Source: Haloplanus aerogenes
Lineage (GTDB): Archaea > Halobacteriota > Halobacteria > Halobacteriales > Haloferacaceae
Direction of reading: 5' to 3'
Length of the DNA: 64,000 nt
Assembly (NCBI RefSeq): GCF_003856835.1
Contig: NZ_CP034145.1
Location: forward strand, 1,984,001-2,048,000
Part shown: piece after piece, positions 1-64,000 of the stretch
Layout of the letters: the number at the start of each line of letters is the position of its first letter
Numbering within the stretch: position 1 is the first letter of the stretch
Program-made: the position numbers and the translations under genes
Notes under the pieces: model-generated
Database searches by the model: none
The model's input: only the letters and a program-made list of their open reading frames with translations
Told to the model about the DNA's origin: nothing

Positions 1-275
1 TCTCCGGTGGCGTCAATCCGATGAACATCTACGACAACATGCACCGGATCACCTACGACGAATTCGAGACGGATCTCCTGTTCATGATCGGATCCGGAAT
101 CTACGCCCAGAGCGGGGGTTCCTTGGACGGCATCGCCCGCGGCATCGCGGCCAATCGACAGGCGATTCAGGCTGCGATCGACGGCCACAGCGTCGAGGAC
201 GTCCTCGGCACGTACGGGTCGAAGTACGCCAGAATGCGCGAGTGGATCGAACAGGAGGACGCCAGCGACCGGTAA
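1..275 (+). CDS. RuBisCO-like protein, C-terminal fragment
   Basis: The reading frame is open from the window edge, so this is the end of a longer gene. The visible tail has an SGG turn (around base 3), then a GSG-xxxx-SGG segment followed by ANRQA. These line up with the phosphate-binding SGG and GGG loops and the following ANR helix at the C-terminus of RuBisCO large-chain and RuBisCO-like proteins. The active-site lysine region lies outside the window, so carboxylase (type III) and non-carboxylating (type IV) forms cannot be told apart. The family call rests on loop pattern only. The next gene has its own promoter-like ACCCTTACATCC at about 316-327. Confidence 0.5.
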   Translation, partial: SGGVNPMNIYDNMHRITYDEFETDLLFMIGSGIYAQSGGSLDGIARGIAANRQAIQAAIDGHSVEDVLGTYGSKYARMREWIEQEDASDR

Positions 276-348
276 CGTCCCGGGTGGCGCCGACGATTCG
301 GTCGGCCCGTTCGCTACCCTTACATCCCTCCCACGCACAGGTAGCCAC

Positions 349-1209
349 ATGCGAGGATTCGATCAGATCGACACCGTCGGGGTCGTCGGCGCCGGCACGA
401 TGGGCAGCGGAATCGCACAGGTGGCCGCCACCGCCGGCTACGACGTGGTGATGCGCGACATCGAGGACGACCTCGTCGCCGACGGCTTCGACCGCATCGA
501 CGACAGCCTCTCGCGGTTCGTCGAGAAGGAACAACTCTCCCGAGAGGAGGCCGACGCCGCGGTGGATCGCATCACCGGCACGACCGACCTCGCCGACCTC
601 GCGGACTGCGACTACGTCATCGAGGCCGCGGTCGAGAACATGGACATCAAACAGGACATCTTCGCGGATCTCGACGAGGCCGTCGACGACGACGTGATCC
701 TCGCAACCAACACCTCCACGCTCTCCATCACGACCATCGCGTCGGCGACGGCGCGACCGGAACTCGTCGTGGGCCTGCACTTCATGAACCCCGCGCCGAT
801 CATGGAGGGCCTCGAACTCGTCGTGGGCGAGAGGACGAGTGACGATGTGGTCGAATGTTCCCACACGCTCGCCGAGGACTTCGGCAAGACGACGTGGGAG
901 TCCGACGACAAACCCGGCTTCGTCGTCAACCGTGTGCTGATGCCGTGGATCAACGAGGGCATCCGCGCCTACGACGAGGGCGTCGCCAGCAAGGCCGACA
1001 TGGACGCCGGGCTGAAGTTGGGCACGAACGTCCCGATGGGGCCGCTCGAACTCGCGGACCACATCGGTCTCGACGTGTGTCTCGACGCCAGCCAGACGCT
1101 CGCGGAGGAACTCGGCGACCGCTACAAACCTCCGTACCTGCTCAAGCGGAAGGTCGACGCCGGTGACCTCGGCCGCAAGACGGGGCGTGGCTTCTACGAG
1201 TACGAGTAG
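349..1209 (+). CDS. hbd: 3-hydroxyacyl-CoA dehydrogenase
   Basis: This 286-aa enzyme is expected to oxidise 3-hydroxyacyl-CoA with NAD in beta-oxidation or hydroxybutyryl-CoA metabolism. The N-terminal Rossmann motif GAGTMG (residues 14-19) binds NAD. H144 and E156, twelve residues apart in LHFMNPAPIMEGLE, fit the family's catalytic His-Glu pair. The C-terminal dimerisation/substrate domain includes KPGFVVNR. The length matches single-function enzymes, not FadB fusions. A TATA-like CTTACAT about 28 bases upstream suggests a leaderless mRNA starting near this ATG. Substrate chain length cannot be read from the sequence. Confidence 0.93.
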   Translation: MRGFDQIDTVGVVGAGTMGSGIAQVAATAGYDVVMRDIEDDLVADGFDRIDDSLSRFVEKEQLSREEADAAVDRITGTTDLADLADCDYVIEAAVENMDIKQDIFADLDEAVDDDVILATNTSTLSITTIASATARPELVVGLHFMNPAPIMEGLELVVGERTSDDVVECSHTLAEDFGKTTWESDDKPGFVVNRVLMPWINEGIRAYDEGVASKADMDAGLKLGTNVPMGPLELADHIGLDVCLDASQTLAEELGDRYKPPYLLKRKVDAGDLGRKTGRGFYEYE

Positions 1210-1248
1210 GACCACCTCTTTTTACGCTTCCCGTCCGCAGAGCAACCG

Positions 1249-1983
1249 ATGGACGTCGCTATCCTCACCGTCGGCGACGAGGTACTCGCAGGCGATACCG
1301 AGAACACGAACGCGACGTGGCTGGCGAGACGGCTCACCGACGCCGGCGTGACCGTCACCCGCATCCTCACCGTCCCCGACGACCGCGACGTGATCCGTGA
1401 GACCGTCGACGAGTGGCGCTCGACGTTCGACGCCGTCGTCGTCACCGGCGGCCTCGGCGGTACTCACGACGACGTGACCGTCGACGCCATCGCGGACGCC
1501 TTCGACCGCGACCTCGTCGTCGATCCGACCGTCCGCGAGGACGTGGTCGAAACCGTGGCGGCCTACCGGGACCGGAACCCCGACCTCGTCGAGGCCCACG
1601 ACCTCGACCTCGACGTGGATGCGTGGGCGGCGCTGCCGGCGGGGAGCCGACCGCTGGTCAATCCGGAAGGGCTGTGTCCCGGCTGTGTCGTCGAGAACGT
1701 CTACGTCTTCCCCGGCGTCCCCGCGGAGATGCAGGCGCTGTTCGACCTCGTCGCGGGCGAGTTCGGTGGCGACGCCGTCTCGACCACACTCTACACTCCA
1801 CAGCCCGAGGGGTCGATGGTCGAGGACATCGCCGGCCTCCGCGAGCGCTTCGACGTGACGGTCGGCAGCTATCCGAGTACGGAGACGCGCAACCGGATCA
1901 AACTGACCGGGACGGACGCCGCCGAGGTGGCACGGGCGGCCGACTGGCTCCGCGAGCGGATCGACATCGTCGACGACCCCTGA
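1249..1983 (+). CDS. CinA/MoaB-like molybdopterin-binding domain protein
   Basis: A 244-aa protein made of one MoCF_biosynth (MoaB/Mog-like) domain as in the N-terminal half of CinA. TVGDEVLAGDTENTNA opens the domain and VVTGGLGGTHDDVT is the nucleotide/pterin loop. The CinA deamidase domain is absent. Members include molybdenum-cofactor adenylyltransferases and nucleotide pyrophosphatases; which one applies here is not visible. The TATA-like CTTTTTACG at 1217-1225 lies about 28 nt before the ATG, so the gene probably has its own leaderless promoter. Confidence 0.85.
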   Translation: MDVAILTVGDEVLAGDTENTNATWLARRLTDAGVTVTRILTVPDDRDVIRETVDEWRSTFDAVVVTGGLGGTHDDVTVDAIADAFDRDLVVDPTVREDVVETVAAYRDRNPDLVEAHDLDLDVDAWAALPAGSRPLVNPEGLCPGCVVENVYVFPGVPAEMQALFDLVAGEFGGDAVSTTLYTPQPEGSMVEDIAGLRERFDVTVGSYPSTETRNRIKLTGTDAAEVARAADWLRERIDIVDDP

Positions 1984-2014
1984 TTCCCCTATCACGAATG
2001 ATTCTGTGAGCCGT

Positions 2015-2024
2015 GCGTTTAACC
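2015..2024 (+). promoter_or_regulatory. TATA box of the ABC-2 exporter operon
   Basis: GCGTTTAACC is centred about 29 nt upstream of the ATG at 2049. This is the usual spacing for leaderless haloarchaeal transcripts. It rules out the longer GTG start at 2013, which would lie within the promoter. Confidence 0.6.
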
Positions 2025-2048
2025 TCCCACCCATCCTCGCTCCGACAG

Positions 2049-2939
<891 letters not shown>

Positions 2940-2965
2940 TAATGATAGGTGTAAGTCATCACCGT

Positions 2966-2993
2966 CGGTTCGCCGTGACAGTCTGGCGAACCG
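2966..2993. repeat. 9-bp perfect inverted repeat between exporter genes
   Basis: CGGTTCGCC (2966-2974) and GGCGAACCG (2985-2993) are exact reverse complements around a 10-base centre. They sit in the 79-base gap between the ATPase stop and the permease ATG. The repeat could be an RNA hairpin that sets relative expression in the operon or a dimeric repressor site. No T tract follows, so a simple terminator is less likely. Confidence 0.6.
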
Positions 2994-3018
2994 CCAGTAA
3001 ACAGTTACAACTACCATT

Positions 3019-4911
3019 ATGAGTGGTCCACGGGCACGCCTCCAGCGAGCCATCGACGACGCCCGGTCGGGTCTCCGGTCGGTCGCCCGCATCGCCCGCT
3101 GGGAGACGAGTCGGAGCGCCGGCGTCGTCGACCGCCAGACGGCCATCCTCGGTCTCGTCGCCCTCCTCCTCGCCGGCGCCGTCGGCGGCGCCGCGATGGC
3201 GACCGGCGGCGTCGCCCTCGACCGCGACGTGTACCGTATTGGCGTCGCGGACGACAGCCCCTACTACGAAGTCGTGCAGGAGAGTCCCGCCCTCGCCGCA
3301 CGACCGCTGGATATCGACCGCCTCGGACGCGGTGTCGAGGTCGTGGTCCGGAACGACCGTTTCTACGTCGCCAACTCGCAGAAAGCGCGGGCCGCGCTGT
3401 CGACGTTCCGGAACGCCGTCCGCGGACACAACCTCGCCGAGATGCGCGAAGAGCGCAACGAGTCGGCCGCGTTCCCGGTCGTCGTGACCCTTCGATACGC
3501 CGAGCAGACGCCGGACGAGGCCGTCACGGCCGGGAGCGACACAGATGGGGGCAGTGGTGGCGACGGCGGCGGGGCGGGAACCGGCGGCGCCGGTGACGGC
3601 GACGGTAGTGGGGCAGGCGTCGGCGCCGGGAGCGGATCCGGTGGCGTCGGCGCCGGGGGCGGATCCGGTGGTGTCGGAGCCGGCGGATCGACCGGCGACG
3701 GCCCCCTCGGCGTCCCCGGATTCGGTACGGGAGGCCTCCTCGGTGGTGGCGGGTCGTCCGGGTCGCCAGCCGACATCTCCCCACCCTTTCCCTTCGGCGC
3801 GCTCGTCCTCGCCTTCGTCTTCTTCATCCCCATGAACTTCGTCATCCAGCCCTACGGCAGTAGCATCCTCAACGAACGGATCAACCGGCGGGGCGAACTG
3901 CTGTTGGTCGCGCCCGTCTCCCCGTCGGCCATCGTCGCCGGCAAGACCCTGCCCTACCTCGCGCTCCTCGTCGGCATCACGACCCTCGTCGCCCTCGCCA
4001 TCGGCGGCGGGCCGGTCAGTATCGCCGCTGTCGCCCCCATCGCGACGCTGTATCTCGCCGCCACCTTCGTCGGCGGCATGTTCGCCCGCTCCTTCAAGGA
4101 ACTCACGTTCGTCACCGTCTCCATCTCCGTCTTCCTCACCTCCTACGCGTTCGTCCCGGCCATCTTCACGAACGTGACGCCCATCGCGCTCATCTCGCCG
4201 CTGACGCTCGTGGTTCACGACCTGCAGGGGACGGGCGTGACGGCCGTGCAGTACGCCTTCTCGACCGGCCCCTTCTACGTCGGGTCCGCCGTCCTCTTTC
4301 TCCTCGGCGTCGGCGTCTACCGCGAGGAGGATATGTTCACCCAGCGCGCGGTGCCGCTGAAGTTCCTCGACGCGCTCAACAGCCGGATCAGCCGTCGGCG
4401 CTCCGTGGCCGTCCTGAGCGCGCTCTCGATTCCCTTCGTCTTCATCGCAGAACTCCTCGCCATCGCCGTCCTCTTCGTCCTGCCCGTCGAGGTGTCGATC
4501 CCACTCTTGCTGGTCGCCGTCGCGACGGTGGAGGAAGTCGCCAAGAGCGTCCACCTCTACGCGGGGTTCCGCGGCCCGTTCGCCGGCCGGCGCGGCTGGA
4601 AGACGGCGCTCGCCCTCGGCGCGCTCTCGGGGCTCGGCTTCTTCCTCGGCGAGAAACTCACCGCTATCGTCCAGTTCGTCGGCCTCCCGGACCTCACGCT
4701 CGGCCGCGCGGCCTTCACCTCCGCGGGCATCGCGGCGACGCCGACGGTCGGCCTCCTCCTCTTACTCGCACCGCTCGCCCTCCACGCGACGACGACGAGC
4801 ATCGCGTCGCTCGGGGCGACCCGTGACCGCGCCTCCTATCTGGCCGCGCTCGTCCCCGCCATCGCCGTCCACGCGGCCTACAACCTCGCGGTGGTGAGTA
4901 CCCTTGGCTGA
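3019..4911 (+). CDS. ABC-2 permease fused to a PrsW-like intramembrane protease domain
   Basis: A 630-aa fusion. Residues about 40-65 form the first membrane helix, followed by an external domain as in NatB-type permeases. Residues about 173-250 are an extremely glycine-rich linker. Residues about 258-440 hold the ABC-2 membrane core, including the conserved GELLLVAPVSPSAIVAGK. The last 180 residues are a second membrane module with the PrsW-type glutamic protease motifs: E505-E506-V-A-K509, SGLGFFLGE with E545, H589 in HATTTS and H618 in HAAYN. All four motif positions of that family are present, so proteolytic activity is plausible but inferred. The stop overlaps the next start. Substrate and cleavage target are unknown. 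Confidence 0.82.
   Translation: MSGPRARLQRAIDDARSGLRSVARIARWETSRSAGVVDRQTAILGLVALLLAGAVGGAAMATGGVALDRDVYRIGVADDSPYYEVVQESPALAARPLDIDRLGRGVEVVVRNDRFYVANSQKARAALSTFRNAVRGHNLAEMREERNESAAFPVVVTLRYAEQTPDEAVTAGSDTDGGSGGDGGGAGTGGAGDGDGSGAGVGAGSGSGGVGAGGGSGGVGAGGSTGDGPLGVPGFGTGGLLGGGGSSGSPADISPPFPFGALVLAFVFFIPMNFVIQPYGSSILNERINRRGELLLVAPVSPSAIVAGKTLPYLALLVGITTLVALAIGGGPVSIAAVAPIATLYLAATFVGGMFARSFKELTFVTVSISVFLTSYAFVPAIFTNVTPIALISPLTLVVHDLQGTGVTAVQYAFSTGPFYVGSAVLFLLGVGVYREEDMFTQRAVPLKFLDALNSRISRRRSVAVLSALSIPFVFIAELLAIAVLFVLPVEVSIPLLLVAVATVEEVAKSVHLYAGFRGPFAGRRGWKTALALGALSGLGFFLGEKLTAIVQFVGLPDLTLGRAAFTSAGIAATPTVGLLLLLAPLALHATTTSIASLGATRDRASYLAALVPAIAVHAAYNLAVVSTLG
3616..3669 (+). repeat. 27-bp tandem repeat in the glycine-rich linker
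   Basis: Two 27-base units (3616-3642 and 3643-3669) differ at one base and each contain GGATCCGG. A decayed third unit follows. They encode repeats of GVGAGSGSG/GVGAGGGSG inside the permease-PrsW fusion, so linker length may vary between strains by unit slippage. Confidence 0.75.
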
Positions 4912-5950
4912 GCCACGCCTCACCATCGCCCGGCGAGAACTGGCGACGCTGCGGTCCGAGAAGACCATCGTCCTCGCCCTGCTGATCCAACTCTTTATCG
5001 CCGCGTTCTCCTCCTTCCTCGTCGTCGGCCTCGTCTCGCTGTACGATCCGGGGAGCGTCGAGGGGTACGAGGCGACGGTCGGGGTGACCGGCGACGCGAG
5101 CGACGACCTCCTGCGTGTCGTCGACGATCAGGCGTCAATGGCGGGCGTGGCCTACGACTCGCAGGCGGCGGCCCGGGCGGCGTTCGAGCGCGGCGAGGTG
5201 GACGCCGTCCTCCTCGCGGATCGGCGGGCTGGACGGGTGTTCGTGACAGCGACAGCGCCGGACGGCAACGTGCGGACGACGATCATCGTCGTCCAGTTAC
5301 GCGAGGCGCTGTCGACGTTCGAGCGGGTGGAGCGCGACCAGCGGTCGAGCTACCTCTCCGCGACGCCACTCGGCCTCCCGCCGCGGAGCGGATCGACGCC
5401 CTACTACGGGTTCAGCTACACCGTCCTCCTCCCCCTCCTCTGCTTCCTCCCCGTCTTCATCAGCGGGTCGATCACTGTCGACTCGGTGACCGAGGAGTTC
5501 GAACGCGGCACGCTCGAACTCCTCCGGGTTGCGCCCGTCTCGACGGTCGACATCGTCGACGGCAAGGTGTGGGCGGCGGCGGCGCTGGCGCCGGCGCAGG
5601 CCGGCCTGTGGCTCGCTCTCCTCGGATTCAACGGGACAACCGTCCGCCACCCCCTCGCCGTGTTGCTGGTGGTCGCGGCGCTCTCCCTCCTCGTCGTGAC
5701 CCTCGGCGCGACCATCGCCCTACTCGCTCCCGACCGCCGCGCCGCGCAGTTCCTCTACTCGGTGAGCGTCCTCGTCGCCTTCGGCGGGACGACGCTCCTG
5801 CCGCTGAATCCCGTCAACACCGTCGCCCGTCTCGCCGTCGACAGCGTCGGCGCAACGTACCCGCTGCTCGTCGGGGGGTATCTCGTCCTCGGCGTCGGAG
5901 CCTACGTCCTGCTCCGGCAGGCGGTTCCGCGGATCGGACTGGCCGACTGA
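4904..5950 (+). CDS. ABC-2 exporter permease, second subunit (NatB-like)
   Basis: A 348-aa integral membrane protein. Its first helix is at residues about 23-45, an external loop of about 130 residues follows, then five or six helices. The GTLELLRVAPVSTVDIVDGK motif before the core corresponds to GELLLVAPVSPSAIVAGK in the preceding permease, so the two are probably heterodimer partners. The start is a TTG at 4904 inside the upstream gene: the same frame is closed by TGA at 4895-4897 and no ATG or GTG lies in between, so translational coupling is likely. No protease domain is present here. Confidence 0.85.
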   Translation: MAEPRLTIARRELATLRSEKTIVLALLIQLFIAAFSSFLVVGLVSLYDPGSVEGYEATVGVTGDASDDLLRVVDDQASMAGVAYDSQAAARAAFERGEVDAVLLADRRAGRVFVTATAPDGNVRTTIIVVQLREALSTFERVERDQRSSYLSATPLGLPPRSGSTPYYGFSYTVLLPLLCFLPVFISGSITVDSVTEEFERGTLELLRVAPVSTVDIVDGKVWAAAALAPAQAGLWLALLGFNGTTVRHPLAVLLVVAALSLLVVTLGATIALLAPDRRAAQFLYSVSVLVAFGGTTLLPLNPVNTVARLAVDSVGATYPLLVGGYLVLGVGAYVLLRQAVPRIGLAD

Positions 5951-6060
5951 TCGGGGATTCCGATGGACGCTCGCCGACCCTCGCCCGGCGAACGGCTCGG
6001 ACGAGGACGATACCGACGCCACCCCGAAACACACTCAAGGCCTGCGGAGAACGCACACGT

Positions 6061-6369
6061 ATGGGTCTCGGAAGCACGGCGAAGAAACTCCAACAGATCG
6101 CCGACATGGCCGAAGACGTGTACGCACGCCTGAACCAGCTTCGCGAACAGGTCAACGAGACGCGAAAGACCGTCGACGAGACGAAAGACCGCGTCGACCA
6201 GGTCGACCGCGAACTGGCCGAACAGCGAGCGCTCATCGAGGCACTCGCGGAGAAACAGGGTGTCGACGTCGAGGCGATCACCGCCGAAGTCCACGTCGTC
6301 GACGCCGAGGCCGTGGCGGGGGAACGCGGTGAGGAGAGTGAAGGCGCCGACGAGTCGACGAGCAGTTAG
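6061..6369 (+). CDS. Haloarchaeal coiled-coil protein (DUF5798-like)
   Basis: A 102-aa acidic protein. It begins MGLGSTAKKLQ and runs as one long heptad-rich helix (residues about 8-70) with LNQLREQVNETRKTVDETKD, followed by an acidic tail. The pattern matches a widespread haloarchaeal family of unknown function. The ATG at 6061 is the only sensible start; the open frame further upstream overlaps the previous gene. The gene ends four bases into the convergent CoA-binding protein gene. No enzymatic motif is seen. Confidence 0.75.
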   Translation: MGLGSTAKKLQQIADMAEDVYARLNQLREQVNETRKTVDETKDRVDQVDRELAEQRALIEALAEKQGVDVEAITAEVHVVDAEAVAGERGEESEGADESTSS

Positions 6370-6785
6370 CCTAACCGGCCGTGTTCGACCTTGAGGCACC
6401 GGTCCTGCACGACGATCAGGCCGGCGTCGCGGGCGCGGGCGGCCGCCGCGTCGTCGCGGATGCCACGCTGGAGCCAGATGCCGTCGAGATCGTCGTGGCG
6501 CTGGTGTCGCTTGAGCGCGGCGTCGACGATGCGACTCACTTCTTCGCTGGGCCGGAAGACGTCCACCAGATCGACGTGCCCGGACACGTCGTCGAGGCTA
6601 TCGACCGCCGTCCGCCCCAGCACCTCGTCGCGATTCGGATTCACCGGGATGATGTCGTACCCCTGTCGCTGGAGGTAGGCGGGCACGTCGTGGGCCGCCT
6701 TCCCCGGCGTGGCCGAACACCCGATGACGGCGATGGTTTCGACGTCCAGCAACTCGCGAATCTCCTCGTCGGTGGCGTCGGTCAT
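6366..6785 (-). CDS. CoA-binding domain protein (YccU-like)
   Basis: A 139-aa stand-alone CoA_binding Rossmann domain. IAVIGCSATPGKAAHDVP (residues 18-35) is the nucleotide-binding start, then PVNPNRDEVLGR and a VVDVFRPSEEV-like segment (VDLVDVFRPSEEV), ending with VVQDRCLKVEH. These match the YccU family, whose function is still unclear. The protein lacks the succinyl-CoA synthetase partner domains. Its 3' end overlaps the coiled-coil gene by four bases. Confidence 0.88.
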   Translation of the reverse strand: MTDATDEEIRELLDVETIAVIGCSATPGKAAHDVPAYLQRQGYDIIPVNPNRDEVLGRTAVDSLDDVSGHVDLVDVFRPSEEVSRIVDAALKRHQRHDDLDGIWLQRGIRDDAAAARARDAGLIVVQDRCLKVEHGRLG

Positions 6786-6822
6786 GGGTCGGCTACGGGG
6801 GCACGCGGAATGAAAGGTACGC

Positions 6823-7434
6823 TTAGACGCCGGGCAGGTTCGCCGTCGGTTCCCCGTCCTCGTGCGTCTCGATGACGCCGTCGAACAACTGCTTGAGCGT
6901 GTTCATCGTCTTGTCGTCGTGGGCGGTCGAGTCGATGGCGTAGAGGCCGAGGCCGTCGACGCTCTGGACCCGTCCCGTGAACACGTGCAGGAATCGAAAG
7001 ACGGTCTGGAGGTCGGAGTACATCAGGAGCGTCGACAGCGAGTCCAGGAACACGCGGTTGCGCCTGACGGCCTGGCGCTCGTAGAACTCCTCTAACAGTT
7101 CGGAGAACTTGATCCCGACGCCGGTCATATCGACCGGCGACGAGGTGTAGCGGACCTGCGCGTCGTCTCGGGCCTCGCTCACGCCCTGCTGTCGGGTCAC
7201 GCAGTCGACGACAGCGACGGGCCGGTCGGCGTAGTCGACTCGCTCGTCGAACGCTTCGAACACCCGCTTGGCGCCGTCGGTGTTGCTGACGACGATGGCA
7301 CCCTCGCCGTCGCGAATGCCCTCCGCCAGAATATCGAAGGCCAGTTGCTTCTTACCGGTGAGTGCAGGGCCGGAGAGCAGCAGGTTCGACCCCTGCTCGA
7401 CCTCGACATCCAGCGGCGGGCCAAGGTCATACAT
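6823..7434 (-). CDS. KaiC/RAD55-like RecA-superfamily ATPase
   Basis: A 203-aa single RecA-fold protein. The P-loop is GPALTGKK (residues 22-29), with lysine where Ser/Thr normally follows the catalytic lysine. The acidic strand reads RVFLDSLSTLL. Haloarchaea have many such proteins near signalling genes, and some may act as ATPase switches. The ATG at 7434 (MYDLGPPLDV) is chosen because the fold starts there; an upstream start would add 21 basic residues without homology. Lying next to REC proteins suggests a signalling role, which is inference. Confidence 0.75.
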   Translation of the reverse strand: MYDLGPPLDVEVEQGSNLLLSGPALTGKKQLAFDILAEGIRDGEGAIVVSNTDGAKRVFEAFDERVDYADRPVAVVDCVTRQQGVSEARDDAQVRYTSSPVDMTGVGIKFSELLEEFYERQAVRRNRVFLDSLSTLLMYSDLQTVFRFLHVFTGRVQSVDGLGLYAIDSTAHDDKTMNTLKQLFDGVIETHEDGEPTANLPGV

Positions 7435-7743
7435 CACGAACCCTCGCAGGGACGAACGGACAGGGGACGGCCTCTCCCTGCGAACGACACAACTCACCGG
7501 AGATCATGAGATAGTATGAAAATATAGTGAGCCGGTAATATTCTTTTTGATTGCGCAGAATCGAGGGATGAAGGGCCGACACGGGAGAACCGTTCGTGTC
7601 AGGATGCACCAGTTGGATTTATTATGTCTGCGGTGACAGCGCGTCGTCGCGGCGAGCGGTGGTGATATTGAGTCGTTCGGGAACCCTCGACGCGGCAAGG
7701 GCGCTACATTTACCACCGTCGGTTGCGTCCGAAGAAGCGTCGA
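7435..7743. other. Intergenic region with divergent promoters
   Basis: This stretch is A+T-rich compared with its surroundings. GAAAATATAG (about 7517-7526) and AATATTCTTTTTG (about 7539-7551) are TATA-like on one or both strands, and CTACATTTACC precedes the ATG at 7744. No protein frame with haloarchaeal codon pattern is visible. Confidence 0.5.
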
Positions 7744-8271
7744 ATGACGTCCGCCCCAGTCGAGGCCGAAATCAACGTCCTGCTGGTCGAATCGGCTGGG
7801 AGGAACGCGCTGGAACTCGGTCCGCAACTCGTCGACGCCGACGCGACGCTGACGATTCGTACGGTGACCACTCTCGATGCGGCCCGCCAAGCCGTCCACG
7901 ACGACGTGATCGACTGCGTCGTCTGCCGCCACGATCCGCCGACGATCGACGGCGTCGAGAACGCCCTCGTCCACAACGACGATCCGGACCCGACGCTCCG
8001 GATCGAGGCGGGGGTCGATGACGACTGGACCGACATCCGACTTCACGACGACGCCCGCGGCATCCCGGACGACGAGTGGCAGGTCATCACGGGCGAGGCG
8101 GAGATCACACAACTGACCCACAGCAGCGGCCTCGGCCTCTGGCTGGTTCGCTGGGTGATCGACTCGTACAGGGGCGAGGTTCGTCGACGGCGGACCGCGG
8201 ACGGGACGACGATCGAACTCCATCTCCGTCCGGTAGCGGCCGAACAGCGACAACTCGACGACGTCGCGTGA
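7744..8271 (+). CDS. Receiver-like domain joined directly to a histidine-kinase ATPase domain
   Basis: A 175-aa hybrid. Residues about 10-65 resemble a response-regulator receiver (INVLLVESAG, DDVIDCVVCRHDPP), although the usual phospho-aspartate strand ends in CRHD. The HATPase_c domain then starts at once: N-box ENALVHND, G1-like DDARGIPDDE and G2-like SGLGLWLVRWVI. There is no HisKA/DHp histidine helix between them, so it cannot autophosphorylate in the normal way. It may be a decayed kinase or an ATP-binding accessory to the next gene. ATG 7744 is preferred over an upstream TTG. Confidence 0.75.
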   Translation: MTSAPVEAEINVLLVESAGRNALELGPQLVDADATLTIRTVTTLDAARQAVHDDVIDCVVCRHDPPTIDGVENALVHNDDPDPTLRIEAGVDDDWTDIRLHDDARGIPDDEWQVITGEAEITQLTHSSGLGLWLVRWVIDSYRGEVRRRRTADGTTIELHLRPVAAEQRQLDDVA

Positions 8272-8282
8272 CGACCCATACC

Positions 8283-8290
8283 GTTTAACA
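8283..8290 (+). promoter_or_regulatory. TATA box of the REC-HalX gene
   Basis: GTTTAACA is centred about 28 nt before the ATG at 8315, which fits a leaderless transcript separate from the preceding gene. Confidence 0.5.
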
Positions 8291-8314
8291 CCGGACGCAC
8301 CTGATGGACCCACG

Positions 8315-8911
8315 ATGGTAACAGCGCAGCCGACCGTGCTCCTCGTCGATGACGAGAAAGACGTCGTCGACGTCTATGCGCTCGCATTTACTGACGGCAA
8401 GTACACCGTACTGAAAGCGTACAGCGGCGAGGAGGCACTGGAGTTGGTAGCCGACGCCGATGTCGTCCTGCTCGACCGTCGGATGCCGGGGCTGTCCGGG
8501 CAGGAAGTGCTCGACGAAATCAGGAGCCGGGGGCTGGACGTGCGGGTGGCGATGGTGACGGCCGTCGACCCTGACTTCGACATTACCGACATGGAGTTCG
8601 ACACCTACCTGATCAAACCGGTGAGCGACGAGGAACTCCGGGAGACGGTCGACGAACTCCTCATGCTGGCGGAGTACGACGAACGGATCCGCGAGCGGTT
8701 CTCCGTCGCGGAGAAACTCGCGCTCCTCGAAACCGAGAAGACCGAACGGGAACTCGCCGTGAGCGACGAGTACCAATCCCTGCAGGAGCGCGCGTCGGAA
8801 CTGGATGCGGTGGCGTCGGAGACGATCGGTGATATGTCGCCCGAGACGTTCGAGCGGGCGCTGTCGGGGCTCATCGACGACGGCGACGCCAACGACGACG
8901 GAACGCCCTGA
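8315..8911 (+). CDS. Response regulator with HalX domain
   Basis: A 198-aa protein. The receiver domain (residues 1-118) has the acidic pair D12-D13, phospho-acceptor D54 in LLDRRMPG, T at the end of VAMVTA and lysine in YLIKPV. The C-terminal half is the coiled HalX domain of haloarchaea (RIRERFSVAEKLALLETEKT). There is no DNA-binding domain, so output is probably protein-protein contact. The preceding ATPase hybrid is its natural genetic partner but lacks a phosphodonor histidine. Confidence 0.92.
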   Translation: MVTAQPTVLLVDDEKDVVDVYALAFTDGKYTVLKAYSGEEALELVADADVVLLDRRMPGLSGQEVLDEIRSRGLDVRVAMVTAVDPDFDITDMEFDTYLIKPVSDEELRETVDELLMLAEYDERIRERFSVAEKLALLETEKTERELAVSDEYQSLQERASELDAVASETIGDMSPETFERALSGLIDDGDANDDGTP

Positions 8912-8917
8912 AAACGG

Positions 8918-9274
8918 TCAGGCGTACTTCGCGACGACGTTCAGAATTTCGTCGAGTTCGTCGCCGTCGAGCGAGTAGCGACCGTGGGCGAACACCGAAC
9001 GGAGTTCGTCCCGGTCCTGCGGGAGCAGATCCGCGATCTTGAACGCGGCCACGTTGTCGACCTGCTCGAGTTCGAGCAGTTCCTCGACGAGTTCGCGCGA
9101 CTCGTCGGCGTCGAGGACGGCGAACGTGTTGGCGTGCTCGATGGCCCGCGCGAGTTCGTACCGCATCTCGCGGTCGACGTCGGCGGCGCGTTCGGCTTCG
9201 ACCTCGGCGAGGAGGTCTTTGACCTCCGAGATGGTGACGAACTCCTCGTCGAGCTTCTCTTTGAATATCGTCAT
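8918..9274 (-). CDS. rpoF: RNA polymerase subunit F (Rpb4)
   Basis: A 118-aa subunit that pairs with RpoE to form the stalk of archaeal RNA polymerase. The family pattern is clear: MTIFKEKLDEEFVTISEVKDLL at the start, the NTFAVLDADESRELVEELL helix pair, then IADLLPQDRDELRSVF. The ATG at 9274 is the only start giving this N-terminus. It follows L21e by seven bases in the same direction, the usual haloarchaeal order, so both are probably on one mRNA. Confidence 0.95.
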   Translation of the reverse strand: MTIFKEKLDEEFVTISEVKDLLAEVEAERAADVDREMRYELARAIEHANTFAVLDADESRELVEELLELEQVDNVAAFKIADLLPQDRDELRSVFAHGRYSLDGDELDEILNVVAKYA

Positions 9275-9281
9275 CGCGCGA

Positions 9282-9572
9282 CTACTGCTGGGCCTTGAGG
9301 TGTGCCGGGCGCGTGATGAGCGTCTTGTCCTTGCCGCCGTCGTTGATCTCGACCTTGAACGCACGACCCTGGGTCCCGACGACGGTTCCGGTGTGTCCGT
9401 TGAAACGGGGATGGAACCGGCCCTCGGAGACGCTGGGGTCGATCTTGAGGTGAACTTTCTGACCGGTCTCGTACTCCTGAATCGCGCGCTGGGGCGGGGA
9501 GGCGCCACGCTCTCGCGGGTCGTTCGAGAGCTTGCCGCGCGTCCCCTGCAGCGGTCCGTTCGAACTCGGCAT
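9282..9572 (-). CDS. rpl21e: 50S ribosomal protein L21e
   Basis: A 96-aa large-subunit protein found in archaea and eukaryotes. [18 protein letters not shown] and the SH3-like [16 protein letters not shown] are characteristic. It heads the L21e-rpoF unit; the TATA box at 9598-9606 lies about 30 bases upstream. Confidence 0.97.
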
Positions 9573-9596
9573 TATGTGCGTGATTACTCCGGTGGT

Positions 9597-9606
9597 GATT
9601 ATAAAT
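9597..9606 (-). promoter_or_regulatory. TATA box of the L21e-rpoF unit
   Basis: TTTATAATC on the minus strand lies about 27-33 bases before the L21e ATG (9572), in a short A+T-rich gap behind the EF-1beta stop. Confidence 0.6.
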
Positions 9607-9615
9607 GGTGCGTTG

Positions 9616-9882
9616 TTAGATCCGGCCGACGTTCTCGACGGCGACGCTCTCGACGCCGTCGACGCCGGAGAACGACTCCTCGACGGCCTCGGTACCGCCC
9701 GCGTCGTCGGGGACGATGACCGTCGGCAGGAGGGCGACCAGTCCGAACGCGACTTCGTCGCGCTCGAACCCGTTGATCTTCGCGCCCTCGGGGAGCGAGG
9801 CTTCGAGTCGCTCCTGCAGGTCGTCGAGGTCGATTTCGGGGCTCTGCGGCATGACCTTCATCTTGGCGGCGACTTTCCCCAT
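9616..9882 (-). CDS. ef1b: Elongation factor 1-beta
   Basis: An 88-aa guanine-nucleotide exchange factor for EF-1alpha. The short archaeal form starts [19 protein letters not shown] and contains [15 protein letters not shown]. It follows the 59-aa zinc protein by two bases on the same strand, and the two are almost certainly cotranscribed, as in Haloferax. Confidence 0.95.
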
Positions 9883-9884
9883 CG

Positions 9885-10064
9885 TTACGGCCCCCGGAAC
9901 CCGCAGTCGGGACACTCGTAGAGGTTGCTCTGCTTGCGGCACTTCGCACAGCGATAGATCTGGTGGCCGCAGTCCGGGCACTTGAACGCGGCGGCGCTCA
10001 TCCCGGAGATGTTGATGCCACAGGAGACACACTGGCGCTCCTGTTTTCCTTCCGTCTGGCTCAT
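9885..10064 (-). CDS. 59-aa four-knuckle zinc protein (HVO_2753-like)
   Basis: A 59-aa microprotein with four Cys-x2-Cys knuckles (CVSC, CPDC, CAKC, CPDC), enough to bind two zinc ions. It ends [14 protein letters not shown]. Length and arrangement match the Haloferax volcanii HVO_2753 zinc-finger protein, which has been linked to swarming and biofilm formation. Its position before EF-1beta suggests a translation-related role. The ATG at 10064 lies about 27 nt behind the TATA-like TTTTAATC. Confidence 0.92.
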
Positions 10065-10086
10065 ACCCGTACGAACCCGCCGGCGG

Positions 10087-10095
10087 GTTTTAATC
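10087..10095 (-). promoter_or_regulatory. TATA box of the zinc protein-EF-1beta unit
   Basis: GATTAAAAC on the minus strand is centred about 27 nt upstream of the ATG at 10064, giving a leaderless transcript. Confidence 0.55.
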
Positions 10096-10108
10096 GTTGT
10101 CTTTCGGG

Positions 10109-10123
10109 TTTTGCGTCGCAAAA
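10109..10123 (-). terminator. Palindrome with T tract after the 115-aa gene
   Basis: TTTTGCG-T-CGCAAAA is a perfect 7-bp inverted repeat just past the stop of the minus-strand gene at 10135. Read on the minus strand it is preceded by a T run. It may end that transcript and also abuts the next promoter. Confidence 0.4.
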
Positions 10124-10134
10124 ACCGAGACCGA

Positions 10135-10482
10135 TCAGCCGGGCGCCCGAAACGCCTTCAGCCGGAACCGTAGCACCACCGACTCGACGGCGGCCGGGTC
10201 ACCGGTCCACGTGATGCGAACCTCGGTGAGTCGGTACGACGGACCGACGGGGACGACCCGTGTCGAGAGGCGAGCATCCCAGCCCGCTCCCTCGACGGTC
10301 CGGTCGTCGACTTTCGTGCCACCCAGTGCTTCCAGATACCGGATCGCCTGTTCGGGGTTGACCCCGCGGAAGCCGTGGGTGACCCGGAGTTCGCCGTCCG
10401 TCTCCGTCCGCTCGATCGGCGGCATCGCCGCCAGCGCGGACTGCCGCTTCTGGTCGGCCGGGGAGAGTGTCTGGATACTCAT
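10135..10482 (-). CDS. Conserved hypothetical protein, 115 aa
   Basis: A small soluble alpha/beta protein, without signal peptide, membrane helix or metal motif. It contains [21 protein letters not shown] and [17 protein letters not shown]. Codon use is typical of the chromosome, so it is a real gene. I do not recognise the family. It stands alone between the zinc-protein promoter and the TctA-like permease. Confidence 0.65.
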
Positions 10483-10539
10483 CGTTCTTCACCAGTTACT
10501 AGTAGTCTCTCTAAGAGTATCAGTTCTCCTATGATTCTC

Positions 10540-10563
10540 GGCCCGTGGGAAGCGAAACGGGCC
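10540..10563 (-). terminator. Hairpin after the TctA-like gene
   Basis: GGCCCGT (10540-10546) and ACGGGCC (10557-10563) form a perfect 7-bp stem directly behind the minus-strand stop at 10565. No long T run follows, so termination or mRNA end protection are both possible. Confidence 0.4.
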
Positions 10564-10564
10564 G

Positions 10565-11797
10565 TCACGTCGACACGATGGCAGGGACGAGGACGGCCAT
10601 GAGGTGAACGCGGCGCACGCCGAGGAGGGGTGGGAGGAGACCGACGACGGCCGCGAGCGCGAATATCGCGAGGCCGAGCCCACCCGCGAACAGGTAGGCG
10701 AGAACGAGCAGGAGGCCCCCCGTCGCGAGCGAAACGCGCGTGTGGTCGAGGCGGCCGACCGTGCGGAGGTAGGCGTCACCGACGGAGACGACGAGCGCGA
10801 ACCCCACGGCGGCCGCGAGACAGGCCGTGCCGACGAGAACGCCCGTCCCCGCCACCGTGCCCGCCCGGTCCATCGCGACCATCACGCCAGTCCGAGGCAT
10901 CCCGAAGGTGACGAGCGCGAACAGCGCGAACACCGTGTTCGCCGTGTTCGCCCCGCTGGAGGCGACGAGGAAGCCACGCGCTCCCGACTCACCCGGAACA
11001 GCCGGGAGGACGAGGACCGTCCCCACAGCCGCTGAGACGCCCGGGAGGTAGCCGACGAGCGCCCCCGCACCCGCCCCGGCGCTCGCCGTTCCGAGGATGG
11101 TCCGCCGGTCGAGCGTTACCGTCGGGTCGGCCTGTGGTGGGATGCCCTCGCCGGAGAGCGCCTCGATCAACACCGGCGCGCCGAACAGGCCGGCGAAGAG
11201 CGGGGCGAGGACGCCGCCGGCGGCGACGGGTCCCGTCGGATCGAGGTCGAGGACCACCCAGCCGAGGCCGGCAGCGGCGGCGAGGACGACGACGGCCGCC
11301 CCGCGCCGACGCCACGTCGATTCGGTGGCGACGAGGACGACGCCCACCGCGACCAACAGGAGGGGAAGGTGGCGACGGAGTGTCGGGTACACGGCCTCGA
11401 CGGCGCGGGTCACTGGGACGGCGGCGAGGAGGGCGACGACGACGGCGAGGCCGCTCCCGAGCGCCGAGAGCCGGAGCGCCTCCCGTCCGCGCCCGTCGAG
11501 GACGAGGCGGTGGCCGGGGAGGGTGACGGCCGCGGTGGCGGGGTCGGGGACACCGAGGGTGAGCGCCGGAACCACGTCGAGGAACGTGTGGACGACGCCG
11601 GCGGCGAGCATCGCGGCGCCGAGCGCGACGGTCGGTCCCGGCAAGACCGGGACGGCCGAGGCCAGCAGGAGGGCGAAGTTGTTGGCGTGCAGGCCGGGCG
11701 TCAGCCCGCTACAGGTGCCGAGGGCGACGCCGACGAGGGCATAGCCGAGCGTCGTCAGGCCGACGGTAGGGACGGCGTCGGCAGCCGAAGCCAGCAT
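10565..11797 (-). CDS. TctA-like membrane permease
   Basis: A 410-aa polytopic membrane protein with about ten helices. Two internal G-x-x-PG loops (GLTPGLHANNFALLLAS and GYLPGVSAAVGTVLVLP) are the inverted-repeat signature of the TctA permease family. No TctB or TctC neighbour is present, so it acts alone or with unlinked partners. Substrate is unknown. The minus-strand TATA-like GGTTAAAG at 11822-11830 lies about 28 bases before the ATG. Confidence 0.8.
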   Translation of the reverse strand: MLASAADAVPTVGLTTLGYALVGVALGTCSGLTPGLHANNFALLLASAVPVLPGPTVALGAAMLAAGVVHTFLDVVPALTLGVPDPATAAVTLPGHRLVLDGRGREALRLSALGSGLAVVVALLAAVPVTRAVEAVYPTLRRHLPLLLVAVGVVLVATESTWRRRGAAVVVLAAAAGLGWVVLDLDPTGPVAAGGVLAPLFAGLFGAPVLIEALSGEGIPPQADPTVTLDRRTILGTASAGAGAGALVGYLPGVSAAVGTVLVLPAVPGESGARGFLVASSGANTANTVFALFALVTFGMPRTGVMVAMDRAGTVAGTGVLVGTACLAAAVGFALVVSVGDAYLRTVGRLDHTRVSLATGGLLLVLAYLFAGGLGLAIFALAAVVGLLPPLLGVRRVHLMAVLVPAIVST

Positions 11798-11882
11798 CTC
11801 GCGAAGGTGGCCGCGGTATCGCTCTTTAACCTACGGCATTACTTCCGTCCACGCCCACGCGCCGCTACGCGGTCGGCGTCGC

Positions 11883-11889
11883 AAAAAAA
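11883..11889 (-). terminator. Oligo-T terminator of the L1-L10-L12 operon
   Basis: Seven T residues on the minus strand follow the L12 stop by about 22 bases. Archaeal RNA polymerase stops at such runs without needing a hairpin. Confidence 0.6.
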
Positions 11890-11911
11890 TCGGATTGCAC
11901 CGGGGAGGCGT

Positions 11912-12250
11912 CTAACCGAAGAGTTCGCCGAGGCCCTCGCCGCTGGCCTCTTCGTCCTCGTCGTCCTCTTCTTCGGCGGCTTCCTCTTCTTCGGCTTCGT
12001 CGTCGGCCTCGTCGCCTTCGTCGTCGTCGTCGCCACCGGCGGAACCACCAGCGGCGCCGCCAGCGGCGGGCGCGGCGGCGGCCGTCTCGATGGCCTCCTC
12101 GATGTCGACGTCCTCGAGAGCGGCGACCAGCGCCTTGACGCGGGACTGCTCCACGTCGACACCGGCGGCTTCGAGGACCGCGGTCACGTTGTCTTCGTTG
12201 ATCTCTTCACCGGACTCGTTCAGGATGAGTGCTGCGTAAACGTATTCCAT
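11912..12250 (-). CDS. rpl12: 50S ribosomal protein P1 (L12)
   Basis: A 112-aa stalk protein. It starts [21 protein letters not shown], has an Ala/Gly hinge ([13 protein letters not shown]) and an acidic tail ending GLGELFG. The tail recruits elongation factors. It is the last gene of the L1-L10-L12 operon. Confidence 0.97.
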
Positions 12251-12265
12251 TGTTAATCTCCGTTG

Positions 12266-13315
12266 TTAGCCGAACATCGCTCCGAGGCCTTCGGCGCCGT
12301 CGCCACCGTCGTCTTCGTCGTCGTCGGTGTCGGCGTCCGTGTCCTCGTCGGCGGTGTCCGCCTCGTCGTCTTCGTCGCTCGATTCCTCCTCGGCTTCCTC
12401 GGTCACTGCGGGCGCGTCGACGCCGCGCAGTTCCTCCGGAAGCGCCTCGTCGTCGTCGATCTGTGCCGCGAGTGCGCGAACCTGCCCATCGGCCTGGGCC
12501 ACGAGGTCCGGCATCAGCTCGGGGTCCTCGATGGCGGCGAAGAGGCCGACCGATTTGGCCTCGCCGGCCGCCTTGGCCAGCAGCGTGCCCGCCGTGCGAG
12601 CCGTCGGGTACGCCGCGTTGACCGAGAGGTTGCGCGCGGCCGCCGCGGCCGACTCGACGTCGGCGCGGTACTCGTCCACGTCGATAGCGAGTTCGTCGGG
12701 TTCGAACAGGACGCCCTCGGAGTAGACCGAGCGCAGGTCGAGACCGACTTCCTTGGGCTCGATGCCCAGCTCGCTGAGGACGTTCGCGAGATTGTCGCTG
12801 ACCTCCCCGCCGGCTTCGAGCACCGTCGAGTCCGCGGTCACCTTGATCGATCCCTCCATGATGCGGGCTTCCGCGCCCACCTGCTGGAGTTCGCCCACGA
12901 ACGGGCCGGGGTCGATGCCGGTGTCGCCCTCCGGGATCACGATGTCGTTGGGGGCGATTTCGCCCGCGTTGATCGGGGCGGGCGTCTTCGACGCTTCGAG
13001 CTGCTGGTAGAGCCCGAACGGGTTGTCGTTGGTCCCGATGAGCGCGACCTGTCCGGCGACGAACTCGGAGAGCTGTTCGTAGCCCTCGTCGACTTCGTCG
13101 AGCGCACGCTGGACGAGCGTGTTGCGGCTCATCCGCACCTCGGCGCTCCCGTGGAGGTCGCGACGCATGTTCTGGAGCTGTCGGCTCGGAATGCCGGCGA
13201 CGCCGACGATACCGACGCTCGCGTAGGACTCGATGAAGTCGACGAGTTCGTCGACTTCCTCCTGTTTCCACTGCGGGATCGTCTCCGTCTTGCGCGCCGC
13301 CTCGCTCTCGCTCAT
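12266..13315 (-). CDS. rpl10: 50S ribosomal protein L10 (P0)
   Basis: A 349-aa stalk base protein. The N-terminal RNA-binding domain includes [12 protein letters not shown], and helices for P1 dimers are in the C-terminal half. The tail [10 protein letters not shown] is the counterpart of that in P1. The start overlaps the L1 stop by four bases (ATGA), so translation is coupled. Confidence 0.97.
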
Positions 13316-13950
13316 GCCTCTACCTCCACGGACGGCCCCATCGTGGTCTTGACGTAGATGGAGTCGATGTTGAGGGGGCCTTTCTCCAGCGCGGCTTCGA
13401 GCCGACGCACGATCACGTCGATGTTGTCCGCGATGTCCTCGGCGTCCATGTCCTGAGCGCCGACGCGCGTGTGGAACGTGCGTCGGTCGCGGCTCCGAAG
13501 CTGGACCGTGTTCTTCATCCGGTTGACCGTCTCGACGACGTCGTCGTCGGGCTGGAGCGGCGTCGGCATCTTGCCGCGCGGCCCGAGGACGGTCCCGAGA
13601 TAGCGACCGATATCCTGCATCATCGACGCCTCGGCGACGAAGAAGTCGGTTTCGTCGGCGAGGTCCTTCGCGGCGTCGTCGTCGTCCCCGAGGTCTTCGA
13701 GTTCGTCGGGCCCGAGGACGTCGTCCGCGGCCTCTTCGGCGCGGAGTGCGGTCTCACCGGTTGCAAAGACGACGATCTGCGTCTCCTGGCCGGTACCGGC
13801 CGGCAGGACGACGCTCTCGTCGACACGATTCGACGGGTCGTTGAGATCTAGATCACGCAGATTCACGGCGAGGTCGACCGTCTCGCGGAAGTTCCGCGGC
13901 GGCGCCTCGTCGAGTGCGCGATGTACTGCTTCCTCTATTGTATCTGCCAT
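13312..13950 (-). CDS. rpl1: 50S ribosomal protein L1
   Basis: A 212-aa protein of the L1 stalk. [21 protein letters not shown] and GPRGKMPTP are diagnostic. It is the first gene of the operon. In halophilic archaea L1 also represses its own operon by binding the mRNA leader; the leader here has a matching structure (13951-14012). L11, often placed just before L1, is 11.4 kb away (25383-25871). Confidence 0.97.
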
Positions 13951-14012
13951 CTTTCACCTCCGTAGTACGCTGAACGCTCCTACGGGTCAGTGAAACAGGC
14001 GTGGGCCTGTCT
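13951..14012 (-). promoter_or_regulatory. Probable L1-binding autoregulatory mRNA leader
   Basis: Read on the minus strand, this leader has CCGATGAG, then a stem ACAGGC-CCAC-GCCTGT, then TTCACTGACC, and ends GGAGGTGAAAG before the L1 ATG. A TATA-like CTTAAG at about 14036-14041 would start RNA near 14012, giving about 60 nt of leader. That is unusual here, where most genes look leaderless. The leader of the homologous Halobacterium operon is known to resemble the L1 site of 23S rRNA. Exact contacts are inferred. Confidence 0.55.
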
Positions 14013-14084
14013 CATCGGAAGGTGGTGGATGCCAGACTTAAGTCCGTCGAAGGGCGGGCGACGACGCCCCCGAAGACGGGTGTT

Positions 14085-15068
14085 TTAGACGGATGTCGAC
14101 GCTGCGTAGGTGCGGCAGACGTGGAGAGCGTCAGCGGGGAACGTGAGCCACACCTCGTCGCCGACGGCGGGCGCTCGCTCCGCGAACGCCTCGACGGTCA
14201 CGTCGTCGACGACGAAGGTGACGCGGTTGGTGGCATCCTCGCGGACGATGCGGTCGACGGTCGCTCGCACGTCGCCGCTATCGCCGAACTCGACCGATTC
14301 GGGTCGGATCGTCACGATGCCGTCGGTCGAGACATCGAGCGCCGAGCGGATCGACGGCGCGTCGTCGAGGTCGATCACGTTCGACCCGGTGAACCGTGCC
14401 ACCATCGGCGACTCGGGCCGGTGGAAAATCTCGTCCGGCGTGCCGATCTGAACGACCTGTCCGTCGTTCATCACCGCGATACGGTCCGCGAGCGCGCGGG
14501 CGGTCGTCCGGTTGTGCGTGACGTAGACGGCCGTCGCGTCGGCCAGTACGTCCGCGAGGTCGTCGCGCAGTGACTGCCGGGTCGGTACGTCCAGCGCCGC
14601 GAGGGGTTCGTCGAGGAGCATGACTTCGGGGCGAACGGCGAGCGCCCGCGCCAGCGCGACGCGCTGTTGCTCGCCGCCCGAGAGCGTCGGTGGGTAGCGA
14701 TCCGTCAGATCCCCGACCCCGAGTTCCGCGAGCAGTTCGTCGGGGTCGCGGGTGTCGTCGTGGTAGCGACTCCCGAAGTCGACGTTCTCGCGGACGGTCA
14801 TGTGCGGGAAGAGCGCGTAGTCTTGGAAGACGAACCCGAAGTCGCGCTTCTCGGGCGGTGTATCGTTCACACGCTGGCCGTCGAGCGTGACGGGACCGTC
14901 GTGGGGATGGAAGCCGGCGACCGTCTCCAGCAGGAGCGTCTTCCCGCTCCCACTGGGGCCGAGGATGACGAGGCTCTCACCGCGTTCGACCTCGAACTCG
15001 GCGTCGACGTGGAACGACTCCGCGCCGTCGGCGGAGAACGTCGCCGACACGTCGGCGTGGAGACTCAT
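14085..15068 (-). CDS. wtpC: Tungstate/molybdate ABC transporter ATPase
   Basis: A 327-aa importer ATPase. Walker A GPSGSGKT (residues 37-44), FGFVFQDYALFPHMTVREN Q-loop region, signature LSGGEQQRVALARAL and Walker B EVMLLDEPLAALD are intact. The last 90 residues are a TOBE-type oxyanion-sensing domain (RPESVEFGDSG). The start overlaps the permease stop by four bases. Sulfate or thiosulfate transport is the alternative, but the ModE-like regulator nearby favours tungstate or molybdate. Confidence 0.85.
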   Translation of the reverse strand: MSLHADVSATFSADGAESFHVDAEFEVERGESLVILGPSGSGKTLLLETVAGFHPHDGPVTLDGQRVNDTPPEKRDFGFVFQDYALFPHMTVRENVDFGSRYHDDTRDPDELLAELGVGDLTDRYPPTLSGGEQQRVALARALAVRPEVMLLDEPLAALDVPTRQSLRDDLADVLADATAVYVTHNRTTARALADRIAVMNDGQVVQIGTPDEIFHRPESPMVARFTGSNVIDLDDAPSIRSALDVSTDGIVTIRPESVEFGDSGDVRATVDRIVREDATNRVTFVVDDVTVEAFAERAPAVGDEVWLTFPADALHVCRTYAASTSV

Positions 15069-16045
15069 ACGACCCCTCCCGTCGTCGTGCTGTCGCTGGT
15101 GAGATACCGGATGATCAGGAAGATGAGCGCGGAGACGCCGAGCAGGATGAACGCGACGGCACCGCTCTCCGCGAGGCCACCCTGCAGATACGTCCCGTAG
15201 ACGAACACGGGGGCGTGCTGGGTCGTTACTTCCCCGCCAGCCGGCGGGTAGAAGAAGGAGACGGAGTAGGCGACGACGGCGACGGCGCCGAACTCCGAGA
15301 CGGCCCGCGCCCACGCGAGGACGCCACCGGTGACCATGCCACGGACCGCGAGGGGGGCGGTCACGCGGCGGAACGTGTCCCATCGGCTCGCGCCGTGGAT
15401 GCGCGAGGCGTACTCGAGACGGTCGTTGATCGACTCGAACGCTTCACGCGTGGCGTTGACCGCGTAGGGGGCACTCACGAACGTCATCGCCAGCACCATC
15501 CCGACCATACTCCCGAGGACGGTGACGTTCGGGAACGCGCCGCCCTTCCCGAAGCCGAAGAGGATGAGGATGCCCGCGACGCTGTGCGGAACGACCAGTG
15601 GCAAGTCGACGAGGCTCTCGACCAACTGCTGGCCGGCGAACCCCTTCGAGAGGAGGTGCGCCAGCGGCACGCCGAAAACGAGGCTGACGATAGCCGCGAG
15701 GAGCGGGCCGTACACCCCGAGATAGAGCATCTGATGAACATCGGGGTTGAGCGCCTTCTCGACGATAATCGACGGTTGCTGTCGGGCGACGAAGAGAAAG
15801 AGGGGAAGCCCGAGCGCGACCATCAGGATACTCCCGAGCGTCGCCGCCGCGACGACGAAGGAGTCGCCGTGGAGCACGTACGCCGTGACCGCCGTACTCC
15901 CGATCATGAAGAAGGCGTACCACGTCGGGCGCCCGGCCGTGTACGCGGCGACGAACGCGAGTGCCTGCACGGCGATGAACGCCACCGCCAGCGGGACTCG
16001 CCCGACACCATCGAGGGAGAACCGCGTTTCAGTGCGCGTAGCCAT
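15065..16045 (-). CDS. wtpB: Tungstate/molybdate ABC transporter permease
   Basis: A 326-aa membrane protein with about eight helices. The cytoplasmic EAA loop reads EYASRIHGASRWDTFRRVTAPLA and docks the ATPase. The N-terminus carries two or three extra helices, with an unusually long hydrophobic stretch before the BPD core. It is the second gene of the wtpABC unit, 53 bases after the binding protein. Confidence 0.87.
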   Translation of the reverse strand: MATRTETRFSLDGVGRVPLAVAFIAVQALAFVAAYTAGRPTWYAFFMIGSTAVTAYVLHGDSFVVAAATLGSILMVALGLPLFLFVARQQPSIIVEKALNPDVHQMLYLGVYGPLLAAIVSLVFGVPLAHLLSKGFAGQQLVESLVDLPLVVPHSVAGILILFGFGKGGAFPNVTVLGSMVGMVLAMTFVSAPYAVNATREAFESINDRLEYASRIHGASRWDTFRRVTAPLAVRGMVTGGVLAWARAVSEFGAVAVVAYSVSFFYPPAGGEVTTQHAPVFVYGTYLQGGLAESGAVAFILLGVSALIFLIIRYLTSDSTTTGGVV

Positions 16046-16098
16046 TGGTATCGTTATTCCTTTTCAGAAACATAGCTGTGTCGGAGCGGTGGGCTCCG

Positions 16099-17184
16099 TT
16101 ACAGTTCGAGCGGACCGAGGTTGCTCTTCGCCGAGGCGGCGTTCATCACACGATCCGGCACGGCGTCCTGTCCGCTCTGGGGGACGACGATGGGATCGAC
16201 GGGAACGAGACCCAGATCCTCGAGGACGGAGCGACCGGCGTCGCTGCCGAAGTACTCGATCCACGCGGCGCCCGCCTCGGGGTTGGGAGCGACACTCGGG
16301 ACAGTCATCCCGTAGGCAATGGGTGCGCCCGTGAACGTCCCACTGCTGGTTTCGACTTTCGCCTTCGCGTAGTGTTCGGCGTACTTGCTCGTCGCCTTCG
16401 AGAGGTCGACCTGGGGCTGGAGGTCGATGAACGGCATATCCGCCGTACTCGAGATGGACTGGTAGTAGAAGGCGTAGTCGAGGGCGCCGGATTCGAGCTG
16501 TCCCTTGAGCTTCGTCTCCGTTCCCGTCGGCACCTGCGAGTTCTCGCGAAGCTTCTCGTAGGTGGACTGGTCGTAGAGCGCGGAGCCCTCGAACTCCTCC
16601 TTGCCGAGTTGCTGGGTCATGACCGCGCGGTAGCCACCGGGGTCGACCGCCGGATCGGAGTGGCCGATGGTCACGTCGTCGCGCGACAGGATCTCCCACC
16701 AGTTGTCCGTCGTGATCTCGTCGGCGCCCGGCGAGTCCTCGCGGTACTGGATCGACATCGAGTTCGTCGTGAAGATGGTGTACCAGTCGCCGTAGTCGGG
16801 GACGATCCGGTCGCGGATGAGCCGGAAGTCGGAGACACCGAGGACGGACGCTTCGCGACCCTGCTGGGTGATCTTCTGGGTCGAGGCGACCGATCCCTTC
16901 GGCTCCCGGTTCACGTCGACGCCGTACTCCTCTTCGAACTGCGGTTCGGCCGCGCTGAACGCCGCCGCGAGACTGCCGGCGTGGAAGATGGTCATCGAGC
17001 CGCCGACGCTCGATTCGGACCCGCCGGAGCCACCTTCACCGTCGCTGCCACCACCACCGCCGGACCCGCCGGCACAGCCGGCGAGGCCAGCGAGGCCGGC
17101 AGCGCCGAGCCCCTTCAGCACGTTGCGCCGCGACCGTCCCCGCACCACTTGCCTCCAGTGCTCTTTCTGCTCCCGTTGTTTCAT
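16099..17184 (-). CDS. wtpA: Tungstate/molybdate-binding protein
   Basis: A 361-aa substrate-binding protein. The N-terminus has a Tat motif (RRNVLKGLGAAG) and lipobox LAGLAGC followed by a Gly/Ser linker, so it is a membrane-anchored lipoprotein outside the cell. FHAGSLAAAFSAAEPQFEEE is the oxyanion-binding loop of the WtpA/ModA group. The ATG at 17184 is chosen because a TATA box lies about 25 nt upstream; two upstream ATGs fall in or beyond the promoter. Confidence 0.9.
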   Translation of the reverse strand: MKQREQKEHWRQVVRGRSRRNVLKGLGAAGLAGLAGCAGGSGGGGGSDGEGGSGGSESSVGGSMTIFHAGSLAAAFSAAEPQFEEEYGVDVNREPKGSVASTQKITQQGREASVLGVSDFRLIRDRIVPDYGDWYTIFTTNSMSIQYREDSPGADEITTDNWWEILSRDDVTIGHSDPAVDPGGYRAVMTQQLGKEEFEGSALYDQSTYEKLRENSQVPTGTETKLKGQLESGALDYAFYYQSISSTADMPFIDLQPQVDLSKATSKYAEHYAKAKVETSSGTFTGAPIAYGMTVPSVAPNPEAGAAWIEYFGSDAGRSVLEDLGLVPVDPIVVPQSGQDAVPDRVMNAASAKSNLGPLEL

Positions 17185-17191
17185 GAGTAGC

Positions 17192-17212
17192 ATAACGGCG
17201 TTATTAATTATA
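17192..17212 (-). promoter_or_regulatory. wtpA promoter with overlapping palindromic operator
   Basis: On the minus strand CCTATAATTAATAACG is an A+T-rich TATA element. It runs into the 13-base palindrome ATAACG-C-CGTTAT (17192-17204). ATAACG/CGTTAT resembles half-sites of bacterial ModE operators. Being placed between TATA box and start, it would block transcription when bound. The ModE-like gene is transcribed divergently from 17310. Confidence 0.5.
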
Positions 17213-17309
17213 GGACATAATGGCTTCGGTGCCAAACGGGAAACGTAACCAGTTCCAATTACATCCCGTTACAACAACGCCTTTTGTGTCGGCCGCCGTA
17301 CCCCGCCGC

Positions 17310-17999
17310 ATGGAGTTCTCGACCGAGTTCGACGCCCGGATCGGGCAGGGTGACGTGACCCTCGCCCAGCGGGACGTGGAACTGCTGCGGGCCATCGACG
17401 ACCACGGGTCGATCAACGCCGCGGCGACGGCGCTCGGGCGGTCGTACTCGCGGGCCCAACAGCGGATCGTCGAACTGGAGGAGGCCTTCGGTGAGCTGGT
17501 GGTACGCAAGCGCGGCGGCTCGGGTGGCGGTGGCAGTCAGTTGACCGACGATGCCCGACACCTCCTGTCGCGCTACGATCGCCTGCGCGCGGAGTTCACT
17601 GGCGTCGCCGAGACGGCCGAGACGGTCCTCACCGGTCAGGTCGTGGACCGCGACGGCGAACTCGCGACCGTCGAGACGCCGGCGGGCACGGTCCGAGCGC
17701 TCGTCCCGAGCGACGGCGACGAGGTCCGCCTCACCCTCCGGGCCGACGCAGTGACGCTCCAGTCACCCTCGAAGTCGCCCGCTCCGGATCGCACCAGCGC
17801 CCGCAACCGGCTGGAGGGGACGGTCCGCACCGTCGACACTGGCGAGGCGGTCGCGCTGGTGACCATCGACGTGGGCGGCGACGTTCGGCTGTCGGCGCTG
17901 GTGACCGAGTCGAGCGTCGAGAAACTGCGCCTCCACCGCGGCACGCCGGTCGTCGCCTCGTTCAAGGCGACGGCGACGCGCGGCGTGCCGACGGCCTAG
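17310..17999 (+). CDS. modE: ModE-type molybdate/tungstate-responsive regulator
   Basis: A 229-aa regulator. The N-terminal winged helix (GSINAAATALGRSYSRAQQRIVELEEAFGE in pieces, residues about 32-60) is LysR/ModE-like. Two TOBE-like segments follow at residues about 107-150 and 165-225, which bind oxyanions at the dimer interface. It is divergent from wtpABC and is the obvious sensor for it. The ATG at 17310 matches the start of the conserved domain; upstream codons in frame are promoter DNA. Confidence 0.88.
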   Translation: MEFSTEFDARIGQGDVTLAQRDVELLRAIDDHGSINAAATALGRSYSRAQQRIVELEEAFGELVVRKRGGSGGGGSQLTDDARHLLSRYDRLRAEFTGVAETAETVLTGQVVDRDGELATVETPAGTVRALVPSDGDEVRLTLRADAVTLQSPSKSPAPDRTSARNRLEGTVRTVDTGEAVALVTIDVGGDVRLSALVTESSVEKLRLHRGTPVVASFKATATRGVPTA

Positions 18000-18808
18000 G
18001 GGCCGACGACGAGAACCGGCCGCGTTGCCGTCCGGAGGGTTCGTTCGGCGACACTTCCGAGGAGCACCCGCTCCACGCCGGAGCGGCCGTGCGTGCCGAG
18101 CACCACGAGGTCCGCGTCGACCGTCTCGGCGTACTCGCGGATCGCCTCGTGTGGGTGTCCCGTCCTGACGGCCGCGGACGCGTCGACGCCGGTTTCTCGG
18201 GCCCGATTCGCGAGTCGTCGTGCGGGTTCCTCGTCGTCGCCGACGGTCAGGGCGTGGAGACGGGCGCCGGTCGCCGCCGCGACGGCGACGGCGTGGTCGC
18301 CCGCGCGCGTTGCGGCCTCGCTCCCGTCGGTGGCGACGAGGATCGTCTCGACGGTCGGATCGGTCTCGACATCGGCTTCCCGGACGGCCAGCACCGGGAC
18401 GTGTGCCGTCCGCAAGGTTCGTTCGGCGAGGCTGCCGAACAGATACCGGTCGACGCCGGAGCGGCCGTGGGTGCCCATCGCGACGAGGTCCGCGTCGTAG
18501 TCGTCGATGGCCGTCGCCAGTGCCCGAGCGGGGCGGTCCTCGACGACGTGAGTGCGGATATCGATCGACGCCGGAGCTTCCGCCTCGACGCGCTCGACGG
18601 CGTCGCGGGCGCGGTCGGACAGAAGCGCGCGCTGTCGGCGGACCAGATCGTCCACGTCGCCGACCGCGTCGGTCACGACGCGGTCGGGATCGACGACCGA
18701 GAGGACGTGAACGGTCGCGTCGACCCGTTCGGCGAGGACCAGCCCGTAGCGGGCGGCGGTCGTCGCGGCGTCGCTCCCGTCGGTCGGAATCAGGATGGTG
18801 TCGTACAT
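17996..18808 (-). CDS. Universal stress protein, tandem UspA domains
   Basis: A 270-aa protein with two complete UspA domains (residues 1-145 and 150-270). Each ends in the ATP-binding pattern GTHGRSGV plus about ten residues and G-S-[LV]-AERTLR. The ATG 18808 gives the canonical MYDTILIPTDGSDAA start. The stop overlaps the end of the ModE gene. It starts two bases after the MMPL stop, so it is probably the last gene of that operon. Confidence 0.9.
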   Translation of the reverse strand: MYDTILIPTDGSDAATTAARYGLVLAERVDATVHVLSVVDPDRVVTDAVGDVDDLVRRQRALLSDRARDAVERVEAEAPASIDIRTHVVEDRPARALATAIDDYDADLVAMGTHGRSGVDRYLFGSLAERTLRTAHVPVLAVREADVETDPTVETILVATDGSEAATRAGDHAVAVAAATGARLHALTVGDDEEPARRLANRARETGVDASAAVRTGHPHEAIREYAETVDADLVVLGTHGRSGVERVLLGSVAERTLRTATRPVLVVGP

Positions 18809-18810
18809 GG

Positions 18811-21153
18811 TTAGCTCCCCACCGCTTCGGCGGTCGGGGTCGAGTCGTCGTGTCGCTCGATCAGCCGAACTGTCACCAGCGCCGCCGGCAGGATGCCGAA
18901 GGAGGCGACGAGCGACAGGGCGATGGCGAAGACGGTCGTCACCCCGAAGTTCGCGAGCACCGGGAACTGCGAGATGGTGAGGACGCCGAACCCGAAGATG
19001 GTGGTGAAACTCGACCCGATCACCGGCCGGGAGAGTTTCGCCACCGCCGTCGTCGCGGCGTCGAGGCGGGACTGTCCCCGCTCGGCCACCTCGTACTCGA
19101 ACCGCTCGAAGACGTGGACGCCGTAGTCGATGCCGATCCCGAGGGTCAGCGACGACATCGTGATCGTCAGCGGGTTCCACGGCACGCCAACCAGATACAT
19201 CGCCCCGGTCACCAGCAACGCGGCGCTTCCGGCGACGCTCGCGATCAACACGGCCGAAATCTTCACCGACCGGAAGGCGAACGCGAGGAAGGCAAAGCCA
19301 AGCGCGAAACTCAGGAGCGTCATCGGCGTCAGTCCGGCCGTGACGTTCTCGATGACGTTCCGGTTGAGGACGGGCTTGCCCGTCACCTGTACCTCCTCGG
19401 CCGTCGTCAGCGTGTAGTCGGCGTTGCCCTCGAACTCGTCGATCAGCGTCCGGACGGGTTCGCCCTCCACGTCGTCGACGTAGAACGTCAGGAGGAGCTT
19501 GTTCGGGTGGGCCGACGGGTCGCGAATCGCGGCCGGACCGTCCTCGCTCGCCACCCGGAGGCTGGCGTCGAGGCGGTGCTGGGAGTCAGGTATCGACCCA
19601 CCGTTCTGCATCCGCACCGCGGTCACCGGACTCATCACCGCGTTCACGTTCGGATTCTCGAGCATCAACCGCTGGTAGGTCGCCACCTCCCGGAACGTCT
19701 CGGGCGTGTACGCCCGATCCGTCTCGACGACGACGTAGATTACCTTCGAGCCCTCGACGGTGTTTTCCAACTCCTCCAGATCCTCCTTCGCACCGAGGTC
19801 CTGCGGCCAGAAGTCCATCATCTGCTGGCGAGGTTCGACCTGCGGGTAGGCGTAGGCGCCACCCGAGACCAGCAAGGCGGCGATCAGGAGCGTCACCAGC
19901 GGCCGGCCCGCGGTCCCCCGTCGGGTCAGCAGTCCGGTCAGGGCTTCGAGGCGGTCGCCGCCGTCCTCGTCGTCGCCGACACCGAGCTCGTCGCCGCCGC
20001 CGTCGAACCGCACCAGCAACGCGGGCAGCAGCGTCACCGAGAGGACCATACTCGCGGCGACACTCACGGCGCTCGTGACCCCGAACTGCTGGACCGGGGG
20101 CACCGCCGAGACGAGGAGCGAGCCGAGGCCGACGACGGTGGTGCCCATGGCGATGAGGAGCGCCCGGCCGGTCGTCCGGGTCGCCAGCCCCGCCGCGTCG
20201 ACGGGGGAGCGGCCGCTCTCCCGTTCCTCCAGGTACCGCGTCTGGATCTGCAGGCCGTAGTCGATGCCGAGCCCGAGGGCGATGGGCATCACGCCCAGCA
20301 TGATGGCGTTGAAGTTGTAGCCCAGTACGCCCATCGCGCCCATCATGTAGACCAGCGCGGTCATGGCCGTACCGAGCGGCAGGAAAACGTGCCAGCCGCG
20401 CTCAACCTTCGAGCGCATGACGAGGTAGACGACGCCGAAGATGAGCGCGAACGCGCCCGCGAACAGCGTGATCATCTCGGGCAGCATCAGCCCGAAGGCG
20501 GCGTTCTCGAAGACGGGCTGACCGGTGACGGTCACGGAGAGTCCGGGCGGGAGCGCGGCGAGTTCCGTCTCCTGCTGGATCTGCCCGTAGACGATGTCCG
20601 ACCCCCGGGTCGGGAGCAGGCGGCCACGGTCGAACGTGTCCACCTCGCCGTAGTCCGCGAGGATGATCGTCGTCCCGGTCTTGGGGACGACCTGCGCCCG
20701 CAGGCCGGCGAGTTCGGGGTTCCGCGCGGTCGCCCGGTCGAGTGCGCGCCGGACGCCCGCCTCGGTCTCCGGAATCTCGCCGTCGTTGCCCGCGCGGACC
20801 AGATCCGCGAGGCTGATCACCCGCGTCGTCTCGTCGAGTCCCGTGTACCGCCGGTCGAGGCGGTCGATAGCCCGGATCGTCGCCGGATCGTACAACTGGT
20901 CGGACTCGACGACGACGAACACGTTGTTACCGGTCTCGAAGTCCTCCTTCAGCCCGGCCCACTGCTCGGCCGTCTCGGAGTCGTCGTCGATGTAGAGCGT
21001 CATCCCCATGCTCATCTGGAGCGACGTGGCCGCGACGCCGCCCGAGAGGATCACGAGGACGAGGACGACGGCGACGACCGGCCGGGGATTGCGGGCGCTC
21101 CCGCGGCCGAGTCGTTCGAGTCCGTCCCTGACGCGCGTGCCGAGATCCGACAT
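18811..21153 (-). CDS. MMPL/RND-family transporter
   Basis: A 780-aa pump with the RND duplication: a lone helix near residue 30, an external domain, then five helices, and the same pattern again from about residue 400. The diagnostic GLGIDYGLQIQTRYLEE and GIGIDYGVHVFERFEYE motifs lie in the matching helices of each half and carry the proton-relay aspartates. It follows the secreted NEW3 protein with no gap, so the two are probably translated together. Cargo is unknown; lipids or hydrophobic compounds are common for the family. Confidence 0.92.
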   Translation of the reverse strand: MSDLGTRVRDGLERLGRGSARNPRPVVAVVLVLVILSGGVAATSLQMSMGMTLYIDDDSETAEQWAGLKEDFETGNNVFVVVESDQLYDPATIRAIDRLDRRYTGLDETTRVISLADLVRAGNDGEIPETEAGVRRALDRATARNPELAGLRAQVVPKTGTTIILADYGEVDTFDRGRLLPTRGSDIVYGQIQQETELAALPPGLSVTVTGQPVFENAAFGLMLPEMITLFAGAFALIFGVVYLVMRSKVERGWHVFLPLGTAMTALVYMMGAMGVLGYNFNAIMLGVMPIALGLGIDYGLQIQTRYLEERESGRSPVDAAGLATRTTGRALLIAMGTTVVGLGSLLVSAVPPVQQFGVTSAVSVAASMVLSVTLLPALLVRFDGGGDELGVGDDEDGGDRLEALTGLLTRRGTAGRPLVTLLIAALLVSGGAYAYPQVEPRQQMMDFWPQDLGAKEDLEELENTVEGSKVIYVVVETDRAYTPETFREVATYQRLMLENPNVNAVMSPVTAVRMQNGGSIPDSQHRLDASLRVASEDGPAAIRDPSAHPNKLLLTFYVDDVEGEPVRTLIDEFEGNADYTLTTAEEVQVTGKPVLNRNVIENVTAGLTPMTLLSFALGFAFLAFAFRSVKISAVLIASVAGSAALLVTGAMYLVGVPWNPLTITMSSLTLGIGIDYGVHVFERFEYEVAERGQSRLDAATTAVAKLSRPVIGSSFTTIFGFGVLTISQFPVLANFGVTTVFAIALSLVASFGILPAALVTVRLIERHDDSTPTAEAVGS

Positions 21154-22743
21154 TTACAGGCCCAGGAACTGCAGGATGGAGGCGATCAGCCCACCCTGCT
21201 TCTCGGTCACCTCGATGGCGGTCGGTTCCACGTCGGTGACGACCGTCCGGCCGAAGGCGTTGTCGTACTTGACGGTCGTGTCGACGGAGTAGGTCTTGGG
21301 CGTGGCCGCGCTGTCGACGCTCACGGTGAACGTGACCGTCGCCGACTCGCCGGGTTCCAGATCACCGACGTAAGCCGTGTCGTCGTCCGTCTCGAACGGC
21401 GTGTTGACGTTGATCCGGGCCACCGAGTCGCGCATGACGCCCTCGCCGGTGTTGGTGATCGTCACCTCGACCGTCTCGGTCGATCCGGCGGTCACCGTCG
21501 GCTCACCCGACGTTTCGAACGTCGTCTCGGGGCCGACCGTCACGGGAACGGTCAGACTGTCGCTCTCGACCCGCTCGCGGTAGGCGTCCTCGTGGACGAC
21601 GGTGAACGTGAGCGGGTACGACTGCGCGACGGCGCGGTCCGCGACTTCGAGTTTGAACGTCGCCGTGCCCGTCTCGCCGGGGTCGAGCGTGCCGAGGCTA
21701 GCGCTCGTCGAGAGCGGCGAGAACGGCTCGGCCGGGTGCAACACCGCGCGGGCGTTCCGAACGGGCCGGTCGCCGGTGTTCGTCACCGACAGCGTCACTG
21801 CACCCGTCGAGTCGACGTAGAGGTCGGTCGTCGTCACCGAGAGGTCGAACGACGGAGCGTCCTCGACGGTCACCGACCCGGTGCGCACCGCCGACGTGCG
21901 GACGACGCCGTTACCGTCCTCGTACCGTAGCTGGAACGGGATGGCGAAGGTGCCCGCGTTCTCGATGTCGGCCACGCCGACCCGGAAGGTCGCCGTCGCC
22001 GTCTCGTTGGGGTCGAGCGTCCCGAGCGCCACGCCGTTCGTCCGCGGGGTGAGCTGATCGTTCGGCTTCAGCATCAGTTCCGCGTCGGTCGCCGTCTCCG
22101 TCCCCGTGTTGCGGACGGTCACCGACACCCGGCCGTCCTCGTTCGCGCGGAGGTGTTCGCCAGAGACGCCGTCGATGCCGAGACGGACCGACTCGTCGAC
22201 ACGGATCGTCACGTGCGTGCGGACGGTCGCGTCGTTCCGCGTGATGAAGCTCTCGTCGTCGTCGACGCTGACGGCGCGGACGTACTGGAACTCCAGTACG
22301 ACCGGAATCCGGTAGGTTCCGGGTTCGGCGTTCTCGGCCACCTCGATTTCGACCGGCACCTGCCGGTGGCCGTCAGGGGCGACGGTGCCGACGGACTGCT
22401 CGCCCGTCCGCACGTCCACCGGCGCCGATCCGGCCTCGACGCGCGCGGTGGTCGCCATCGCTGCGCCGGGTTTCACGCCCGCCGACTGGAAGGCGGTCGC
22501 GAGACGGTCGACGCTCCCCTCGGAACGGGTCACTGCCGTCCCGCGGTTCTGGATGCCCACCTGCAGGGTCGTCGTCTCACCGGGGACGACCACGTTCGAT
22601 CCCTGCACGGCCGTCGTCAGTTCGGGTTGCTGATACTCGTCGTAACTCGCCGCCGCAACCGGCGTCGCGGCCGTCGCTAGCACTACCACCAGCGCCAGCA
22701 AGGCCGCCACACCGACTCGTGTCTTCCGTCCGTCCTGATTCAT
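21154..22743 (-). CDS. Secreted protein with tandem NEW3/CARDB-like domains
   Basis: A 529-aa exported protein. Residues about 10-32 form a Sec signal peptide (VGVAALLALVVVLATAATPVAAA). Four or five Ig-like modules follow, each with a LGTLDPNETATATF-type turn and a TNTGxxx strand, as in COG1361 proteins. A short hydrophobic C-terminus (GGLIASILQFLGL) may anchor it. Placed directly before the MMPL pump, it is likely an external partner of it. The ATG at 22743 starts the signal peptide. Confidence 0.85.
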   Translation of the reverse strand: MNQDGRKTRVGVAALLALVVVLATAATPVAAASYDEYQQPELTTAVQGSNVVVPGETTTLQVGIQNRGTAVTRSEGSVDRLATAFQSAGVKPGAAMATTARVEAGSAPVDVRTGEQSVGTVAPDGHRQVPVEIEVAENAEPGTYRIPVVLEFQYVRAVSVDDDESFITRNDATVRTHVTIRVDESVRLGIDGVSGEHLRANEDGRVSVTVRNTGTETATDAELMLKPNDQLTPRTNGVALGTLDPNETATATFRVGVADIENAGTFAIPFQLRYEDGNGVVRTSAVRTGSVTVEDAPSFDLSVTTTDLYVDSTGAVTLSVTNTGDRPVRNARAVLHPAEPFSPLSTSASLGTLDPGETGTATFKLEVADRAVAQSYPLTFTVVHEDAYRERVESDSLTVPVTVGPETTFETSGEPTVTAGSTETVEVTITNTGEGVMRDSVARINVNTPFETDDDTAYVGDLEPGESATVTFTVSVDSAATPKTYSVDTTVKYDNAFGRTVVTDVEPTAIEVTEKQGGLIASILQFLGL

Positions 22744-22895
22744 GCTTGTGCCATAACTATACAATACTCTTTGATAAAGTCGTCGCTCTAAGCGGTGTTC
22801 GACGGGATAGTCGTGTGAACTATCTACACAAACGCCGTGGTGCGACACCTTCCGCTTCCGATACGCGTATCGGCGTCGATTGCCAAGCGAACGCT

Positions 22896-23990
22896 GTGTC
22901 AGCCGATCTGTTCACGCCACTGGAACTCCGCAGTATCGAGATTCCGAACCGGGTGATGGTCTCGCCGATGTGTCAGTACTCCTGTGAAGGGCTCGACGGC
23001 CTCCCGACCGACTGGCATCACACGCACCTCGTCAGTCGAGCGGTGGGCGGTGCGGGCCTCGTCATGAGCGAGGCGACGGCCGTCGAACCCCGCGGCCGGA
23101 TCACGCCCTACGACCTCGGCATCTGGAGCGACGAGCACGCGGACGCGCTGGCCGACACGACGGCCGCGATTCGAGAACAGGGGAGTGTTCCCGGTATCCA
23201 GCTCGCGCACGCGGGCCGGAAGGCGTCGACGATGCGGCCGTGGGAGGGGCGCGACCCGATCACCGGCGACGATGGCTGGGAGACCATCGCTCCCTCCGCC
23301 GAGCCGTACCCCCACGAGACGGGCGAAGTGCCGACGCGCGCGATGACCGAGGCCGACATCGCGGACGTCGTTGCCGCCTTCCGGGCCGCCGCCGAGCGCG
23401 CGCTCGATGCCGGTTTCGAGGTGGCCGAGGTCCACAGCGCCCACGGCTACCTCCTCCACGAGTTCCTCTCACCCGTGACGAACCACCGCGACGACGCCTA
23501 CGGCGGCGACTTCGAGGGCCGTACCCGCCTGCTCCGGGAGGTCACGAGCGCCGTCCGCGAGGTGTGGCCGGGCGACCAACCACTCTTCGTTCGCATCTCC
23601 GCGACCGACTGGCTCCCCGACCGCGAGTCGTGGACCGTCGCGGACTCCATCCGCCTCGCAGACGACCTCGCCGCCCTCGGCGTCGACCTGATCGACGTGA
23701 GCGGCGGCGGCATCCACCCCGACCAGCAGATTCCGTCGACCGGACCCGGGTATCAGGAGCGCTACGCTCGCCGGGTCAAACAGGAGTCAGAGTCGGACGT
23801 CGCCGTCGGCGCCGTTGGCGGCATCACCACGGCCGAACAGGCCGACGCGCTGATCAAGAACGGCCGCGGCGACCTCGCCATCGTGGGCCGCGAACACCTC
23901 CGCGACCCCTACTTCGCGCTCCACGCCGCCCAGCAACTCGACCGCCTCGCCGATATCGAGGTGCCGGTCCAGTACCACCGCGCCTTCTAA
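22896..23990 (+). CDS. Old-yellow-enzyme family NADH:flavin oxidoreductase (YqjM-like)
   Basis: A 364-aa FMN-dependent ene-reductase. From the GTG at 22896, C26 and Y28 in MCQYS fall at the same numbers as the redox-sensing Cys26 and Tyr28 of Bacillus YqjM. HAGRK, HSAHGYLLHEFLSP and DAYGGDFEGR are the FMN and active-site motifs. The C-terminal YHRAF fits the arginine finger that reaches the partner subunit. The upstream frame is open but has no ATG in a sensible place; GTG is therefore preferred. Confidence 0.9.
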   Translation: MSADLFTPLELRSIEIPNRVMVSPMCQYSCEGLDGLPTDWHHTHLVSRAVGGAGLVMSEATAVEPRGRITPYDLGIWSDEHADALADTTAAIREQGSVPGIQLAHAGRKASTMRPWEGRDPITGDDGWETIAPSAEPYPHETGEVPTRAMTEADIADVVAAFRAAAERALDAGFEVAEVHSAHGYLLHEFLSPVTNHRDDAYGGDFEGRTRLLREVTSAVREVWPGDQPLFVRISATDWLPDRESWTVADSIRLADDLAALGVDLIDVSGGGIHPDQQIPSTGPGYQERYARRVKQESESDVAVGAVGGITTAEQADALIKNGRGDLAIVGREHLRDPYFALHAAQQLDRLADIEVPVQYHRAF

Positions 23991-25315
23991 CGATCCGGCG
24001 ACGGCGCGGCGAAGTTGCCGTCGTCGTCGAACGCGACTTCGTCCGGCTCCGCGACCACCCGCAGGTCGTCACGCTCCCGCGCCGCCTCGATCAGCGGTTC
24101 GGAGGCGTACACCCGCTCCAGCCGCATCGTGTCGGTCACGCGCAGGACGCGTGCCTCGTCGCCGGCGACGGGACCGATGGTGCCGAGCGCACCCAGCAGG
24201 CCGGCGCGGTCGTTCTCGACCACCGGTGGCAGGCGCACGCCGCGGACGGTGCTCGCGGTGATGGCGTTGATGAGCGCCTTCGACCAGTCGAGGCCCGCCT
24301 TCACGTCCTGATGGACGAAGTCGGCCTGCCCCATCCCCATCGCGTTCCCCTTCGTCTTCTCGGTCAGACCGCGCAGGTAGATCCGCTTTACGTCCGGCGA
24401 CTCGGGTTCGGGTTCGTTGATCGTGAAGTGCCGGCGGCCGGTGACGTTCGTGTCCATCCCCTGTCCGCTGATGTCCTTGCCAATCTGATCGACCACCAGT
24501 ACGTCCATCTCGTCGAACGGGAGTTTGGGCATCCGATCCTCCGCCATCTCCAGCAGTTCCTTCTCGCGTTTCAGAAAGCCCGAGGCTGGGACGCCCTCGA
24601 TCAGCGTCGTGTCGTCGTGTTCGTCCTCGACGATGGCGACGCCGCCGGCGACAGGGAGCGCCTCCAGTAGCTGACTCGCGATTTCGGGGAGCATGTTACG
24701 GAGGCTCCAGTCGACCGCCCAGTCGTGGGCCATCTTCGCCCCCTTCTGTTTGCCCATGCCGATGACGAGCATCTTCGAGAGGCCGCTCTCCACCTCGCCG
24801 CCGAAGTCCGTGTGGGGTTTGATGCGGTTGACCATCACGATGCCGTCGGCGGCGACGGCGTTCGCGTCGGCGTAGACGGGCACGCCCCGTTCCGGCGTCT
24901 CGCCCACCGTCTCCACCTCCATCGTCGCACGAATCTCACAGCCGACGGTCTCCTCCGAGACGCCGAGCGTGTTCAGTTTCTCGCGCTGCCCCTCGGCGGT
25001 CGCGCCACCGTGACTTCCCATCGCGGGGAAAACGAAGGGTTGGTAGCCCTGTTCGCGGACGCCGGCGACGACGCCGCGGACGATGGTGCCGAGGTTGGCG
25101 ATGCCGCGACTGCCGGCGCCGATAGCGACCTCGCCGCCGTCGGGGACGTGCGCGAAATCGAGGTCGTAGGTGGCCGAGGCGGCCCGGGATTCGATCTCCT
25201 CGGCGGGGATCGGATCGGTCTCCCAGACCTGTTCGACGACGCCCATGCGCGGCAGGGCGGTGTCGCCGACGGTCGTTCGGATGGTGTCCTCGGGAACGAC
25301 GAGTGGATCGGTCAT
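23987..25315 (-). CDS. LarA-like protein (lactate racemase N-terminal domain)
   Basis: A 442-aa protein with the DUF2088/Lar_N fold: AIGAGSRGIANLGTIVRGVV and FVFPAMGSHGGATAEGQ correspond to the substrate and cofactor loops. In LarA these bind a nickel-pincer nucleotide. VNRIKPHTDF and GLSKMLVIGMGKQKGA are further conserved blocks. The larB/larC/larE cofactor genes are not nearby, so activity as lactate racemase is not established. It overlaps the convergent oxidoreductase by four bases. Confidence 0.82.
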   Translation of the reverse strand: MTDPLVVPEDTIRTTVGDTALPRMGVVEQVWETDPIPAEEIESRAASATYDLDFAHVPDGGEVAIGAGSRGIANLGTIVRGVVAGVREQGYQPFVFPAMGSHGGATAEGQREKLNTLGVSEETVGCEIRATMEVETVGETPERGVPVYADANAVAADGIVMVNRIKPHTDFGGEVESGLSKMLVIGMGKQKGAKMAHDWAVDWSLRNMLPEIASQLLEALPVAGGVAIVEDEHDDTTLIEGVPASGFLKREKELLEMAEDRMPKLPFDEMDVLVVDQIGKDISGQGMDTNVTGRRHFTINEPEPESPDVKRIYLRGLTEKTKGNAMGMGQADFVHQDVKAGLDWSKALINAITASTVRGVRLPPVVENDRAGLLGALGTIGPVAGDEARVLRVTDTMRLERVYASEPLIEAARERDDLRVVAEPDEVAFDDDGNFAAPSPDR

Positions 25316-25382
25316 CCCGTGACCGTTGCGCGGACGGAGAAAAGAAACCCGCGGATCGAGCGGGACGACGCAGAGCAGCGGT

Positions 25383-25871
25383 TTACGCTGCCGCTTCGTC
25401 CGCGAACTTGTCGTCGTACTCGCCGTCGTCGATGCGCTCTTTGAACTGTCGGGGGTCGTTGCCCTCGATCGTAACGCCGAGCGTGACGCAGGTGCCGACG
25501 ACTTCCTTCGCGGCGTTTTTCAGGTCGTACGCGAGCAGGTCGGACTGCTTCTGCTCCGCGATCTTCTGGACCTGTTCGACGGTGAGGTCGGCGACGAAGG
25601 TTTCCTGCGGTTCGCCGCTCCCCGTGTCGAAGCCGGCCTCGTCTTTGATCAACTCGGCCGTCGGCGGGACACCCACTTCGATGGTGAAGGAGCCGTCGTC
25701 CTCGTACTCGACGGTGATGGGCACTTCCATGCCGTCGAACGCGGCGGTCTCGTCGTTGATCTGCTGTACGACGGCCTGTACGTCGACCGGCGTCGGGCCG
25801 AGTTCCGGCCCGAGCGGCGGGCCAGGGGACGCCTCGCCGCCGGGAACGAGCACTTCGATAGTTCCAGCCAT
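25383..25871 (-). CDS. rpl11: 50S ribosomal protein L11
   Basis: A 162-aa protein of the GTPase-associated centre. MAGTIEVLVPGGEASPGPPLGPELGP is the N-terminal domain with the proline-rich hinge. The C-terminal RNA-binding domain includes VGTCVTLGVTIEG. It is a single-gene unit here, away from L1-L10-L12. Confidence 0.97.
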   Translation of the reverse strand: MAGTIEVLVPGGEASPGPPLGPELGPTPVDVQAVVQQINDETAAFDGMEVPITVEYEDDGSFTIEVGVPPTAELIKDEAGFDTGSGEPQETFVADLTVEQVQKIAEQKQSDLLAYDLKNAAKEVVGTCVTLGVTIEGNDPRQFKERIDDGEYDDKFADEAAA

Positions 25872-25946
25872 ACCGAATCAAACCCGGGGCCGACTTTTAA
25901 CGGTTTTCTTTCGGTTCACGGGTGTGTCCCGCGGTCACAGGGGCGC

Positions 25947-27008
25947 TCAGATATCGACCGCGAACGACGCCATCTCGCCTGCGCGGACGGCCATCGCGCT
26001 CAGGAGCGCCGCCACGTCGTCGAGGTCGTGGCTGTCGATCACCTCGACCGGCGTGTGCATGTAGCGGTTCGGGAGACCGAGATTCAACGCGGGCGTGCCC
26101 CCCGCGCTGGTGTAGAAGGCATCCGCGTCGGTGCCCGTCCGACTGCCCGCCGCCTGCAACTGCACGGCCACGTCGGCGTCGTCGGCGGCGTCGCGCGCCA
26201 GGTCGACCAGGACGGGGTGGTTGGCGCTCCCGCGAGTCACCACTGGCCCCGACCCGAGTTCGACGGGGCCGCGCTGCTTGTCGGGAATACCGGGCGAGTC
26301 AGTCGCGTGCGTCACGTCGACGGCGACGACGGCGTCGGGATCGAGGTCGAATCCAACCATTTTGGCCCCCTGCAGTCCCACTTCTTCCTGAATCGTACTG
26401 ACGGCGTAGACCGTCGCGTCGGCGTCGGCTTCGACCGCGCGGCGAAGTCCCTCGGCGGCCGCCCAGACGCCGATCCGGTTGTCCATGCCCCGGGCCGAAA
26501 TACGCGAGCCGTGCAGGTCCTCGACCGTGGTCGAGAACGTGACGGGATCACCGACGGAGACGAGTGACTCGGCCTCGTCGCCGTCGGCCACACCGATGTC
26601 GACGTACTGGTCCTCGATGTCGTCGTAGGTCTCCTCACCCTTCTCCCGCAGGTGGATCGCCGTCTGACCGACGACGCCAGACACGGGTTCGTCGGCGTGG
26701 ATCGTCACGTGCTGACCCTTCGAGACGGTGCGGTCGGCGCCGCCGATGGACCCGATGCGGACGAAGCCGTCGTCGTCGATGCGGCGGACGATAAAGCCCA
26801 CCTCGTCGGCGTGACCCGTCAGGACGAGTTCCATCTCGTTCCCCTCGTGAATCGCGACTGCATTGCCGTAGTCGTCGGTCCACACCTCGTCCGCGAAGTC
26901 GCTCACGTAGTCCAGCCAGACGCGCTGTCCGCGCGTCTCGAAGCCCGACGGACTCGGCGTCTCCAGCAGTCGATCGAGAAAGGTTCGCTGTTCGGAGTCG
27001 AGTGTCAT
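25947..27008 (-). CDS. M42-family aminopeptidase
   Basis: A 353-aa metallopeptidase resembling TET/endoglucanase M. The metal ligands can be placed in LTGHADEVGF, GMDNRIGVWA, STIQEEVGLQG, VDVTHATD and RYMHTPVE. The PDZ-like insert lies at residues about 80-170. Such enzymes form dodecameric peptide-degrading shells in the cytoplasm and finish proteasome products. The N-terminus FLDRLLETPSPSGFE is complete. Confidence 0.93.
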   Translation of the reverse strand: MTLDSEQRTFLDRLLETPSPSGFETRGQRVWLDYVSDFADEVWTDDYGNAVAIHEGNEMELVLTGHADEVGFIVRRIDDDGFVRIGSIGGADRTVSKGQHVTIHADEPVSGVVGQTAIHLREKGEETYDDIEDQYVDIGVADGDEAESLVSVGDPVTFSTTVEDLHGSRISARGMDNRIGVWAAAEGLRRAVEADADATVYAVSTIQEEVGLQGAKMVGFDLDPDAVVAVDVTHATDSPGIPDKQRGPVELGSGPVVTRGSANHPVLVDLARDAADDADVAVQLQAAGSRTGTDADAFYTSAGGTPALNLGLPNRYMHTPVEVIDSHDLDDVAALLSAMAVRAGEMASFAVDI

Positions 27009-27297
27009 GCCGACGTGTACGGGAGCGTCGTCATGAAGCCAGCGGTCCGGCGGGGAACGTCGTCGACTGGCGACGCCGACCCGAGTTCACGAGCGACGTG
27101 TCTCGATTCCGTTTCGACGCTGCGGAGCCGGTCGCCCCGAACTCCGTAGCGGCTGCGAGGCGGACCGTGCCGAAGGGAACGGATGCGTCAAGCAGCGCAT
27201 CTACCATACATACTCTGACATGAATCTCCGCCCAGTTATCAAAATAGAATACCGAAGCCGAGGTGTTTTTTAGTGGTAGATTGTTCACACCGCTAGG

Positions 27298-28770
27298 ATG
27301 CCGCGTGACGAATCACTTTCAATTCTTCTCGTCGACGATAGCGCCTTCTTCCTCTCTTTGCTCGCCGATAAACTCGAATCCCAATACAGGATGACGACGA
27401 TGACGGCGACGAACGCTGCCGAAGCGATGGTGGAACTGAGCGAGGGATCGGTCGACTGCATCGTCAGTGATTATCGGATGCCGGAGACCACCGGGTTAGA
27501 GCTATACGAGATGGTCGCTGACCAGTACGACGTTCCGTTCATCTTGCTCACTTCCGAAGGCGACGAGGAAATCGCGAGTCGCGCCATCAGCATGGGTATC
27601 GACGAATACCTCCAGAAGCAGTCAGTCAGGGAGGACGAACCGCTCAAGCTACTCGTCAATCGAATCCGCACCGTCGTCGAACAGCGGCGAGCACAGCGGA
27701 AGTACGAACGGTTGGTCGACAACTCCCCGGACGAAATCAGCCAGATCAGCGTCGACGGGAAGATACTCGCCGCCAACGAAACGATGGCGACGGCGTTCAA
27801 CGTCTCGCAGGCGGAACTAGTCGGTCAACCGTTGTCGGCGTTTCTCCCCGACGAAGTTGCCTCCAGACGACTCGAGGAGGGGAAACGGGCAATCGCCGCC
27901 GGGAGTGCAGTGACTTTTCAGGATAGCATCGGAGTGCGGCACTTCCACAACATCGCGGTGCCGCTCTCGACGACCGGTGACGTCGATTCGATGCAGCTCG
28001 TGACCCGCGAGATAACTCTTCAGAAGCGAAATGAACGGGAGTTAGAGCAGAAAAGCGAGAAGCTAGCCATGATCAACCGCATCGTCCGGCACGACATAAA
28101 CAACGACGTTCAGCTACTGACGGGGTGGGCTGACCGCCTCAAAGACCACGTCGACGAAGCGGGTATGGACACGGTGGAGCGCATCGAAGACACGGGTAAC
28201 CACATCGCTGAACTCACAGCAATCGCCAGGGACTTCGTCGAATCGCTCGAGGACGACACCGACATCGCGCTCGAACGAACCGACCTCAGCCGCACTCTCG
28301 AAGCCGAAGCGAACAAAAAGCGAACGACGTACGAAGACGCGAAAATCGTCGTCGACGACCTGCCACGAGTGGAGGTTCGGGCAAACGAACTGTTGGCGTC
28401 CGTCTTCGGCAATCTACTGAGCAACGCAATCCGTCACAACGACTCCGAGCAACCCGAAGTCCGAATCCGGTCCAAAGAGACCGACACGAACGTCAGCGTT
28501 CGAGTAGCGGACAATGGCCCAGGTATCCGGGACGACCGCAAGGACTCGATATTCGGCAAAGGGAGCAAGGGGCCCGAGAGCCCCGGCACCGGCGTCGGAC
28601 TCCACCTAGTCGCCGCGCTAGTCGACAAGTTTGGCGGCGACGTGTGGATCGAAGACAACGAGCCACACGGAGCCGTCTTCGTCGTCGAACTTCCGAAACC
28701 ACCCGGCAACCGAGGTACCGTCGGGACATCAACAGCGGGCGAGGGGACCGACAGCGGGACGGCGCGCTGA
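27298..28770 (+). CDS. Hybrid sensor histidine kinase (REC-PAS-HisKA-HATPase)
   Basis: A 490-aa cytoplasmic kinase. The receiver domain has D13-D14 and phospho-acceptor D58 (SDYRMPE). A PAS domain covers residues about 136-240 (VDNSPDEISQISVDGKILAAN). The histidine is H265 in RIVRHDINNDV, followed by N-box LLSNAIRHND, G1 DNGPGI and G2 GTGVGLHLV. There are no membrane helices, so it senses internal signals or an unlinked transducer. A T-rich TATTA-like box (TTTTTTA, 27265-27271) lies 27 nt upstream. Unlike the hybrid at 7744, it is complete. Confidence 0.93.
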   Translation: MPRDESLSILLVDDSAFFLSLLADKLESQYRMTTMTATNAAEAMVELSEGSVDCIVSDYRMPETTGLELYEMVADQYDVPFILLTSEGDEEIASRAISMGIDEYLQKQSVREDEPLKLLVNRIRTVVEQRRAQRKYERLVDNSPDEISQISVDGKILAANETMATAFNVSQAELVGQPLSAFLPDEVASRRLEEGKRAIAAGSAVTFQDSIGVRHFHNIAVPLSTTGDVDSMQLVTREITLQKRNERELEQKSEKLAMINRIVRHDINNDVQLLTGWADRLKDHVDEAGMDTVERIEDTGNHIAELTAIARDFVESLEDDTDIALERTDLSRTLEAEANKKRTTYEDAKIVVDDLPRVEVRANELLASVFGNLLSNAIRHNDSEQPEVRIRSKETDTNVSVRVADNGPGIRDDRKDSIFGKGSKGPESPGTGVGLHLVAALVDKFGGDVWIEDNEPHGAVFVVELPKPPGNRGTVGTSTAGEGTDSGTAR

Positions 28771-28868
28771 CACCGTCGCGCGGAAACTCTTCGGCGAACG
28801 CGATACGCACCTTGGATCCAGCACGGCCCCCGAAACCGATCACGAGGATGCCGACGTGACCGGTACGC

Positions 28869-30692
28869 TCACTCCCCGTGTCGCGTCACACACGTCGACA
28901 GCCCCGTCAACTCCACCGGCTCGGAGTTGTCCGGCGAGTAGACCACCATCTGCCCTTTCTCCATGTACGGCACCTTGTCCTCCAGCGTCGGCGGGATGTT
29001 GACGCTGCTGATGGCGTCCTCGTCGCCGAGGTTGAGGACGAGTTTCGTGTTCACCTGTTTGAACACCGAATCCGCGATGTCCTGCGGATCCTGCGTGATG
29101 AGAAAGAGGCCGAGCCGCTCCTTCCGACCCTGTTTGGCCGCCTCGGTGAACTTCCCGATCACCTTCCGCGCCTGCACGCTCTCGGCGTCCGTGAGGAAGT
29201 TGTGGGCCTCGTCCATCCCCACGATCAGGGGCGTCTCCTTGATCCGGTCGTAGGTGGGGTCGTTCGACAACTTCTCGTCGACGAGCAGGCTGGCGACGGC
29301 GAGGACGAGCAGTTCCGTCGCCCGGGAGTCGTTGACGTGGTAGGTAGGCACCACGGTCAATCCGCCGGGCCGGACGAGTTCGTGAACGAGGTCCGTCACG
29401 GGACGGGCGTCCCGGTCGAAGACGCGGCGGAACGCGCTCCCGAGCGCCCGGCGGCGCACGGCGTCGAACGTCGCCTCGTGAACCCGCCCCGATTCGTCGA
29501 GTTCCTCGCGGAGCGCCGGGTCGTCGAGGTAGGTGGTGAACTCCTCGTACGTCCCCCCGTCGCCGTAGTCGTCGAAGAACCGCCCGAGCAGGTAGTCGAG
29601 CGCCTGATACTGGTTGTCGTTGAGGCGCGCACCCGCGACCAGCCACGGGCGATGGCGGACCATGCTGAAGGGGACGGTGAACGGCACCTGTTCGGCGCGG
29701 TGGTGGCCGCCGCCGTAGGACGCGCCCTCGACTGCCGGTACCAGCGCGACGGTATCGTCGTGGCCCCCGTGAGCGATCCCTTCGCGGTCGAGTCGGCGGG
29801 CGAACGCGTCGTCCATGTCGGGGTTGTCGTCGTGCATCTGGGCGTACTCGTCCTGCGGGTCGAACTGGACGACGGCCGTCGCCACCTCGCGTCCGTCGTC
29901 CATCGGGTAGGTCGTGTCGAGGTACTGCCGGAGGACGTTCTTCGAGGCGTGGGTCTTCCCCGACCCCGTGCCACCGGCGACGAGCGTGTGGCGGTACACG
30001 AGGGGGTCGCCGTCCGCGTAGTCGTCTTTCAGTCGGTAGTCGATGGTGGGCGGCGACGCCGCCGTCCGCACCGTCTCGCCGCCCACGGAGAGGTGGCCGA
30101 GGAAGACGCCTTCTCCCGGGATAGCGAGCCCCGTCTTGATCTGTTCGGCGTCCGTCGCCTCCCCGACCACCGCGCCGGGTTTGGGGACGCGGTCGACCAT
30201 CCGGCGTTTCAGCTCCCCGCCGTCGTCGAACAGGACCGCCACGGGCTCCAGCGACGCGACGAACTTGTAATCACGCTCGGTGAAGTCGTCGCGGCGCATC
30301 GCCCGCCGAGCGTGAATCTCGGTCGCGTCGTCGGCCTCGAACTCCTGGGCGTACTCCAGTGCCGTGATCCGGCAGAACAGCATCTCGTCGTCGGGGTAGG
30401 GGACGAGGAGGTACTTCCCCAGCCTGACGGACTCGCGGTTGTCGCTGGTCACGAACGCCTTCAGCGTCGTGTCGTCGCCGTCCTCGGCCACGCGGAGCCC
30501 CTGCGAGACGGAGATGGAACCGAGGCCGCGATCCGAGCCAGCGGGCGACACGTCGTAGGACTCGAAGTCGTCGGTGGTGTCCGATTCGGGGTCGCCCGGA
30601 TCGGCATCGGCGTCGGCGTCGGCAGCGGCGGACGACGCGTCGTCGTCACCGTCGTCCGCGGCGAAGTCGGTGAAGTCACCGAGGTCAGACAT
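28869..30692 (-). CDS. herA: HerA-like DNA-translocating ATPase
   Basis: A 607-aa hexameric-type ATPase. Residues 1-50 are an acidic disordered tail. The HAS-barrel follows (residues about 55-200). Walker A is AGGTGSGKT (239-247) and Walker B is VGMDEAHNF (491-499, D494-E495). LFLITQDPQDI is the sensor region. HerA drives 5' end resection together with NurA, encoded 1.5 kb further on (32167-33393). The ATG at 30692 is the first that starts the conserved protein; an open frame continues upstream without supporting similarity. Confidence 0.88.
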   Translation of the reverse strand: MSDLGDFTDFAADDGDDDASSAAADADADADPGDPESDTTDDFESYDVSPAGSDRGLGSISVSQGLRVAEDGDDTTLKAFVTSDNRESVRLGKYLLVPYPDDEMLFCRITALEYAQEFEADDATEIHARRAMRRDDFTERDYKFVASLEPVAVLFDDGGELKRRMVDRVPKPGAVVGEATDAEQIKTGLAIPGEGVFLGHLSVGGETVRTAASPPTIDYRLKDDYADGDPLVYRHTLVAGGTGSGKTHASKNVLRQYLDTTYPMDDGREVATAVVQFDPQDEYAQMHDDNPDMDDAFARRLDREGIAHGGHDDTVALVPAVEGASYGGGHHRAEQVPFTVPFSMVRHRPWLVAGARLNDNQYQALDYLLGRFFDDYGDGGTYEEFTTYLDDPALREELDESGRVHEATFDAVRRRALGSAFRRVFDRDARPVTDLVHELVRPGGLTVVPTYHVNDSRATELLVLAVASLLVDEKLSNDPTYDRIKETPLIVGMDEAHNFLTDAESVQARKVIGKFTEAAKQGRKERLGLFLITQDPQDIADSVFKQVNTKLVLNLGDEDAISSVNIPPTLEDKVPYMEKGQMVVYSPDNSEPVELTGLSTCVTRHGE

Positions 30693-30809
30693 GTTCCATA
30701 CCACGGAGATGGGTGTGAAACCCCTTTCGGCGCGCGACGCCCGACCCTTTATCACCCTGCCGCCCCCGCACCGAGCCATGCCACGCACGACCCACCGGAG
30801 GCGATCCGC

Positions 30810-31769
30810 GTGACCGACCGCGCCCCCAACCTCCACCCCGAAGCCGAGGAGATACTGGCCCAGGTCGACCTCCCACCCACCCACGCGCTGTCCGTCGACG
30901 GCGCGCGGGAGGCACTCCGAGACCTCCTCGTGAGCGACGAGACCCCGGACGACGATCTGACCGTACGCGACCTGTCGATTCCGGGCCCCGACGGCCCGGA
31001 GACGACGCTCGACGTGCGAGCGTACACGCCGGGCGAGGTGCCCGAAGGAGACAACGACGCCCGCCCCGTCTTCGTCTACTTCCACGGCGGCGGGTGGGTG
31101 CGCGGTGACCTCGACACCCACGATGGTTTCTGTCGACTGCTCGCGCAAGCCGCCGACTGCGTCGTCCTCTCGGTCGACTATCGGCGCGCGCCCGAACATC
31201 CCTTCCCGACGCCCGTCTACGACGCCTACGCGGCGACCGCGTGGGCAGCGGAGTACGCCGACATCGTCGGCGGCGACCCGGACCGGATCGCGGTCGGCGG
31301 CGACAGCGCCGGCGGCAACCTCGCCGCCGCGGTGACGCTTCTGGCCCGCGAACGCGACGGCCCGGCCATCGACCATCAGGTACTCATCTACCCGGTCACC
31401 GACCACGACTTCGGTACCGACTCCTACGCCGAGAACGCCGAGGGGTACCTGCTCTCGCGTGCGAGTATGCAGTGGTACTGGGATCGCTACCTCGCGGACG
31501 ACCTCGACGGCGCGAACCCCTACGCGTCGCCGCTCCGGGCGCCCGACCTATCCGACCTCCCGTCCGCGACGGTCGTCACCGCGGGCTACGACCCGCTCCG
31601 GGACGAGGGCGCGGCGTACGCCGACCGCCTGCGCGAGGCAGGCGTGTCGGTCACCCACGCCGAGTATCCGGGGATGGTCCACGTGTTCGTCTCGTTCCCG
31701 GATCTGAAGCGGGCGACGGACGCCCGCGAGACCATCGCGGCGGATCTGGACGCGGCGTTCGGCCGCTGA
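30810..31769 (+). CDS. HSL-family alpha/beta hydrolase (esterase)
   Basis: A 319-aa carboxylesterase of the hormone-sensitive-lipase group. The oxyanion motif HGGGW, the nucleophile elbow GDSAGG, the aspartate in AGYDPLRDEG and the histidine in GMVHVF complete the catalytic triad. It starts with GTG at 30810: no ATG is in frame, and a GGAGG Shine-Dalgarno lies about nine bases upstream. The TATA-like CCTTTATC is at about 30746-30753, so this mRNA has a short leader. It sits between HerA and NurA. Confidence 0.9.
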   Translation: MTDRAPNLHPEAEEILAQVDLPPTHALSVDGAREALRDLLVSDETPDDDLTVRDLSIPGPDGPETTLDVRAYTPGEVPEGDNDARPVFVYFHGGGWVRGDLDTHDGFCRLLAQAADCVVLSVDYRRAPEHPFPTPVYDAYAATAWAAEYADIVGGDPDRIAVGGDSAGGNLAAAVTLLARERDGPAIDHQVLIYPVTDHDFGTDSYAENAEGYLLSRASMQWYWDRYLADDLDGANPYASPLRAPDLSDLPSATVVTAGYDPLRDEGAAYADRLREAGVSVTHAEYPGMVHVFVSFPDLKRATDARETIAADLDAAFGR

Positions 31770-31831
31770 GCGTTCTCGGCGCTGATACTCGTCACGTGCG
31801 TCTTTTACGTTGCGCGCTCGTATCGCCGCCA

Positions 31832-32170
31832 ATGCTACTGATTCGCGGCAACGGCGGCGACACGACGCTCACCGGCACGGTCTACGAACGGGGTGAGCGT
31901 GCGCCGTCGTTCCAGGGGGCGCCCGACGAGGACGCCGCGTACGTGTGGGTCTGCGACGAGTTCTACGAGGTCGAGAGCGGCGGGTCGACGACCCGGATCG
32001 ACGGCGAGGAGATTCAGATCGCCTTCGAGTCGCCGATGCCCCGCGGATTCGACACCCGCGAACAGGCCATCGAGGCCGCCAAGGAGCACCTCCGGACCCA
32101 GTTCGCCCGCGTGGGCGTGCCGGAGGCGTCCGTCTCCATCGAAATCGAGAAAGCCGAGCCGATGGACTAG
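31832..32170 (+). CDS. Conserved haloarchaeal protein (DUF7113-like), 112 aa
   Basis: A 112-aa soluble protein. GTVYERGERAPSFQGAPDED and YVWVCDEFYEVESGG suggest a small beta-rich fold, and a helical end (EQAIEAAKEHLRTQFARVG) follows. It resembles a haloarchaea-only family of unknown function. The TATA-like TTTTACG (31803-31809) lies about 26 bases upstream. Its stop overlaps the NurA stop on the other strand by four bases. Confidence 0.72.
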   Translation: MLLIRGNGGDTTLTGTVYERGERAPSFQGAPDEDAAYVWVCDEFYEVESGGSTTRIDGEEIQIAFESPMPRGFDTREQAIEAAKEHLRTQFARVGVPEASVSIEIEKAEPMD

Positions 32171-33393
32171 AGTTCGTCCCAGCGCACGTCGTCGTACGTG
32201 CGGACGAACTCGGATTCGAGCCTTTCTTCGAACTTCCGCCGGAGCGCCGCCTTCTCGTCGACGCCGATCCGCGCCAGCGCGTCCGCTCGCTCGACGACCG
32301 TCGGCGGACCGCGGGAGATCGCCACGTCGCGCAGAATCTGTCGCGTCAGGCGGTCACGAGCGTCCGCGTCGCGTGTCAGGCCCGCTGGCGCCTCGACGCG
32401 GTAACAGAGGTCTTCGCGGGGGTCGTAGACGACGAAGAAGGTCACCTCGTAGTCGTCGGGGTCGCGCCGGCGGTCCACGCCGAGGGCATCGCCGTCGGCC
32501 GCGAGGGTGCGGTCCGATCCACCGCGGGAGTAGAACCAGTTGGTGAAGGTGAGGCGGCGGGTGTCCTCTTCCTGTGGCTCCAGCAACCGGGTGAAGAAGG
32601 CGGTGTCGTCGACCCACGGCGCGTCGATACCCTTCTCGCGGAGCGTCCGCGTGATCAGCTTCGCGGAAGGATTCTTCACGAACCCCGCGAGCGCCACGTC
32701 CCGATCCAGCAGGCGTTCGACGAGGCGGACGTAGTTCTCGACGATAGCGCGCGGTTTGGCCTCGGTGGTCAGCGCGCCGAGTTCGGCGTCGCGGTCCTGC
32801 CAATTGAGGAGTTCCTTCGGATACAGCGGTCCGTCGAGGAGGAGGCAGTCGGAGACGACATCGGCGTGTTCGAGCGCGTGGGAACTCTCCGCGAGATAGA
32901 GTGCGAGGGCGTGGACGACGCCCTCGGCGTAGCGGTTGACCCGGGGCGCGTGGAGGATCTTCCGACGGAAGTAGCCCTCGTCGCGGCGAATCCAGTCGGT
33001 GCCGAGCGCGAGCGTCGGATCGTTGGCGTGGACGGTCGTCACCAGACTGCGGGCGCGGTGGAGATCCAGATCGGAGGGATCGGCCGCCATCGCGGCGTGA
33101 GCCACGTCGAGCACCAGCCCATTTTTGAACGTCGTGGGGTTGATGGTTCCCGAATCGAGGCCGTGGACGGTGGGATACGGGGCGTCGACGAGAGCCACGT
33201 CGTCGACGGCGACGGCACGGAGGCGGCGCTCGCCGAGCGGTTCGAGCACCGTCCGTCCGTCGACTTGGAGGGGGTCGAGCCACTCCTCGAACGCCGTCCG
33301 CGCCAGATCGTCGTGATCGGTGTCGTCGACGCGGCGGCCGAGCAGTCCCGCGAGGTCGGCGATGTCCTCGACGTGGACCGGATCGAGTGTCAT
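32167..33393 (-). CDS. nurA: DNA repair nuclease NurA
   Basis: A 408-aa nuclease of the RNase-H-like NurA family. Candidate metal ligands are D80 in HGLDSGTI and D187 in CLLLDGPLYP, the two conserved motifs. NurA with HerA resects DNA double-strand breaks in archaea. The ATG at 33393 is chosen because similarity starts there (MTLDPVHVEDIADLAG). The gene is convergent with the small gene at 31832 and same-strand with herA. Confidence 0.85.
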   Translation of the reverse strand: MTLDPVHVEDIADLAGLLGRRVDDTDHDDLARTAFEEWLDPLQVDGRTVLEPLGERRLRAVAVDDVALVDAPYPTVHGLDSGTINPTTFKNGLVLDVAHAAMAADPSDLDLHRARSLVTTVHANDPTLALGTDWIRRDEGYFRRKILHAPRVNRYAEGVVHALALYLAESSHALEHADVVSDCLLLDGPLYPKELLNWQDRDAELGALTTEAKPRAIVENYVRLVERLLDRDVALAGFVKNPSAKLITRTLREKGIDAPWVDDTAFFTRLLEPQEEDTRRLTFTNWFYSRGGSDRTLAADGDALGVDRRRDPDDYEVTFFVVYDPREDLCYRVEAPAGLTRDADARDRLTRQILRDVAISRGPPTVVERADALARIGVDEKAALRRKFEERLESEFVRTYDDVRWDEL

Positions 33394-33497
33394 TGCCCCA
33401 TCCTCCGCCCGGAGGCACAAATATCGTAGCGGTCGAGAAGCCCACGAACTTTGCCGGAAGACGGCACGCTCATACCCGTCGGTCGGCTAGGGGATGC

Positions 33498-34151
33498 ATG
33501 GACACGGCCGCGGTGGCGTTCGACCTGGACGATACGCTCGCGGTCACGCGGGTCGACCGGGCGACCCTGTTAGAGCAAGCGCTCCGTGCAGTGGGCGCAC
33601 CTCAGCGCTCGCGGGAGGCGTACCTGCAGGCCCACGCCGAGAACCTGACCGCTCGGAGCCGGGAACCGGTGTTCGAGCGGCTGTTCGAAGGCGAGGCGGT
33701 CGACGCGACCGCCGTCGCACAGGCCTACCGCGACCGGGTGAACGCGGCACTCGAACCGGTGCCCGGGGTGGAAGAAATGCTGGCGACGCTCCGCGAGCGC
33801 TATCGGCTCGGCCTGCTGACGAACGGCCCGGTCGTCGCCCAGCGGTCGAAACTCGCGGCGCTGGGGTGGACCGACGCGTTCGACGCCGCCCTCGTGACCG
33901 GCGAACTCACCGCCGGCAAGCCCGAATCAGCGGCGTTCGAGTCGCTACTCGCCGAACTCGGCACCGACGCGTCCGAGACGGTGTTCGTCGGCAACGACGT
34001 GACCGCGGACGTGCAGGGCGCGGTCGCCGCCGGCATCGACGCGGTGCAGGTCTGTTATCCCGACGGTCCGCCGCGCGACCCGGACGCGTTCGCTCACGTC
34101 GAGCGCGACGAACTGGCGACACGCCTGCCGGCGATCCTCGACGCGCGCTAG
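33498..34151 (+). CDS. HAD-superfamily hydrolase
   Basis: A 217-aa phosphatase-like protein. Motif I is FDLDDTLA (residues 9-16) with both catalytic aspartates, motif II is LLTNG, motif III the lysine in TGELTAGKP, and motif IV VFVGNDVTADVQGA. The helical cap lies at residues about 18-80. Substrate unknown. Phosphoglycolate or nucleotide phosphatase activity would be usual. Confidence 0.9.
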   Translation: MDTAAVAFDLDDTLAVTRVDRATLLEQALRAVGAPQRSREAYLQAHAENLTARSREPVFERLFEGEAVDATAVAQAYRDRVNAALEPVPGVEEMLATLRERYRLGLLTNGPVVAQRSKLAALGWTDAFDAALVTGELTAGKPESAAFESLLAELGTDASETVFVGNDVTADVQGAVAAGIDAVQVCYPDGPPRDPDAFAHVERDELATRLPAILDAR

Positions 34152-34531
34152 CGCGTCTCGGCGCTCGCGTCGACGACCCGTTCCACGACGCGCAGCGCAC
34201 GCTTCACCTCGGCACCGTTCTCGACGAAGACGATCGTCCGCGGCGGATTCGCTTTCGGCCGGACCCGGAGGCCGACCTCGGGGGCGGCATCGAGGGCCGT
34301 CTCCTGTCCGGCTTCGAACTCGATCCGGGCGCGGTCGGGGTGGACGAACACGGTCGCGAGCGCCGTGTCGTCGAGGCGGACGCGGTAGGCACGCGCGCCG
34401 TCGGTCGTCGGCGCCACGTCCGGATCGGCGTCCGTGACGGTCACGCCCGCGAGCGCGCCCTCGTGGCCGACGAGTTCCGAAGCGAGTAGCTGGGCGATGC
34501 GCACGCCGTCGTCGAGTTCGCGGGGGACCAT
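34148..34531 (-). CDS. Conserved haloarchaeal protein (DUF7112-like), 127 aa
   Basis: A 127-aa acidic protein with a YRVRLDDTALATVFVHPDRARIEF strand pair and a basic RPKANPPRTIVFVENGAEVKRA region. No known catalytic motif. It follows the DUF2240 gene by three bases on the same strand, so they share a transcript. The family name is from memory of similar haloarchaeal proteins and is not certain. Confidence 0.65.
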   Translation of the reverse strand: MVPRELDDGVRIAQLLASELVGHEGALAGVTVTDADPDVAPTTDGARAYRVRLDDTALATVFVHPDRARIEFEAGQETALDAAPEVGLRVRPKANPPRTIVFVENGAEVKRALRVVERVVDASAETR

Positions 34532-34534
34532 CGC

Positions 34535-35029
34535 TTATCCCTCCCGTAATTCGGCCAGCGCGCGGTCGACGGCATCGTCGACGGCTTCGCCGTCTGCCCG
34601 AGGGAACTCCGTTCCCTCGCTGTCGACGCCCACACCACGGCGGCGGGCGTAGAGGACGGCAGCGGCTTCGATGGTGATCCCTAGCTCCTGCTGGCGTTCG
34701 TTGATGGCAGCGACGGCCTCCTGTTTCTCCACGCCGGCGTCAGTCAACGCCGAGAGGATGCGCTCGAACGTGGACTGCTCGCGGAGGACGGACTCGTCGG
34801 GGACGAAGCCGTCGGGGACGGCGACGGTGGCGGGGTCGAACTCGGCGACGAGGTCGTCGTCCTCGCGGGAGAGCAGGCCCCGGCCGGCGGCCACGTCGAC
34901 GAGGCGTTTGGCCTGATCGGGCGTGAACCAGTCACGGTCGAGCGAGAGGGCGACGACGAACTCCCCCTCGCCGAGTCGGGAGCGGCCCCGTTCGCGGAAG
35001 GGCGCCGCCACGGCCACCTCGAGACTCAT
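34535..35029 (-). CDS. DUF2240-family protein carrying an in-frame hairpin insertion
   Basis: A 164-aa protein. The start MSLEVAVAAPFRERGRSRLG and FVVALSLDRDWFTPDQAKRLVDVAAGRGLL fit the archaeal DUF2240 family, with a winged-helix-like part and a helix bundle. Near the C-terminus the stretch SEGTEFPRADGEA is encoded by a double-hairpin element that also occurs in the unrelated DUF849 gene. It replaces or extends a normally shorter tail. The ATG at 35029 is used because similarity begins there. Confidence 0.8.
   Translation of the reverse strand: MSLEVAVAAPFRERGRSRLGEGEFVVALSLDRDWFTPDQAKRLVDVAAGRGLLSREDDDLVAEFDPATVAVPDGFVPDESVLREQSTFERILSALTDAGVEKQEAVAAINERQQELGITIEAAAVLYARRRGVGVDSEGTEFPRADGEAVDDAVDRALAELREG
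34575..34626 (-). repeat. Double-hairpin coding element, copy 1
   Basis: Read on the minus strand: TCGACAGC, hairpin GAGGGAAC-GGA-GTTCCCTC (34600-34618), linker GGGCAG, hairpin GACGGC-GAA-GCCGTC (34580-34594), then GACGA. It lies wholly inside the DUF2240 gene and is read as DSEGTEFPRADGEAVDD. The flanks, linker and stem start are identical to those of the element at 55441-55495; the stem cores differ but stay self-complementary. Confidence 0.8.
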
Positions 35030-35165
35030 GGGACAGAGAGCGGCGATGCGGCCACAAAAAGTGTCCGGGTCCGGAACGGGTCGGCGGGTGGGCTTCGAAC
35101 TGCGCCCACGACCCGATGCCGGGGGCACAGAACGCCGCACTCGTTCGAATGCCGCGGCTCGTGGC

Positions 35166-36188
35166 TCAACAATTCTTATTCAGGGCCTCTCCGGCGGCTC
35201 GAATGTGTTCGTTCGCCTTGCTCGGGTCCGTATCCGCGAAGACACACGCTCTCCCCATTTCGTCTGCCGCCGTGGCGTACTTATCACTCTGACACTGCCG
35301 CCGGAGGACGAGATCCAGTAGTTCCGTCGGCGCGTCCGACTCGCCCTCGGCGTAGATATCCGCTGCCCGAAGAAAGTCCGACTCCGCGTTACTGAACGAA
35401 GACGCTGCGATTGAATAATGTTGGTCGTTGAACTGGTCGAGACCATTACTGTACTCCATCAGTCCCTGCTCGAGCCTGATATCCCCCTCGTAGACGGTTG
35501 TGAGGCCGGTGAAGAGTTCGTCGAGACGCTGCAGTGAGGTTTCTGCATCCGTGAGCGCGACGGAATTCGGCTCCCGTACGTTCGCCCGCAGGTCCTGGAA
35601 CAGCGTCCGCGCATCAGCCAAGCGCGTGCGTGCTGTATCGAGTGACGACTGTGCCTGCTCTAATCGGTCGATAGCCGTCTCGTACTGCTCGTTGTCTTCT
35701 TGAATCACGGCGCGGTAGCGGTGATCCAGACTCTCGACATAGGCGTCCATCGTGGCCACCAGTCCAGTGAGAAACTCTGCATACGACCGAAGCGCGGAGA
35801 GTGTCGGTTGTTGCTCTGCCGTCGCCAGCCCTTCGGCAGCCTGTAGTTCTTCCCGAGCGTTTCGTATTGCAGCCTCCGTCGGGGCGGGATCGAAACGAGG
35901 CGGATTAGAGAACGTATACTCGATTTGTGACGATTCGGTCCGGAACTCGCGAACGGCTGTTTTCAAGTCCCCGCGTGCCGACTCTATGTGGGACGCGGCC
36001 TGCTCAGGACGGTACGGTGTCGACGTCGGCGTATCCGTCGCTGTCCGAGTGGCCGTCGCCGTCGATGTTGGCGTGGCTGTTCCGGTCGCAGTCGACGTCT
36101 CTGTCGGTGCTGCAGTCTGATTTTCCTCGTTTCCCGCACATCCTGCTCCGACAGTCGTCAGTGCCGCGAGGAAGGCACGCCGGTTCAT
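35166..36188 (-). CDS. Tat lipoprotein with helical repeats
   Basis: A 340-aa exported lipoprotein. MNRRAFLAALTTVGAGC holds a twin-arginine signal and a lipobox cysteine. A Thr/Pro-rich linker of about 40 residues follows (probably glycosylated), then a helical domain with repeated DTARTRLADARTLFQDL-type segments, ending in two cysteine-bearing helices. I do not recognise the helical domain; the pattern resembles tetratricopeptide-like or periplasmic adaptor helices. ATG 36188 or 36194 both fit; a TATA-like CAGTTTTTGCC lies about 28 bases upstream. Confidence 0.7.
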   Translation of the reverse strand: MNRRAFLAALTTVGAGCAGNEENQTAAPTETSTATGTATPTSTATATRTATDTPTSTPYRPEQAASHIESARGDLKTAVREFRTESSQIEYTFSNPPRFDPAPTEAAIRNAREELQAAEGLATAEQQPTLSALRSYAEFLTGLVATMDAYVESLDHRYRAVIQEDNEQYETAIDRLEQAQSSLDTARTRLADARTLFQDLRANVREPNSVALTDAETSLQRLDELFTGLTTVYEGDIRLEQGLMEYSNGLDQFNDQHYSIAASSFSNAESDFLRAADIYAEGESDAPTELLDLVLRRQCQSDKYATAADEMGRACVFADTDPSKANEHIRAAGEALNKNC

Positions 36189-36194
36189 GCCCAT

Positions 36195-36646
36195 CTCTCG
36201 GGTTTCAATCGGCAAAAACTGTATGGCTGTCGATCATTTCGACCGGCGCTGAGGGGCTCGATTTGCGCTGTTTTCGTAAGGAATGATATATTTTACACCC
36301 CGACCCGACCTCGTACAGGCGTTTTTTACCGCTGACGATATTTTAGGGGACCGACAGGAAATTCGATTCTGCGTCGCTCCGGGTGTTTGCGAATGCATCC
36401 ACATAATTCGCGTCGTCGTGTCCACCCCCCTGCTTCGAATCCTGCCGGGATCGCTCTGAGCAGAACCGGCGATATCCGCGGTCACCCCTGACGAGACCAC
36501 CGACCACAGGATCGTGCGGCGGATCACTGTGCTGCGCGACTGGCCTCGTCGCGGACCAACTCGACGGCGTCGGCAACCTCGGACAATTCTATCAGTACAT
36601 CTGAATGAACGTTTAATATCGGCGTCTGATACCTGACCGCTATTGG
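36195..36646. other. A+T-rich intergenic region with repeat remnant
   Basis: The region holds the promoter of the lipoprotein (minus strand, about 36211-36221), the TATA-like GTTTAATATC for the next gene (36610-36619), and one partial copy of the TTCGAA repeat (36409-36452). A minus-strand stretch at about 36535-36600 reads LSEVADAVELVRDEASRAAQ and then stop, without a start codon. It may be a gene remnant. Confidence 0.45.
36409..36452 (-). repeat. TTCGAA-flanked repeat, copy A (partial)
   Basis: CGTCGTGTCCACC followed by CTGCTTCGAAT matches copy B (39863-39925) nearly base for base over about 30 bases. The second arm (GGATTCGAACC) seen in copies B and C is lost here. No tRNA is adjacent. 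Confidence 0.6.
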
Positions 36647-37393
36647 ATGGCTTCGATTAGCACGGGACTGATTTTAGTCGTCGTCGCGCTGATTCCCACG
36701 TATCTGTTCGTCCAGGTGAGACAGGCGAACCGCGCCGTCGCGTCGACCGAAACACGGCCGACCGCGTCGCTGACCGACGATATCGTCGCGGTCTCGGGAA
36801 CGGTCGAGGCGGGACCCGCGGGCGTACTCACGCACCCGATCACAGGTGCCGATGCGCTCGCGGTTCGGTGGGACGTCGAGGAGCAGGACGACACGACCGA
36901 GGTGGACGAGAGTGGGCGACAGACGGTTCCGTTCCGACTGGTCGACGACCATGGAGCAGTCGACATCGACCCGTCGGAAGCCGATCTGCACCTCTCGACG
37001 GCCCACGGCGAGACGTTCGTCGACGCCATGCGTGCGCCGGGCGAACAGGCCCGGACGTTCCTCGAGCGAGTGCAGGAGAACGAACGGCGGAGCCACGAGG
37101 CTGGGACCAAGCAGATTCATAACACGCCGATCAACGAGGCCACGGTCCACGGAGGCGGCGGGGTGCATTACCGGAGTCGGGCACTGCAACCCGGCGATAC
37201 GGGATACGTCCTCGGTCCGGCCCGGTCGGACGGTGACGGCACCTATACCATCGGCGGCGACCACGGCGAGTTCATCGTCTCCGATATGAGCAGGGACGCT
37301 CTCAGCGAGGACCTCGGCTCGAACCAGTGGCTCCTCGCCGGCGTCGCCCTGTTGTTCTACGTGCTCGCGGCGTACGTGACCGTCTTCGGGTGA
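36647..37393 (+). CDS. GIDE-domain-like membrane protein
   Basis: A 248-aa protein. One helix at the N-terminus (residues 5-22) and one at the C-terminus (226-246) bracket a beta-rich domain. The sequence IVAVSGTVEAG, then LTHPITGADALAVRWDVEEQ and PFRLVDDHGAVDIDPSEA, matches the GIDE domain known from mitochondrial MULAN/MAPL E3 ligases and prokaryotic homologues. No RING finger is present. The job of such proteins in archaea is unknown. Its neighbours are a surface protein and a lipoprotein, which suggests an envelope role. Confidence 0.7.
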   Translation: MASISTGLILVVVALIPTYLFVQVRQANRAVASTETRPTASLTDDIVAVSGTVEAGPAGVLTHPITGADALAVRWDVEEQDDTTEVDESGRQTVPFRLVDDHGAVDIDPSEADLHLSTAHGETFVDAMRAPGEQARTFLERVQENERRSHEAGTKQIHNTPINEATVHGGGGVHYRSRALQPGDTGYVLGPARSDGDGTYTIGGDHGEFIVSDMSRDALSEDLGSNQWLLAGVALLFYVLAAYVTVFG

Positions 37394-37821
37394 GGAGCGA
37401 CCCCGCTCGATAGCCACCGCCTCAAACTGATACCAGCTGTCCGGGAGTGATCGGCCAGCGAAAGGGAATATTTTTAGTCAAGCAAATGATAATCTGGGAG
37501 CATCCGCTGGTTCGCTCCCGACCCACGAATTCCACTGTAGGTGTTGATTTCGGGCAGCGAGAACTCGGAAGTCAGCCACCTCGTTCGTAATATTATACAT
37601 CTTACATGTGGCAGTGGTATTTTTATCAATGTACAATGATCCAGTCATCACGACCGGCGGTAAGTAGGCGAGTCGACCGCACCGGTTCGCTTGCGAGAAT
37701 CCGAACGGCTGACGGTCGACAGGCAGGGCCGCCATGATAGCAACCGACACAGACGGCGTTCAGATACGGTTCTCACGTGAGCGACGGGTAATTGGGCGGA
37801 TCGATGAATCAGTGATCAGCA
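37394..37821. other. A+T-rich intergenic region
   Basis: Several TATA-like runs occur (GGAATATTTTTAG about 37467-37479; AATATTATACATC about 37591-37603; GTATTTTTATC about 37617-37627). A minus-strand open frame of 90 codons crosses it but lacks a promoter and haloarchaeal codon bias. It probably holds the upstream control region of the surface-protein gene and nothing else. Confidence 0.45.
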
Positions 37822-39774
37822 ATGAATCCACCGACTGACGACGAGACAGACGAGGATACCCACCGTGATGGATCAACGGCGAGCAGTCGCGCGAAATTCC
37901 GCTACTGGGGGAGTGCCCTCGTTCTGCTGACGCTGATCGGCGTTACCACGTTCGGTGCGAGCCCGGTCGTCGGTGCGGGCGCGACGAACGATACGCTGTA
38001 CGGCGGCGACGTGGAGCCGACGATAGTGTTCGCCACGAACACCGACCCCGTCGCTAGATGTACGGTCTCGGAGACGAGCGTCCAGGTTGGCGAATCGGTG
38101 ACGATCGACGCCTCGGACTCGGAGAACGCCGACGACTTCCAGTACGACAAGTACGGGAACGAAGCATTCGGCGAGTACACCACACAAAGTTCGAGAGTGG
38201 TCGAGTACTCCGAAGCAGGTACCTACGATCCGCAGGTGAAGGTCTGGTCGTACAACGGTGGCGAAACCAGCGACGTCGCAGCCTGTGGTTCCATCACCGT
38301 GAACGAAGCGACGCCAACACCTACCCCGACGCCAACAGCCACTCCCACCCCGGCACCTAGTGCAGTCGCCAAGTGTACGGTCTCGGAGACGAGTGTGCAG
38401 GTTGGGGAGTCGGTGACGATCGACGCCTCGGACTCGGAGAACGTCGACGACTACCAGTATGACAAGTACGGCGACAGCTCGTTCGGGGAGTTCACTAGCC
38501 AGAGTTCGCGGTCGGTCTCGTACTCCGAACAGGGAACCTACGAGCCGCGAGTGAAGGTCTGGTCGTACAGCGGTGGGGAAGATAGTGATGTCGCAACCTG
38601 TGGTACCATCACCGTGAACGAAGCGACGCCGACGCCAACTTCCACGCCTAGTGCAGTCGCCAAGTGTACGGTCTCGGAGACGAGCGTCCGGGTTGGCGAA
38701 TCGGTGACGATCGACGCCTCGGACTCGGAGAACGTCGACGACTACCAGTACGACAGGTACGGTGGCGGCTCGTTCGGGGAGTTCACTAGCCAGAGTTCGC
38801 GGTCGATCTCGTACTCCGAACCGGGAACCTACGAGCCGCGGGTGAAAGTCTGGTCGTACAGCGGCGGGGAAGACAGTGACGTCGCCGCCTGTGGCACCAT
38901 CACCGTGACCGAAGCGACGCCGACGCCAACTTCAACACCTAGTGCAGTCGCCAAGTGTACGGTCTCGGAGACGAGCGTTCAGGTTGGCGAGTCGGTGACG
39001 GTCGACGCATCGGGGTCGGAGAACGCCGACGACTACCAGTACGACAGATATGGCGACGGTTCGTTCGGTGACTTCACGACCCAACGTTCGAGAGTGATCG
39101 CGTACTCCGAACCGGGGACCTACGAGCCGCGAGTGAGAGTCTGGTCGTACAGCGGCGGCGAGGACAGCGACGTCGCGGCCTGTGGCACCATCAGCGTGAC
39201 CGAAGCGACGCCAACCTCCTCGCCGACGTCAACGGCCACCTCCACGTCAACAGCTACCCCAACGTCAACTGCCACCTCCACCCCGACAGATTCGGAGGCA
39301 TCGACACCATCGACCGGGACCCAGACACCGGTGTCGACGGCAGCGACGCCGACATCGGATACGACGGCAACGGCCACGGATGATGGGGCGTGGTTCCAAT
39401 ACAGTCCGAGCGACCCAAGCGCGAACGACTCGGTCCGGCTCGTCGCACAACCGGTGGTAGAGCAAGAGGACGTCGAGGCGCACAGCTGGGACATCGACGG
39501 TGACGGGACCGTCGACCAACAGGGACGAATCCTCGAACTGCCCGCGAAGACGAGCGGCGAGACGACCGTCACACTCACGATCGAGAGAACCAACGGAAGC
39601 ACGGCGACTGTCACGCGAGACGTGCCAGTCACGCTGGACCTCGATGGCGAAACGGCGACGCCCGAACAGCCAGCGACCGGCGCCGGTGGCGGCCCCCCAA
39701 TCACGTGGCTTGTCGGCCTCTTGCTCGTCATTCTCGTCGCAGCGGTGGTCGCCTGGTCACGGATGGATCGCTGA
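37822..39774 (+). CDS. Cell-surface protein with four PKD-like repeats
   Basis: A 650-aa protein anchored at both ends: a helix at residues about 30-55 (signal or anchor) and TWLVGLLLVILVAAVVAW at the C-terminus. Between them are four copies of an about 85-aa domain, each with CTVSETSV at the start and AACG or ATCG near the end. The two cysteines could form a disulfide. The domains are joined by Thr/Pro-rich linkers, likely O-glycosylated, and followed by an Ig-like module (DGDGTVDQQGRILELPA). It looks like a PKD-type adhesin or sheath protein. Function is unknown. Confidence 0.8.
   Translation: MNPPTDDETDEDTHRDGSTASSRAKFRYWGSALVLLTLIGVTTFGASPVVGAGATNDTLYGGDVEPTIVFATNTDPVARCTVSETSVQVGESVTIDASDSENADDFQYDKYGNEAFGEYTTQSSRVVEYSEAGTYDPQVKVWSYNGGETSDVAACGSITVNEATPTPTPTPTATPTPAPSAVAKCTVSETSVQVGESVTIDASDSENVDDYQYDKYGDSSFGEFTSQSSRSVSYSEQGTYEPRVKVWSYSGGEDSDVATCGTITVNEATPTPTSTPSAVAKCTVSETSVRVGESVTIDASDSENVDDYQYDRYGGGSFGEFTSQSSRSISYSEPGTYEPRVKVWSYSGGEDSDVAACGTITVTEATPTPTSTPSAVAKCTVSETSVQVGESVTVDASGSENADDYQYDRYGDGSFGDFTTQRSRVIAYSEPGTYEPRVRVWSYSGGEDSDVAACGTISVTEATPTSSPTSTATSTSTATPTSTATSTPTDSEASTPSTGTQTPVSTAATPTSDTTATATDDGAWFQYSPSDPSANDSVRLVAQPVVEQEDVEAHSWDIDGDGTVDQQGRILELPAKTSGETTVTLTIERTNGSTATVTRDVPVTLDLDGETATPEQPATGAGGGPPITWLVGLLLVILVAAVVAWSRMDR
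38053..39205 (+). repeat. Four tandem PKD-like coding repeats
   Basis: The conserved cysteine codons lie at 38059, 38374, 38665 and 38956, so spacings are 315, 291 and 291 bases. Units 2-4 share long identical DNA stretches, including silent positions, for example AAGTGTACGGTCTCGGAG. This indicates recent duplication or ongoing gene conversion. The copy number probably varies. Confidence 0.85.
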
Positions 39775-39862
39775 ACAGCCGTCTCGATCCGGCGTCCCCC
39801 ATCGGGATCGGAGGCGTCACTCTCGGACTCGGGCGACTACTCCCTTTTCGACCAGCAAGAGA

Positions 39863-39925
39863 GGATTCGAACCGTGGTCGGACGGGATCACTTCGTCGTG
39901 TCCACCCTCCCTGCTTCGAATTCAA
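39863..39925 (-). repeat. TTCGAA-flanked repeat, copy B
   Basis: GGATTCGAACC (39863-39873) and CTGCTTCGAATTC (39911-39923) enclose a 37-base core with CACTTCGTCGTG. The outer motifs look like tRNA T-arms in opposite senses. It lies 38 bases past the 3' end of tRNA-Thr. Confidence 0.65.
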
Positions 39926-39930
39926 CCGTC

Positions 39931-39966
39931 GGCTCTTCGGCCTCGTTTCACTCGGCCAGAAGAGCC
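39931..39966 (-). terminator. Hairpin at the 3' end of tRNA-Thr
   Basis: GGCTCTTCGGCC (39931-39942) pairs with GGCCAGAAGAGCC (39954-39966) with one bulged base. The stem shares four bases with the tRNA acceptor end. It may help end the transcript or guide 3' processing. Confidence 0.45.
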
Positions 39967-40036
39967 AGGGGTGGGATTCGAACCCACGAAGTCTCGATTA
40001 CAAGTCGAGTGCATGAACCGCCCATGCTCCCCTGGC
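39963..40036 (-). tRNA. tRNA-Thr (anticodon TGT)
   Basis: The 74-base gene folds fully: acceptor GCCAGGG/CCCTGGC, D stem GCAT/ATGC, anticodon stem CTCGA/TCGAG around CTTGTAA, T stem GTGGG/CCCAC around TTCGAAT. Discriminator U is as expected for archaeal tRNA-Thr. Position 8 is G in place of the near-universal U. No intron and no encoded CCA. Confidence 0.93.
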
Positions 40037-40047
40037 ACGGCGGCAGG

Positions 40048-40533
40048 TTACCGGTCCCCGCGCGGGCGTTTATCGTTTTCGACCTCTCGCTCGAACTCGA
40101 TTCGGTGCGGACGGTAGCCCTGCCGTTCGTAGAATCGGATGGCGTCCGCGTTGGCCGCCAGCGCTTCGAGCGCGACGATTTCGACTCCCCGATCCCGGAG
40201 TGCCGCCTCGGCGGCGTCGAGGAGACGCGCACCGATCCCCTCGTCGCGCCGCACCGGTTCCACGTAGAGGTCGCGGACGACGCCGCGTGTCCGATCCTGC
40301 GCCAGCGGGCCACGCTCGATATCGAACCGGACGAACCCCACGAGGTCGTCGCCGTCGCGGGCGACGATGAGGCCATTTTCGACCGCGTGCTGGGCCATCG
40401 ACTCCCTGATCGCGTCGCGGTTGTCCGCGGCGTGGAGGTGGGAGCCGTGGGCGCGCTGTTCCGTCGCGAGTGCGATCCACAGGTCGGTGACGGCGGCGGC
40501 CTCGGCGGCGGCTGCCGGTTCGACCGTGACCAT
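40048..40533 (-). CDS. GNAT-family N-acetyltransferase
   Basis: A 161-aa acetyl-CoA-dependent transferase. Motif A reads VVRDLYVEPVRRDEGIGARLLDAAE (residues about 86-110 in pieces) with the R-x-x-G-x-G/A pyrophosphate loop. The end NADAIRFYERQGY is the conserved motif B. Acceptor substrate is unknown. Its promoter must face away from the liv operon that starts 115 bases off. Confidence 0.9.
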   Translation of the reverse strand: MVTVEPAAAAEAAAVTDLWIALATEQRAHGSHLHAADNRDAIRESMAQHAVENGLIVARDGDDLVGFVRFDIERGPLAQDRTRGVVRDLYVEPVRRDEGIGARLLDAAEAALRDRGVEIVALEALAANADAIRFYERQGYRPHRIEFEREVENDKRPRGDR

Positions 40534-40648
40534 GGGTGCGGTAAGTGGACGCCGGTCAAGTCAGTTCCGCCGGCGTGATGCCCGAACCCCTGCGGAGCCG
40601 GAAGAAAGGTTTATCCCTGCGTCACGTCCGCACACAGCACGAAGCACA

Positions 40649-41782
40649 ATGGCATCGGGAACTGAAACCGGAGTTACAGAAACGCGTGGACGGTGGCTGG
40701 AGACGGCGGTCGACCGGCCGCTGACGGTCTTTTTCGCCATCGTCGGCCTGTTGCTTCTCGGCTCGCTCGTCTGGGGACTGCTGGTCTCCGGCGCCGTCAC
40801 GTTTGCACGACTCGGCTCGCTCGTCTGGGACGGCGTGATGCGCGGGCTCGTCATCGGGCTGGCCGGCATCGGTCTCTCGATGACGTACAGCATCCTGAAT
40901 TTCGCGAACTTCTCGCACGGTGACTACATCACGAGCGGGGCGTTCGCCGGGTGGGCAACGACCTACGCCATCGCGGGCCTCGGCCGCGCCGACATCGGCT
41001 CGCTTCTGCTCGTCGGCGCCGGTGGCTCCGTCCTCGGCGGCGCGCTGGGCATCGGCGTGACGACGACGCCCGTCGCGGTGGTCGCCGGCGTCGTCGTCGC
41101 CGGGGTGTTCACCGTCCTCCTCGCCCTCGCCATCGACCGCGTCGTCTACAAACCCATCCGCTCCGAGAGCGGGATCACCCTCCTCATCACCAGCATCGGC
41201 GTCGCGTTCGCGCTCCGCTACCTGATCCAGTTCGTCTTCGGATCGAGCGTCCGCGGGACGACCGCCGCCGGGTCGATTCCGCAGGTCTCGCTTTACTTCA
41301 TCGACGGCGTCGTCCGCATCGACGCCCACGACGTGACGCTGCTCGTCGTCGCCGGCGGCCTCATGCTCGGCGTCCACCTCCTCCTCCAGACGACGAAACT
41401 CGGGAAAGCGATGCGCGCCATGTCCGACAACGAGGACCTCGCCCGCATCACGGGCATCCCGACCGAACGCGTCGTCCGCGCGACGTGGATCATCGGCGGC
41501 GGCCTCACCGGCGTCGCTGGCTACGTGTTCATCCTCTGGAAGGGGACGCTCGGCTTCAACGACGGCTGGCTCCTCCTCCTGCTCATCTTCGCGGCCGTCA
41601 TCCTCGGCGGTATCGGCTCCATCTACGGCGCCATCGCGGGCGGCCTCGTCATCGGCGTCGCCGCCTCCATCTCCGTCCTCTGGATTCCCGCCGCCTTCTC
41701 CCGCGCCGCCGCCTTCGTCGTCATGATCGTCATCCTGCTCGTCCGGCCGCAGGGCCTGTTCTCCGGGAGGTCGACCGCATGA
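40649..41782 (+). CDS. livH: Branched-chain amino-acid ABC permease
   Basis: A 377-aa LivH-type permease. GLVIGLAGIGLSMTYSILNFANFSHGD opens the BPD_transp_2 core, and RAMSDNEDLARITGIPTERV is the ATPase-docking loop. There is an extra N-terminal helix of about 50 residues compared with bacterial LivH. TATA-like GGTTTATC (40607-40614) precedes the ATG by about 38 bases. It is first in livH-livM-livG-livF, with 4-8 base overlaps throughout. Confidence 0.93.
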   Translation: MASGTETGVTETRGRWLETAVDRPLTVFFAIVGLLLLGSLVWGLLVSGAVTFARLGSLVWDGVMRGLVIGLAGIGLSMTYSILNFANFSHGDYITSGAFAGWATTYAIAGLGRADIGSLLLVGAGGSVLGGALGIGVTTTPVAVVAGVVVAGVFTVLLALAIDRVVYKPIRSESGITLLITSIGVAFALRYLIQFVFGSSVRGTTAAGSIPQVSLYFIDGVVRIDAHDVTLLVVAGGLMLGVHLLLQTTKLGKAMRAMSDNEDLARITGIPTERVVRATWIIGGGLTGVAGYVFILWKGTLGFNDGWLLLLLIFAAVILGGIGSIYGAIAGGLVIGVAASISVLWIPAAFSRAAAFVVMIVILLVRPQGLFSGRSTA

Positions 41783-43185
41783 GCGCGACCGAGAACGACA
41801 CAGCGACCGGGACGCTCCGCCAACTGTGGGCGGAGGACGCCGTCAAGATCGCCACCCTCCTCTTTGTCATCTACGCCGGCTATCTCGTCAGCGGCATGGT
41901 CCTCGGCTACAGCATCCGTGGACAGCTCAACTCGCTGGCGTCGCTCACCTTCTACATCGGCGTCTTCGCCACGCTCGCGCTCGCCCTCAACCTCCACTGG
42001 GGCTACACCGGCCTGTTCAACATCGGCGTCGTCGGCTTCATGGCCGTCGGCATCTACGTGATGGCCTTTGTCTCCAAACCGCTGTACGGAACCACGGGGG
42101 CGGCACAGGTCGGCGGCCTCGGCCTGCCCATCCCCGTCGGTATCTTCGCGGGGATGGTCGCCGCCGCGATCCTCGGCTTCGTCGTCGCCCTCCCGGCGCT
42201 TCGCCTCCGCGCCGACTACCTCGCTATCGTCACCATCGCGATGTCCGAAATCGTCCGTTTCACCTTCCTCTCTTCGACGTTCCAGCAGTTCCAGTTCCCG
42301 CACACGCTCTCGGGGGAGACCACTCGCGTCGGCTTCGGCGGCGGGAGCGGTCTCATCCTCGATTTCCCCGATCCCTTGCTCGCGCTCATCGACGTACTCG
42401 GGCTCTCGGGGGCGTACGACGGCCTCGTCCGGCTGGTCGGGCGGGTCGTCCCCAACAACCCCGATCCCATCGTCCACAGTCTCGTCTACGGCCTCGTCCT
42501 CCTCGGCGTCGTCGCGGCGTACTTCTGGCTCCTGAAACGGACGGGTGAGTCGCCGTTCGGTCGCGTCCTGAAAGCGATCCGCGAGGACGAGGACGTGGCC
42601 CGTGCCCTCGGGAAAAACACCGACCGCTTCAAAATCATCTCCTTCATGCTCGGCTGTGCGCTGATGGGGCTGGCCGGCATCCTCTGGCTGATGGGACAGG
42701 GCGCCGTGACGCCCAACTTCTTTCGCCCGCGGCTCACCTTCTTCGTCTGGATCGCGCTCATCATCGGCGGTGCCGGGTCGAACACCGGGAGCGTCATGGG
42801 CGCCGCCGTCTTCGCCGCCGCCCTCTATCAGGGGCCGCTCTACTTCCAGAACGTCGTCACCTCGGTGTTCCAGCCCGGCGATGCGCCGGGGAGCTTCGGC
42901 CCGGCTATCTCTCCGCTCCTGTCGAGCGCCGATCCGGTGCCCTTCCTGCTCTACACGCTCGACAGCGTCCGCCAGCTCCAGCTCGTCGTCATGGGTGTCG
43001 TCCTCATCTGGCTGATGCACAACCGTCCGCAGGGGATGCTCGGCCACCGTAAGGAGACGGCGGCGGCCATCCCGCTCGGCAGGCAGGGCGGCAGCGCAGG
43101 GCCGGAATCGGGATCGAGCGAGCCCGACGCCGAGCCGGCCCCCCAGCCCGACGGCGACGGCACGGGAGGGACGGGCGATGAGTGA
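41779..43185 (+). CDS. livM: Branched-chain amino-acid ABC permease
   Basis: A 468-aa LivM-type permease. LALALNLHWGYTGLFNIGVVGFMAVG is the family entry motif and LKAIREDEDVARALGKNTDRFK the docking loop. The C-terminal 40 residues are acidic and disordered. The start overlaps livH by four bases. LivH and LivM form the channel heterodimer. Confidence 0.93.
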   Translation: MSATENDTATGTLRQLWAEDAVKIATLLFVIYAGYLVSGMVLGYSIRGQLNSLASLTFYIGVFATLALALNLHWGYTGLFNIGVVGFMAVGIYVMAFVSKPLYGTTGAAQVGGLGLPIPVGIFAGMVAAAILGFVVALPALRLRADYLAIVTIAMSEIVRFTFLSSTFQQFQFPHTLSGETTRVGFGGGSGLILDFPDPLLALIDVLGLSGAYDGLVRLVGRVVPNNPDPIVHSLVYGLVLLGVVAAYFWLLKRTGESPFGRVLKAIREDEDVARALGKNTDRFKIISFMLGCALMGLAGILWLMGQGAVTPNFFRPRLTFFVWIALIIGGAGSNTGSVMGAAVFAAALYQGPLYFQNVVTSVFQPGDAPGSFGPAISPLLSSADPVPFLLYTLDSVRQLQLVVMGVVLIWLMHNRPQGMLGHRKETAAAIPLGRQGGSAGPESGSSEPDAEPAPQPDGDGTGGTGDE

Positions 43186-43984
43186 GTCGATCACCCAATC
43201 GCGACCGGACGTTGCCGACACGCCGCTCCGCGTCGAAGGACTGACGAAACGCTTCGGCGGCATCACGGCCGTCGACGGCGCGTCGTTCGAAGTGGAACAG
43301 GGGACGCTCACGGGACTGATCGGGCCGAACGGCGCCGGCAAGTCGACGACGTTCAACCTGATCACGGGCATGCTCTCGCCCGACGCGGGACGGGTCGTCT
43401 TCGACGGCGAGGACATCACCGGTCTCGAACCCTACCAGATCGCCAACCGGGGGCTGGTCCGGACGTTCCAGATCGCCCGCGAACTCGGGGAGATGACCGT
43501 CCTCGAAAATATGATGCTCGCCCCGAAACACCAGCGGGGCGAACACCTCTGGCGGTCCGTCCTCCCCGGCGCTCGCGGAGGCGTCGTCGAACAGGAGGAG
43601 GAGTTGCTCGAACGCGTGTGGGAGGCGCTGGAGTTCTTCGAGATCGAACACCTCGCGGAGGAGTACGCGGGCAACCTCTCGGGCGGCCAGCGCAAACTGC
43701 TGGAGATGGCGCGGGCGCTCCTGACCGACCCCGACATGCTCCTGCTGGACGAACCGTTCGCGGGAGTCAATCCAACGCTCGAACAGCGCTTGCTCGATCA
43801 CATCCACGAACTCCGCGATCAGGGTTACACCTTCCTGCTGGTCGAACACGACATGGATCTCATCATGAACAACTGCCGGCACGTGATCGTGATGCATCAG
43901 GGTCAGATCCTGACCGAAGGGACGCCCGAGGAGATCAAGGCCAACGAGGAGGTCATCGAGGCGTATCTGGGGGGTGACGTATGA
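43178..43984 (+). CDS. livG: Branched-chain amino-acid ABC ATPase
   Basis: A 268-aa ATPase with Walker A GPNGAGKST, Q-loop RTFQIARELGEMTVLEN, signature LSGGQRKLLEMARAL and Walker B MLLLDEPFAGVNP. It ends in EVIEAYLGGDV, the usual LivG tail. It overlaps livM by eight bases and livF by four. Confidence 0.95.
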   Translation: MSESITQSRPDVADTPLRVEGLTKRFGGITAVDGASFEVEQGTLTGLIGPNGAGKSTTFNLITGMLSPDAGRVVFDGEDITGLEPYQIANRGLVRTFQIARELGEMTVLENMMLAPKHQRGEHLWRSVLPGARGGVVEQEEELLERVWEALEFFEIEHLAEEYAGNLSGGQRKLLEMARALLTDPDMLLLDEPFAGVNPTLEQRLLDHIHELRDQGYTFLLVEHDMDLIMNNCRHVIVMHQGQILTEGTPEEIKANEEVIEAYLGGDV

Positions 43985-44703
43985 GCGCCGCCGACGGCGA
44001 CGAACTCCTCGTCGTCCGCGACCTCGACGCCGGCTACGGCGACCTCCAGATCCTGAACAGCGTCGACATGGACGTGGCCGACGAGGAGTACGTCACCATC
44101 GTCGGTCCGAACGGCGCCGGCAAGTCGACCGTCATGAAGTCGGTGTTCGGTCTCACGACCTACATGGGGGGCGAGATCACGTTCGACGGCGCGGACATCA
44201 CCGAACGGCCGCCCGAGGAGATCATCCACGAGGGTATCGGCTACGTCCCGCAGTCGGACAACGTGTTCGCCTCCCTCTCCGTGCGAGAGAACCTGGAGAT
44301 GGGGGCGTACATCCTCGACGATATGCCCGAGGACCGGCTAGCGGAGGTGTTCGAGCGCTTCCCCGTCCTCGAAGAGCGACAGGGCCAGACCGCGGGCACG
44401 ATGAGCGGCGGGCAGCGACAGATGCTCGCCATGGGTCGGGCGCTCATGCTCGATCCCGACCTCCTCCTCCTCGACGAACCGAGCGCCGGTCTCGCGCCCG
44501 ATCTCGTCGACGAGATGTTCGACCGGATCGACGAGATCAACGACGCCGGAACCTCGATCCTGATGGTCGAACAGAACGCGAAAGAAGCGTTGCGCCGCTG
44601 TGATCGGGGCTACGTCCTCGCCAACGGACAGAATCGGTTCGAGGGCGACGGCCGGACGCTCCTCGACGACGAGGAGGTCCGCCAGCAGTTCCTCGGCGGT
44701 TAG
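43981..44703 (+). CDS. livF: Branched-chain amino-acid ABC ATPase
   Basis: A 240-aa ATPase. GPNGAGKSTVMKSVFGL, GIGYVPQSDNVFASLSVREN, MSGGQRQMLAMGRAL and LLLLDEPSAGLAP identify it as LivF, the second ATPase of the pair. Its stop overlaps that of the convergent binding-protein gene by four bases, so there is no room for a terminator between them. Confidence 0.95.
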   Translation: MSAADGDELLVVRDLDAGYGDLQILNSVDMDVADEEYVTIVGPNGAGKSTVMKSVFGLTTYMGGEITFDGADITERPPEEIIHEGIGYVPQSDNVFASLSVRENLEMGAYILDDMPEDRLAEVFERFPVLEERQGQTAGTMSGGQRQMLAMGRALMLDPDLLLLDEPSAGLAPDLVDEMFDRIDEINDAGTSILMVEQNAKEALRRCDRGYVLANGQNRFEGDGRTLLDDEEVRQQFLGG

Positions 44704-46034
44704 CCCGACAGCGCCGTCTCGATGACGGACGTGTACGACGACTCGCCGATGTTGAACGCGACCTGATTCGTCACGGTGCCGCCGAACTCGTCTTGGAACA
44801 CGCCGGTGAATCGCTCGGAGAGTTGCTGACCGTAGTCGTTGTTGACGTAGAGCGTCGCCGCCGTCGAGTTACCGAGGCGTTCGGACGCCACCTGTGCCAT
44901 CACGCGGCCCTGCAACTGGTCGGACGGCGCCGTCCGGAAGATGTAGTCGTCGTCGTCGAGGCTGGTGACCGACAGCGCCGTACTGGACGGCGAACAGCCG
45001 ACGATCTGATTCGGAATGAACACCTCTTGGGACACCGGGACGTTCACGCCGGAGGAAGCGGAGCCACAGACACTCGGCATGCCAGCGTTGACCAGCGCCT
45101 CCGCGGCCGTGACGCCCGCCGACGGCGAGGTCTGAGTGTCCTCCACCTGTGCGTTCACTTCGAGGTCGAGGTCGGAGTTGTTGACCTGCCGCGCCGGCAA
45201 CTGGGCCGCCTGAATCATCGGGCCGCCGACGGACGCGAGGTCACCCGTCTCCGGCAGGAGGATGCCCACGTCGATGGTGCGGCCCATGCCACCGGGTGCG
45301 CTACTGGCCATCGCGCCACCGCCCGACGGGTTCGCGCCCTCGAAGTTCTGGACTTCGATCTGGCTCGTGCCCTGCTGATCGGCGCCCTGGAACTCCCAGA
45401 TGGCGTACGCCGCGGACGCCGGGTCGCCGGCCTGATTGAAGTTGGTCGCGCTGGAGGCGCCCTGATAGTTGATGTCCTCGCCGTTGGCTGCCGCCTCGAC
45501 GGCCTCGAGGAAGTTCTGGGGGCCGTACTCGGTGCCCTCGGGGTTGGCGATGCGGCGCATCTGGTCGCGGATGGCCGTGCCGTTGTTCTCGCCTGCCGCC
45601 GCGTTCGCGAGGATCTGGAGCGCGACCGAGTCGTACGACTGGGAGGTGAACACGCCCGGCGACGAGCCGTACTGTTCTTGGAACAGACTGTTGAACGCCT
45701 CCTGGTTCGGGCCGCCCGCCGCCGGCGCCGTCCCGATGACGTTTTCCATGTCGTTGCCGACCTGCCCCGGCATCGCGCCGTCGCGGAGGCCGTCGGGGAC
45801 GAGGATGTCGTGTTCCCCGCTCGACATGGAGTAGTAGTCGCGGAACAACTGGATCCCGCTCTCGGGGTAGCCGATGACGACGAGCATGTCGGGGCCACCG
45901 CTGCCGCCGTTGCCACCGTTACCGCCGTTACCGCCGTTACCGCCGTTGCCGCCGCCGATGCAACCTGCTAGGCCGACGGTGCCGGCCGTGCCGGTACCAA
46001 CCAAGAATTCGCGTCGTCCGATATCGCGTACCAT
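44700..46034 (-). CDS. livJ: Branched-chain amino-acid binding protein
   Basis: A 444-aa periplasmic-binding-like lipoprotein. A Tat signal GRREFLVGTGTAG leads to lipobox GLAGC, then a linker of GGN repeats encoded by 9-base tandem units (about 45900-45950). The two-lobed Peripla_BP_6 fold starts RTIDVGILLPETGDLASVGGP. It is encoded convergently with livHMGF rather than in the same operon, so expression is separately controlled. Confidence 0.93.
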   Translation of the reverse strand: MVRDIGRREFLVGTGTAGTVGLAGCIGGGNGGNGGNGGNGGNGGSGGPDMLVVIGYPESGIQLFRDYYSMSSGEHDILVPDGLRDGAMPGQVGNDMENVIGTAPAAGGPNQEAFNSLFQEQYGSSPGVFTSQSYDSVALQILANAAAGENNGTAIRDQMRRIANPEGTEYGPQNFLEAVEAAANGEDINYQGASSATNFNQAGDPASAAYAIWEFQGADQQGTSQIEVQNFEGANPSGGGAMASSAPGGMGRTIDVGILLPETGDLASVGGPMIQAAQLPARQVNNSDLDLEVNAQVEDTQTSPSAGVTAAEALVNAGMPSVCGSASSGVNVPVSQEVFIPNQIVGCSPSSTALSVTSLDDDDYIFRTAPSDQLQGRVMAQVASERLGNSTAATLYVNNDYGQQLSERFTGVFQDEFGGTVTNQVAFNIGESSYTSVIETALSG

Positions 46035-46094
46035 ACGGATACGAACGGTCGGATTATTTATAAACTCTTCCGAGAAATCGGGTGACCGATCCGC

Positions 46095-46409
46095 TCAGGC
46101 GCCGCCGACGAACGTATCGGCACCCTCGTAGAACCAGTAGCCCTGCTCGCGCATCGCTTCGCCGAGGGCCTGGTGCATCTCGACGAAGTCCGCGAACTCG
46201 TCGGCGTCGACGCCATCGAAGATGTCTCGCACCGAGACGACGGTCTCGAAGTCGATCCGGACGGGGTCGTCGCCGTACTCGTCGACGAACGCCGCGACGT
46301 CGAGCGGGAAGTCCTCCTCCTCGTCGACCTTCTTGGCGATGACGGCGTGGCCGTACTTGCGTCGGCCTTCGCTTCCCTCCTCGCCGTCGGGGTCGTGTGG
46401 CCAGTCCAT
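46095..46409 (-). CDS. Haloarchaeal protein DUF5785
   Basis: A 104-aa protein. MDWPHDPDGEEGSEGRRKYG and HAVIAKKVDEEEDFPLDVAAFV match a widespread haloarchaeal family of unknown function; AVISKK-type segments recall small regulatory domains. No catalytic site is obvious. The ATG at 46409 is the start of similarity. Confidence 0.8.
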   Translation of the reverse strand: MDWPHDPDGEEGSEGRRKYGHAVIAKKVDEEEDFPLDVAAFVDEYGDDPVRIDFETVVSVRDIFDGVDADEFADFVEMHQALGEAMREQGYWFYEGADTFVGGA

Positions 46410-46482
46410 ACTCGCTCCTTGGTCGCACCGCTCAAAGCCGTTACGCTCGAAAAGAACGACACCGGAACCGTCGTCGACTGCC

Positions 46483-46602
46483 CTACAGCGGGGTGAATCG
46501 GTGTACCGTGCGTGCGTGTTCGAGAAGTGCCTCCGTCGAGTCGAAGGTCTCGCCACATCCGCACCGGTGCAAGGCTGCCGTCGACGGTTGCTGTGTCGAC
46601 AT
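46483..46602 (-). CDS. 39-aa C2H2 zinc-finger microprotein
   Basis: A 39-aa protein. CGCGETFDSTEALLEHARTVH is a single classical C2H2 finger (Cys-x-Cys, spacer, His-x4-His). The start at 46602 is fixed by the strong TATA box at 46625-46636, about 29 bases upstream; an ATG further out lies beyond that box. Such one-finger proteins are common in haloarchaea and are candidates for regulators. Confidence 0.75.
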   Translation of the reverse strand: MSTQQPSTAALHRCGCGETFDSTEALLEHARTVHRFTPL

Positions 46603-46624
46603 ACTCTGCCATTTGGGGCCTGCC

Positions 46625-46636
46625 AATATATAATTA
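46625..46636 (-). promoter_or_regulatory. TATA box of the C2H2 microprotein gene
   Basis: TAATTATATATT on the minus strand lies about 29 nt upstream of the ATG at 46602. It is one of the clearest TATA boxes in the window. Confidence 0.65.
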
Positions 46637-46772
46637 TTGTTCATGGTGTTTGGTGGTGTGGGACACACGTGCGTTGGGCACGGGGAAGTCTGTGGGACTC
46701 CCGCGAGCGAGCGAAGCGGGTGGGTGGTCAGCGACTGATCGAGACGAACGGAGTGCGTCGAAAGAGGACTGG

Positions 46773-46831
46773 GGATTCGAACCACGGTCGTTCTGCTCAC
46801 TGCGTTCGCGTCACTCCCTGATTCGAATCCC
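46773..46831 (-). repeat. TTCGAA-flanked repeat, copy C
   Basis: GGATTCGAACC (46773-46783) and CTGATTCGAATCC (46818-46830) bracket a core with CTCACTGCGTTCGC. It has the same layout as copy B and also lies just past the 3' end of a tRNA gene. Nearby 46691-46706 reads CGAGCGAGCGAAGCGG, another inverted-repeat-rich stretch. Confidence 0.65.
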
Positions 46832-46868
46832 AGCGACCGCTTTTCGCTCACTAGTGTTCGCGAAAAGG

Positions 46869-46952
46869 CGGTGGGACTGGGATTCGAACCCAGGAAGCCG
46901 TGAGGCTACCTGCTTTCAAGGCAGGCGCAATAGGCCGCTCTGCCATCCCACC
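46869..46952 (-). tRNA. tRNA-Ser (anticodon TGA)
   Basis: The 84-base gene has acceptor GGTGGGA/TCCCACC, U8-G9, D stem GCA/TGC, anticodon stem CCTGC/GCAGG around CTTGAAA, a long variable arm (TAGCCTCACGGCTTC) typical of tRNA-Ser, and T loop TTCGAAT. The discriminator is G, the serine identity element. Confidence 0.94.
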
Positions 46953-47362
46953 CCCTCGAGTTTCCGACAGCCCCCGGGACGTCGTTCGGTTACGACCGAC
47001 AACTCGGTGCGACCAACGACGAACTTTCGAACGCTCTCCGGCCCGTCGAATCGAGCCAGGACGCGCGAAATCGCCACGCAGGGGGTGTGTGTCAACGAAT
47101 AATCCCGATAAAGTTGAAGGTATCGTTCCTATTAGCGACCGTTCCCTCGACGACGTGGCAAGGGATCGCATCCCGGAGTCATTCCGATACACTCGAAGGC
47201 GATGTGAACCGACGTGACTCGGGGAGTCTCGCTGCCGCTCGACGCTTCCCAGCAGCGGCGTGCGGAAGGGGGAGGAATACATGAACTCTCCCGGCCACCA
47301 TATAAATGGGTTATACGGATAAGCTACAAACCAATGCAGCCACGGGTCGTCTATCTAGCTGT
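46953..47362. other. Intergenic region after tRNA-Ser
   Basis: The upstream half (46953-47100) belongs to the tRNA-Ser promoter region on the minus strand. A clear TATA box is at 47300-47307 on the plus strand. GGGATCGCATCCC (47163-47175) and similar short inverted repeats occur. No convincing protein frame is seen. Confidence 0.45.
47300..47307 (+). promoter_or_regulatory. TATA box before the 47-aa gene
   Basis: ATATAAAT sits 57-63 bases before the ATG at 47363, so the mRNA would have a leader of about 35 bases. An earlier ATG at 47334 opens only a ten-codon peptide. Confidence 0.45.
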
Positions 47363-47506
47363 ATGACACAGGTAGACCGCGCCAACGACCGAGCCACTGA
47401 AGCAAAGTTTTACCTCCCCGCCGGGGCCGACCCGTCGTTCGCAGCCAGTCGGTTGGAATGGGTCTGGGCGACGCTGTTCAACCACGACATCGAAACGTCG
47501 ACGTAG
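47363..47506 (+). CDS. Small protein of 47 aa, unknown
   Basis: The frame reads MTQVDRANDRATEAKFYLPAG and goes on to RLEWVWATLFNHDIE. It has a TATA box upstream and an acidic composition, but is short and not recognised. It may be a gene or the start of a larger broken one. Codon use is compatible with expression. Confidence 0.4.
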   Translation: MTQVDRANDRATEAKFYLPAGADPSFAASRLEWVWATLFNHDIETST

Positions 47507-47730
47507 CCGCGAACGGATGCGTTGAAACCGGCGACTCGGGGGCGATCCTGTTACGTTCTGAGCCGACTCCCCGGTCCGACCGACGCACACGAGAGTAAGT
47601 TCTTGAGCAGTGTCACCGTATTCGAAGGTGTGCCCAACAGAGTCACCGCCACCCACACGATCGCTGCTACGCCCCAGTCAAGCAGTACACTATGATCTTC
47701 GCCACACATCTCGACATCATTAGTTACAAA

Positions 47731-47739
47731 CTATATAGC
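47731..47739 (+). promoter_or_regulatory. TATA box of the HTH_10 regulator
   Basis: CTATATAGC is centred about 31 nt before the ATG at 47766, in an A+T-rich gap. Confidence 0.55.
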
Positions 47740-47765
47740 TATGAAAACTACCACGCAACAGAACA

Positions 47766-48434
47766 ATGACCGATATTAAAGCGGTCGTCCGAGTCGAGCA
47801 TCCGGATATCGTCCTCACGGAGACCGTCTGCCACGACCGAAGTTCGAAAGTCAAGTCGATCTCAGAGGCAGGAACCGACCCGACATCGGGGAAGTTCTTC
47901 TATCGCGTCAAGTCGTCTGACTTCCGCCGGTTCGAGGACGGCTTACGGAACGACCACACCGTCGGCGAATTCGAACGCGTCATCGAGACCAGAGACGGCG
48001 AGGCGATCTACAGCTTCGAGTATACGGACGAAGCGAAGATCCTCTCACCGGTTATCTCGGCCGCGAACGGTGTCATACTCGACATGGAGAACGACGGAAA
48101 CGCTTGGATCATCTCGGTATGGATGTCCGAGCGAACGGAGCTGGCCCATCTGTGGGACTATGCACAACAGAACGACATTGGAATCGAGTTACTGCGCGTG
48201 AACGAGTACGCAAGTTTAGGTGACACGGACGCTGGGTTAACCGATAGCCAACGAGAAGCACTCCTCGTCGCAGTCGAAACCGGGTATTTCGAAGAGCCAC
48301 GGAACGCGACGCTCGGCGACGTCGCCGCCGATCTGGATATCTCTCAACCGGCAGCTAGCGGCCTCCTTCGACGTGGAATCAAGCGACTCATCGTCTCGTC
48401 TCTGATGGACGACAGTGAAAAACCACCTGACTGA
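47766..48434 (+). CDS. Bacterio-opsin-activator-type HTH_10 regulator
   Basis: A 222-aa regulator. The first 150 residues form the beta-rich BAT-like sensor domain. The C-terminal HTH_10 starts LTDSQREALLVAVETGYFEEPRNATLGDVAADL and has the recognition helix SQPAASGLLRRGIKRLI. Members control light, redox and metabolic genes in haloarchaea. Codon use is less GC-biased than in neighbours. Target genes are not evident. Confidence 0.88.
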   Translation: MTDIKAVVRVEHPDIVLTETVCHDRSSKVKSISEAGTDPTSGKFFYRVKSSDFRRFEDGLRNDHTVGEFERVIETRDGEAIYSFEYTDEAKILSPVISAANGVILDMENDGNAWIISVWMSERTELAHLWDYAQQNDIGIELLRVNEYASLGDTDAGLTDSQREALLVAVETGYFEEPRNATLGDVAADLDISQPAASGLLRRGIKRLIVSSLMDDSEKPPD

Positions 48435-48550
48435 GTATTCATCACTGGTTCCAAGAGATTACCTCGTCACACAGTAGACGCACACGCCGTTGTCTCCCGA
48501 CTCGCCGGGTCGATGGATGAACGCCGAGCCTACTCGGCCCGCCGCGACAG

Positions 48551-49309
48551 CTACTGACTCACGTAGCCACCGTCGATCACCATCGTCTCGCCGGTGACGA
48601 AGGAAGCGTCGTCCGAGCAGAGCCACACGGCCGCGTCGCCGATCTCCTCCGGTTCGCCGATCCGGCCGATCGGTGTCGCCTCGCTCACTCCCTCGACCAT
48701 CTCGGGGTTCTCCGCCGAAGACCGCTCGACCATCGGCGTCCGGATCACACCGGGCGAGATGGCGTTGACCCGCACGCCCTCGCGACCGTACTCGAGGGCG
48801 GCGTTTTTCGTCAGCCCGATCACGCCGTGTTTGCTCGCGACGTACGGGCTGACGCCCGGGAAGCCGACGATCCCGGCGATAGACGACGTGTTCACGATGG
48901 CGCCGCCGCCGTCGTCGAGCATCGCCGGAATTTCGGCCTGCATCCCGAGGAAGACGCCCTTCAGGTTGATGTCGATGACGCGCTCCCAGTCGGTGTCCGA
49001 CTGGTCGACCATCGACTCGTTCGTCCCCTCGATGCCGGCGTTGTTGAACGCGAAGTCGAGGCCACCGTAGCGGTCGACGGCTTCCGCCACCATCGCGTCG
49101 ACATCGTCTCGGTCGCTCACGTCCGTCTCGACGAAGGTGGCCTCGCCACCGGCGTCGCGTATCGATTCGACGGTCGCTTCGCCCCCCTCCGGATCGACAT
49201 CCGCCGCGACGACGCTCGCTCCCTCCGCGGCGAACCGCTCCGCCGCTGCCCGACCGATACCACTGCTCGCCCCCGTTACGATCGCTACCGCGTCCTGAAT
49301 CCCGTTCAT
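48551..49309 (-). CDS. Short-chain dehydrogenase/reductase (FabG-like)
   Basis: A 252-aa classical SDR. NAD(P) motif TGASSGIG, NNAG, catalytic S-Y-K (NTSSIAG, YVASK) and the C-terminal GETMVIDGGYVSQ are present. DVDP after the second strand, with aspartate at the cofactor-2'-OH position, favours NAD. Substrate unknown. The ATG at 49309 starts the Rossmann fold; an upstream start adds 16 residues without homology. Confidence 0.92.
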   Translation of the reverse strand: MNGIQDAVAIVTGASSGIGRAAAERFAAEGASVVAADVDPEGGEATVESIRDAGGEATFVETDVSDRDDVDAMVAEAVDRYGGLDFAFNNAGIEGTNESMVDQSDTDWERVIDINLKGVFLGMQAEIPAMLDDGGGAIVNTSSIAGIVGFPGVSPYVASKHGVIGLTKNAALEYGREGVRVNAISPGVIRTPMVERSSAENPEMVEGVSEATPIGRIGEPEEIGDAAVWLCSDDASFVTGETMVIDGGYVSQ

Positions 49310-49385
49310 GGCTCTCACGCCAGCTAGCGAGCTGACTACACGAACATCTCGTGTCACCTAAATAAGTATTGAGCCGTTTCCGGAG

Positions 49386-50051
49386 TTAGCCGTGTGTCTC
49401 GCCGTCGGTGTTCGTCCCCGTTCCGAGCAGGTAGCCGCCGAAGGCGAGTACCCAGCAGAGGAGCGGGTAGACGACCCATCGCTCGATGCCGCCGGGGCCG
49501 AGCGCTGCTAGTGGGTGCGGCGTTCGAAGGGCCAGACCGTAGACGAAGACGCTCACCAAGATCGCGAGCGAGACGCCACCGAACGCGACACAGAAGGCGA
49601 CGAAGGGGCGGCTGACGACCCGTGAGGAGAGGAGAACGGTGACGCCGCCGCTGAAGAACGTGAGGAGGGCGAAGAGGCCGTGCCACGGGGTGACGTTGCC
49701 GGGGAAGAGGCCGACGCCGAAGATACCGACACCGAAGAGTGCGAGCGGCACCGTAAGCACGCGCCGACCCGTCGCTCGGTGAAGGAAGTAGACGGCGAGC
49801 AACACGAGGAGGCCAGTCACCAGCATGGTGCCGTTGAAAATCGTCGCCGACGGCTGGTGGATGACGGGATCGGGAGGTTGTGTCGATCCGAGGTCGCTGA
49901 TATCCTGTCGAATCGAATAGTCGGGGTAGAGCGACTGGGCCGTGATGATGCCCATGATCGCGACGGCGCCAGCGAGAACCAGACTACTGCCGGCAATCGT
50001 GCGATCGTCCAGGCCGAACCGTGACGATCCGTCGGTCAATTCGGAGACCAT
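49386..50051 (-). CDS. DUF998-family membrane protein
   Basis: A 221-aa protein with six predicted helices. The early SLYPDYSIRQDISDLGSTQPPD loop, the FNGTMLVTGLLVLLAVY helix and GLFPGN fit DUF998, a family of unknown function. ATG 50051 gives a short soluble head before helix 1. Confidence 0.82.
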   Translation of the reverse strand: MVSELTDGSSRFGLDDRTIAGSSLVLAGAVAIMGIITAQSLYPDYSIRQDISDLGSTQPPDPVIHQPSATIFNGTMLVTGLLVLLAVYFLHRATGRRVLTVPLALFGVGIFGVGLFPGNVTPWHGLFALLTFFSGGVTVLLSSRVVSRPFVAFCVAFGGVSLAILVSVFVYGLALRTPHPLAALGPGGIERWVVYPLLCWVLAFGGYLLGTGTNTDGETHG

Positions 50052-50125
50052 AGCACCTGTGTGACGCGAACCACCATCAAATGGTAACCCGACGACACGA
50101 CGGACGGTGGTCCGCCCGCCGCGCG

Positions 50126-50410
50126 TCAGCCCACGAACCCGTGCGCGAGGCCTGCAGCGAGAAGCGTCCCTCGTCGGTCGGCGAGCCACCCGGTGACGAG
50201 ACCGACGAGGAACACGACGAGAAGCAGGGGCCACGCCGAGACGGGGTAGTAGCCGAGGTGGGCGAGTGTGAAGACGACCGATTGCCCGACGATGGCGGTG
50301 GTACGCCCGTGTCGCTGCTGGAGGTACCGCTGGAGGAAACCACGGAAGAGCGTCTCCTCCTGGAAGGCGGCGATAGCGAAGCCGAAGAACCAGCCGAGCA
50401 GGAGGTTCAC
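50126..50410 (-). pseudogene. CPBP intramembrane protease remnant
   Basis: The 94 codons from GTG 50410 contain the core of a CPBP (Abi) protease: QEETLFRGFLQRYLQ holds the EE-x3-R motif, and FTLAHLGYYP the second-motif histidine. Intact members have about 150 further residues of helices in front, which are not found upstream, and the end (LAHGFVG) stops before the final motif asparagine. The gene is therefore probably a decayed remnant. A short functional version is less likely. ACGCTC-CC-GAGCGT (50454-50467) lies upstream. Confidence 0.6.
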
Positions 50411-50556
50411 GACGGGGTCCGCCGCCGCGGCGCCGCTGGGTTCGGGTGAACTCGACGCTCGGGAGCGTACCTGTCGCCGCTCCGTCGCGTGCCGTACCGA
50501 TGCTCCATCCCGGGACGGATTATATCTGCCCCCGAGTGGACGCGTGTCGGCCGGCC

Positions 50557-51312
50557 TCAGTCCCGCACCACGCGCCGCTCCCCCTCGCCGTACGCCACCC
50601 GCAGTCCGAGTTCGTCGGCGACGGTCGCCGTGTGGACGGGGACGGGGCGCTCCGCGTCGACGCGCGCGTTCAGGAGCGGCAGGGCGTCGAGCAGGTCGTC
50701 ACCCGTCTCGACGACTGGCTGGACCGGCAGGAAATCGACGTCGAGGTCGGCGTCACGGCCCCCGGCGGTCAGCGTCTCCAGCGGCGGGTCGGCGTAGGCG
50801 TCGGTGAAGTCGATAGGCGCCGTGAATCCCGCGTAGTAGACGCGACCGCGAGTCGAGGCCCCGAGGACGACTTCGGAGCGCCGGAGTTTCATCGCCGCGT
50901 TGTCGATCAGCGGGCGCGTCAGGAAGGGAATGGTCGGGTCGACGACGGCCGCGGAGGTGACGCCCTCCTCCCGGAGGAGGTGGGTGACGGTGTTGCCGGC
51001 GCGGGCGGAAATCGTCGACCCGACCTGCGGTTCGAACCGCACGTCGTCGAGGTCGTCGAGGGTCGACGCGGCCACCGCCCGCACCGCCGCCTCCGACGCC
51101 GTCTCCGTGACGTGATCGTCGGGCAGGAGATCGTCGGGGCGGTAGTTGACGAGCAAGTCGCCGCCGGAGCGGTCGACGGCGACGAGGACGTCTTTCAGAA
51201 CGGCCTCGTACCACTCGGCGGCCTCGGCCTCGGTCAGCGGACTCGTCGCGGCGAGGTCGGTCGCGACGAGGCCCTCCCGTGGTGGATCCGCCAGTACCGC
51301 GATGGTGGTCAT
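50557..51312 (-). CDS. DUF2064 glycosyltransferase-like protein
   Basis: A 251-aa protein. IAVLADPPREGLVATDLAATSPLTEAEAAEWY in pieces matches the start of the DUF2064/rSAM-associated transferase family, a GT-A-like fold. TVADELGLRVAYG ends it. The usual metal-binding D-x-D can be placed in VVDPTIPFLTRPLID. Substrate unknown. Confidence 0.7.
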   Translation of the reverse strand: MTTIAVLADPPREGLVATDLAATSPLTEAEAAEWYEAVLKDVLVAVDRSGGDLLVNYRPDDLLPDDHVTETASEAAVRAVAASTLDDLDDVRFEPQVGSTISARAGNTVTHLLREEGVTSAAVVDPTIPFLTRPLIDNAAMKLRRSEVVLGASTRGRVYYAGFTAPIDFTDAYADPPLETLTAGGRDADLDVDFLPVQPVVETGDDLLDALPLLNARVDAERPVPVHTATVADELGLRVAYGEGERRVVRD

Positions 51313-51368
51313 ACCTGCGGGTCGTGGCGGCGGACTCTTGAACGCGCCGGTCTGCGAAGCCGATCTCT

Positions 51369-51971
51369 CTAATCGTGCGCGCCGCTCCGTCCCTTGGTCT
51401 GGCGGTAGTCGCGACCGAGCACCGACTCGGCGACGTGTTCGACGAACGCCTCGGTGTCGGCGTCGGTCTGGTCGTCGAGGGCGCGCATCGGCACGAGTTC
51501 GAACCCGCGCCCGCGGATGGTCGTCGCGTGCTGTTCCGTGGCGTCGAGTTCGGCGGGGTCACGGGTCGTATGTTCGACGGCGACCCCCCGGAGTGCGAGG
51601 GTGCCGACGGGGACGATGATCTCCGGGTTGATCATGCGCAGGTCGGCGGTGAGGTAGGGATCGCAGGTGGTGATCTCCTCCCCGGTCGGGTCGCGCTCGG
51701 GATGTCGACACCGGGTGAGGTAGGTGAGATAGGCGCCGTCGAGTTCCGGCCGGTCGGCGTCGGGTGGCGAGTTCGAAAATCCGAGTTCGCCCAGCATCCG
51801 CTGGAGACGGCGACCGGCGTCGTCGCCGGTGAAGGGGACGCCAGTGCGGTCGGCGCCGGGACTCGGGTGGCCGCCGACGAAGACGAAGTCCGCGCCCACG
51901 TCGCCGTAGCCGTGGACGACGTTCGTACGTGCATCACAGAGGTCCGGGCAGTTCTGGCAGTCCTCGTCCAT
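51369..51971 (-). CDS. udg: Uracil-DNA glycosylase, family 4
   Basis: A 200-aa iron-sulfur glycosylase. C5 and C8 (with C12 close by), then C88 and C103, fit the [4Fe-4S] ligands of family 4. GADRTGVPFTGDDAGRRLQRML is the active-site block; the first motif reads HPSPG rather than the usual EAPG, a divergence. PVGTLALRGV follows. It removes uracil that comes from cytosine deamination. The ATG at 51971 is the start of the cluster domain; an earlier GTG adds 21 residues. Confidence 0.85.
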   Translation of the reverse strand: MDEDCQNCPDLCDARTNVVHGYGDVGADFVFVGGHPSPGADRTGVPFTGDDAGRRLQRMLGELGFSNSPPDADRPELDGAYLTYLTRCRHPERDPTGEEITTCDPYLTADLRMINPEIIVPVGTLALRGVAVEHTTRDPAELDATEQHATTIRGRGFELVPMRALDDQTDADTEAFVEHVAESVLGRDYRQTKGRSGAHD

Positions 51972-52064
51972 GCCGAACGGGTTCTCGGGGGAGTCCTGTG
52001 CTGGGTCCACGTGCGCACGTCGCCGTCCGGGCACAAAAGCTGTCGGTGATGGCCGTCGTCGCGC

Positions 52065-52505
52065 TCACCGAACGAGCGTCACCGGCACCGGCGCCCGCCG
52101 GACGACGACGTCCGCGACGCTCCCGAACAGGGTTCGCTCCGCGTCCGGGCGGCCGTGAGTTCCCATCACGACGTGGTCGATTGGTTCCTCGGTCGCGTAG
52201 TCGACGACGATCCGTCCGGGGTCGCCGATCTCCGACACCGTCTCCACCTCGCGGTCGTAGTCGGCAGCGAGTTGGCTGGCGTCGTCGAGGATCCCCTCCG
52301 AGTGGTCTTCTACCTGCGCGTACCACTCCTCGGAGCCGAGCATCGGTTCGTACGTGGTGTCGGCGGCGGTGCCGTACCCGGGGTCGAAGAGGTCGATCAC
52401 GTGGAGGACGGTGATCGACGCGTCCGGAAACTCCCGAAACGCGTGGCGGAGCGCGTCGAACGACAGGGGCGAACCGTCGACGGGGACGAGAACGTGGTCG
52501 GTCAT
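52065..52505 (-). CDS. Universal stress protein
   Basis: A 146-aa single-domain UspA. MTDHVLVPVDGSPLSFDAL is the start and GTHGRPDAERTLFGSVADVVVRRAPVPV the ATP-binding end. The GRPDAERTLFGS loop departs from the common GRSGxxRxxxGS form by carrying P-D. Confidence 0.92.
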   Translation of the reverse strand: MTDHVLVPVDGSPLSFDALRHAFREFPDASITVLHVIDLFDPGYGTAADTTYEPMLGSEEWYAQVEDHSEGILDDASQLAADYDREVETVSEIGDPGRIVVDYATEEPIDHVVMGTHGRPDAERTLFGSVADVVVRRAPVPVTLVR

Positions 52506-52573
52506 GGGTGGCGTGACGGTCGGAGACGCCGCGCCATAGTGTCAGCGGCCGTTCCAATTGTGTGAGAACGCGG

Positions 52574-53602
52574 TCAGGAGTTCGACACGCGCCGCCGGTT
52601 GACGACGCCGACGTTGTTGGCCACGTCCTCGGTGATGACGCGGAAGGCGTCGGCCGTCGGATTGTCGTCTTGCAGGACGATGGGGTCGCCACCGGTCCGA
52701 ATCTCGGGGTCGAGCGGCACGCCGCCGAGATAGGGGAGGTTGTTCGCCTCGGCCAGTTCGCGCCCGCCGCCGGTGCCGAACACGTCGTGTTGGCTCCCGC
52801 AGTCCGGACAGACGAACGAACTCATGTTCTCGACGAGGCCGAGGACGTTCGTGTCGTGGCGGCCGAACATCCGAATGCCCTTGCGGGCGTCGTCGACGGC
52901 CACTTCCTCGGGCGTCGTGACGATGACGGCGCCGGCGAGGGGGAGCGTCTGGAGGATGGTGAGTTGCGTGTCGCCGGTGCCCGGCGGCAGGTCGAGGACG
53001 AGGTAGTCGAGTTCGCCCCACTCCACGTCCTCGACGAGTTGCGTGAGCACCTGATGCACCATCGGGCCACGCCAGATGACGGGGTCGTCCTCCCCGACCA
53101 TGAAGGCCATGCTGATGAGTTTCACGCCGTAGCGTTCCGGCGGGATGATGGTGTCGTCGTCCGTCGCCGTCGGCGGGTCCTCGGACCCGAGCATCCGGGG
53201 GACGTTCGGACCGTACACGTCGGTGTCGAACAGGCCGACCTTCGCCCCGAGTTTCGACAGGCCGGCGGCGAGGTTGACGGCCACCGTCGACTTGCCGACG
53301 CCACCTTTCCCGGAGGCGACGGCGATGACGTTCTTTACGCCGGGCAACACCTCGTCGTCGCGCATCGACGCCGGCCGCTTGGCCGTGAGTTCGACCTCTA
53401 GCCCGGCGTCGGTCAGGACCTCCCGTACGTCCGCGGCGATAGCGCTCTCCGTCGGCGCGTAGGGGGCGCCGAGCGCCAGCGACACCTTCGCCACGCCGTC
53501 CTCGACGGTTACCCCGTTGACCAGACCGAGCGACACGATGTCGTCACCGAGGTCAGGGTCCTCGACCTGGCCGAGCAACTCCCGTACGTCGGCTTCGTCC
53601 AT
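52574..53602 (-). CDS. Mrp/NBP35-family iron-sulfur carrier ATPase
   Basis: A 342-aa protein. Residues 1-90 are a MIP18/DUF59 domain (LLGQVEDPDLGDDIVSLGLV). The deviant Walker A is GKGGVGKST, and DTDVYGPNVP is switch I. The C-terminal VCPDCGS holds the Cys-x2-Cys that binds the bridging [4Fe-4S] cluster at the dimer interface. It carries assembled clusters to apoproteins. ATG 53602 starts the DUF59 domain. Confidence 0.94.
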   Translation of the reverse strand: MDEADVRELLGQVEDPDLGDDIVSLGLVNGVTVEDGVAKVSLALGAPYAPTESAIAADVREVLTDAGLEVELTAKRPASMRDDEVLPGVKNVIAVASGKGGVGKSTVAVNLAAGLSKLGAKVGLFDTDVYGPNVPRMLGSEDPPTATDDDTIIPPERYGVKLISMAFMVGEDDPVIWRGPMVHQVLTQLVEDVEWGELDYLVLDLPPGTGDTQLTILQTLPLAGAVIVTTPEEVAVDDARKGIRMFGRHDTNVLGLVENMSSFVCPDCGSQHDVFGTGGGRELAEANNLPYLGGVPLDPEIRTGGDPIVLQDDNPTADAFRVITEDVANNVGVVNRRRVSNS

Positions 53603-53763
53603 GGGGTAGCGTGGGTGTGACGCCCCGATAAGGGTTTTGTCGCGACACCGAGGAGCGAAACCGGACAGAGTGACTCGACTGGCCGTGGAGTAACTAAATG
53701 TGGTTACACCACCGGGTTTCGATGGCGCCAATTTAAGCATCTCGGGACGAAGTTCACGATAGA

Positions 53764-54732
53764 ATGCTGGAGGACGACTTCGGTCGAGAGGTGACGGGCG
53801 TGCGGGTGTCGCTCACCGACCGCTGTAACTTCGACTGTGTCTACTGTCACAACGAGGGGCTCGGTGACACGCGCGGTCCGATGGAGGCCCAAGACGACGA
53901 GATGTCGGCGGACGAAATCGTTCGGTTTCTGGAGGTCGCCGCGGAGTTCGACGTCGACAGCGTGAAGTTCACCGGTGGGGAGCCGATGCTCCGGGACGAT
54001 CTGGAGGAGATCATTCGCCGGACGCCCGATTCGATGGAAGTATCGATGACGACCAACGGAACCTATCTCCCCGGACGGGCGCAGGCGCTCGTCGACGCCG
54101 GCCTCGAACGCGTCAACGTCTCGCAGGACGCCCTCGATCCCGAGGCGTTCGCGGAGATCACGAAGTCGGGCGCCTACGAGAAGGTGATGGAGGGTGTCGA
54201 GGCCGCCCTCGACGCGGGACTCGACCCCGTGAAGCTGAACATGGTCGTCTTCGAGCACACCGCCGGCTACGTCGAGGGGATGGTGAACCACGTCGCCGAG
54301 AACGACGGCCTCCAGCTCCAGCTGATCGAGTACATGCCCGAACTGACGGGGAAGCCCGAGTGGAACATCGACATCCAGCGCGTCCACGACTGGCTGGCCG
54401 ACATCGCGGACGAGATCGAACACCGCGAGATGCACGACCGCAAGCGCTACTGGGTCAACGGCGGCATGGTCGAAATCGTCGACCCCGTCGAGAACCCCAC
54501 CTTCTGTGCCAACTGCCACCGCGTCCGTGTCACCCACGAGGGCTACCTGAAGGGCTGTCTCAACCGCAACGACGACCTGCGGTCGATGGGCGACATGACG
54601 AAGGAGGAGATCCGCGAGACGTTCAAAGAGACCGTCGCCAACCGCGTCCCTTACTACGGCGAGTACATGGTCAAAAACGCCGACGGCGAGTGGGAGATCA
54701 ACGACGAGTACATCGGCGCGCCGACGGCGTAG
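53764..54732 (+). CDS. moaA: GTP 3',8-cyclase MoaA
   Basis: A 322-aa radical-SAM enzyme for the first step of molybdenum-cofactor synthesis. The SAM cluster is C21-x3-C25-x2-C28 (CNFDCVYC) and the C-terminal cluster lies in [30 protein letters not shown] is the SAM-binding strand. The C-terminal end lacks the GG tail of bacterial MoaA. Together with wtpABC and the CinA/MoaB-like gene it shows that the cell uses molybdopterin. Confidence 0.93.
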
Positions 54733-54762
54733 GCTTAACTTTCTCGCGTGGGACCGGTCTCC

Positions 54763-54945
54763 ATGCCCTGTCCGTATCTCGACTACCGACGCGAAGACGC
54801 GGACCACGCGTTCGACACCGAACGCGCGTACTGCACCGCCGTCGACGAGTTCGTCCAGCCCATGCGCGCGGACATCTGTAACGACCGCTACGACCTCGAC
54901 CACGAGACGGATTGCGAGTTCTACACGGAGGCCGAATCGGAATGA
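54763..54945 (+). CDS. Cysteine-rich 60-aa haloarchaeal protein
   Basis: A 60-aa protein with four cysteines: MPCPYLDYRRED, RAYCTAVDEF, ADICNDRYDL and TDCEFY. The pattern suggests a small metal-binding protein and is conserved in haloarchaea as far as I can recall. The next gene starts within its stop (ATGA overlap), so both are on one mRNA. A TTAACTTTC stretch after moaA (54735-54743) may be a promoter. No function is known. Confidence 0.75.
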   Translation: MPCPYLDYRREDADHAFDTERAYCTAVDEFVQPMRADICNDRYDLDHETDCEFYTEAESE

Positions 54946-55826
54946 CCTACGCCGACTACCGGGACGGCAAACCGGTGATCCTGACCGCGGCGCTGACGGG
55001 CGGCGTCCACGGCAAGGAGGCCAACCCGAATCTACCGGAGACGCCGGCAGAAATCGGGGAGGCCGCCGCAGCGGCCGAGCGCGCGGGCGCGAGTATCGTC
55101 CACCTCCACGCTCGGCGCGACAACGGCGAACGCGCCTTCGCCACCGAGCGGTTTCAGGAAGTCACCGACGCCGTCCGCGCGCGTACGGACGACGTGATCG
55201 TTCAGCACTCGACGGGCGGGACGGGCGCGCCGAACGACCTGCGGGCGGAACCGTTGCGCACCGACCCTGCGCCCGAGATGGCCTCCCTCGATATGGGACC
55301 GCTCAACCGCTACCAGCACCTGACGAGCGAGAACACCCGGGGGCTCGTCGCGGCCTTGCACGCCGAGATGCAGGAGCGCGGCATCAAACCGGAACTGGAG
55401 GTGTTCAACGGCGGGCACCTCAACGAGTCGCTGGCCATCCTCGACAGCGAGGGATCGCGATCCCTCGGGCAGCCGGCGCGTAGCGCCGGCGACGAACTCG
55501 ACGACCCACCGTATCTGAACCTCGTGTTCGGCGGCGGGACGACGACGATTCCGCACCCGCGGAACCTGCTGAATCTGGTGGAGAACCTGCCAGCGGGCGT
55601 CGAGTTCAACGTCCTCGCCTTCGGCCCCCACCAGTTGCCGCTGACGACGATGGGTATCTTGCTCGGCGGCCACGTCCGCGTGGGCCTGGAGGACAACCTC
55701 TACTACCGGAAGGGGGAGTTGGCCGAGAGCAACGCGCAGTTGGTGGAGCGGACGGCAGGGATCGCGGAGCAGTTGGGGCGGCCGGTGGCGACGCCGGCGG
55801 AGGCGCGGGAGATTCTGGGGTTGTGA
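54942..55826 (+). CDS. DUF849/BKACE-family enzyme with an in-frame hairpin insertion
   Basis: A 294-aa TIM-barrel enzyme of the beta-keto acid cleavage group. HLHARRDNGERAF carries two zinc-ligand histidines and TGGTGAPNDLRAEPL and LEVFNGGHLNESL the acetyl-CoA side. LVFGGGTTTIPHP is typical of the family. Between LAILDSE and DDPPYL it carries an extra GSRSLGQPARSAG segment encoded by the double-hairpin element (55441-55495). Substrate unknown. Confidence 0.85.
   Translation: MTYADYRDGKPVILTAALTGGVHGKEANPNLPETPAEIGEAAAAAERAGASIVHLHARRDNGERAFATERFQEVTDAVRARTDDVIVQHSTGGTGAPNDLRAEPLRTDPAPEMASLDMGPLNRYQHLTSENTRGLVAALHAEMQERGIKPELEVFNGGHLNESLAILDSEGSRSLGQPARSAGDELDDPPYLNLVFGGGTTTIPHPRNLLNLVENLPAGVEFNVLAFGPHQLPLTTMGILLGGHVRVGLEDNLYYRKGELAESNAQLVERTAGIAEQLGRPVATPAEAREILGL
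55441..55495 (+). repeat. Double-hairpin coding element, copy 2
   Basis: TCGACAGC, then the 18-base palindrome GAGGGATCG-CGATCCCTC (55449-55466), GGGCAG overlap, hairpin GCCGGCGC-GTA-GCGCCGGC (55472-55490), then GACGA. It is in frame in the DUF849 gene. The copy in DUF2240 (34575-34626, minus strand) shares both flanks and the TCCCTCGGGCAG middle. Confidence 0.85.
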
Positions 55827-55857
55827 GAGCCGCTCGCACGCCCCCGGCCTTTCGTGA

Positions 55858-55866
55858 TGTTTAAGT
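55858..55866 (+). promoter_or_regulatory. Promoter of the tRNA-Ser/S13 operon
   Basis: TGTTTAAGT lies about 85 bases before the tRNA-Ser 5' end. The expected start is near CTTCGAATGCATGC (55882-55895). The GC-rich spacer before the tRNA would be removed during processing. Confidence 0.5.
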
Positions 55867-55947
55867 ATCGGCCCCGGGTTCCTTCGAATGCATGCTGCAG
55901 GGGCGCCCGGCCCCGAGTCCGGAAGGGCGACGATACAGAACGCGGGT

Positions 55948-56032
55948 GTTGCGGTAGCCAAGCCTGGCCCAAGGCGCAGGGTTGCTAACTCTGTGGCGTC
56001 AAGCCTCCGGGGTTCGAATCCCCGCCGCAACG
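55948..56032 (+). tRNA. tRNA-Ser (anticodon GCT)
   Basis: The 85-base gene has acceptor GTTGCGG/CCGCAAC, discriminator G, D stem GCC/GGC, anticodon stem CAGGG/CTCTG around TTGCTAA, a long variable arm and T stem CGGGG/CCCCG. It leads the S13-S4-S11-RpoD operon, with only 16 bases to the S13 ATG. Confidence 0.95.
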
Positions 56033-56048
56033 CTCACACCCCATACCA

Positions 56049-56573
56049 ATGAGTGCAGAAGAACCACAGGACGGCTCCCCCGAGGACGACGAAGACCTTC
56101 GGTACTTCGTCCGAATCGGCCAGACCGACCTCGACGGGACGAAAGCCGTCGAGCGGAGCCTCACCGACATGAACGGCATCGGCAAGCGCATAGCGCGCAT
56201 CGTCGCCGACGCGGCCGACGTGGATCGAACGGCCACGTTCGGGCGCCTCGACGACGACGAGATCGACCGCGTGATCGAGGTGGTGGAGAACTTCGCCGAC
56301 GAAGTCCCCGAATGGATGGTCAACCGGCGCAAGGACTTCTACACCGGCGAGAGCGACCACATCGTCGGCTCCGACCTCGGCCAGACGCGCACGCAGGACA
56401 TCAACCGGATGAAGATGATCGACTCCTACCGTGGCGTCCGGCACAAGCGCGGCCAGAAGGTGCGCGGCCAGCGGACGAAGTCCACCGGTCGTACCGAAGG
56501 CACCATCGGCGTCAACGTCGAGGCCATCAAGGAAGACATGGCCGAAGAAGCCGCCGAGGAGGAGGAAGGATAA
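56049..56573 (+). CDS. rps13: 30S ribosomal protein S13
   Basis: A 174-aa head protein. YFVRIGQTDLDGTKAVERSL and the C-terminal YRGVRHKRGQKVRGQRTKSTGR are diagnostic. An acidic N-tail and C-tail (EEAAEEEEG) are halophilic adaptations. S4 starts one base after the stop. Confidence 0.97.
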   Translation: MSAEEPQDGSPEDDEDLRYFVRIGQTDLDGTKAVERSLTDMNGIGKRIARIVADAADVDRTATFGRLDDDEIDRVIEVVENFADEVPEWMVNRRKDFYTGESDHIVGSDLGQTRTQDINRMKMIDSYRGVRHKRGQKVRGQRTKSTGRTEGTIGVNVEAIKEDMAEEAAEEEEG

Positions 56574-57101
56574 ATGACGACCGGCAAGAACACCAAGTTC
56601 TACGAGACGCCGAACCACCCGTATCAGGGCGAGCGCATCGCCGAGGAGGCCGACCTCCTCGGGCGCTACGGCCTGAAGAACAAAGAAGAACTCTGGCGTG
56701 CCCAGTCCGAACTGCGGTCGATGCGCCGCGAGGCGCGACGACTGCTCGGTGACGCGCAGGGTGACGTCGAGGTCGCCGCGGAAGCGGGTGCCGAGTTCGT
56801 CGCTCGGCTCCAGCGACTCGGCATCCTCGGCGGCGAGGACGACATCAGCGACGTGCTGTCGCTGGAAGTGACGGACCTGCTCGAACGGCGACTGCAGACG
56901 GTCGTCTACCGGAAGGGGCTGGCACACACGCCCCAGCAGGCCCGCCAGTTCGTCACGCACGGCCACATCACGGTCGACGGCGCGCGCGTGCAGACGCCGT
57001 CGAAGAAAGTGGAGGCCGACGAGCAGGGCACCGTCGCCTTCGACGAGACGAGTCCGCTCGCGGACGACCTCCACCCCGAACGCGCGGAGGCCCAAGAATG
57101 A
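56574..57101 (+). CDS. rps4: 30S ribosomal protein S4
   Basis: A 175-aa primary binding protein. [22 protein letters not shown] is the N-domain, and the S4 RNA-binding domain covers [19 protein letters not shown]. The ATG directly abuts the S13 TAA. Ends in the S11 start (ATGA). Confidence 0.97.
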
Positions 57102-57490
57102 GCGCTGAAGACCAAGAGAGCAAGTGGGGCATCGCCCACGTCCACGCGTCGTTCAACAACACCCTGATCACGATCACGGATCAGACGGGTGCCGAGACCA
57201 TCGCCAAATCGAGCGGCGGGACGGTCGTGAAACAGAACCGCGACGAGGCGTCGCCGTACGCGGCGATGCAGATGGCCGAAGTGGTCGCCGAGGAAGTCCT
57301 CGCGGCCGGTATCGAGGGCGTCCACGTCCGCGTGCGCGGCCCCGGCGGCAACGGCAACAAGTCCCCGGGCCCCGGCGCGCAGGCGACGATCCGAGCGCTC
57401 GCCCGTGCCGGTCTGGAGATCGGTCGCATCGAAGACGTGACGCCGATCCCGCACGACGGCACGCGCGCGCCGAAAAACAGCCGCCTCTAA
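57098..57490 (+). CDS. rps11: 30S ribosomal protein S11
   Basis: A 130-aa platform protein. [19 protein letters not shown] and [16 protein letters not shown] are conserved, ending [13 protein letters not shown]. It overlaps S4 by four bases. Confidence 0.97.
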
Positions 57491-57494
57491 CATC

Positions 57495-58244
57495 ATGGTA
57501 GCCGACTTCGACGTCGAGTTCATCGAACGCGACGACCGGAACGCACGGTTCCTGGTTCGGGGAGCGACGCCGGCCTTCGCCAACGGCATCCGCCGGGCGA
57601 TGATCGCCGACGTGCCGACGTTCTCCATCGACACCGTCCGGTTCGTCGAGAACTCGTCGGTGATGTTCGACGAGATGATCGGCCTCCGACTGGGGCTGGT
57701 GCCGCTGACGACCCCCCTCGACGACTTCGAGGTGGGCGACGAAGTGACGCTGGCACTCGACGTGGAGGGTCCGGCGACGGCCTACTCGGGCGACATCGAA
57801 ACGTCCGACGAGATGGTCCAGCCGGCCGACAACAACATCCCGATCATCGAACTCAAAGAGCAACAGCGGATCGAATTCGAGGCCGACGCCGTGCTGGACC
57901 GTGGCCGCGACCACGCCAAACATCAGGGCGGCGTGGCCGTCGGCTACCGGCATCTCCAGCGCGTCGAGGTCGTCGACGACGCCGGAGAGTTCGACGAACA
58001 GGAGCCGAACATCCTTCGCGGGGTGATCGAAACGGAGGACGGCGAACTCGTTCCGACGAGCGAGTTCGATCACGACCTCACCGAGCGGTACCCCGGCAAG
58101 GAAATCGAGGTACACGACGTGCCCGACGCGTTCGTCTTCCACGTGGAGACGGACGGGTCGTTCAGCGTCGAGGAACTGGTCACGCGCGCCGTCGAGTCCA
58201 TCGGCGACCGCGCGGCGGAACTGGAATCGAAAGTCGCAGTTTAA
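57495..58244 (+). CDS. rpoD: RNA polymerase subunit D (Rpb3)
   Basis: A 249-aa assembly subunit that pairs with Rpo[22 protein letters not shown] is the dimerisation motif and GLRLGLVPL follows. The protein contains no cysteine at all, so it lacks the [4Fe-4S] cluster present in the D subunit of Sulfolobus and several other archaea. It is the last gene of the tRNA-Ser operon. Confidence 0.96.
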
Positions 58245-58371
58245 GACCCCACGATGCCCCGAACACCACCCACGTCGACGCTCGCCCGGCCGGCGAGCGT
58301 CGGCCATCCCACCCACCGCGGAACGAGGACCGAAAGTGGTTTGAAGGGGCGACGGATACTGCGCAATGCGT

Positions 58372-58456
58372 GCAGGGATAGCCAAGTCAGGCCAACGGCG
58401 CAGCGTTCAGGGCGCTGTCCCATAGGGGTCCGCAGGTTCAAATCCTGCTCCCTGCA
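58372..58456 (+). tRNA. tRNA-Leu (anticodon CAG)
   Basis: The 85-base gene has acceptor GCAGGGA/TCCCTGC, discriminator A, D stem GCC/GGC, anticodon stem CAGCG/CGCTG around TTCAGGG, long variable arm and T stem GCAGG/CCTGC with loop TTCAAAT. It heads the L18e-to-S2 operon; the promoter-like TGGTTTGAAGG is at 58337-58347. Confidence 0.95.
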
Positions 58457-58476
58457 CTCCCTTCTGGAGGAAGACA

Positions 58477-58827
58477 ATGAGTAAGACGAATCCGAGACTC
58501 AATAGTCTCATCGCCGAGTTGAAGGCGGTTTCGCGCGAGTCCGGCGCCGGTGTCTGGCAGGATGTCGCGGACCGTCTGGAGAAGCCACGGCGCACCCACG
58601 CGGAGGTCAACCTCGGGCAGATCGAACGATACGCCCGCGAAGACGAGACCGTCGTCGTGCCCGGCAAGGTGCTGGGCAGTGGTGTGCTCGAAAAAGAAGT
58701 TACCGTCGCAGCCGTCGACTTTTCGTCGACGGCGCGCACGAAGATCGAACAGGTCGGCGACGCCGAGCCGCTGCAGCGCGTCGCCGAGGAGAACCCCGAA
58801 GGATCGAACGTCCGGGTGATTCGATGA
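58477..58827 (+). CDS. rpl18e: 50S ribosomal protein L18e
   Basis: A 116-aa protein (related to bacterial L15). [19 protein letters not shown] and [21 protein letters not shown] are diagnostic. Cotranscribed with the preceding tRNA-Leu, as in the Haloarcula S9 operon, where it is called HL29. Confidence 0.96.
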
Positions 58828-59261
58828 GTCTCGCAGAGTTCGACGCCGACGTGGTGGTCGACGCCCGTGACTGCATCATGGGTCGGGTCGCCAGCGAGGT
58901 GGCCCAGCGCGCCCTCGCCGGCGACACCGTCGCCGTCATCAACGCCGAGGACGCGGTCATCACCGGCAACGAGGAAGACACGATGGAGACGTACCGCACG
59001 CGCGCAGGGCTGGGCTCCGACAGCGGGCCGTACTACCCCAAGCGTCCGGACCGCATCTTCAAGCGGGCCGTCCGCGGGATGGTCCCGTACAAGAAGCCGC
59101 GCGGGCGCGAGGCGTTCGAGAACGTCCGCGTCTACGTCGGCAACCCCTTCGACGAGGACGGCGAGGTTCTGGACGGCACGTCGCTGGATCGTCTCTCGAA
59201 CATCAAATTCGTCTCCCTCGGAGACGTCTCCGAACAACTGGGTGCCAACGTTACATGGTAA
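58824..59261 (+). CDS. rpl13: 50S ribosomal protein L13
   Basis: A 145-aa protein. [21 protein letters not shown] and [21 protein letters not shown] fix the identity. The start overlaps L18e by four bases. Confidence 0.97.
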
Positions 59262-59653
59262 CGAACACGAGCGGCAAGAAGAAGACGGCCGTCGCCCGCG
59301 CCACGGTGCGTGACGGCGAGGGTCGCGTGCGAATCAACTCCCGACCTGTCGAACTGGTCGATCCGGAGCTGTCCCGCCTGAAGATGCTGGAGCCGTTCCG
59401 CATCGCCGGCGACGACCTCCGCGAGACGGTCGACATCGACGTGACCGTCTCCGGCGGCGGCTTCGCCGGGCAGGCGGACGCCGTCCGGACGGCCATCGCT
59501 CGCGGGCTGGTGCAGCACCACAACGATGCCGAACTCCGCGACGCGTTCATGGAGTTCGACCGGTCGCTGCTGGTCAACGACGTCCGGCAGTCCGAACCCA
59601 AGAAGTGGGGCGGTCCCGGTGCGCGGGCCCGCTACCAGAAGTCCTACCGCTGA
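59255..59653 (+). CDS. rps9: 30S ribosomal protein S9
   Basis: A 132-aa protein. [21 protein letters not shown] and the C-terminal [17 protein letters not shown] that reaches the P site are conserved. The ATG lies within the end of rpl13 (7-base overlap). Confidence 0.97.
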
Positions 59654-59665
59654 GGTGACCCACCC

Positions 59666-59857
59666 ATGATGATCCCAGTCCGGTGTTTCACGTGCGGGAA
59701 AGTCATCGGCGAGCACTGGGAGGAGTACCAGTCTCGTCTCGACGCGGGGGAGGACCCCGCGGAGGTACTCGATGACCTGGGCGTGACCCGGCACTGCTGT
59801 CGACGGATGTTCGTCTCGCATAAGGACCTCGTGGACGTGGTTTCCCCCTACCAATGA
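59666..59857 (+). CDS. rpoN: RNA polymerase subunit N (Rpb10)
   Basis: A 63-aa zinc protein. The metal site is CFTCG (Cys-x2-Cys) plus the paired cysteines in HCCRRMF. Two consecutive ATGs (59666 and 59669) are possible; [11 protein letters not shown] is the classic start, so 59669 may be used. Confidence 0.96.
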
Positions 59858-60033
59858 GTCAGGGACGCTACAATCGCTACGAGAAGGCACGCATCCTCGG
59901 GGCGCGAGCCCTGCAGGTGTCCTACGGCGCGCCAGTGCTCGTCGAGACGGAGCAGAGCGAGCCGATTCTCGTCGCGGCCGAGGAGTACGACGCCGGCGTG
60001 TTGCCGTTCACCGTGAGGCGGGAGGGCAAATGA
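59854..60033 (+). CDS. rpoK: RNA polymerase subunit K (Rpb6)
   Basis: A 59-aa subunit. The frame reads [20 protein letters not shown], then [11 protein letters not shown] and [21 protein letters not shown] is the Rpb6 hallmark that stabilises the polymerase clamp. It overlaps rpoN and enolase by four bases each. Confidence 0.95.
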
Positions 60034-61235
60034 CGCGGATTCGCTCGGTGAGTCTGCGCCGCATCCTCGACTCGCGGGGTAACCCGACCGTCGAGGCGGA
60101 CGTGTTGACCGAGTCGGGCGGCTTCGGCCGCGCGGCCGCACCGAGCGGTGCCTCCACCGGTGAGTACGAAGCCATCGAACTGCCGACGGGCGAGGCTATC
60201 GCCGCCGCCCGTCAACACGCCATCCCCCGCCTGATCAACGAAGTCCACGCGGGCAACCAGCGCGAAGTCGACGCCGCTCTGCACGGTGCGGACGGCACCG
60301 ACGACTTCTCGAACATCGGCGCCAACAGCGCGGTCGCCATCTCGATGGCCGCCGCGAAAGCGGGCGCCGACGTACTCGGTGCGCCGCTCTACCAGCATCT
60401 CGGTGGCACCTTCCGCGGCGACAACTTCCCGATCCCGCTGGGGAACGTCCTCGGCGGCGGGGAACACGCCAAGGAAGCGACCCACATCCAGGAGTTCCTG
60501 GCCGTGCCCGTGGGGGCGCCGAGCATCTCGGAAGCCGTCTTCGCCAACGCCGCGGTTCACGAGCGGATCGGTGATCTGCTCGACGAGCGCGGTGTCGCGG
60601 CCGGCAAGGGCGACGAAGGCGCGTGGGCGCCGTCCATCGACGACGCGGCGGCGTTCGAAATCGTCGCGCAAGCGACCGGTGACGTGGCCGACGATGTCGG
60701 CTTCGACATCGGCGTCGGTCTCGACGTGGCGGCGTCGGAACTCTACGACGCCGACGACGAGGTCTACCGCTACGGTGACGTGGAGCGGACACCGGACGAG
60801 CAGGTCGACTACATGGCCGACCTCGTCGACGAGTACGACCTCGCGTACGTCGAGGACCCGGTCGAGGAGAACGACTTCGACGGCTTCGCGGACCTGACGG
60901 ATCGAGTCGGCGACCGAACCGTGCTCTGCGGTGACGACCTGTTCGTCACCAACGTCGAGCGGCTTCAGGACGGCATCGACGCGGGCGCGGGCAACGCCAT
61001 CCTCGTCAAACCCAACCAGATCGGGACGCTCTCGGACGCCGTCGACGCGGTGGAACTGGCAACCCGGAACGGCCTCGACGCCGTCGTCTCCCACCGCTCG
61101 GGCGAGACGGAGGACACGACCATCGCACACCTCGCCGTGGCGACCGACGCCCCGTTCATCAAGACGGGGACGGTCGGCGGCGAGCGAACTGCCAAACTCA
61201 ACGAACTCATCCGCATCGCGGAGGACGCTGTATGA
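60030..61235 (+). CDS. eno: Enolase
   Basis: A 401-aa glycolytic enzyme, 2-phosphoglycerate to phosphoenolpyruvate. [23 protein letters not shown] and [15 protein letters not shown]-like ([15 protein letters not shown]) form the N-terminal part; the magnesium ligands lie in [10 protein letters not shown] and CGDDLFVTN, and the catalytic lysine in [27 protein letters not shown] completes the site. It belongs to the conserved S9 operon. Confidence 0.97.
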
Positions 61236-62029
61236 CAGACAACGACAACGAACTCGAGACCCCGGACGGCGAGGAGGAGGAAGCGGCCGCGGAGGCCGCG
61301 TCCGACGCCGAACCGGAACCGGAACCGGAAGCTGAGGAACCGACCGCCGAGGCGGCCGACGAGGCGGCCGAGGCAGCGGCAGAAGAAGAAGACGACGCGG
61401 AGGAGGAAGCCGGCTCCCCGTTCGACGAGAACGTGATGCCCGACGACGAGGCCGACCTCCTCATCCCCGTCGAGGACTACCTCGGCGCCGGTGTCCACAT
61501 CGGGACCCAGCAGAAGACGGAGGACATGGAGCGGTTCATCCACCGCGTCCGCGACGACGGCCTGTACGTGCTGGACGTGAGCCAGACCGACCAGCGCATC
61601 CGCACGGCCGCGGACTTCCTCGCGAACTACGCGCCCGAGCAGATCCTCGTGACCTCCTCGCGCCAGTACGGCCGGTTCCCGGCCGAGAAGTTCGCGGAGG
61701 CCATCGGCGCTCGCGCCCGCACCGGGCGCTTCATCCCGGGCACGCTGACCAACCCGGACTACGACGGCTACATCGAGCCGGACGTGGTGGTCGTCACCGA
61801 CCCCATCGGCGACTCGCAGGCGGTCAAGGAGGCCATCACGGTCGGCATCCCCGTCATCGCCATGTGCGACTCGAACAACCAGCTCAGCAACGTCGACCTC
61901 GTCATCCCGACGAACAACAAGGGTCGACGCGCGCTGTCGGTCGTCTACTGGCTGCTGGCCAACGAGACGCTCGACCGCCGCGGCGCCGAGCCCGGCTACG
62001 CCCTCGACGACTTCGAGGCTGGCATCTAG
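61232..62029 (+). CDS. rps2: 30S ribosomal protein S2
   Basis: A 265-aa protein. The first 65 residues are almost only D, E and A, a long halophilic extension. The S2 domain starts [17 protein letters not shown] and contains [23 protein letters not shown]. Last gene of the operon: in Haloarcula the next gene is orfMSG (mevalonate-kinase type); here a metalloprotease follows after 87 bases. Confidence 0.97.
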
Positions 62030-62116
62030 GGCAGACGGAACTTTTCGTCTCGGTCGCTACCGACCAGCGGCGCGTCCGCACGGAAACGTTTTCACGCGCT
62101 ACCGACACCCTTGGGT

Positions 62117-63079
62117 ATGAACCTGTTTCGGAGCGTCCGCACGGTGACGACGGCCTCCGGTACCGGCTACGTCGACTGGCACGCTGTGGCAGAGGCGGCC
62201 AAGGCCAGCACGGACGCCGGTTCCCTCGACCTGAGCGCCGCGGAGCGCGAGGGCTACGCGGCCGACGTGCGCGACGCGCGGGACCGCCTCCGAACCCTCG
62301 GCGGCGTCGACTTCGACCTGCCCGACACGGTCGAAATCCAGAACCGCCACCACTGGATCGACGCCAACGTCGACACGTTCCGGCGGGTGATGGCACCCAT
62401 CGAGCGGGAGGCGCCCGACGCACTGTTCCCCGGCGTCACGCGCGTCGTCAACACCGGGACGCTCTCCTTTATGCTCGCCTTCCTCGGCCGGAACGTCCTC
62501 GGGCAGTACGACCCGCTCCTCCTCGCAGAAGCGGCGCCCGCGGATCGGGACCACGCGCTCTATTTCGTCCATCCGAACATCGTCGACGTGGCCGACTCGC
62601 TCGACGTTGACAGGCCCCGCTTCCGCCGGTGGATCGCGTTCCACGAGGTGTCCCACGCCGCGGAGTTCGGTTCGGCCCCGTGGCTCTCGGATCACCTCGA
62701 AACCAAGCTAGAGCGCGGCATCGACGCGCTCGTCTCGGGTGATCTGGATCGGGAGGCGTTCAGGGAACTCGACACGGCGATGACGGCGGTGGAGGGGTAC
62801 GCCGAACTCCTGATGGACCGGGCGTTCGACGACGACTACGCCGACTTGCGAGCGAAACTCGACGCACGCCGACAGGGTGGCGGCCCGGTCGCCCGACTCG
62901 CCCGGCGACTGCTCGGACTGGGGTTGAAACGCCGGCAGTACGAACGCGGCGCGGCCTTCTTCCGGGCCGTCGCGGACGCTCGGGGGTTAGAGGGGGCGAG
63001 TGCGGTGTGGGAACGCCCGGAGAACCTCCCGACCGAGACGGAACTCGACCACCCGGACCGCTGGCTGGCGCGGGTTTAG
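62117..63079 (+). CDS. Zincin metalloprotease (DUF2342 family)
   Basis: A 320-aa soluble protein. FHEVSHAAEF carries the HExxH zinc motif, and the downstream acidic helix EGYAELLMD holds a possible third ligand. NRHHWIDANVDTFRRVMAPIE is typical of the family, which is annotated as zinc-dependent metalloprotease, sometimes F420-associated. No signal peptide is seen, so it acts inside the cell. ATG 62117 is preferred over a TTG two codons before. Confidence 0.85.
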   Translation: MNLFRSVRTVTTASGTGYVDWHAVAEAAKASTDAGSLDLSAAEREGYAADVRDARDRLRTLGGVDFDLPDTVEIQNRHHWIDANVDTFRRVMAPIEREAPDALFPGVTRVVNTGTLSFMLAFLGRNVLGQYDPLLLAEAAPADRDHALYFVHPNIVDVADSLDVDRPRFRRWIAFHEVSHAAEFGSAPWLSDHLETKLERGIDALVSGDLDREAFRELDTAMTAVEGYAELLMDRAFDDDYADLRAKLDARRQGGGPVARLARRLLGLGLKRRQYERGAAFFRAVADARGLEGASAVWERPENLPTETELDHPDRWLARV

Positions 63080-63297
63080 CGCTTCCGTCGCCACTCGCTG
63101 CCGACCCAGTTGAGATAGAGGACGAGTGTCACGCCGACGAGGAGGCCGACGAGGACGGCCGCGAGCGCCTGCACGGCTGTGGCTCCGGCGGCGATGGCGA
63201 CCAGTCCGCCCGAACAGCCGACGAGCGCGACGAAGCCCATTTTGAGGCGCCGCGAGGCGGCCCGGCGGTCCTCGTCGGAGAGGCTCGGCCCGACCAT
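63076..63297 (-). CDS. Small membrane protein, 73 aa
   Basis: A 73-aa protein with two helices (residues about 20-38 and 41-62) and a basic tail EWRRKR. LSDEDRRAASRRLKMGF precedes the first helix. It resembles a haloarchaeal DUF of unknown function; the inside ends are positively charged. Its ATG overlaps the stop of the upstream gene, so they are coupled. Confidence 0.65.
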   Translation of the reverse strand: MVGPSLSDEDRRAASRRLKMGFVALVGCSGGLVAIAAGATAVQALAAVLVGLLVGVTLVLYLNWVGSEWRRKR

Positions 63298-63692
63298 CAG
63301 CCGTCCACGTACGGTGTACTGACGTGCATACCGACGAACAGCCACTCCGCGTCGTCTTCGTCTCCCACCGCACGGCGCTCCATCGTCCCGCTCCACCGGG
63401 TCGAGAGCGCGTACTCGTGGTCAGCCTCGCGGTCTGTCCACGACATGAACACCGAATCCGAGAAGTAGGCGTAGCCGTCGCGTTCGGTGACGCGGAGGTC
63501 CTGGCTCTCGGCGGTCCAGTCGTCGGTCGTGCGGGTCTGTTCGCGCAGGCCTTCGGCGACGGCGTCGTAGCCGACGAGTCGTTCGCCGACGCCGAACTTC
63601 ACCACGTCTGGGCGTTCCACGAAGTAGGGATACAGCGGTTCGCCCCGACGCAGGGCCTCGTAGTACTCGCGGATTGTCTCCGCCGCGTTCAT
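63297..63692 (-). CDS. NTF2/SnoaL-like protein
   Basis: A 131-aa cone-shaped NTF2-like fold. AAETIREYYEALRRGEPLYPYF starts it and GDEDDAEWLFVGMHVSTPY ends it, with the FMSW strand in between. Family members include ketosteroid isomerases and small ligand binders. No catalytic residue pair can be asserted. Confidence 0.75.
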   Translation of the reverse strand: MNAAETIREYYEALRRGEPLYPYFVERPDVVKFGVGERLVGYDAVAEGLREQTRTTDDWTAESQDLRVTERDGYAYFSDSVFMSWTDREADHEYALSTRWSGTMERRAVGDEDDAEWLFVGMHVSTPYVDG

Positions 63693-63727
63693 GGGCGACG
63701 TGTCTCGCCCGCGGCGGTTAACTGTTT

Positions 63728-64000
63728 TCAGGAGGCGAGGGCGGCGGCGGCACGCCGGAGGGTCGTCACGCCGACGAACCGCGGGACGCGCTGCGCGTAG
63801 CGGTCGTACGCGTCGCCGAACTCGGCGCGCAAGTGTGGCTCCTCGGCACGGGGGAGGAGAAGCACCCAGCCGACGTGGACGGCGGCGAGCATCGCGACGA
63901 GCATCGAATCGACCGCGAGCGCGAAGCCACTCACGCCGACGATCATGCCGACATACTGCGGGTTGCGCGTGTAGGCGTACGGGCCGTCGGTGTAGAGGTC
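63728..64000 (-). CDS. Isoprenylcysteine-methyltransferase-like membrane protein, partial
   Basis: The frame is open to the window edge, so the N-terminus is missing. The visible 90 residues contain DGPYAYTRNPQYVGM, the GPY-x-x-x-RNP/RHP-Q-Y signature of the ICMT/PEMT/NnrU group, followed by two helices and EEPHLRAEFGDAYDRYAQRVPRF, the usual C-terminal part. It probably methylates or modifies a membrane-linked small molecule with S-adenosylmethionine; the substrate is unknown. Confidence 0.8.
   Translation of the reverse strand, partial: DLYTDGPYAYTRNPQYVGMIVGVSGFALAVDSMLVAMLAAVHVGWVLLLPRAEEPHLRAEFGDAYDRYAQRVPRFVGVTTLRRAAAALAS

Follow-up and report, generated by a model that had tools for sequence, protein, structure and literature searches.

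The window (the whole 64,000-nucleotide stretch of Haloplanus aerogenes DNA that was analysed) carries two copies of a short double-hairpin element, each inside a protein-coding gene. Copy 1 (55441–55495, forward strand) reads TCGACAGC-GAGGGATCGCGATCCCTC-GGGCAG-CCGGCGC-GTA-GCGCCGG-CGACGA and copy 2 (34626–34575, reverse strand) reads TCGACAGC-GAGGGAACGGAGTTCCCTC-GGGCAG-ACGGC-GAA-GCCGT-CGACGA. Both are exactly as described in an earlier sequence-only reading, which had also named the two host families; these were confirmed by profile matches. Folding of the DNA of either strand gave two hairpins and nothing else for each copy (z −2.8 to −3.8). By comparison with empty sites, the inserted units were delimited to 48 nt (55446–55493) and 45 nt (34621–34577), the outer TC and GA belonging to the site. 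The features are as follows.

54942–55826, forward strand: host gene, BKACE/DUF849 beta-keto acid cleavage enzyme (PF05853, 285 bits, E 7e-85; open reading frame)
55443–55445, forward strand: GAC (Asp codon) target triplet, 5′ of the element and repeated as its final three bases (from the sequence)
55446–55493, forward strand: inserted element, 48 nt, AGC...GAC, encoding SEGSRSLGQPARSAGD (absent from 79/79 comparable orthologues)
55449–55466, forward strand: hairpin 1, GAGGGATCG/CGATCCCTC (sequence and fold)
55467–55472, forward strand: linker GGGCAG (present in every pattern-defined copy)
55473–55490, forward strand: hairpin 2, stem approximately CCGGCGC/GCGCCGG, loop GTA, outer limits approximate (sequence and fold)
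34535–35029, reverse strand: host gene, DUF2240, with the element in the C-terminal tail (PF09999, 175 bits, E 7e-52; open reading frame)
34622–34624, reverse strand: GAC target triplet, 5′ of the element (the empty site in a congener, L202, reads GTCGAC^GACGCT)
34577–34621, reverse strand: inserted element, 45 nt, AGC...GAC, encoding SEGTEFPRADGEAVD (absent from 11 congeneric orthologues and others)

These two copies were the only strong matches when the window was searched with a covariance model of the unit (46.4 bits, E 8.5e-9 for the element at 55446–55493; 42.6 bits, E 6.3e-8 for that at 34577–34621). A weak match at 59457–59490 (21.9 bits, E 0.003) may be a degraded unit or due to chance. 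The window also holds, at 38026–39213, a 291-nt (97-codon) unit repeated four times in tandem; the copies are 78–90% alike to the reference copy and read as a PKD-like repeat protein. In the AlphaFold2 model of the DUF849 host, pLDDT falls below 50 at residues 172–186 only, which are the insert, lying between a helix and the next barrel strand; this position we take to be on the side of the TIM barrel away from the active site.

Empty sites and host genes

The 79 comparable haloarchaeal DUF849 orthologues read ...ILD-ELDDPPY... or similar, with no residues at the position of SEGSRSLGQPARSAGD, and the DUF2240 tail reads like ...GVDVDDAADRAL..., without the 15 residues, in 11 of 11 congeneric orthologues and in others. 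The segment is an insertion that these orthologues lack; its absence was a point that the sequence-only reading had proposed to check. Orthologues with an equally long but non-palindromic peptide were not found, and further copies exist in the genome; these were the two points on which that reading had said it could fail.

Further empty sites in the genus were located by using a joint query with flanks from 13 genes. At six loci (L246, L239, L161, L166, L265 and L251) relatives have clean 15-codon gaps and intact host sequence; the gene at L265 is photolyase-like by reading, without a profile search. At L160 and L263 the insertion is accompanied by small local changes relative to the empty sites in the genus. 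The gaps are less clean at L269 (Mre11 by motifs) and L270 (RecJ/DHH-like by motifs), where the site is a variable loop. DnaK of another genome has 16 inserted residues. The hosts include ribosomal protein uL2, DnaK, Mre11 and RecJ, the last two named from motifs. Judged from these alignments, insertion was precise and without loss of host sequence in many unrelated genes.

In uL2 (L139, L020, L146, L231 and L232) the unit occupies the same position in five genera, all belonging to one family, and Haloarcula uL2 (PDB 3g4s) lacks it, with a 15-residue gap. Most other sampled members of the family are without the unit; among the copies the stems differ and some have decayed. The shared site may reflect descent, transfer or repeated insertion. 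It is also what would be expected of an ancestral segment that was lost from other orthologues. For the window copies this account is contradicted by the 79 DUF849 orthologues and by every DUF2240 orthologue compared, the 11 congeners included, all of which lack the segment, and it would require exact loss of the same cassette from each unrelated gene; we regard it as scarcely credible.

Unit, copy number and distribution

The unit has the architecture AGC-hairpin-GGGCAG-hairpin-CGAC and a length of 45 or 48 nt (15–16 codons); its typical peptide is an acidic hydrophilic linker, S-E-x-x-x-(P/S)-S-G-S-R-x-x-x-(G/D)-D. The pattern GAGGGA-N{0,12}-TCCCTCGGGCAG gave six exact copies in this genome and matches in 13 of 195 genomes of the order, the reversed control giving 0 in both searches. 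The wider pattern GCGAGG..CCTCGGGCAG..CGAC, in which the stem cores are free, matched in 89 of 392 genomes versus 3 control matches, about half of its distinct matches being true two-hairpin units and the remainder chance; a linker-only pattern was similarly noisy, with about half of its matches due to chance. A chance palindrome was ruled out as the origin of the repeat by these reversed-pattern controls (0–3 matches). By using the covariance model, which was built from one unit format and applied to 150 candidates per genome with rough E-values, at least 44 copies were found in this genome and at least 7–52 per genome among the genus's 12 genomes. Related copies were found across haloarchaea. 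Outside the order, 2 of 124 sampled genomes of the phylum matched the pattern, neither with stems, and none of 96 IMG/VR viral stretches that matched half of the pattern forms both hairpins.

Carriers in named species include, by ordinary annotation, an aconitase on a plasmid of Halobacterium sp. DL1, a family 2 glycoside hydrolase of Halocatena salina and merA of Salinigranum rubrum. Single-hairpin units also exist, for example AGC...GAC encoding SRTQSGD, and the unit at L362. Some copies in other genera are intergenic; the element can thus exist without coding capacity.

A relative that appears to be intergenic, GGCAGC-hairpin-GGGCAG-hairpin-GCGACTGCCCCTT(C/T)GA.TCCC with the outer stem GGCAG/CTGCC, was seen at L176–L183 (genomes G388 and G340) and in G033, with up to seven matched copies in one genome. 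Other apparently intergenic copies (L156 and L184–L186) are enclosed by an outer stem of greater length, such as GCGAGAC/GTCTCGC, which gives a cloverleaf. At L011, L018, L175 and L191 copies are found inside a longer hairpin, CCCCGGCGTGAAC...GCCGGGG, which is putatively similar to an IS605-type end.

Target triplet and reading frame

GAC or GAT stands directly 5′ of the unit in 26 of 31 non-kinase coding copies, against a 7.9% share of Asp among the codons of four genes in the window. The DnaK site (GATATC^GAG) and several others have no GAC at the left, and GAC is therefore a strong preference and not a rule. Since the units themselves end in GAC, duplication of a GAC target and a requirement for GAC are indistinguishable.

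Among copies with clear codon-phase G+C in their flanks, 58 of 59 lie in the sense orientation and in the AGC-codon frame, one of six possibilities; the 59 include orthologues and tandem copies, so not all are independent. This bears out the proposal of the sequence-only reading that the element is tolerated within proteins in a fixed codon phase. By inspection, a typical unit has no stop codon in any of its six readings, and the single frame is for that reason most likely due to the peptide, whose acidic and hydrophilic character would suit halophilic proteins. Three findings go beyond what that reading had claimed, namely the GAC target, the restriction to one frame and one strand, and the connection with the histidine-kinase N-box described below.

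Stem covariation and sensor-kinase copies

Compensatory change in the stems, which had been suspected from the two window copies, was found as complementary double changes, also at synonymous codon positions. In an alignment of one unit format 99.6% of cells were paired, with 37 double changes; the figure is biased because the alignment holds copies of one format picked for good stems, and the argument is therefore carried by two less biased tests, namely selection by stem 2 and the synonymous positions of kinase copies. The pair counts made no use of a MAFFT alignment of mixed-length copies, in which stems are misplaced.

With stem 2 as the sole criterion of choice, 44 of 53 units had a paired inner stem 1, with cores as diverse as GAC/GTC, AGC/GCT, TGG/CCA, CGC/GCG, CGT/ACG and AAC/GTT.

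The second test made use of the many copies in sensor kinases, which read RN[SVEHGSTGSRTESDD]AVEHGG and are repeated in 45-nt tandem. Their hairpin 1 (GTGGAGC-ATG-GCTCCAC and variants) encodes the conserved N-box VEHGST. The set was collected with a pattern that fixed the peptide and left synonymous positions open; it matched in 48 of 195 genomes. Third codon positions were paired in 91 of 106 copies for Val3–Ser3 (shuffle mean 54.8, maximum 70 in 5000) and likewise in 91 of 106 for Glu3–Gly3 (mean 52.8, maximum 68 in 5000). Shuffles within genomes reached the observed pairing in 0 of 5000 cases; off-register control pairs showed no association, the controls lying at or under chance. Synonymous covariation in the hairpin register, also within genomes, argues against both base composition and protein selection as causes.

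The same result bears on the idea of a selected 15-residue protein module that was spread by recombination, with palindromy as a by-product of codon usage. The peptide is indeed alike in all copies, and in kinases the repeat contains the N-box. The idea is nevertheless contradicted by synonymous third positions that covary pairwise in the hairpin register only, and by the DUF849 copy, whose hairpin 2 keeps a perfect stem although its reading phase differs (LGQPARSAGD); such a module is very improbable.

An element acting in the transcript, on mRNA stability or translation pausing, would agree with the sense transcription of nearly all copies in the genus and with the GNA loop that stem 2 often has on the sense strand. 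G.U pairs, allowed in RNA, should then be tolerated, yet the unpaired third-position cells in kinase copies comprise 10 G.T and 19 A.C, with no wobble excess in these small numbers. The hosts are moreover functionally unrelated, and intergenic copies occur in other genera, which makes this role improbable. From the lack of a G.U excess, the hairpins are probably maintained at the level of DNA rather than mRNA.

Mode of spread

The copies almost certainly constitute an inserted, dispersed family of coding palindromes. On balance we favour the fuller interpretation that they are haloarchaeal non-autonomous protein-coding palindromic insertion elements that would spread in the following way. The element would travel as a single-stranded hairpin copy, by template switching at the replication fork, primed by the GAC common to the 3′ end of the unit and the target. 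Insertions in the other five of the six reading options would give basic or hydrophobic peptides and be purged by selection, and template switching from arm to arm would keep the arms of each hairpin complementary. Arrays with a 45-nt period were seen, as would arise if the terminal GAC of a resident unit served as the landing site for the next.

The main rival for the route is a REP-like element mobilised in trans, with a RAYT- or IS200/IS605-type Y1 (HUH) transposase that recognises DNA hairpins and cuts beside GAC. Several traits would suit such an enzyme: the sequence at the foot of the hairpins is fixed, the ends are precise, one 5′ triplet is preferred as target, there is no clear target duplication past GAC and the units are modular, with one or two hairpins. 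The genome also has three Y1_Tnp genes. The element flanks none of these three loci, however; two of the genes adjoin TnpB, like ordinary IS605-type pairs, the third matches the profile in part only, and the stem foot bears no GTAG/CGTC-type tag. An ordinary IS200/IS605-type TnpA–TnpB pair (L196, G000:C1:1980277), which has its own, differing end hairpins and is not flanked by the element, lies some 3.4 kb upstream of the window. No enzyme was linked to the element and no transposition event was seen. Mobilisation by a Y1-type enzyme in trans appears doubtful; template switching, which also accounts for arm-to-arm correction, as was proposed for the coding palindromes of nematomorphs (PMC6649704), is favoured as a possible route, if one still short of probable. 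More speculatively, the cassette might need no transposase to copy itself into genes, relying on hairpin-primed template switching at GAC, and might derive from the histidine-kinase N-box or have invaded and replaced it. It would combine two codes, one for an acidic loop that fits halophilic proteins and one for a self-correcting palindrome; taken together, these propositions are unlikely.

Palindromic repeats inserted in proteins have hitherto been treated as largely a peculiarity of Rickettsia and as a possible source of new protein sequence. In the archaeal case copies number in the tens per genome, the empty sites are clean, insertion has a target triplet and essential proteins are among the hosts (uL2, DnaK, Mre11 and RecJ). 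It makes the movement of protein-coding selfish DNA, and its absorption by proteins, testable in genetically tractable haloarchaea, and the synonymous covariation is a clean natural test of palindrome maintenance at the DNA level within genes.

Comparison with known systems

No description of the family in haloarchaea was found in the open literature searched. Of the known systems, Rickettsia palindromic elements and intragenic REPs come nearest. REP/BIME sequences are short hairpins that occur singly or as double units and are in part intragenic, and their CGTC class has no dedicated transposase (PMC3733652; the text contains no word beginning with "halo"). The haloarchaeal element shares the short single and double hairpin units and the intragenic cases. 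It differs in being overwhelmingly intragenic in the genus, in units that begin with AGC and end with CGAC at the stem foot, without GTAG or CGTC, and in that no RAYT-like gene is flanked by it, the three Y1_Tnp loci being free of the element.

PARCEL is a protein-coding repeat with dyad symmetry that has spread in genomes, mostly in membrane or surface proteins, and none was present in the archaeal genomes available at the time of its description (PMC2996958). Coding capacity and dyad symmetry are shared; by description, the haloarchaeal element is set apart by another sequence, peptide, length and set of hosts.

Within haloarchaea, the SMR and PATE elements of Haloquadratum walsbyi are transposase-free, multicopy and palindromic, cause no target duplication and, for SMR, are mobilised by means that are unknown (PMC3119063). 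SMR are 80–110 bp long (SMR-A about 110 bp), have inverted terminal repeats and use IS605/PATE palindromes as insertion sites; PATE are akin to the ends of IS605, and neither was described as coding (PMC3119063). The present element resembles them in being haloarchaeal, multicopy and palindromic, and differs from SMR by its 45–48 nt units with two hairpins and no terminal inverted repeat.

The coding palindromes of nematomorph mitochondria are inverted repeats of up to 284 bp for which template switching was proposed (PMC6649704). These are likewise coding inverted repeats with arms that evolve in concert; they are, however, long, lie within mitochondrial genes and do not form a dispersed family of one sequence, as the haloarchaeal element does.

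The Rickettsia palindromic elements (RPE), which the sequence-only reading had aptly named as a parallel in concept, are bacterial, about 150 bp long and reported to lose repeat identity over time (PMC10969869, PMC6649704). As with RPE, palindromic DNA is dispersed in frame in many unrelated genes, encodes a similar peptide, is tolerated by its hosts and is absent from orthologues. Unlike RPE, the haloarchaeal units measure 45 or 48 nt instead of about 150 bp, have two hairpins, an archaeal host and a target behind an Asp codon, and keep their stems complementary despite sequence change. The haloarchaeal family is akin to RPE in its working and is not RPE by size, taxon, target and retained palindromy.
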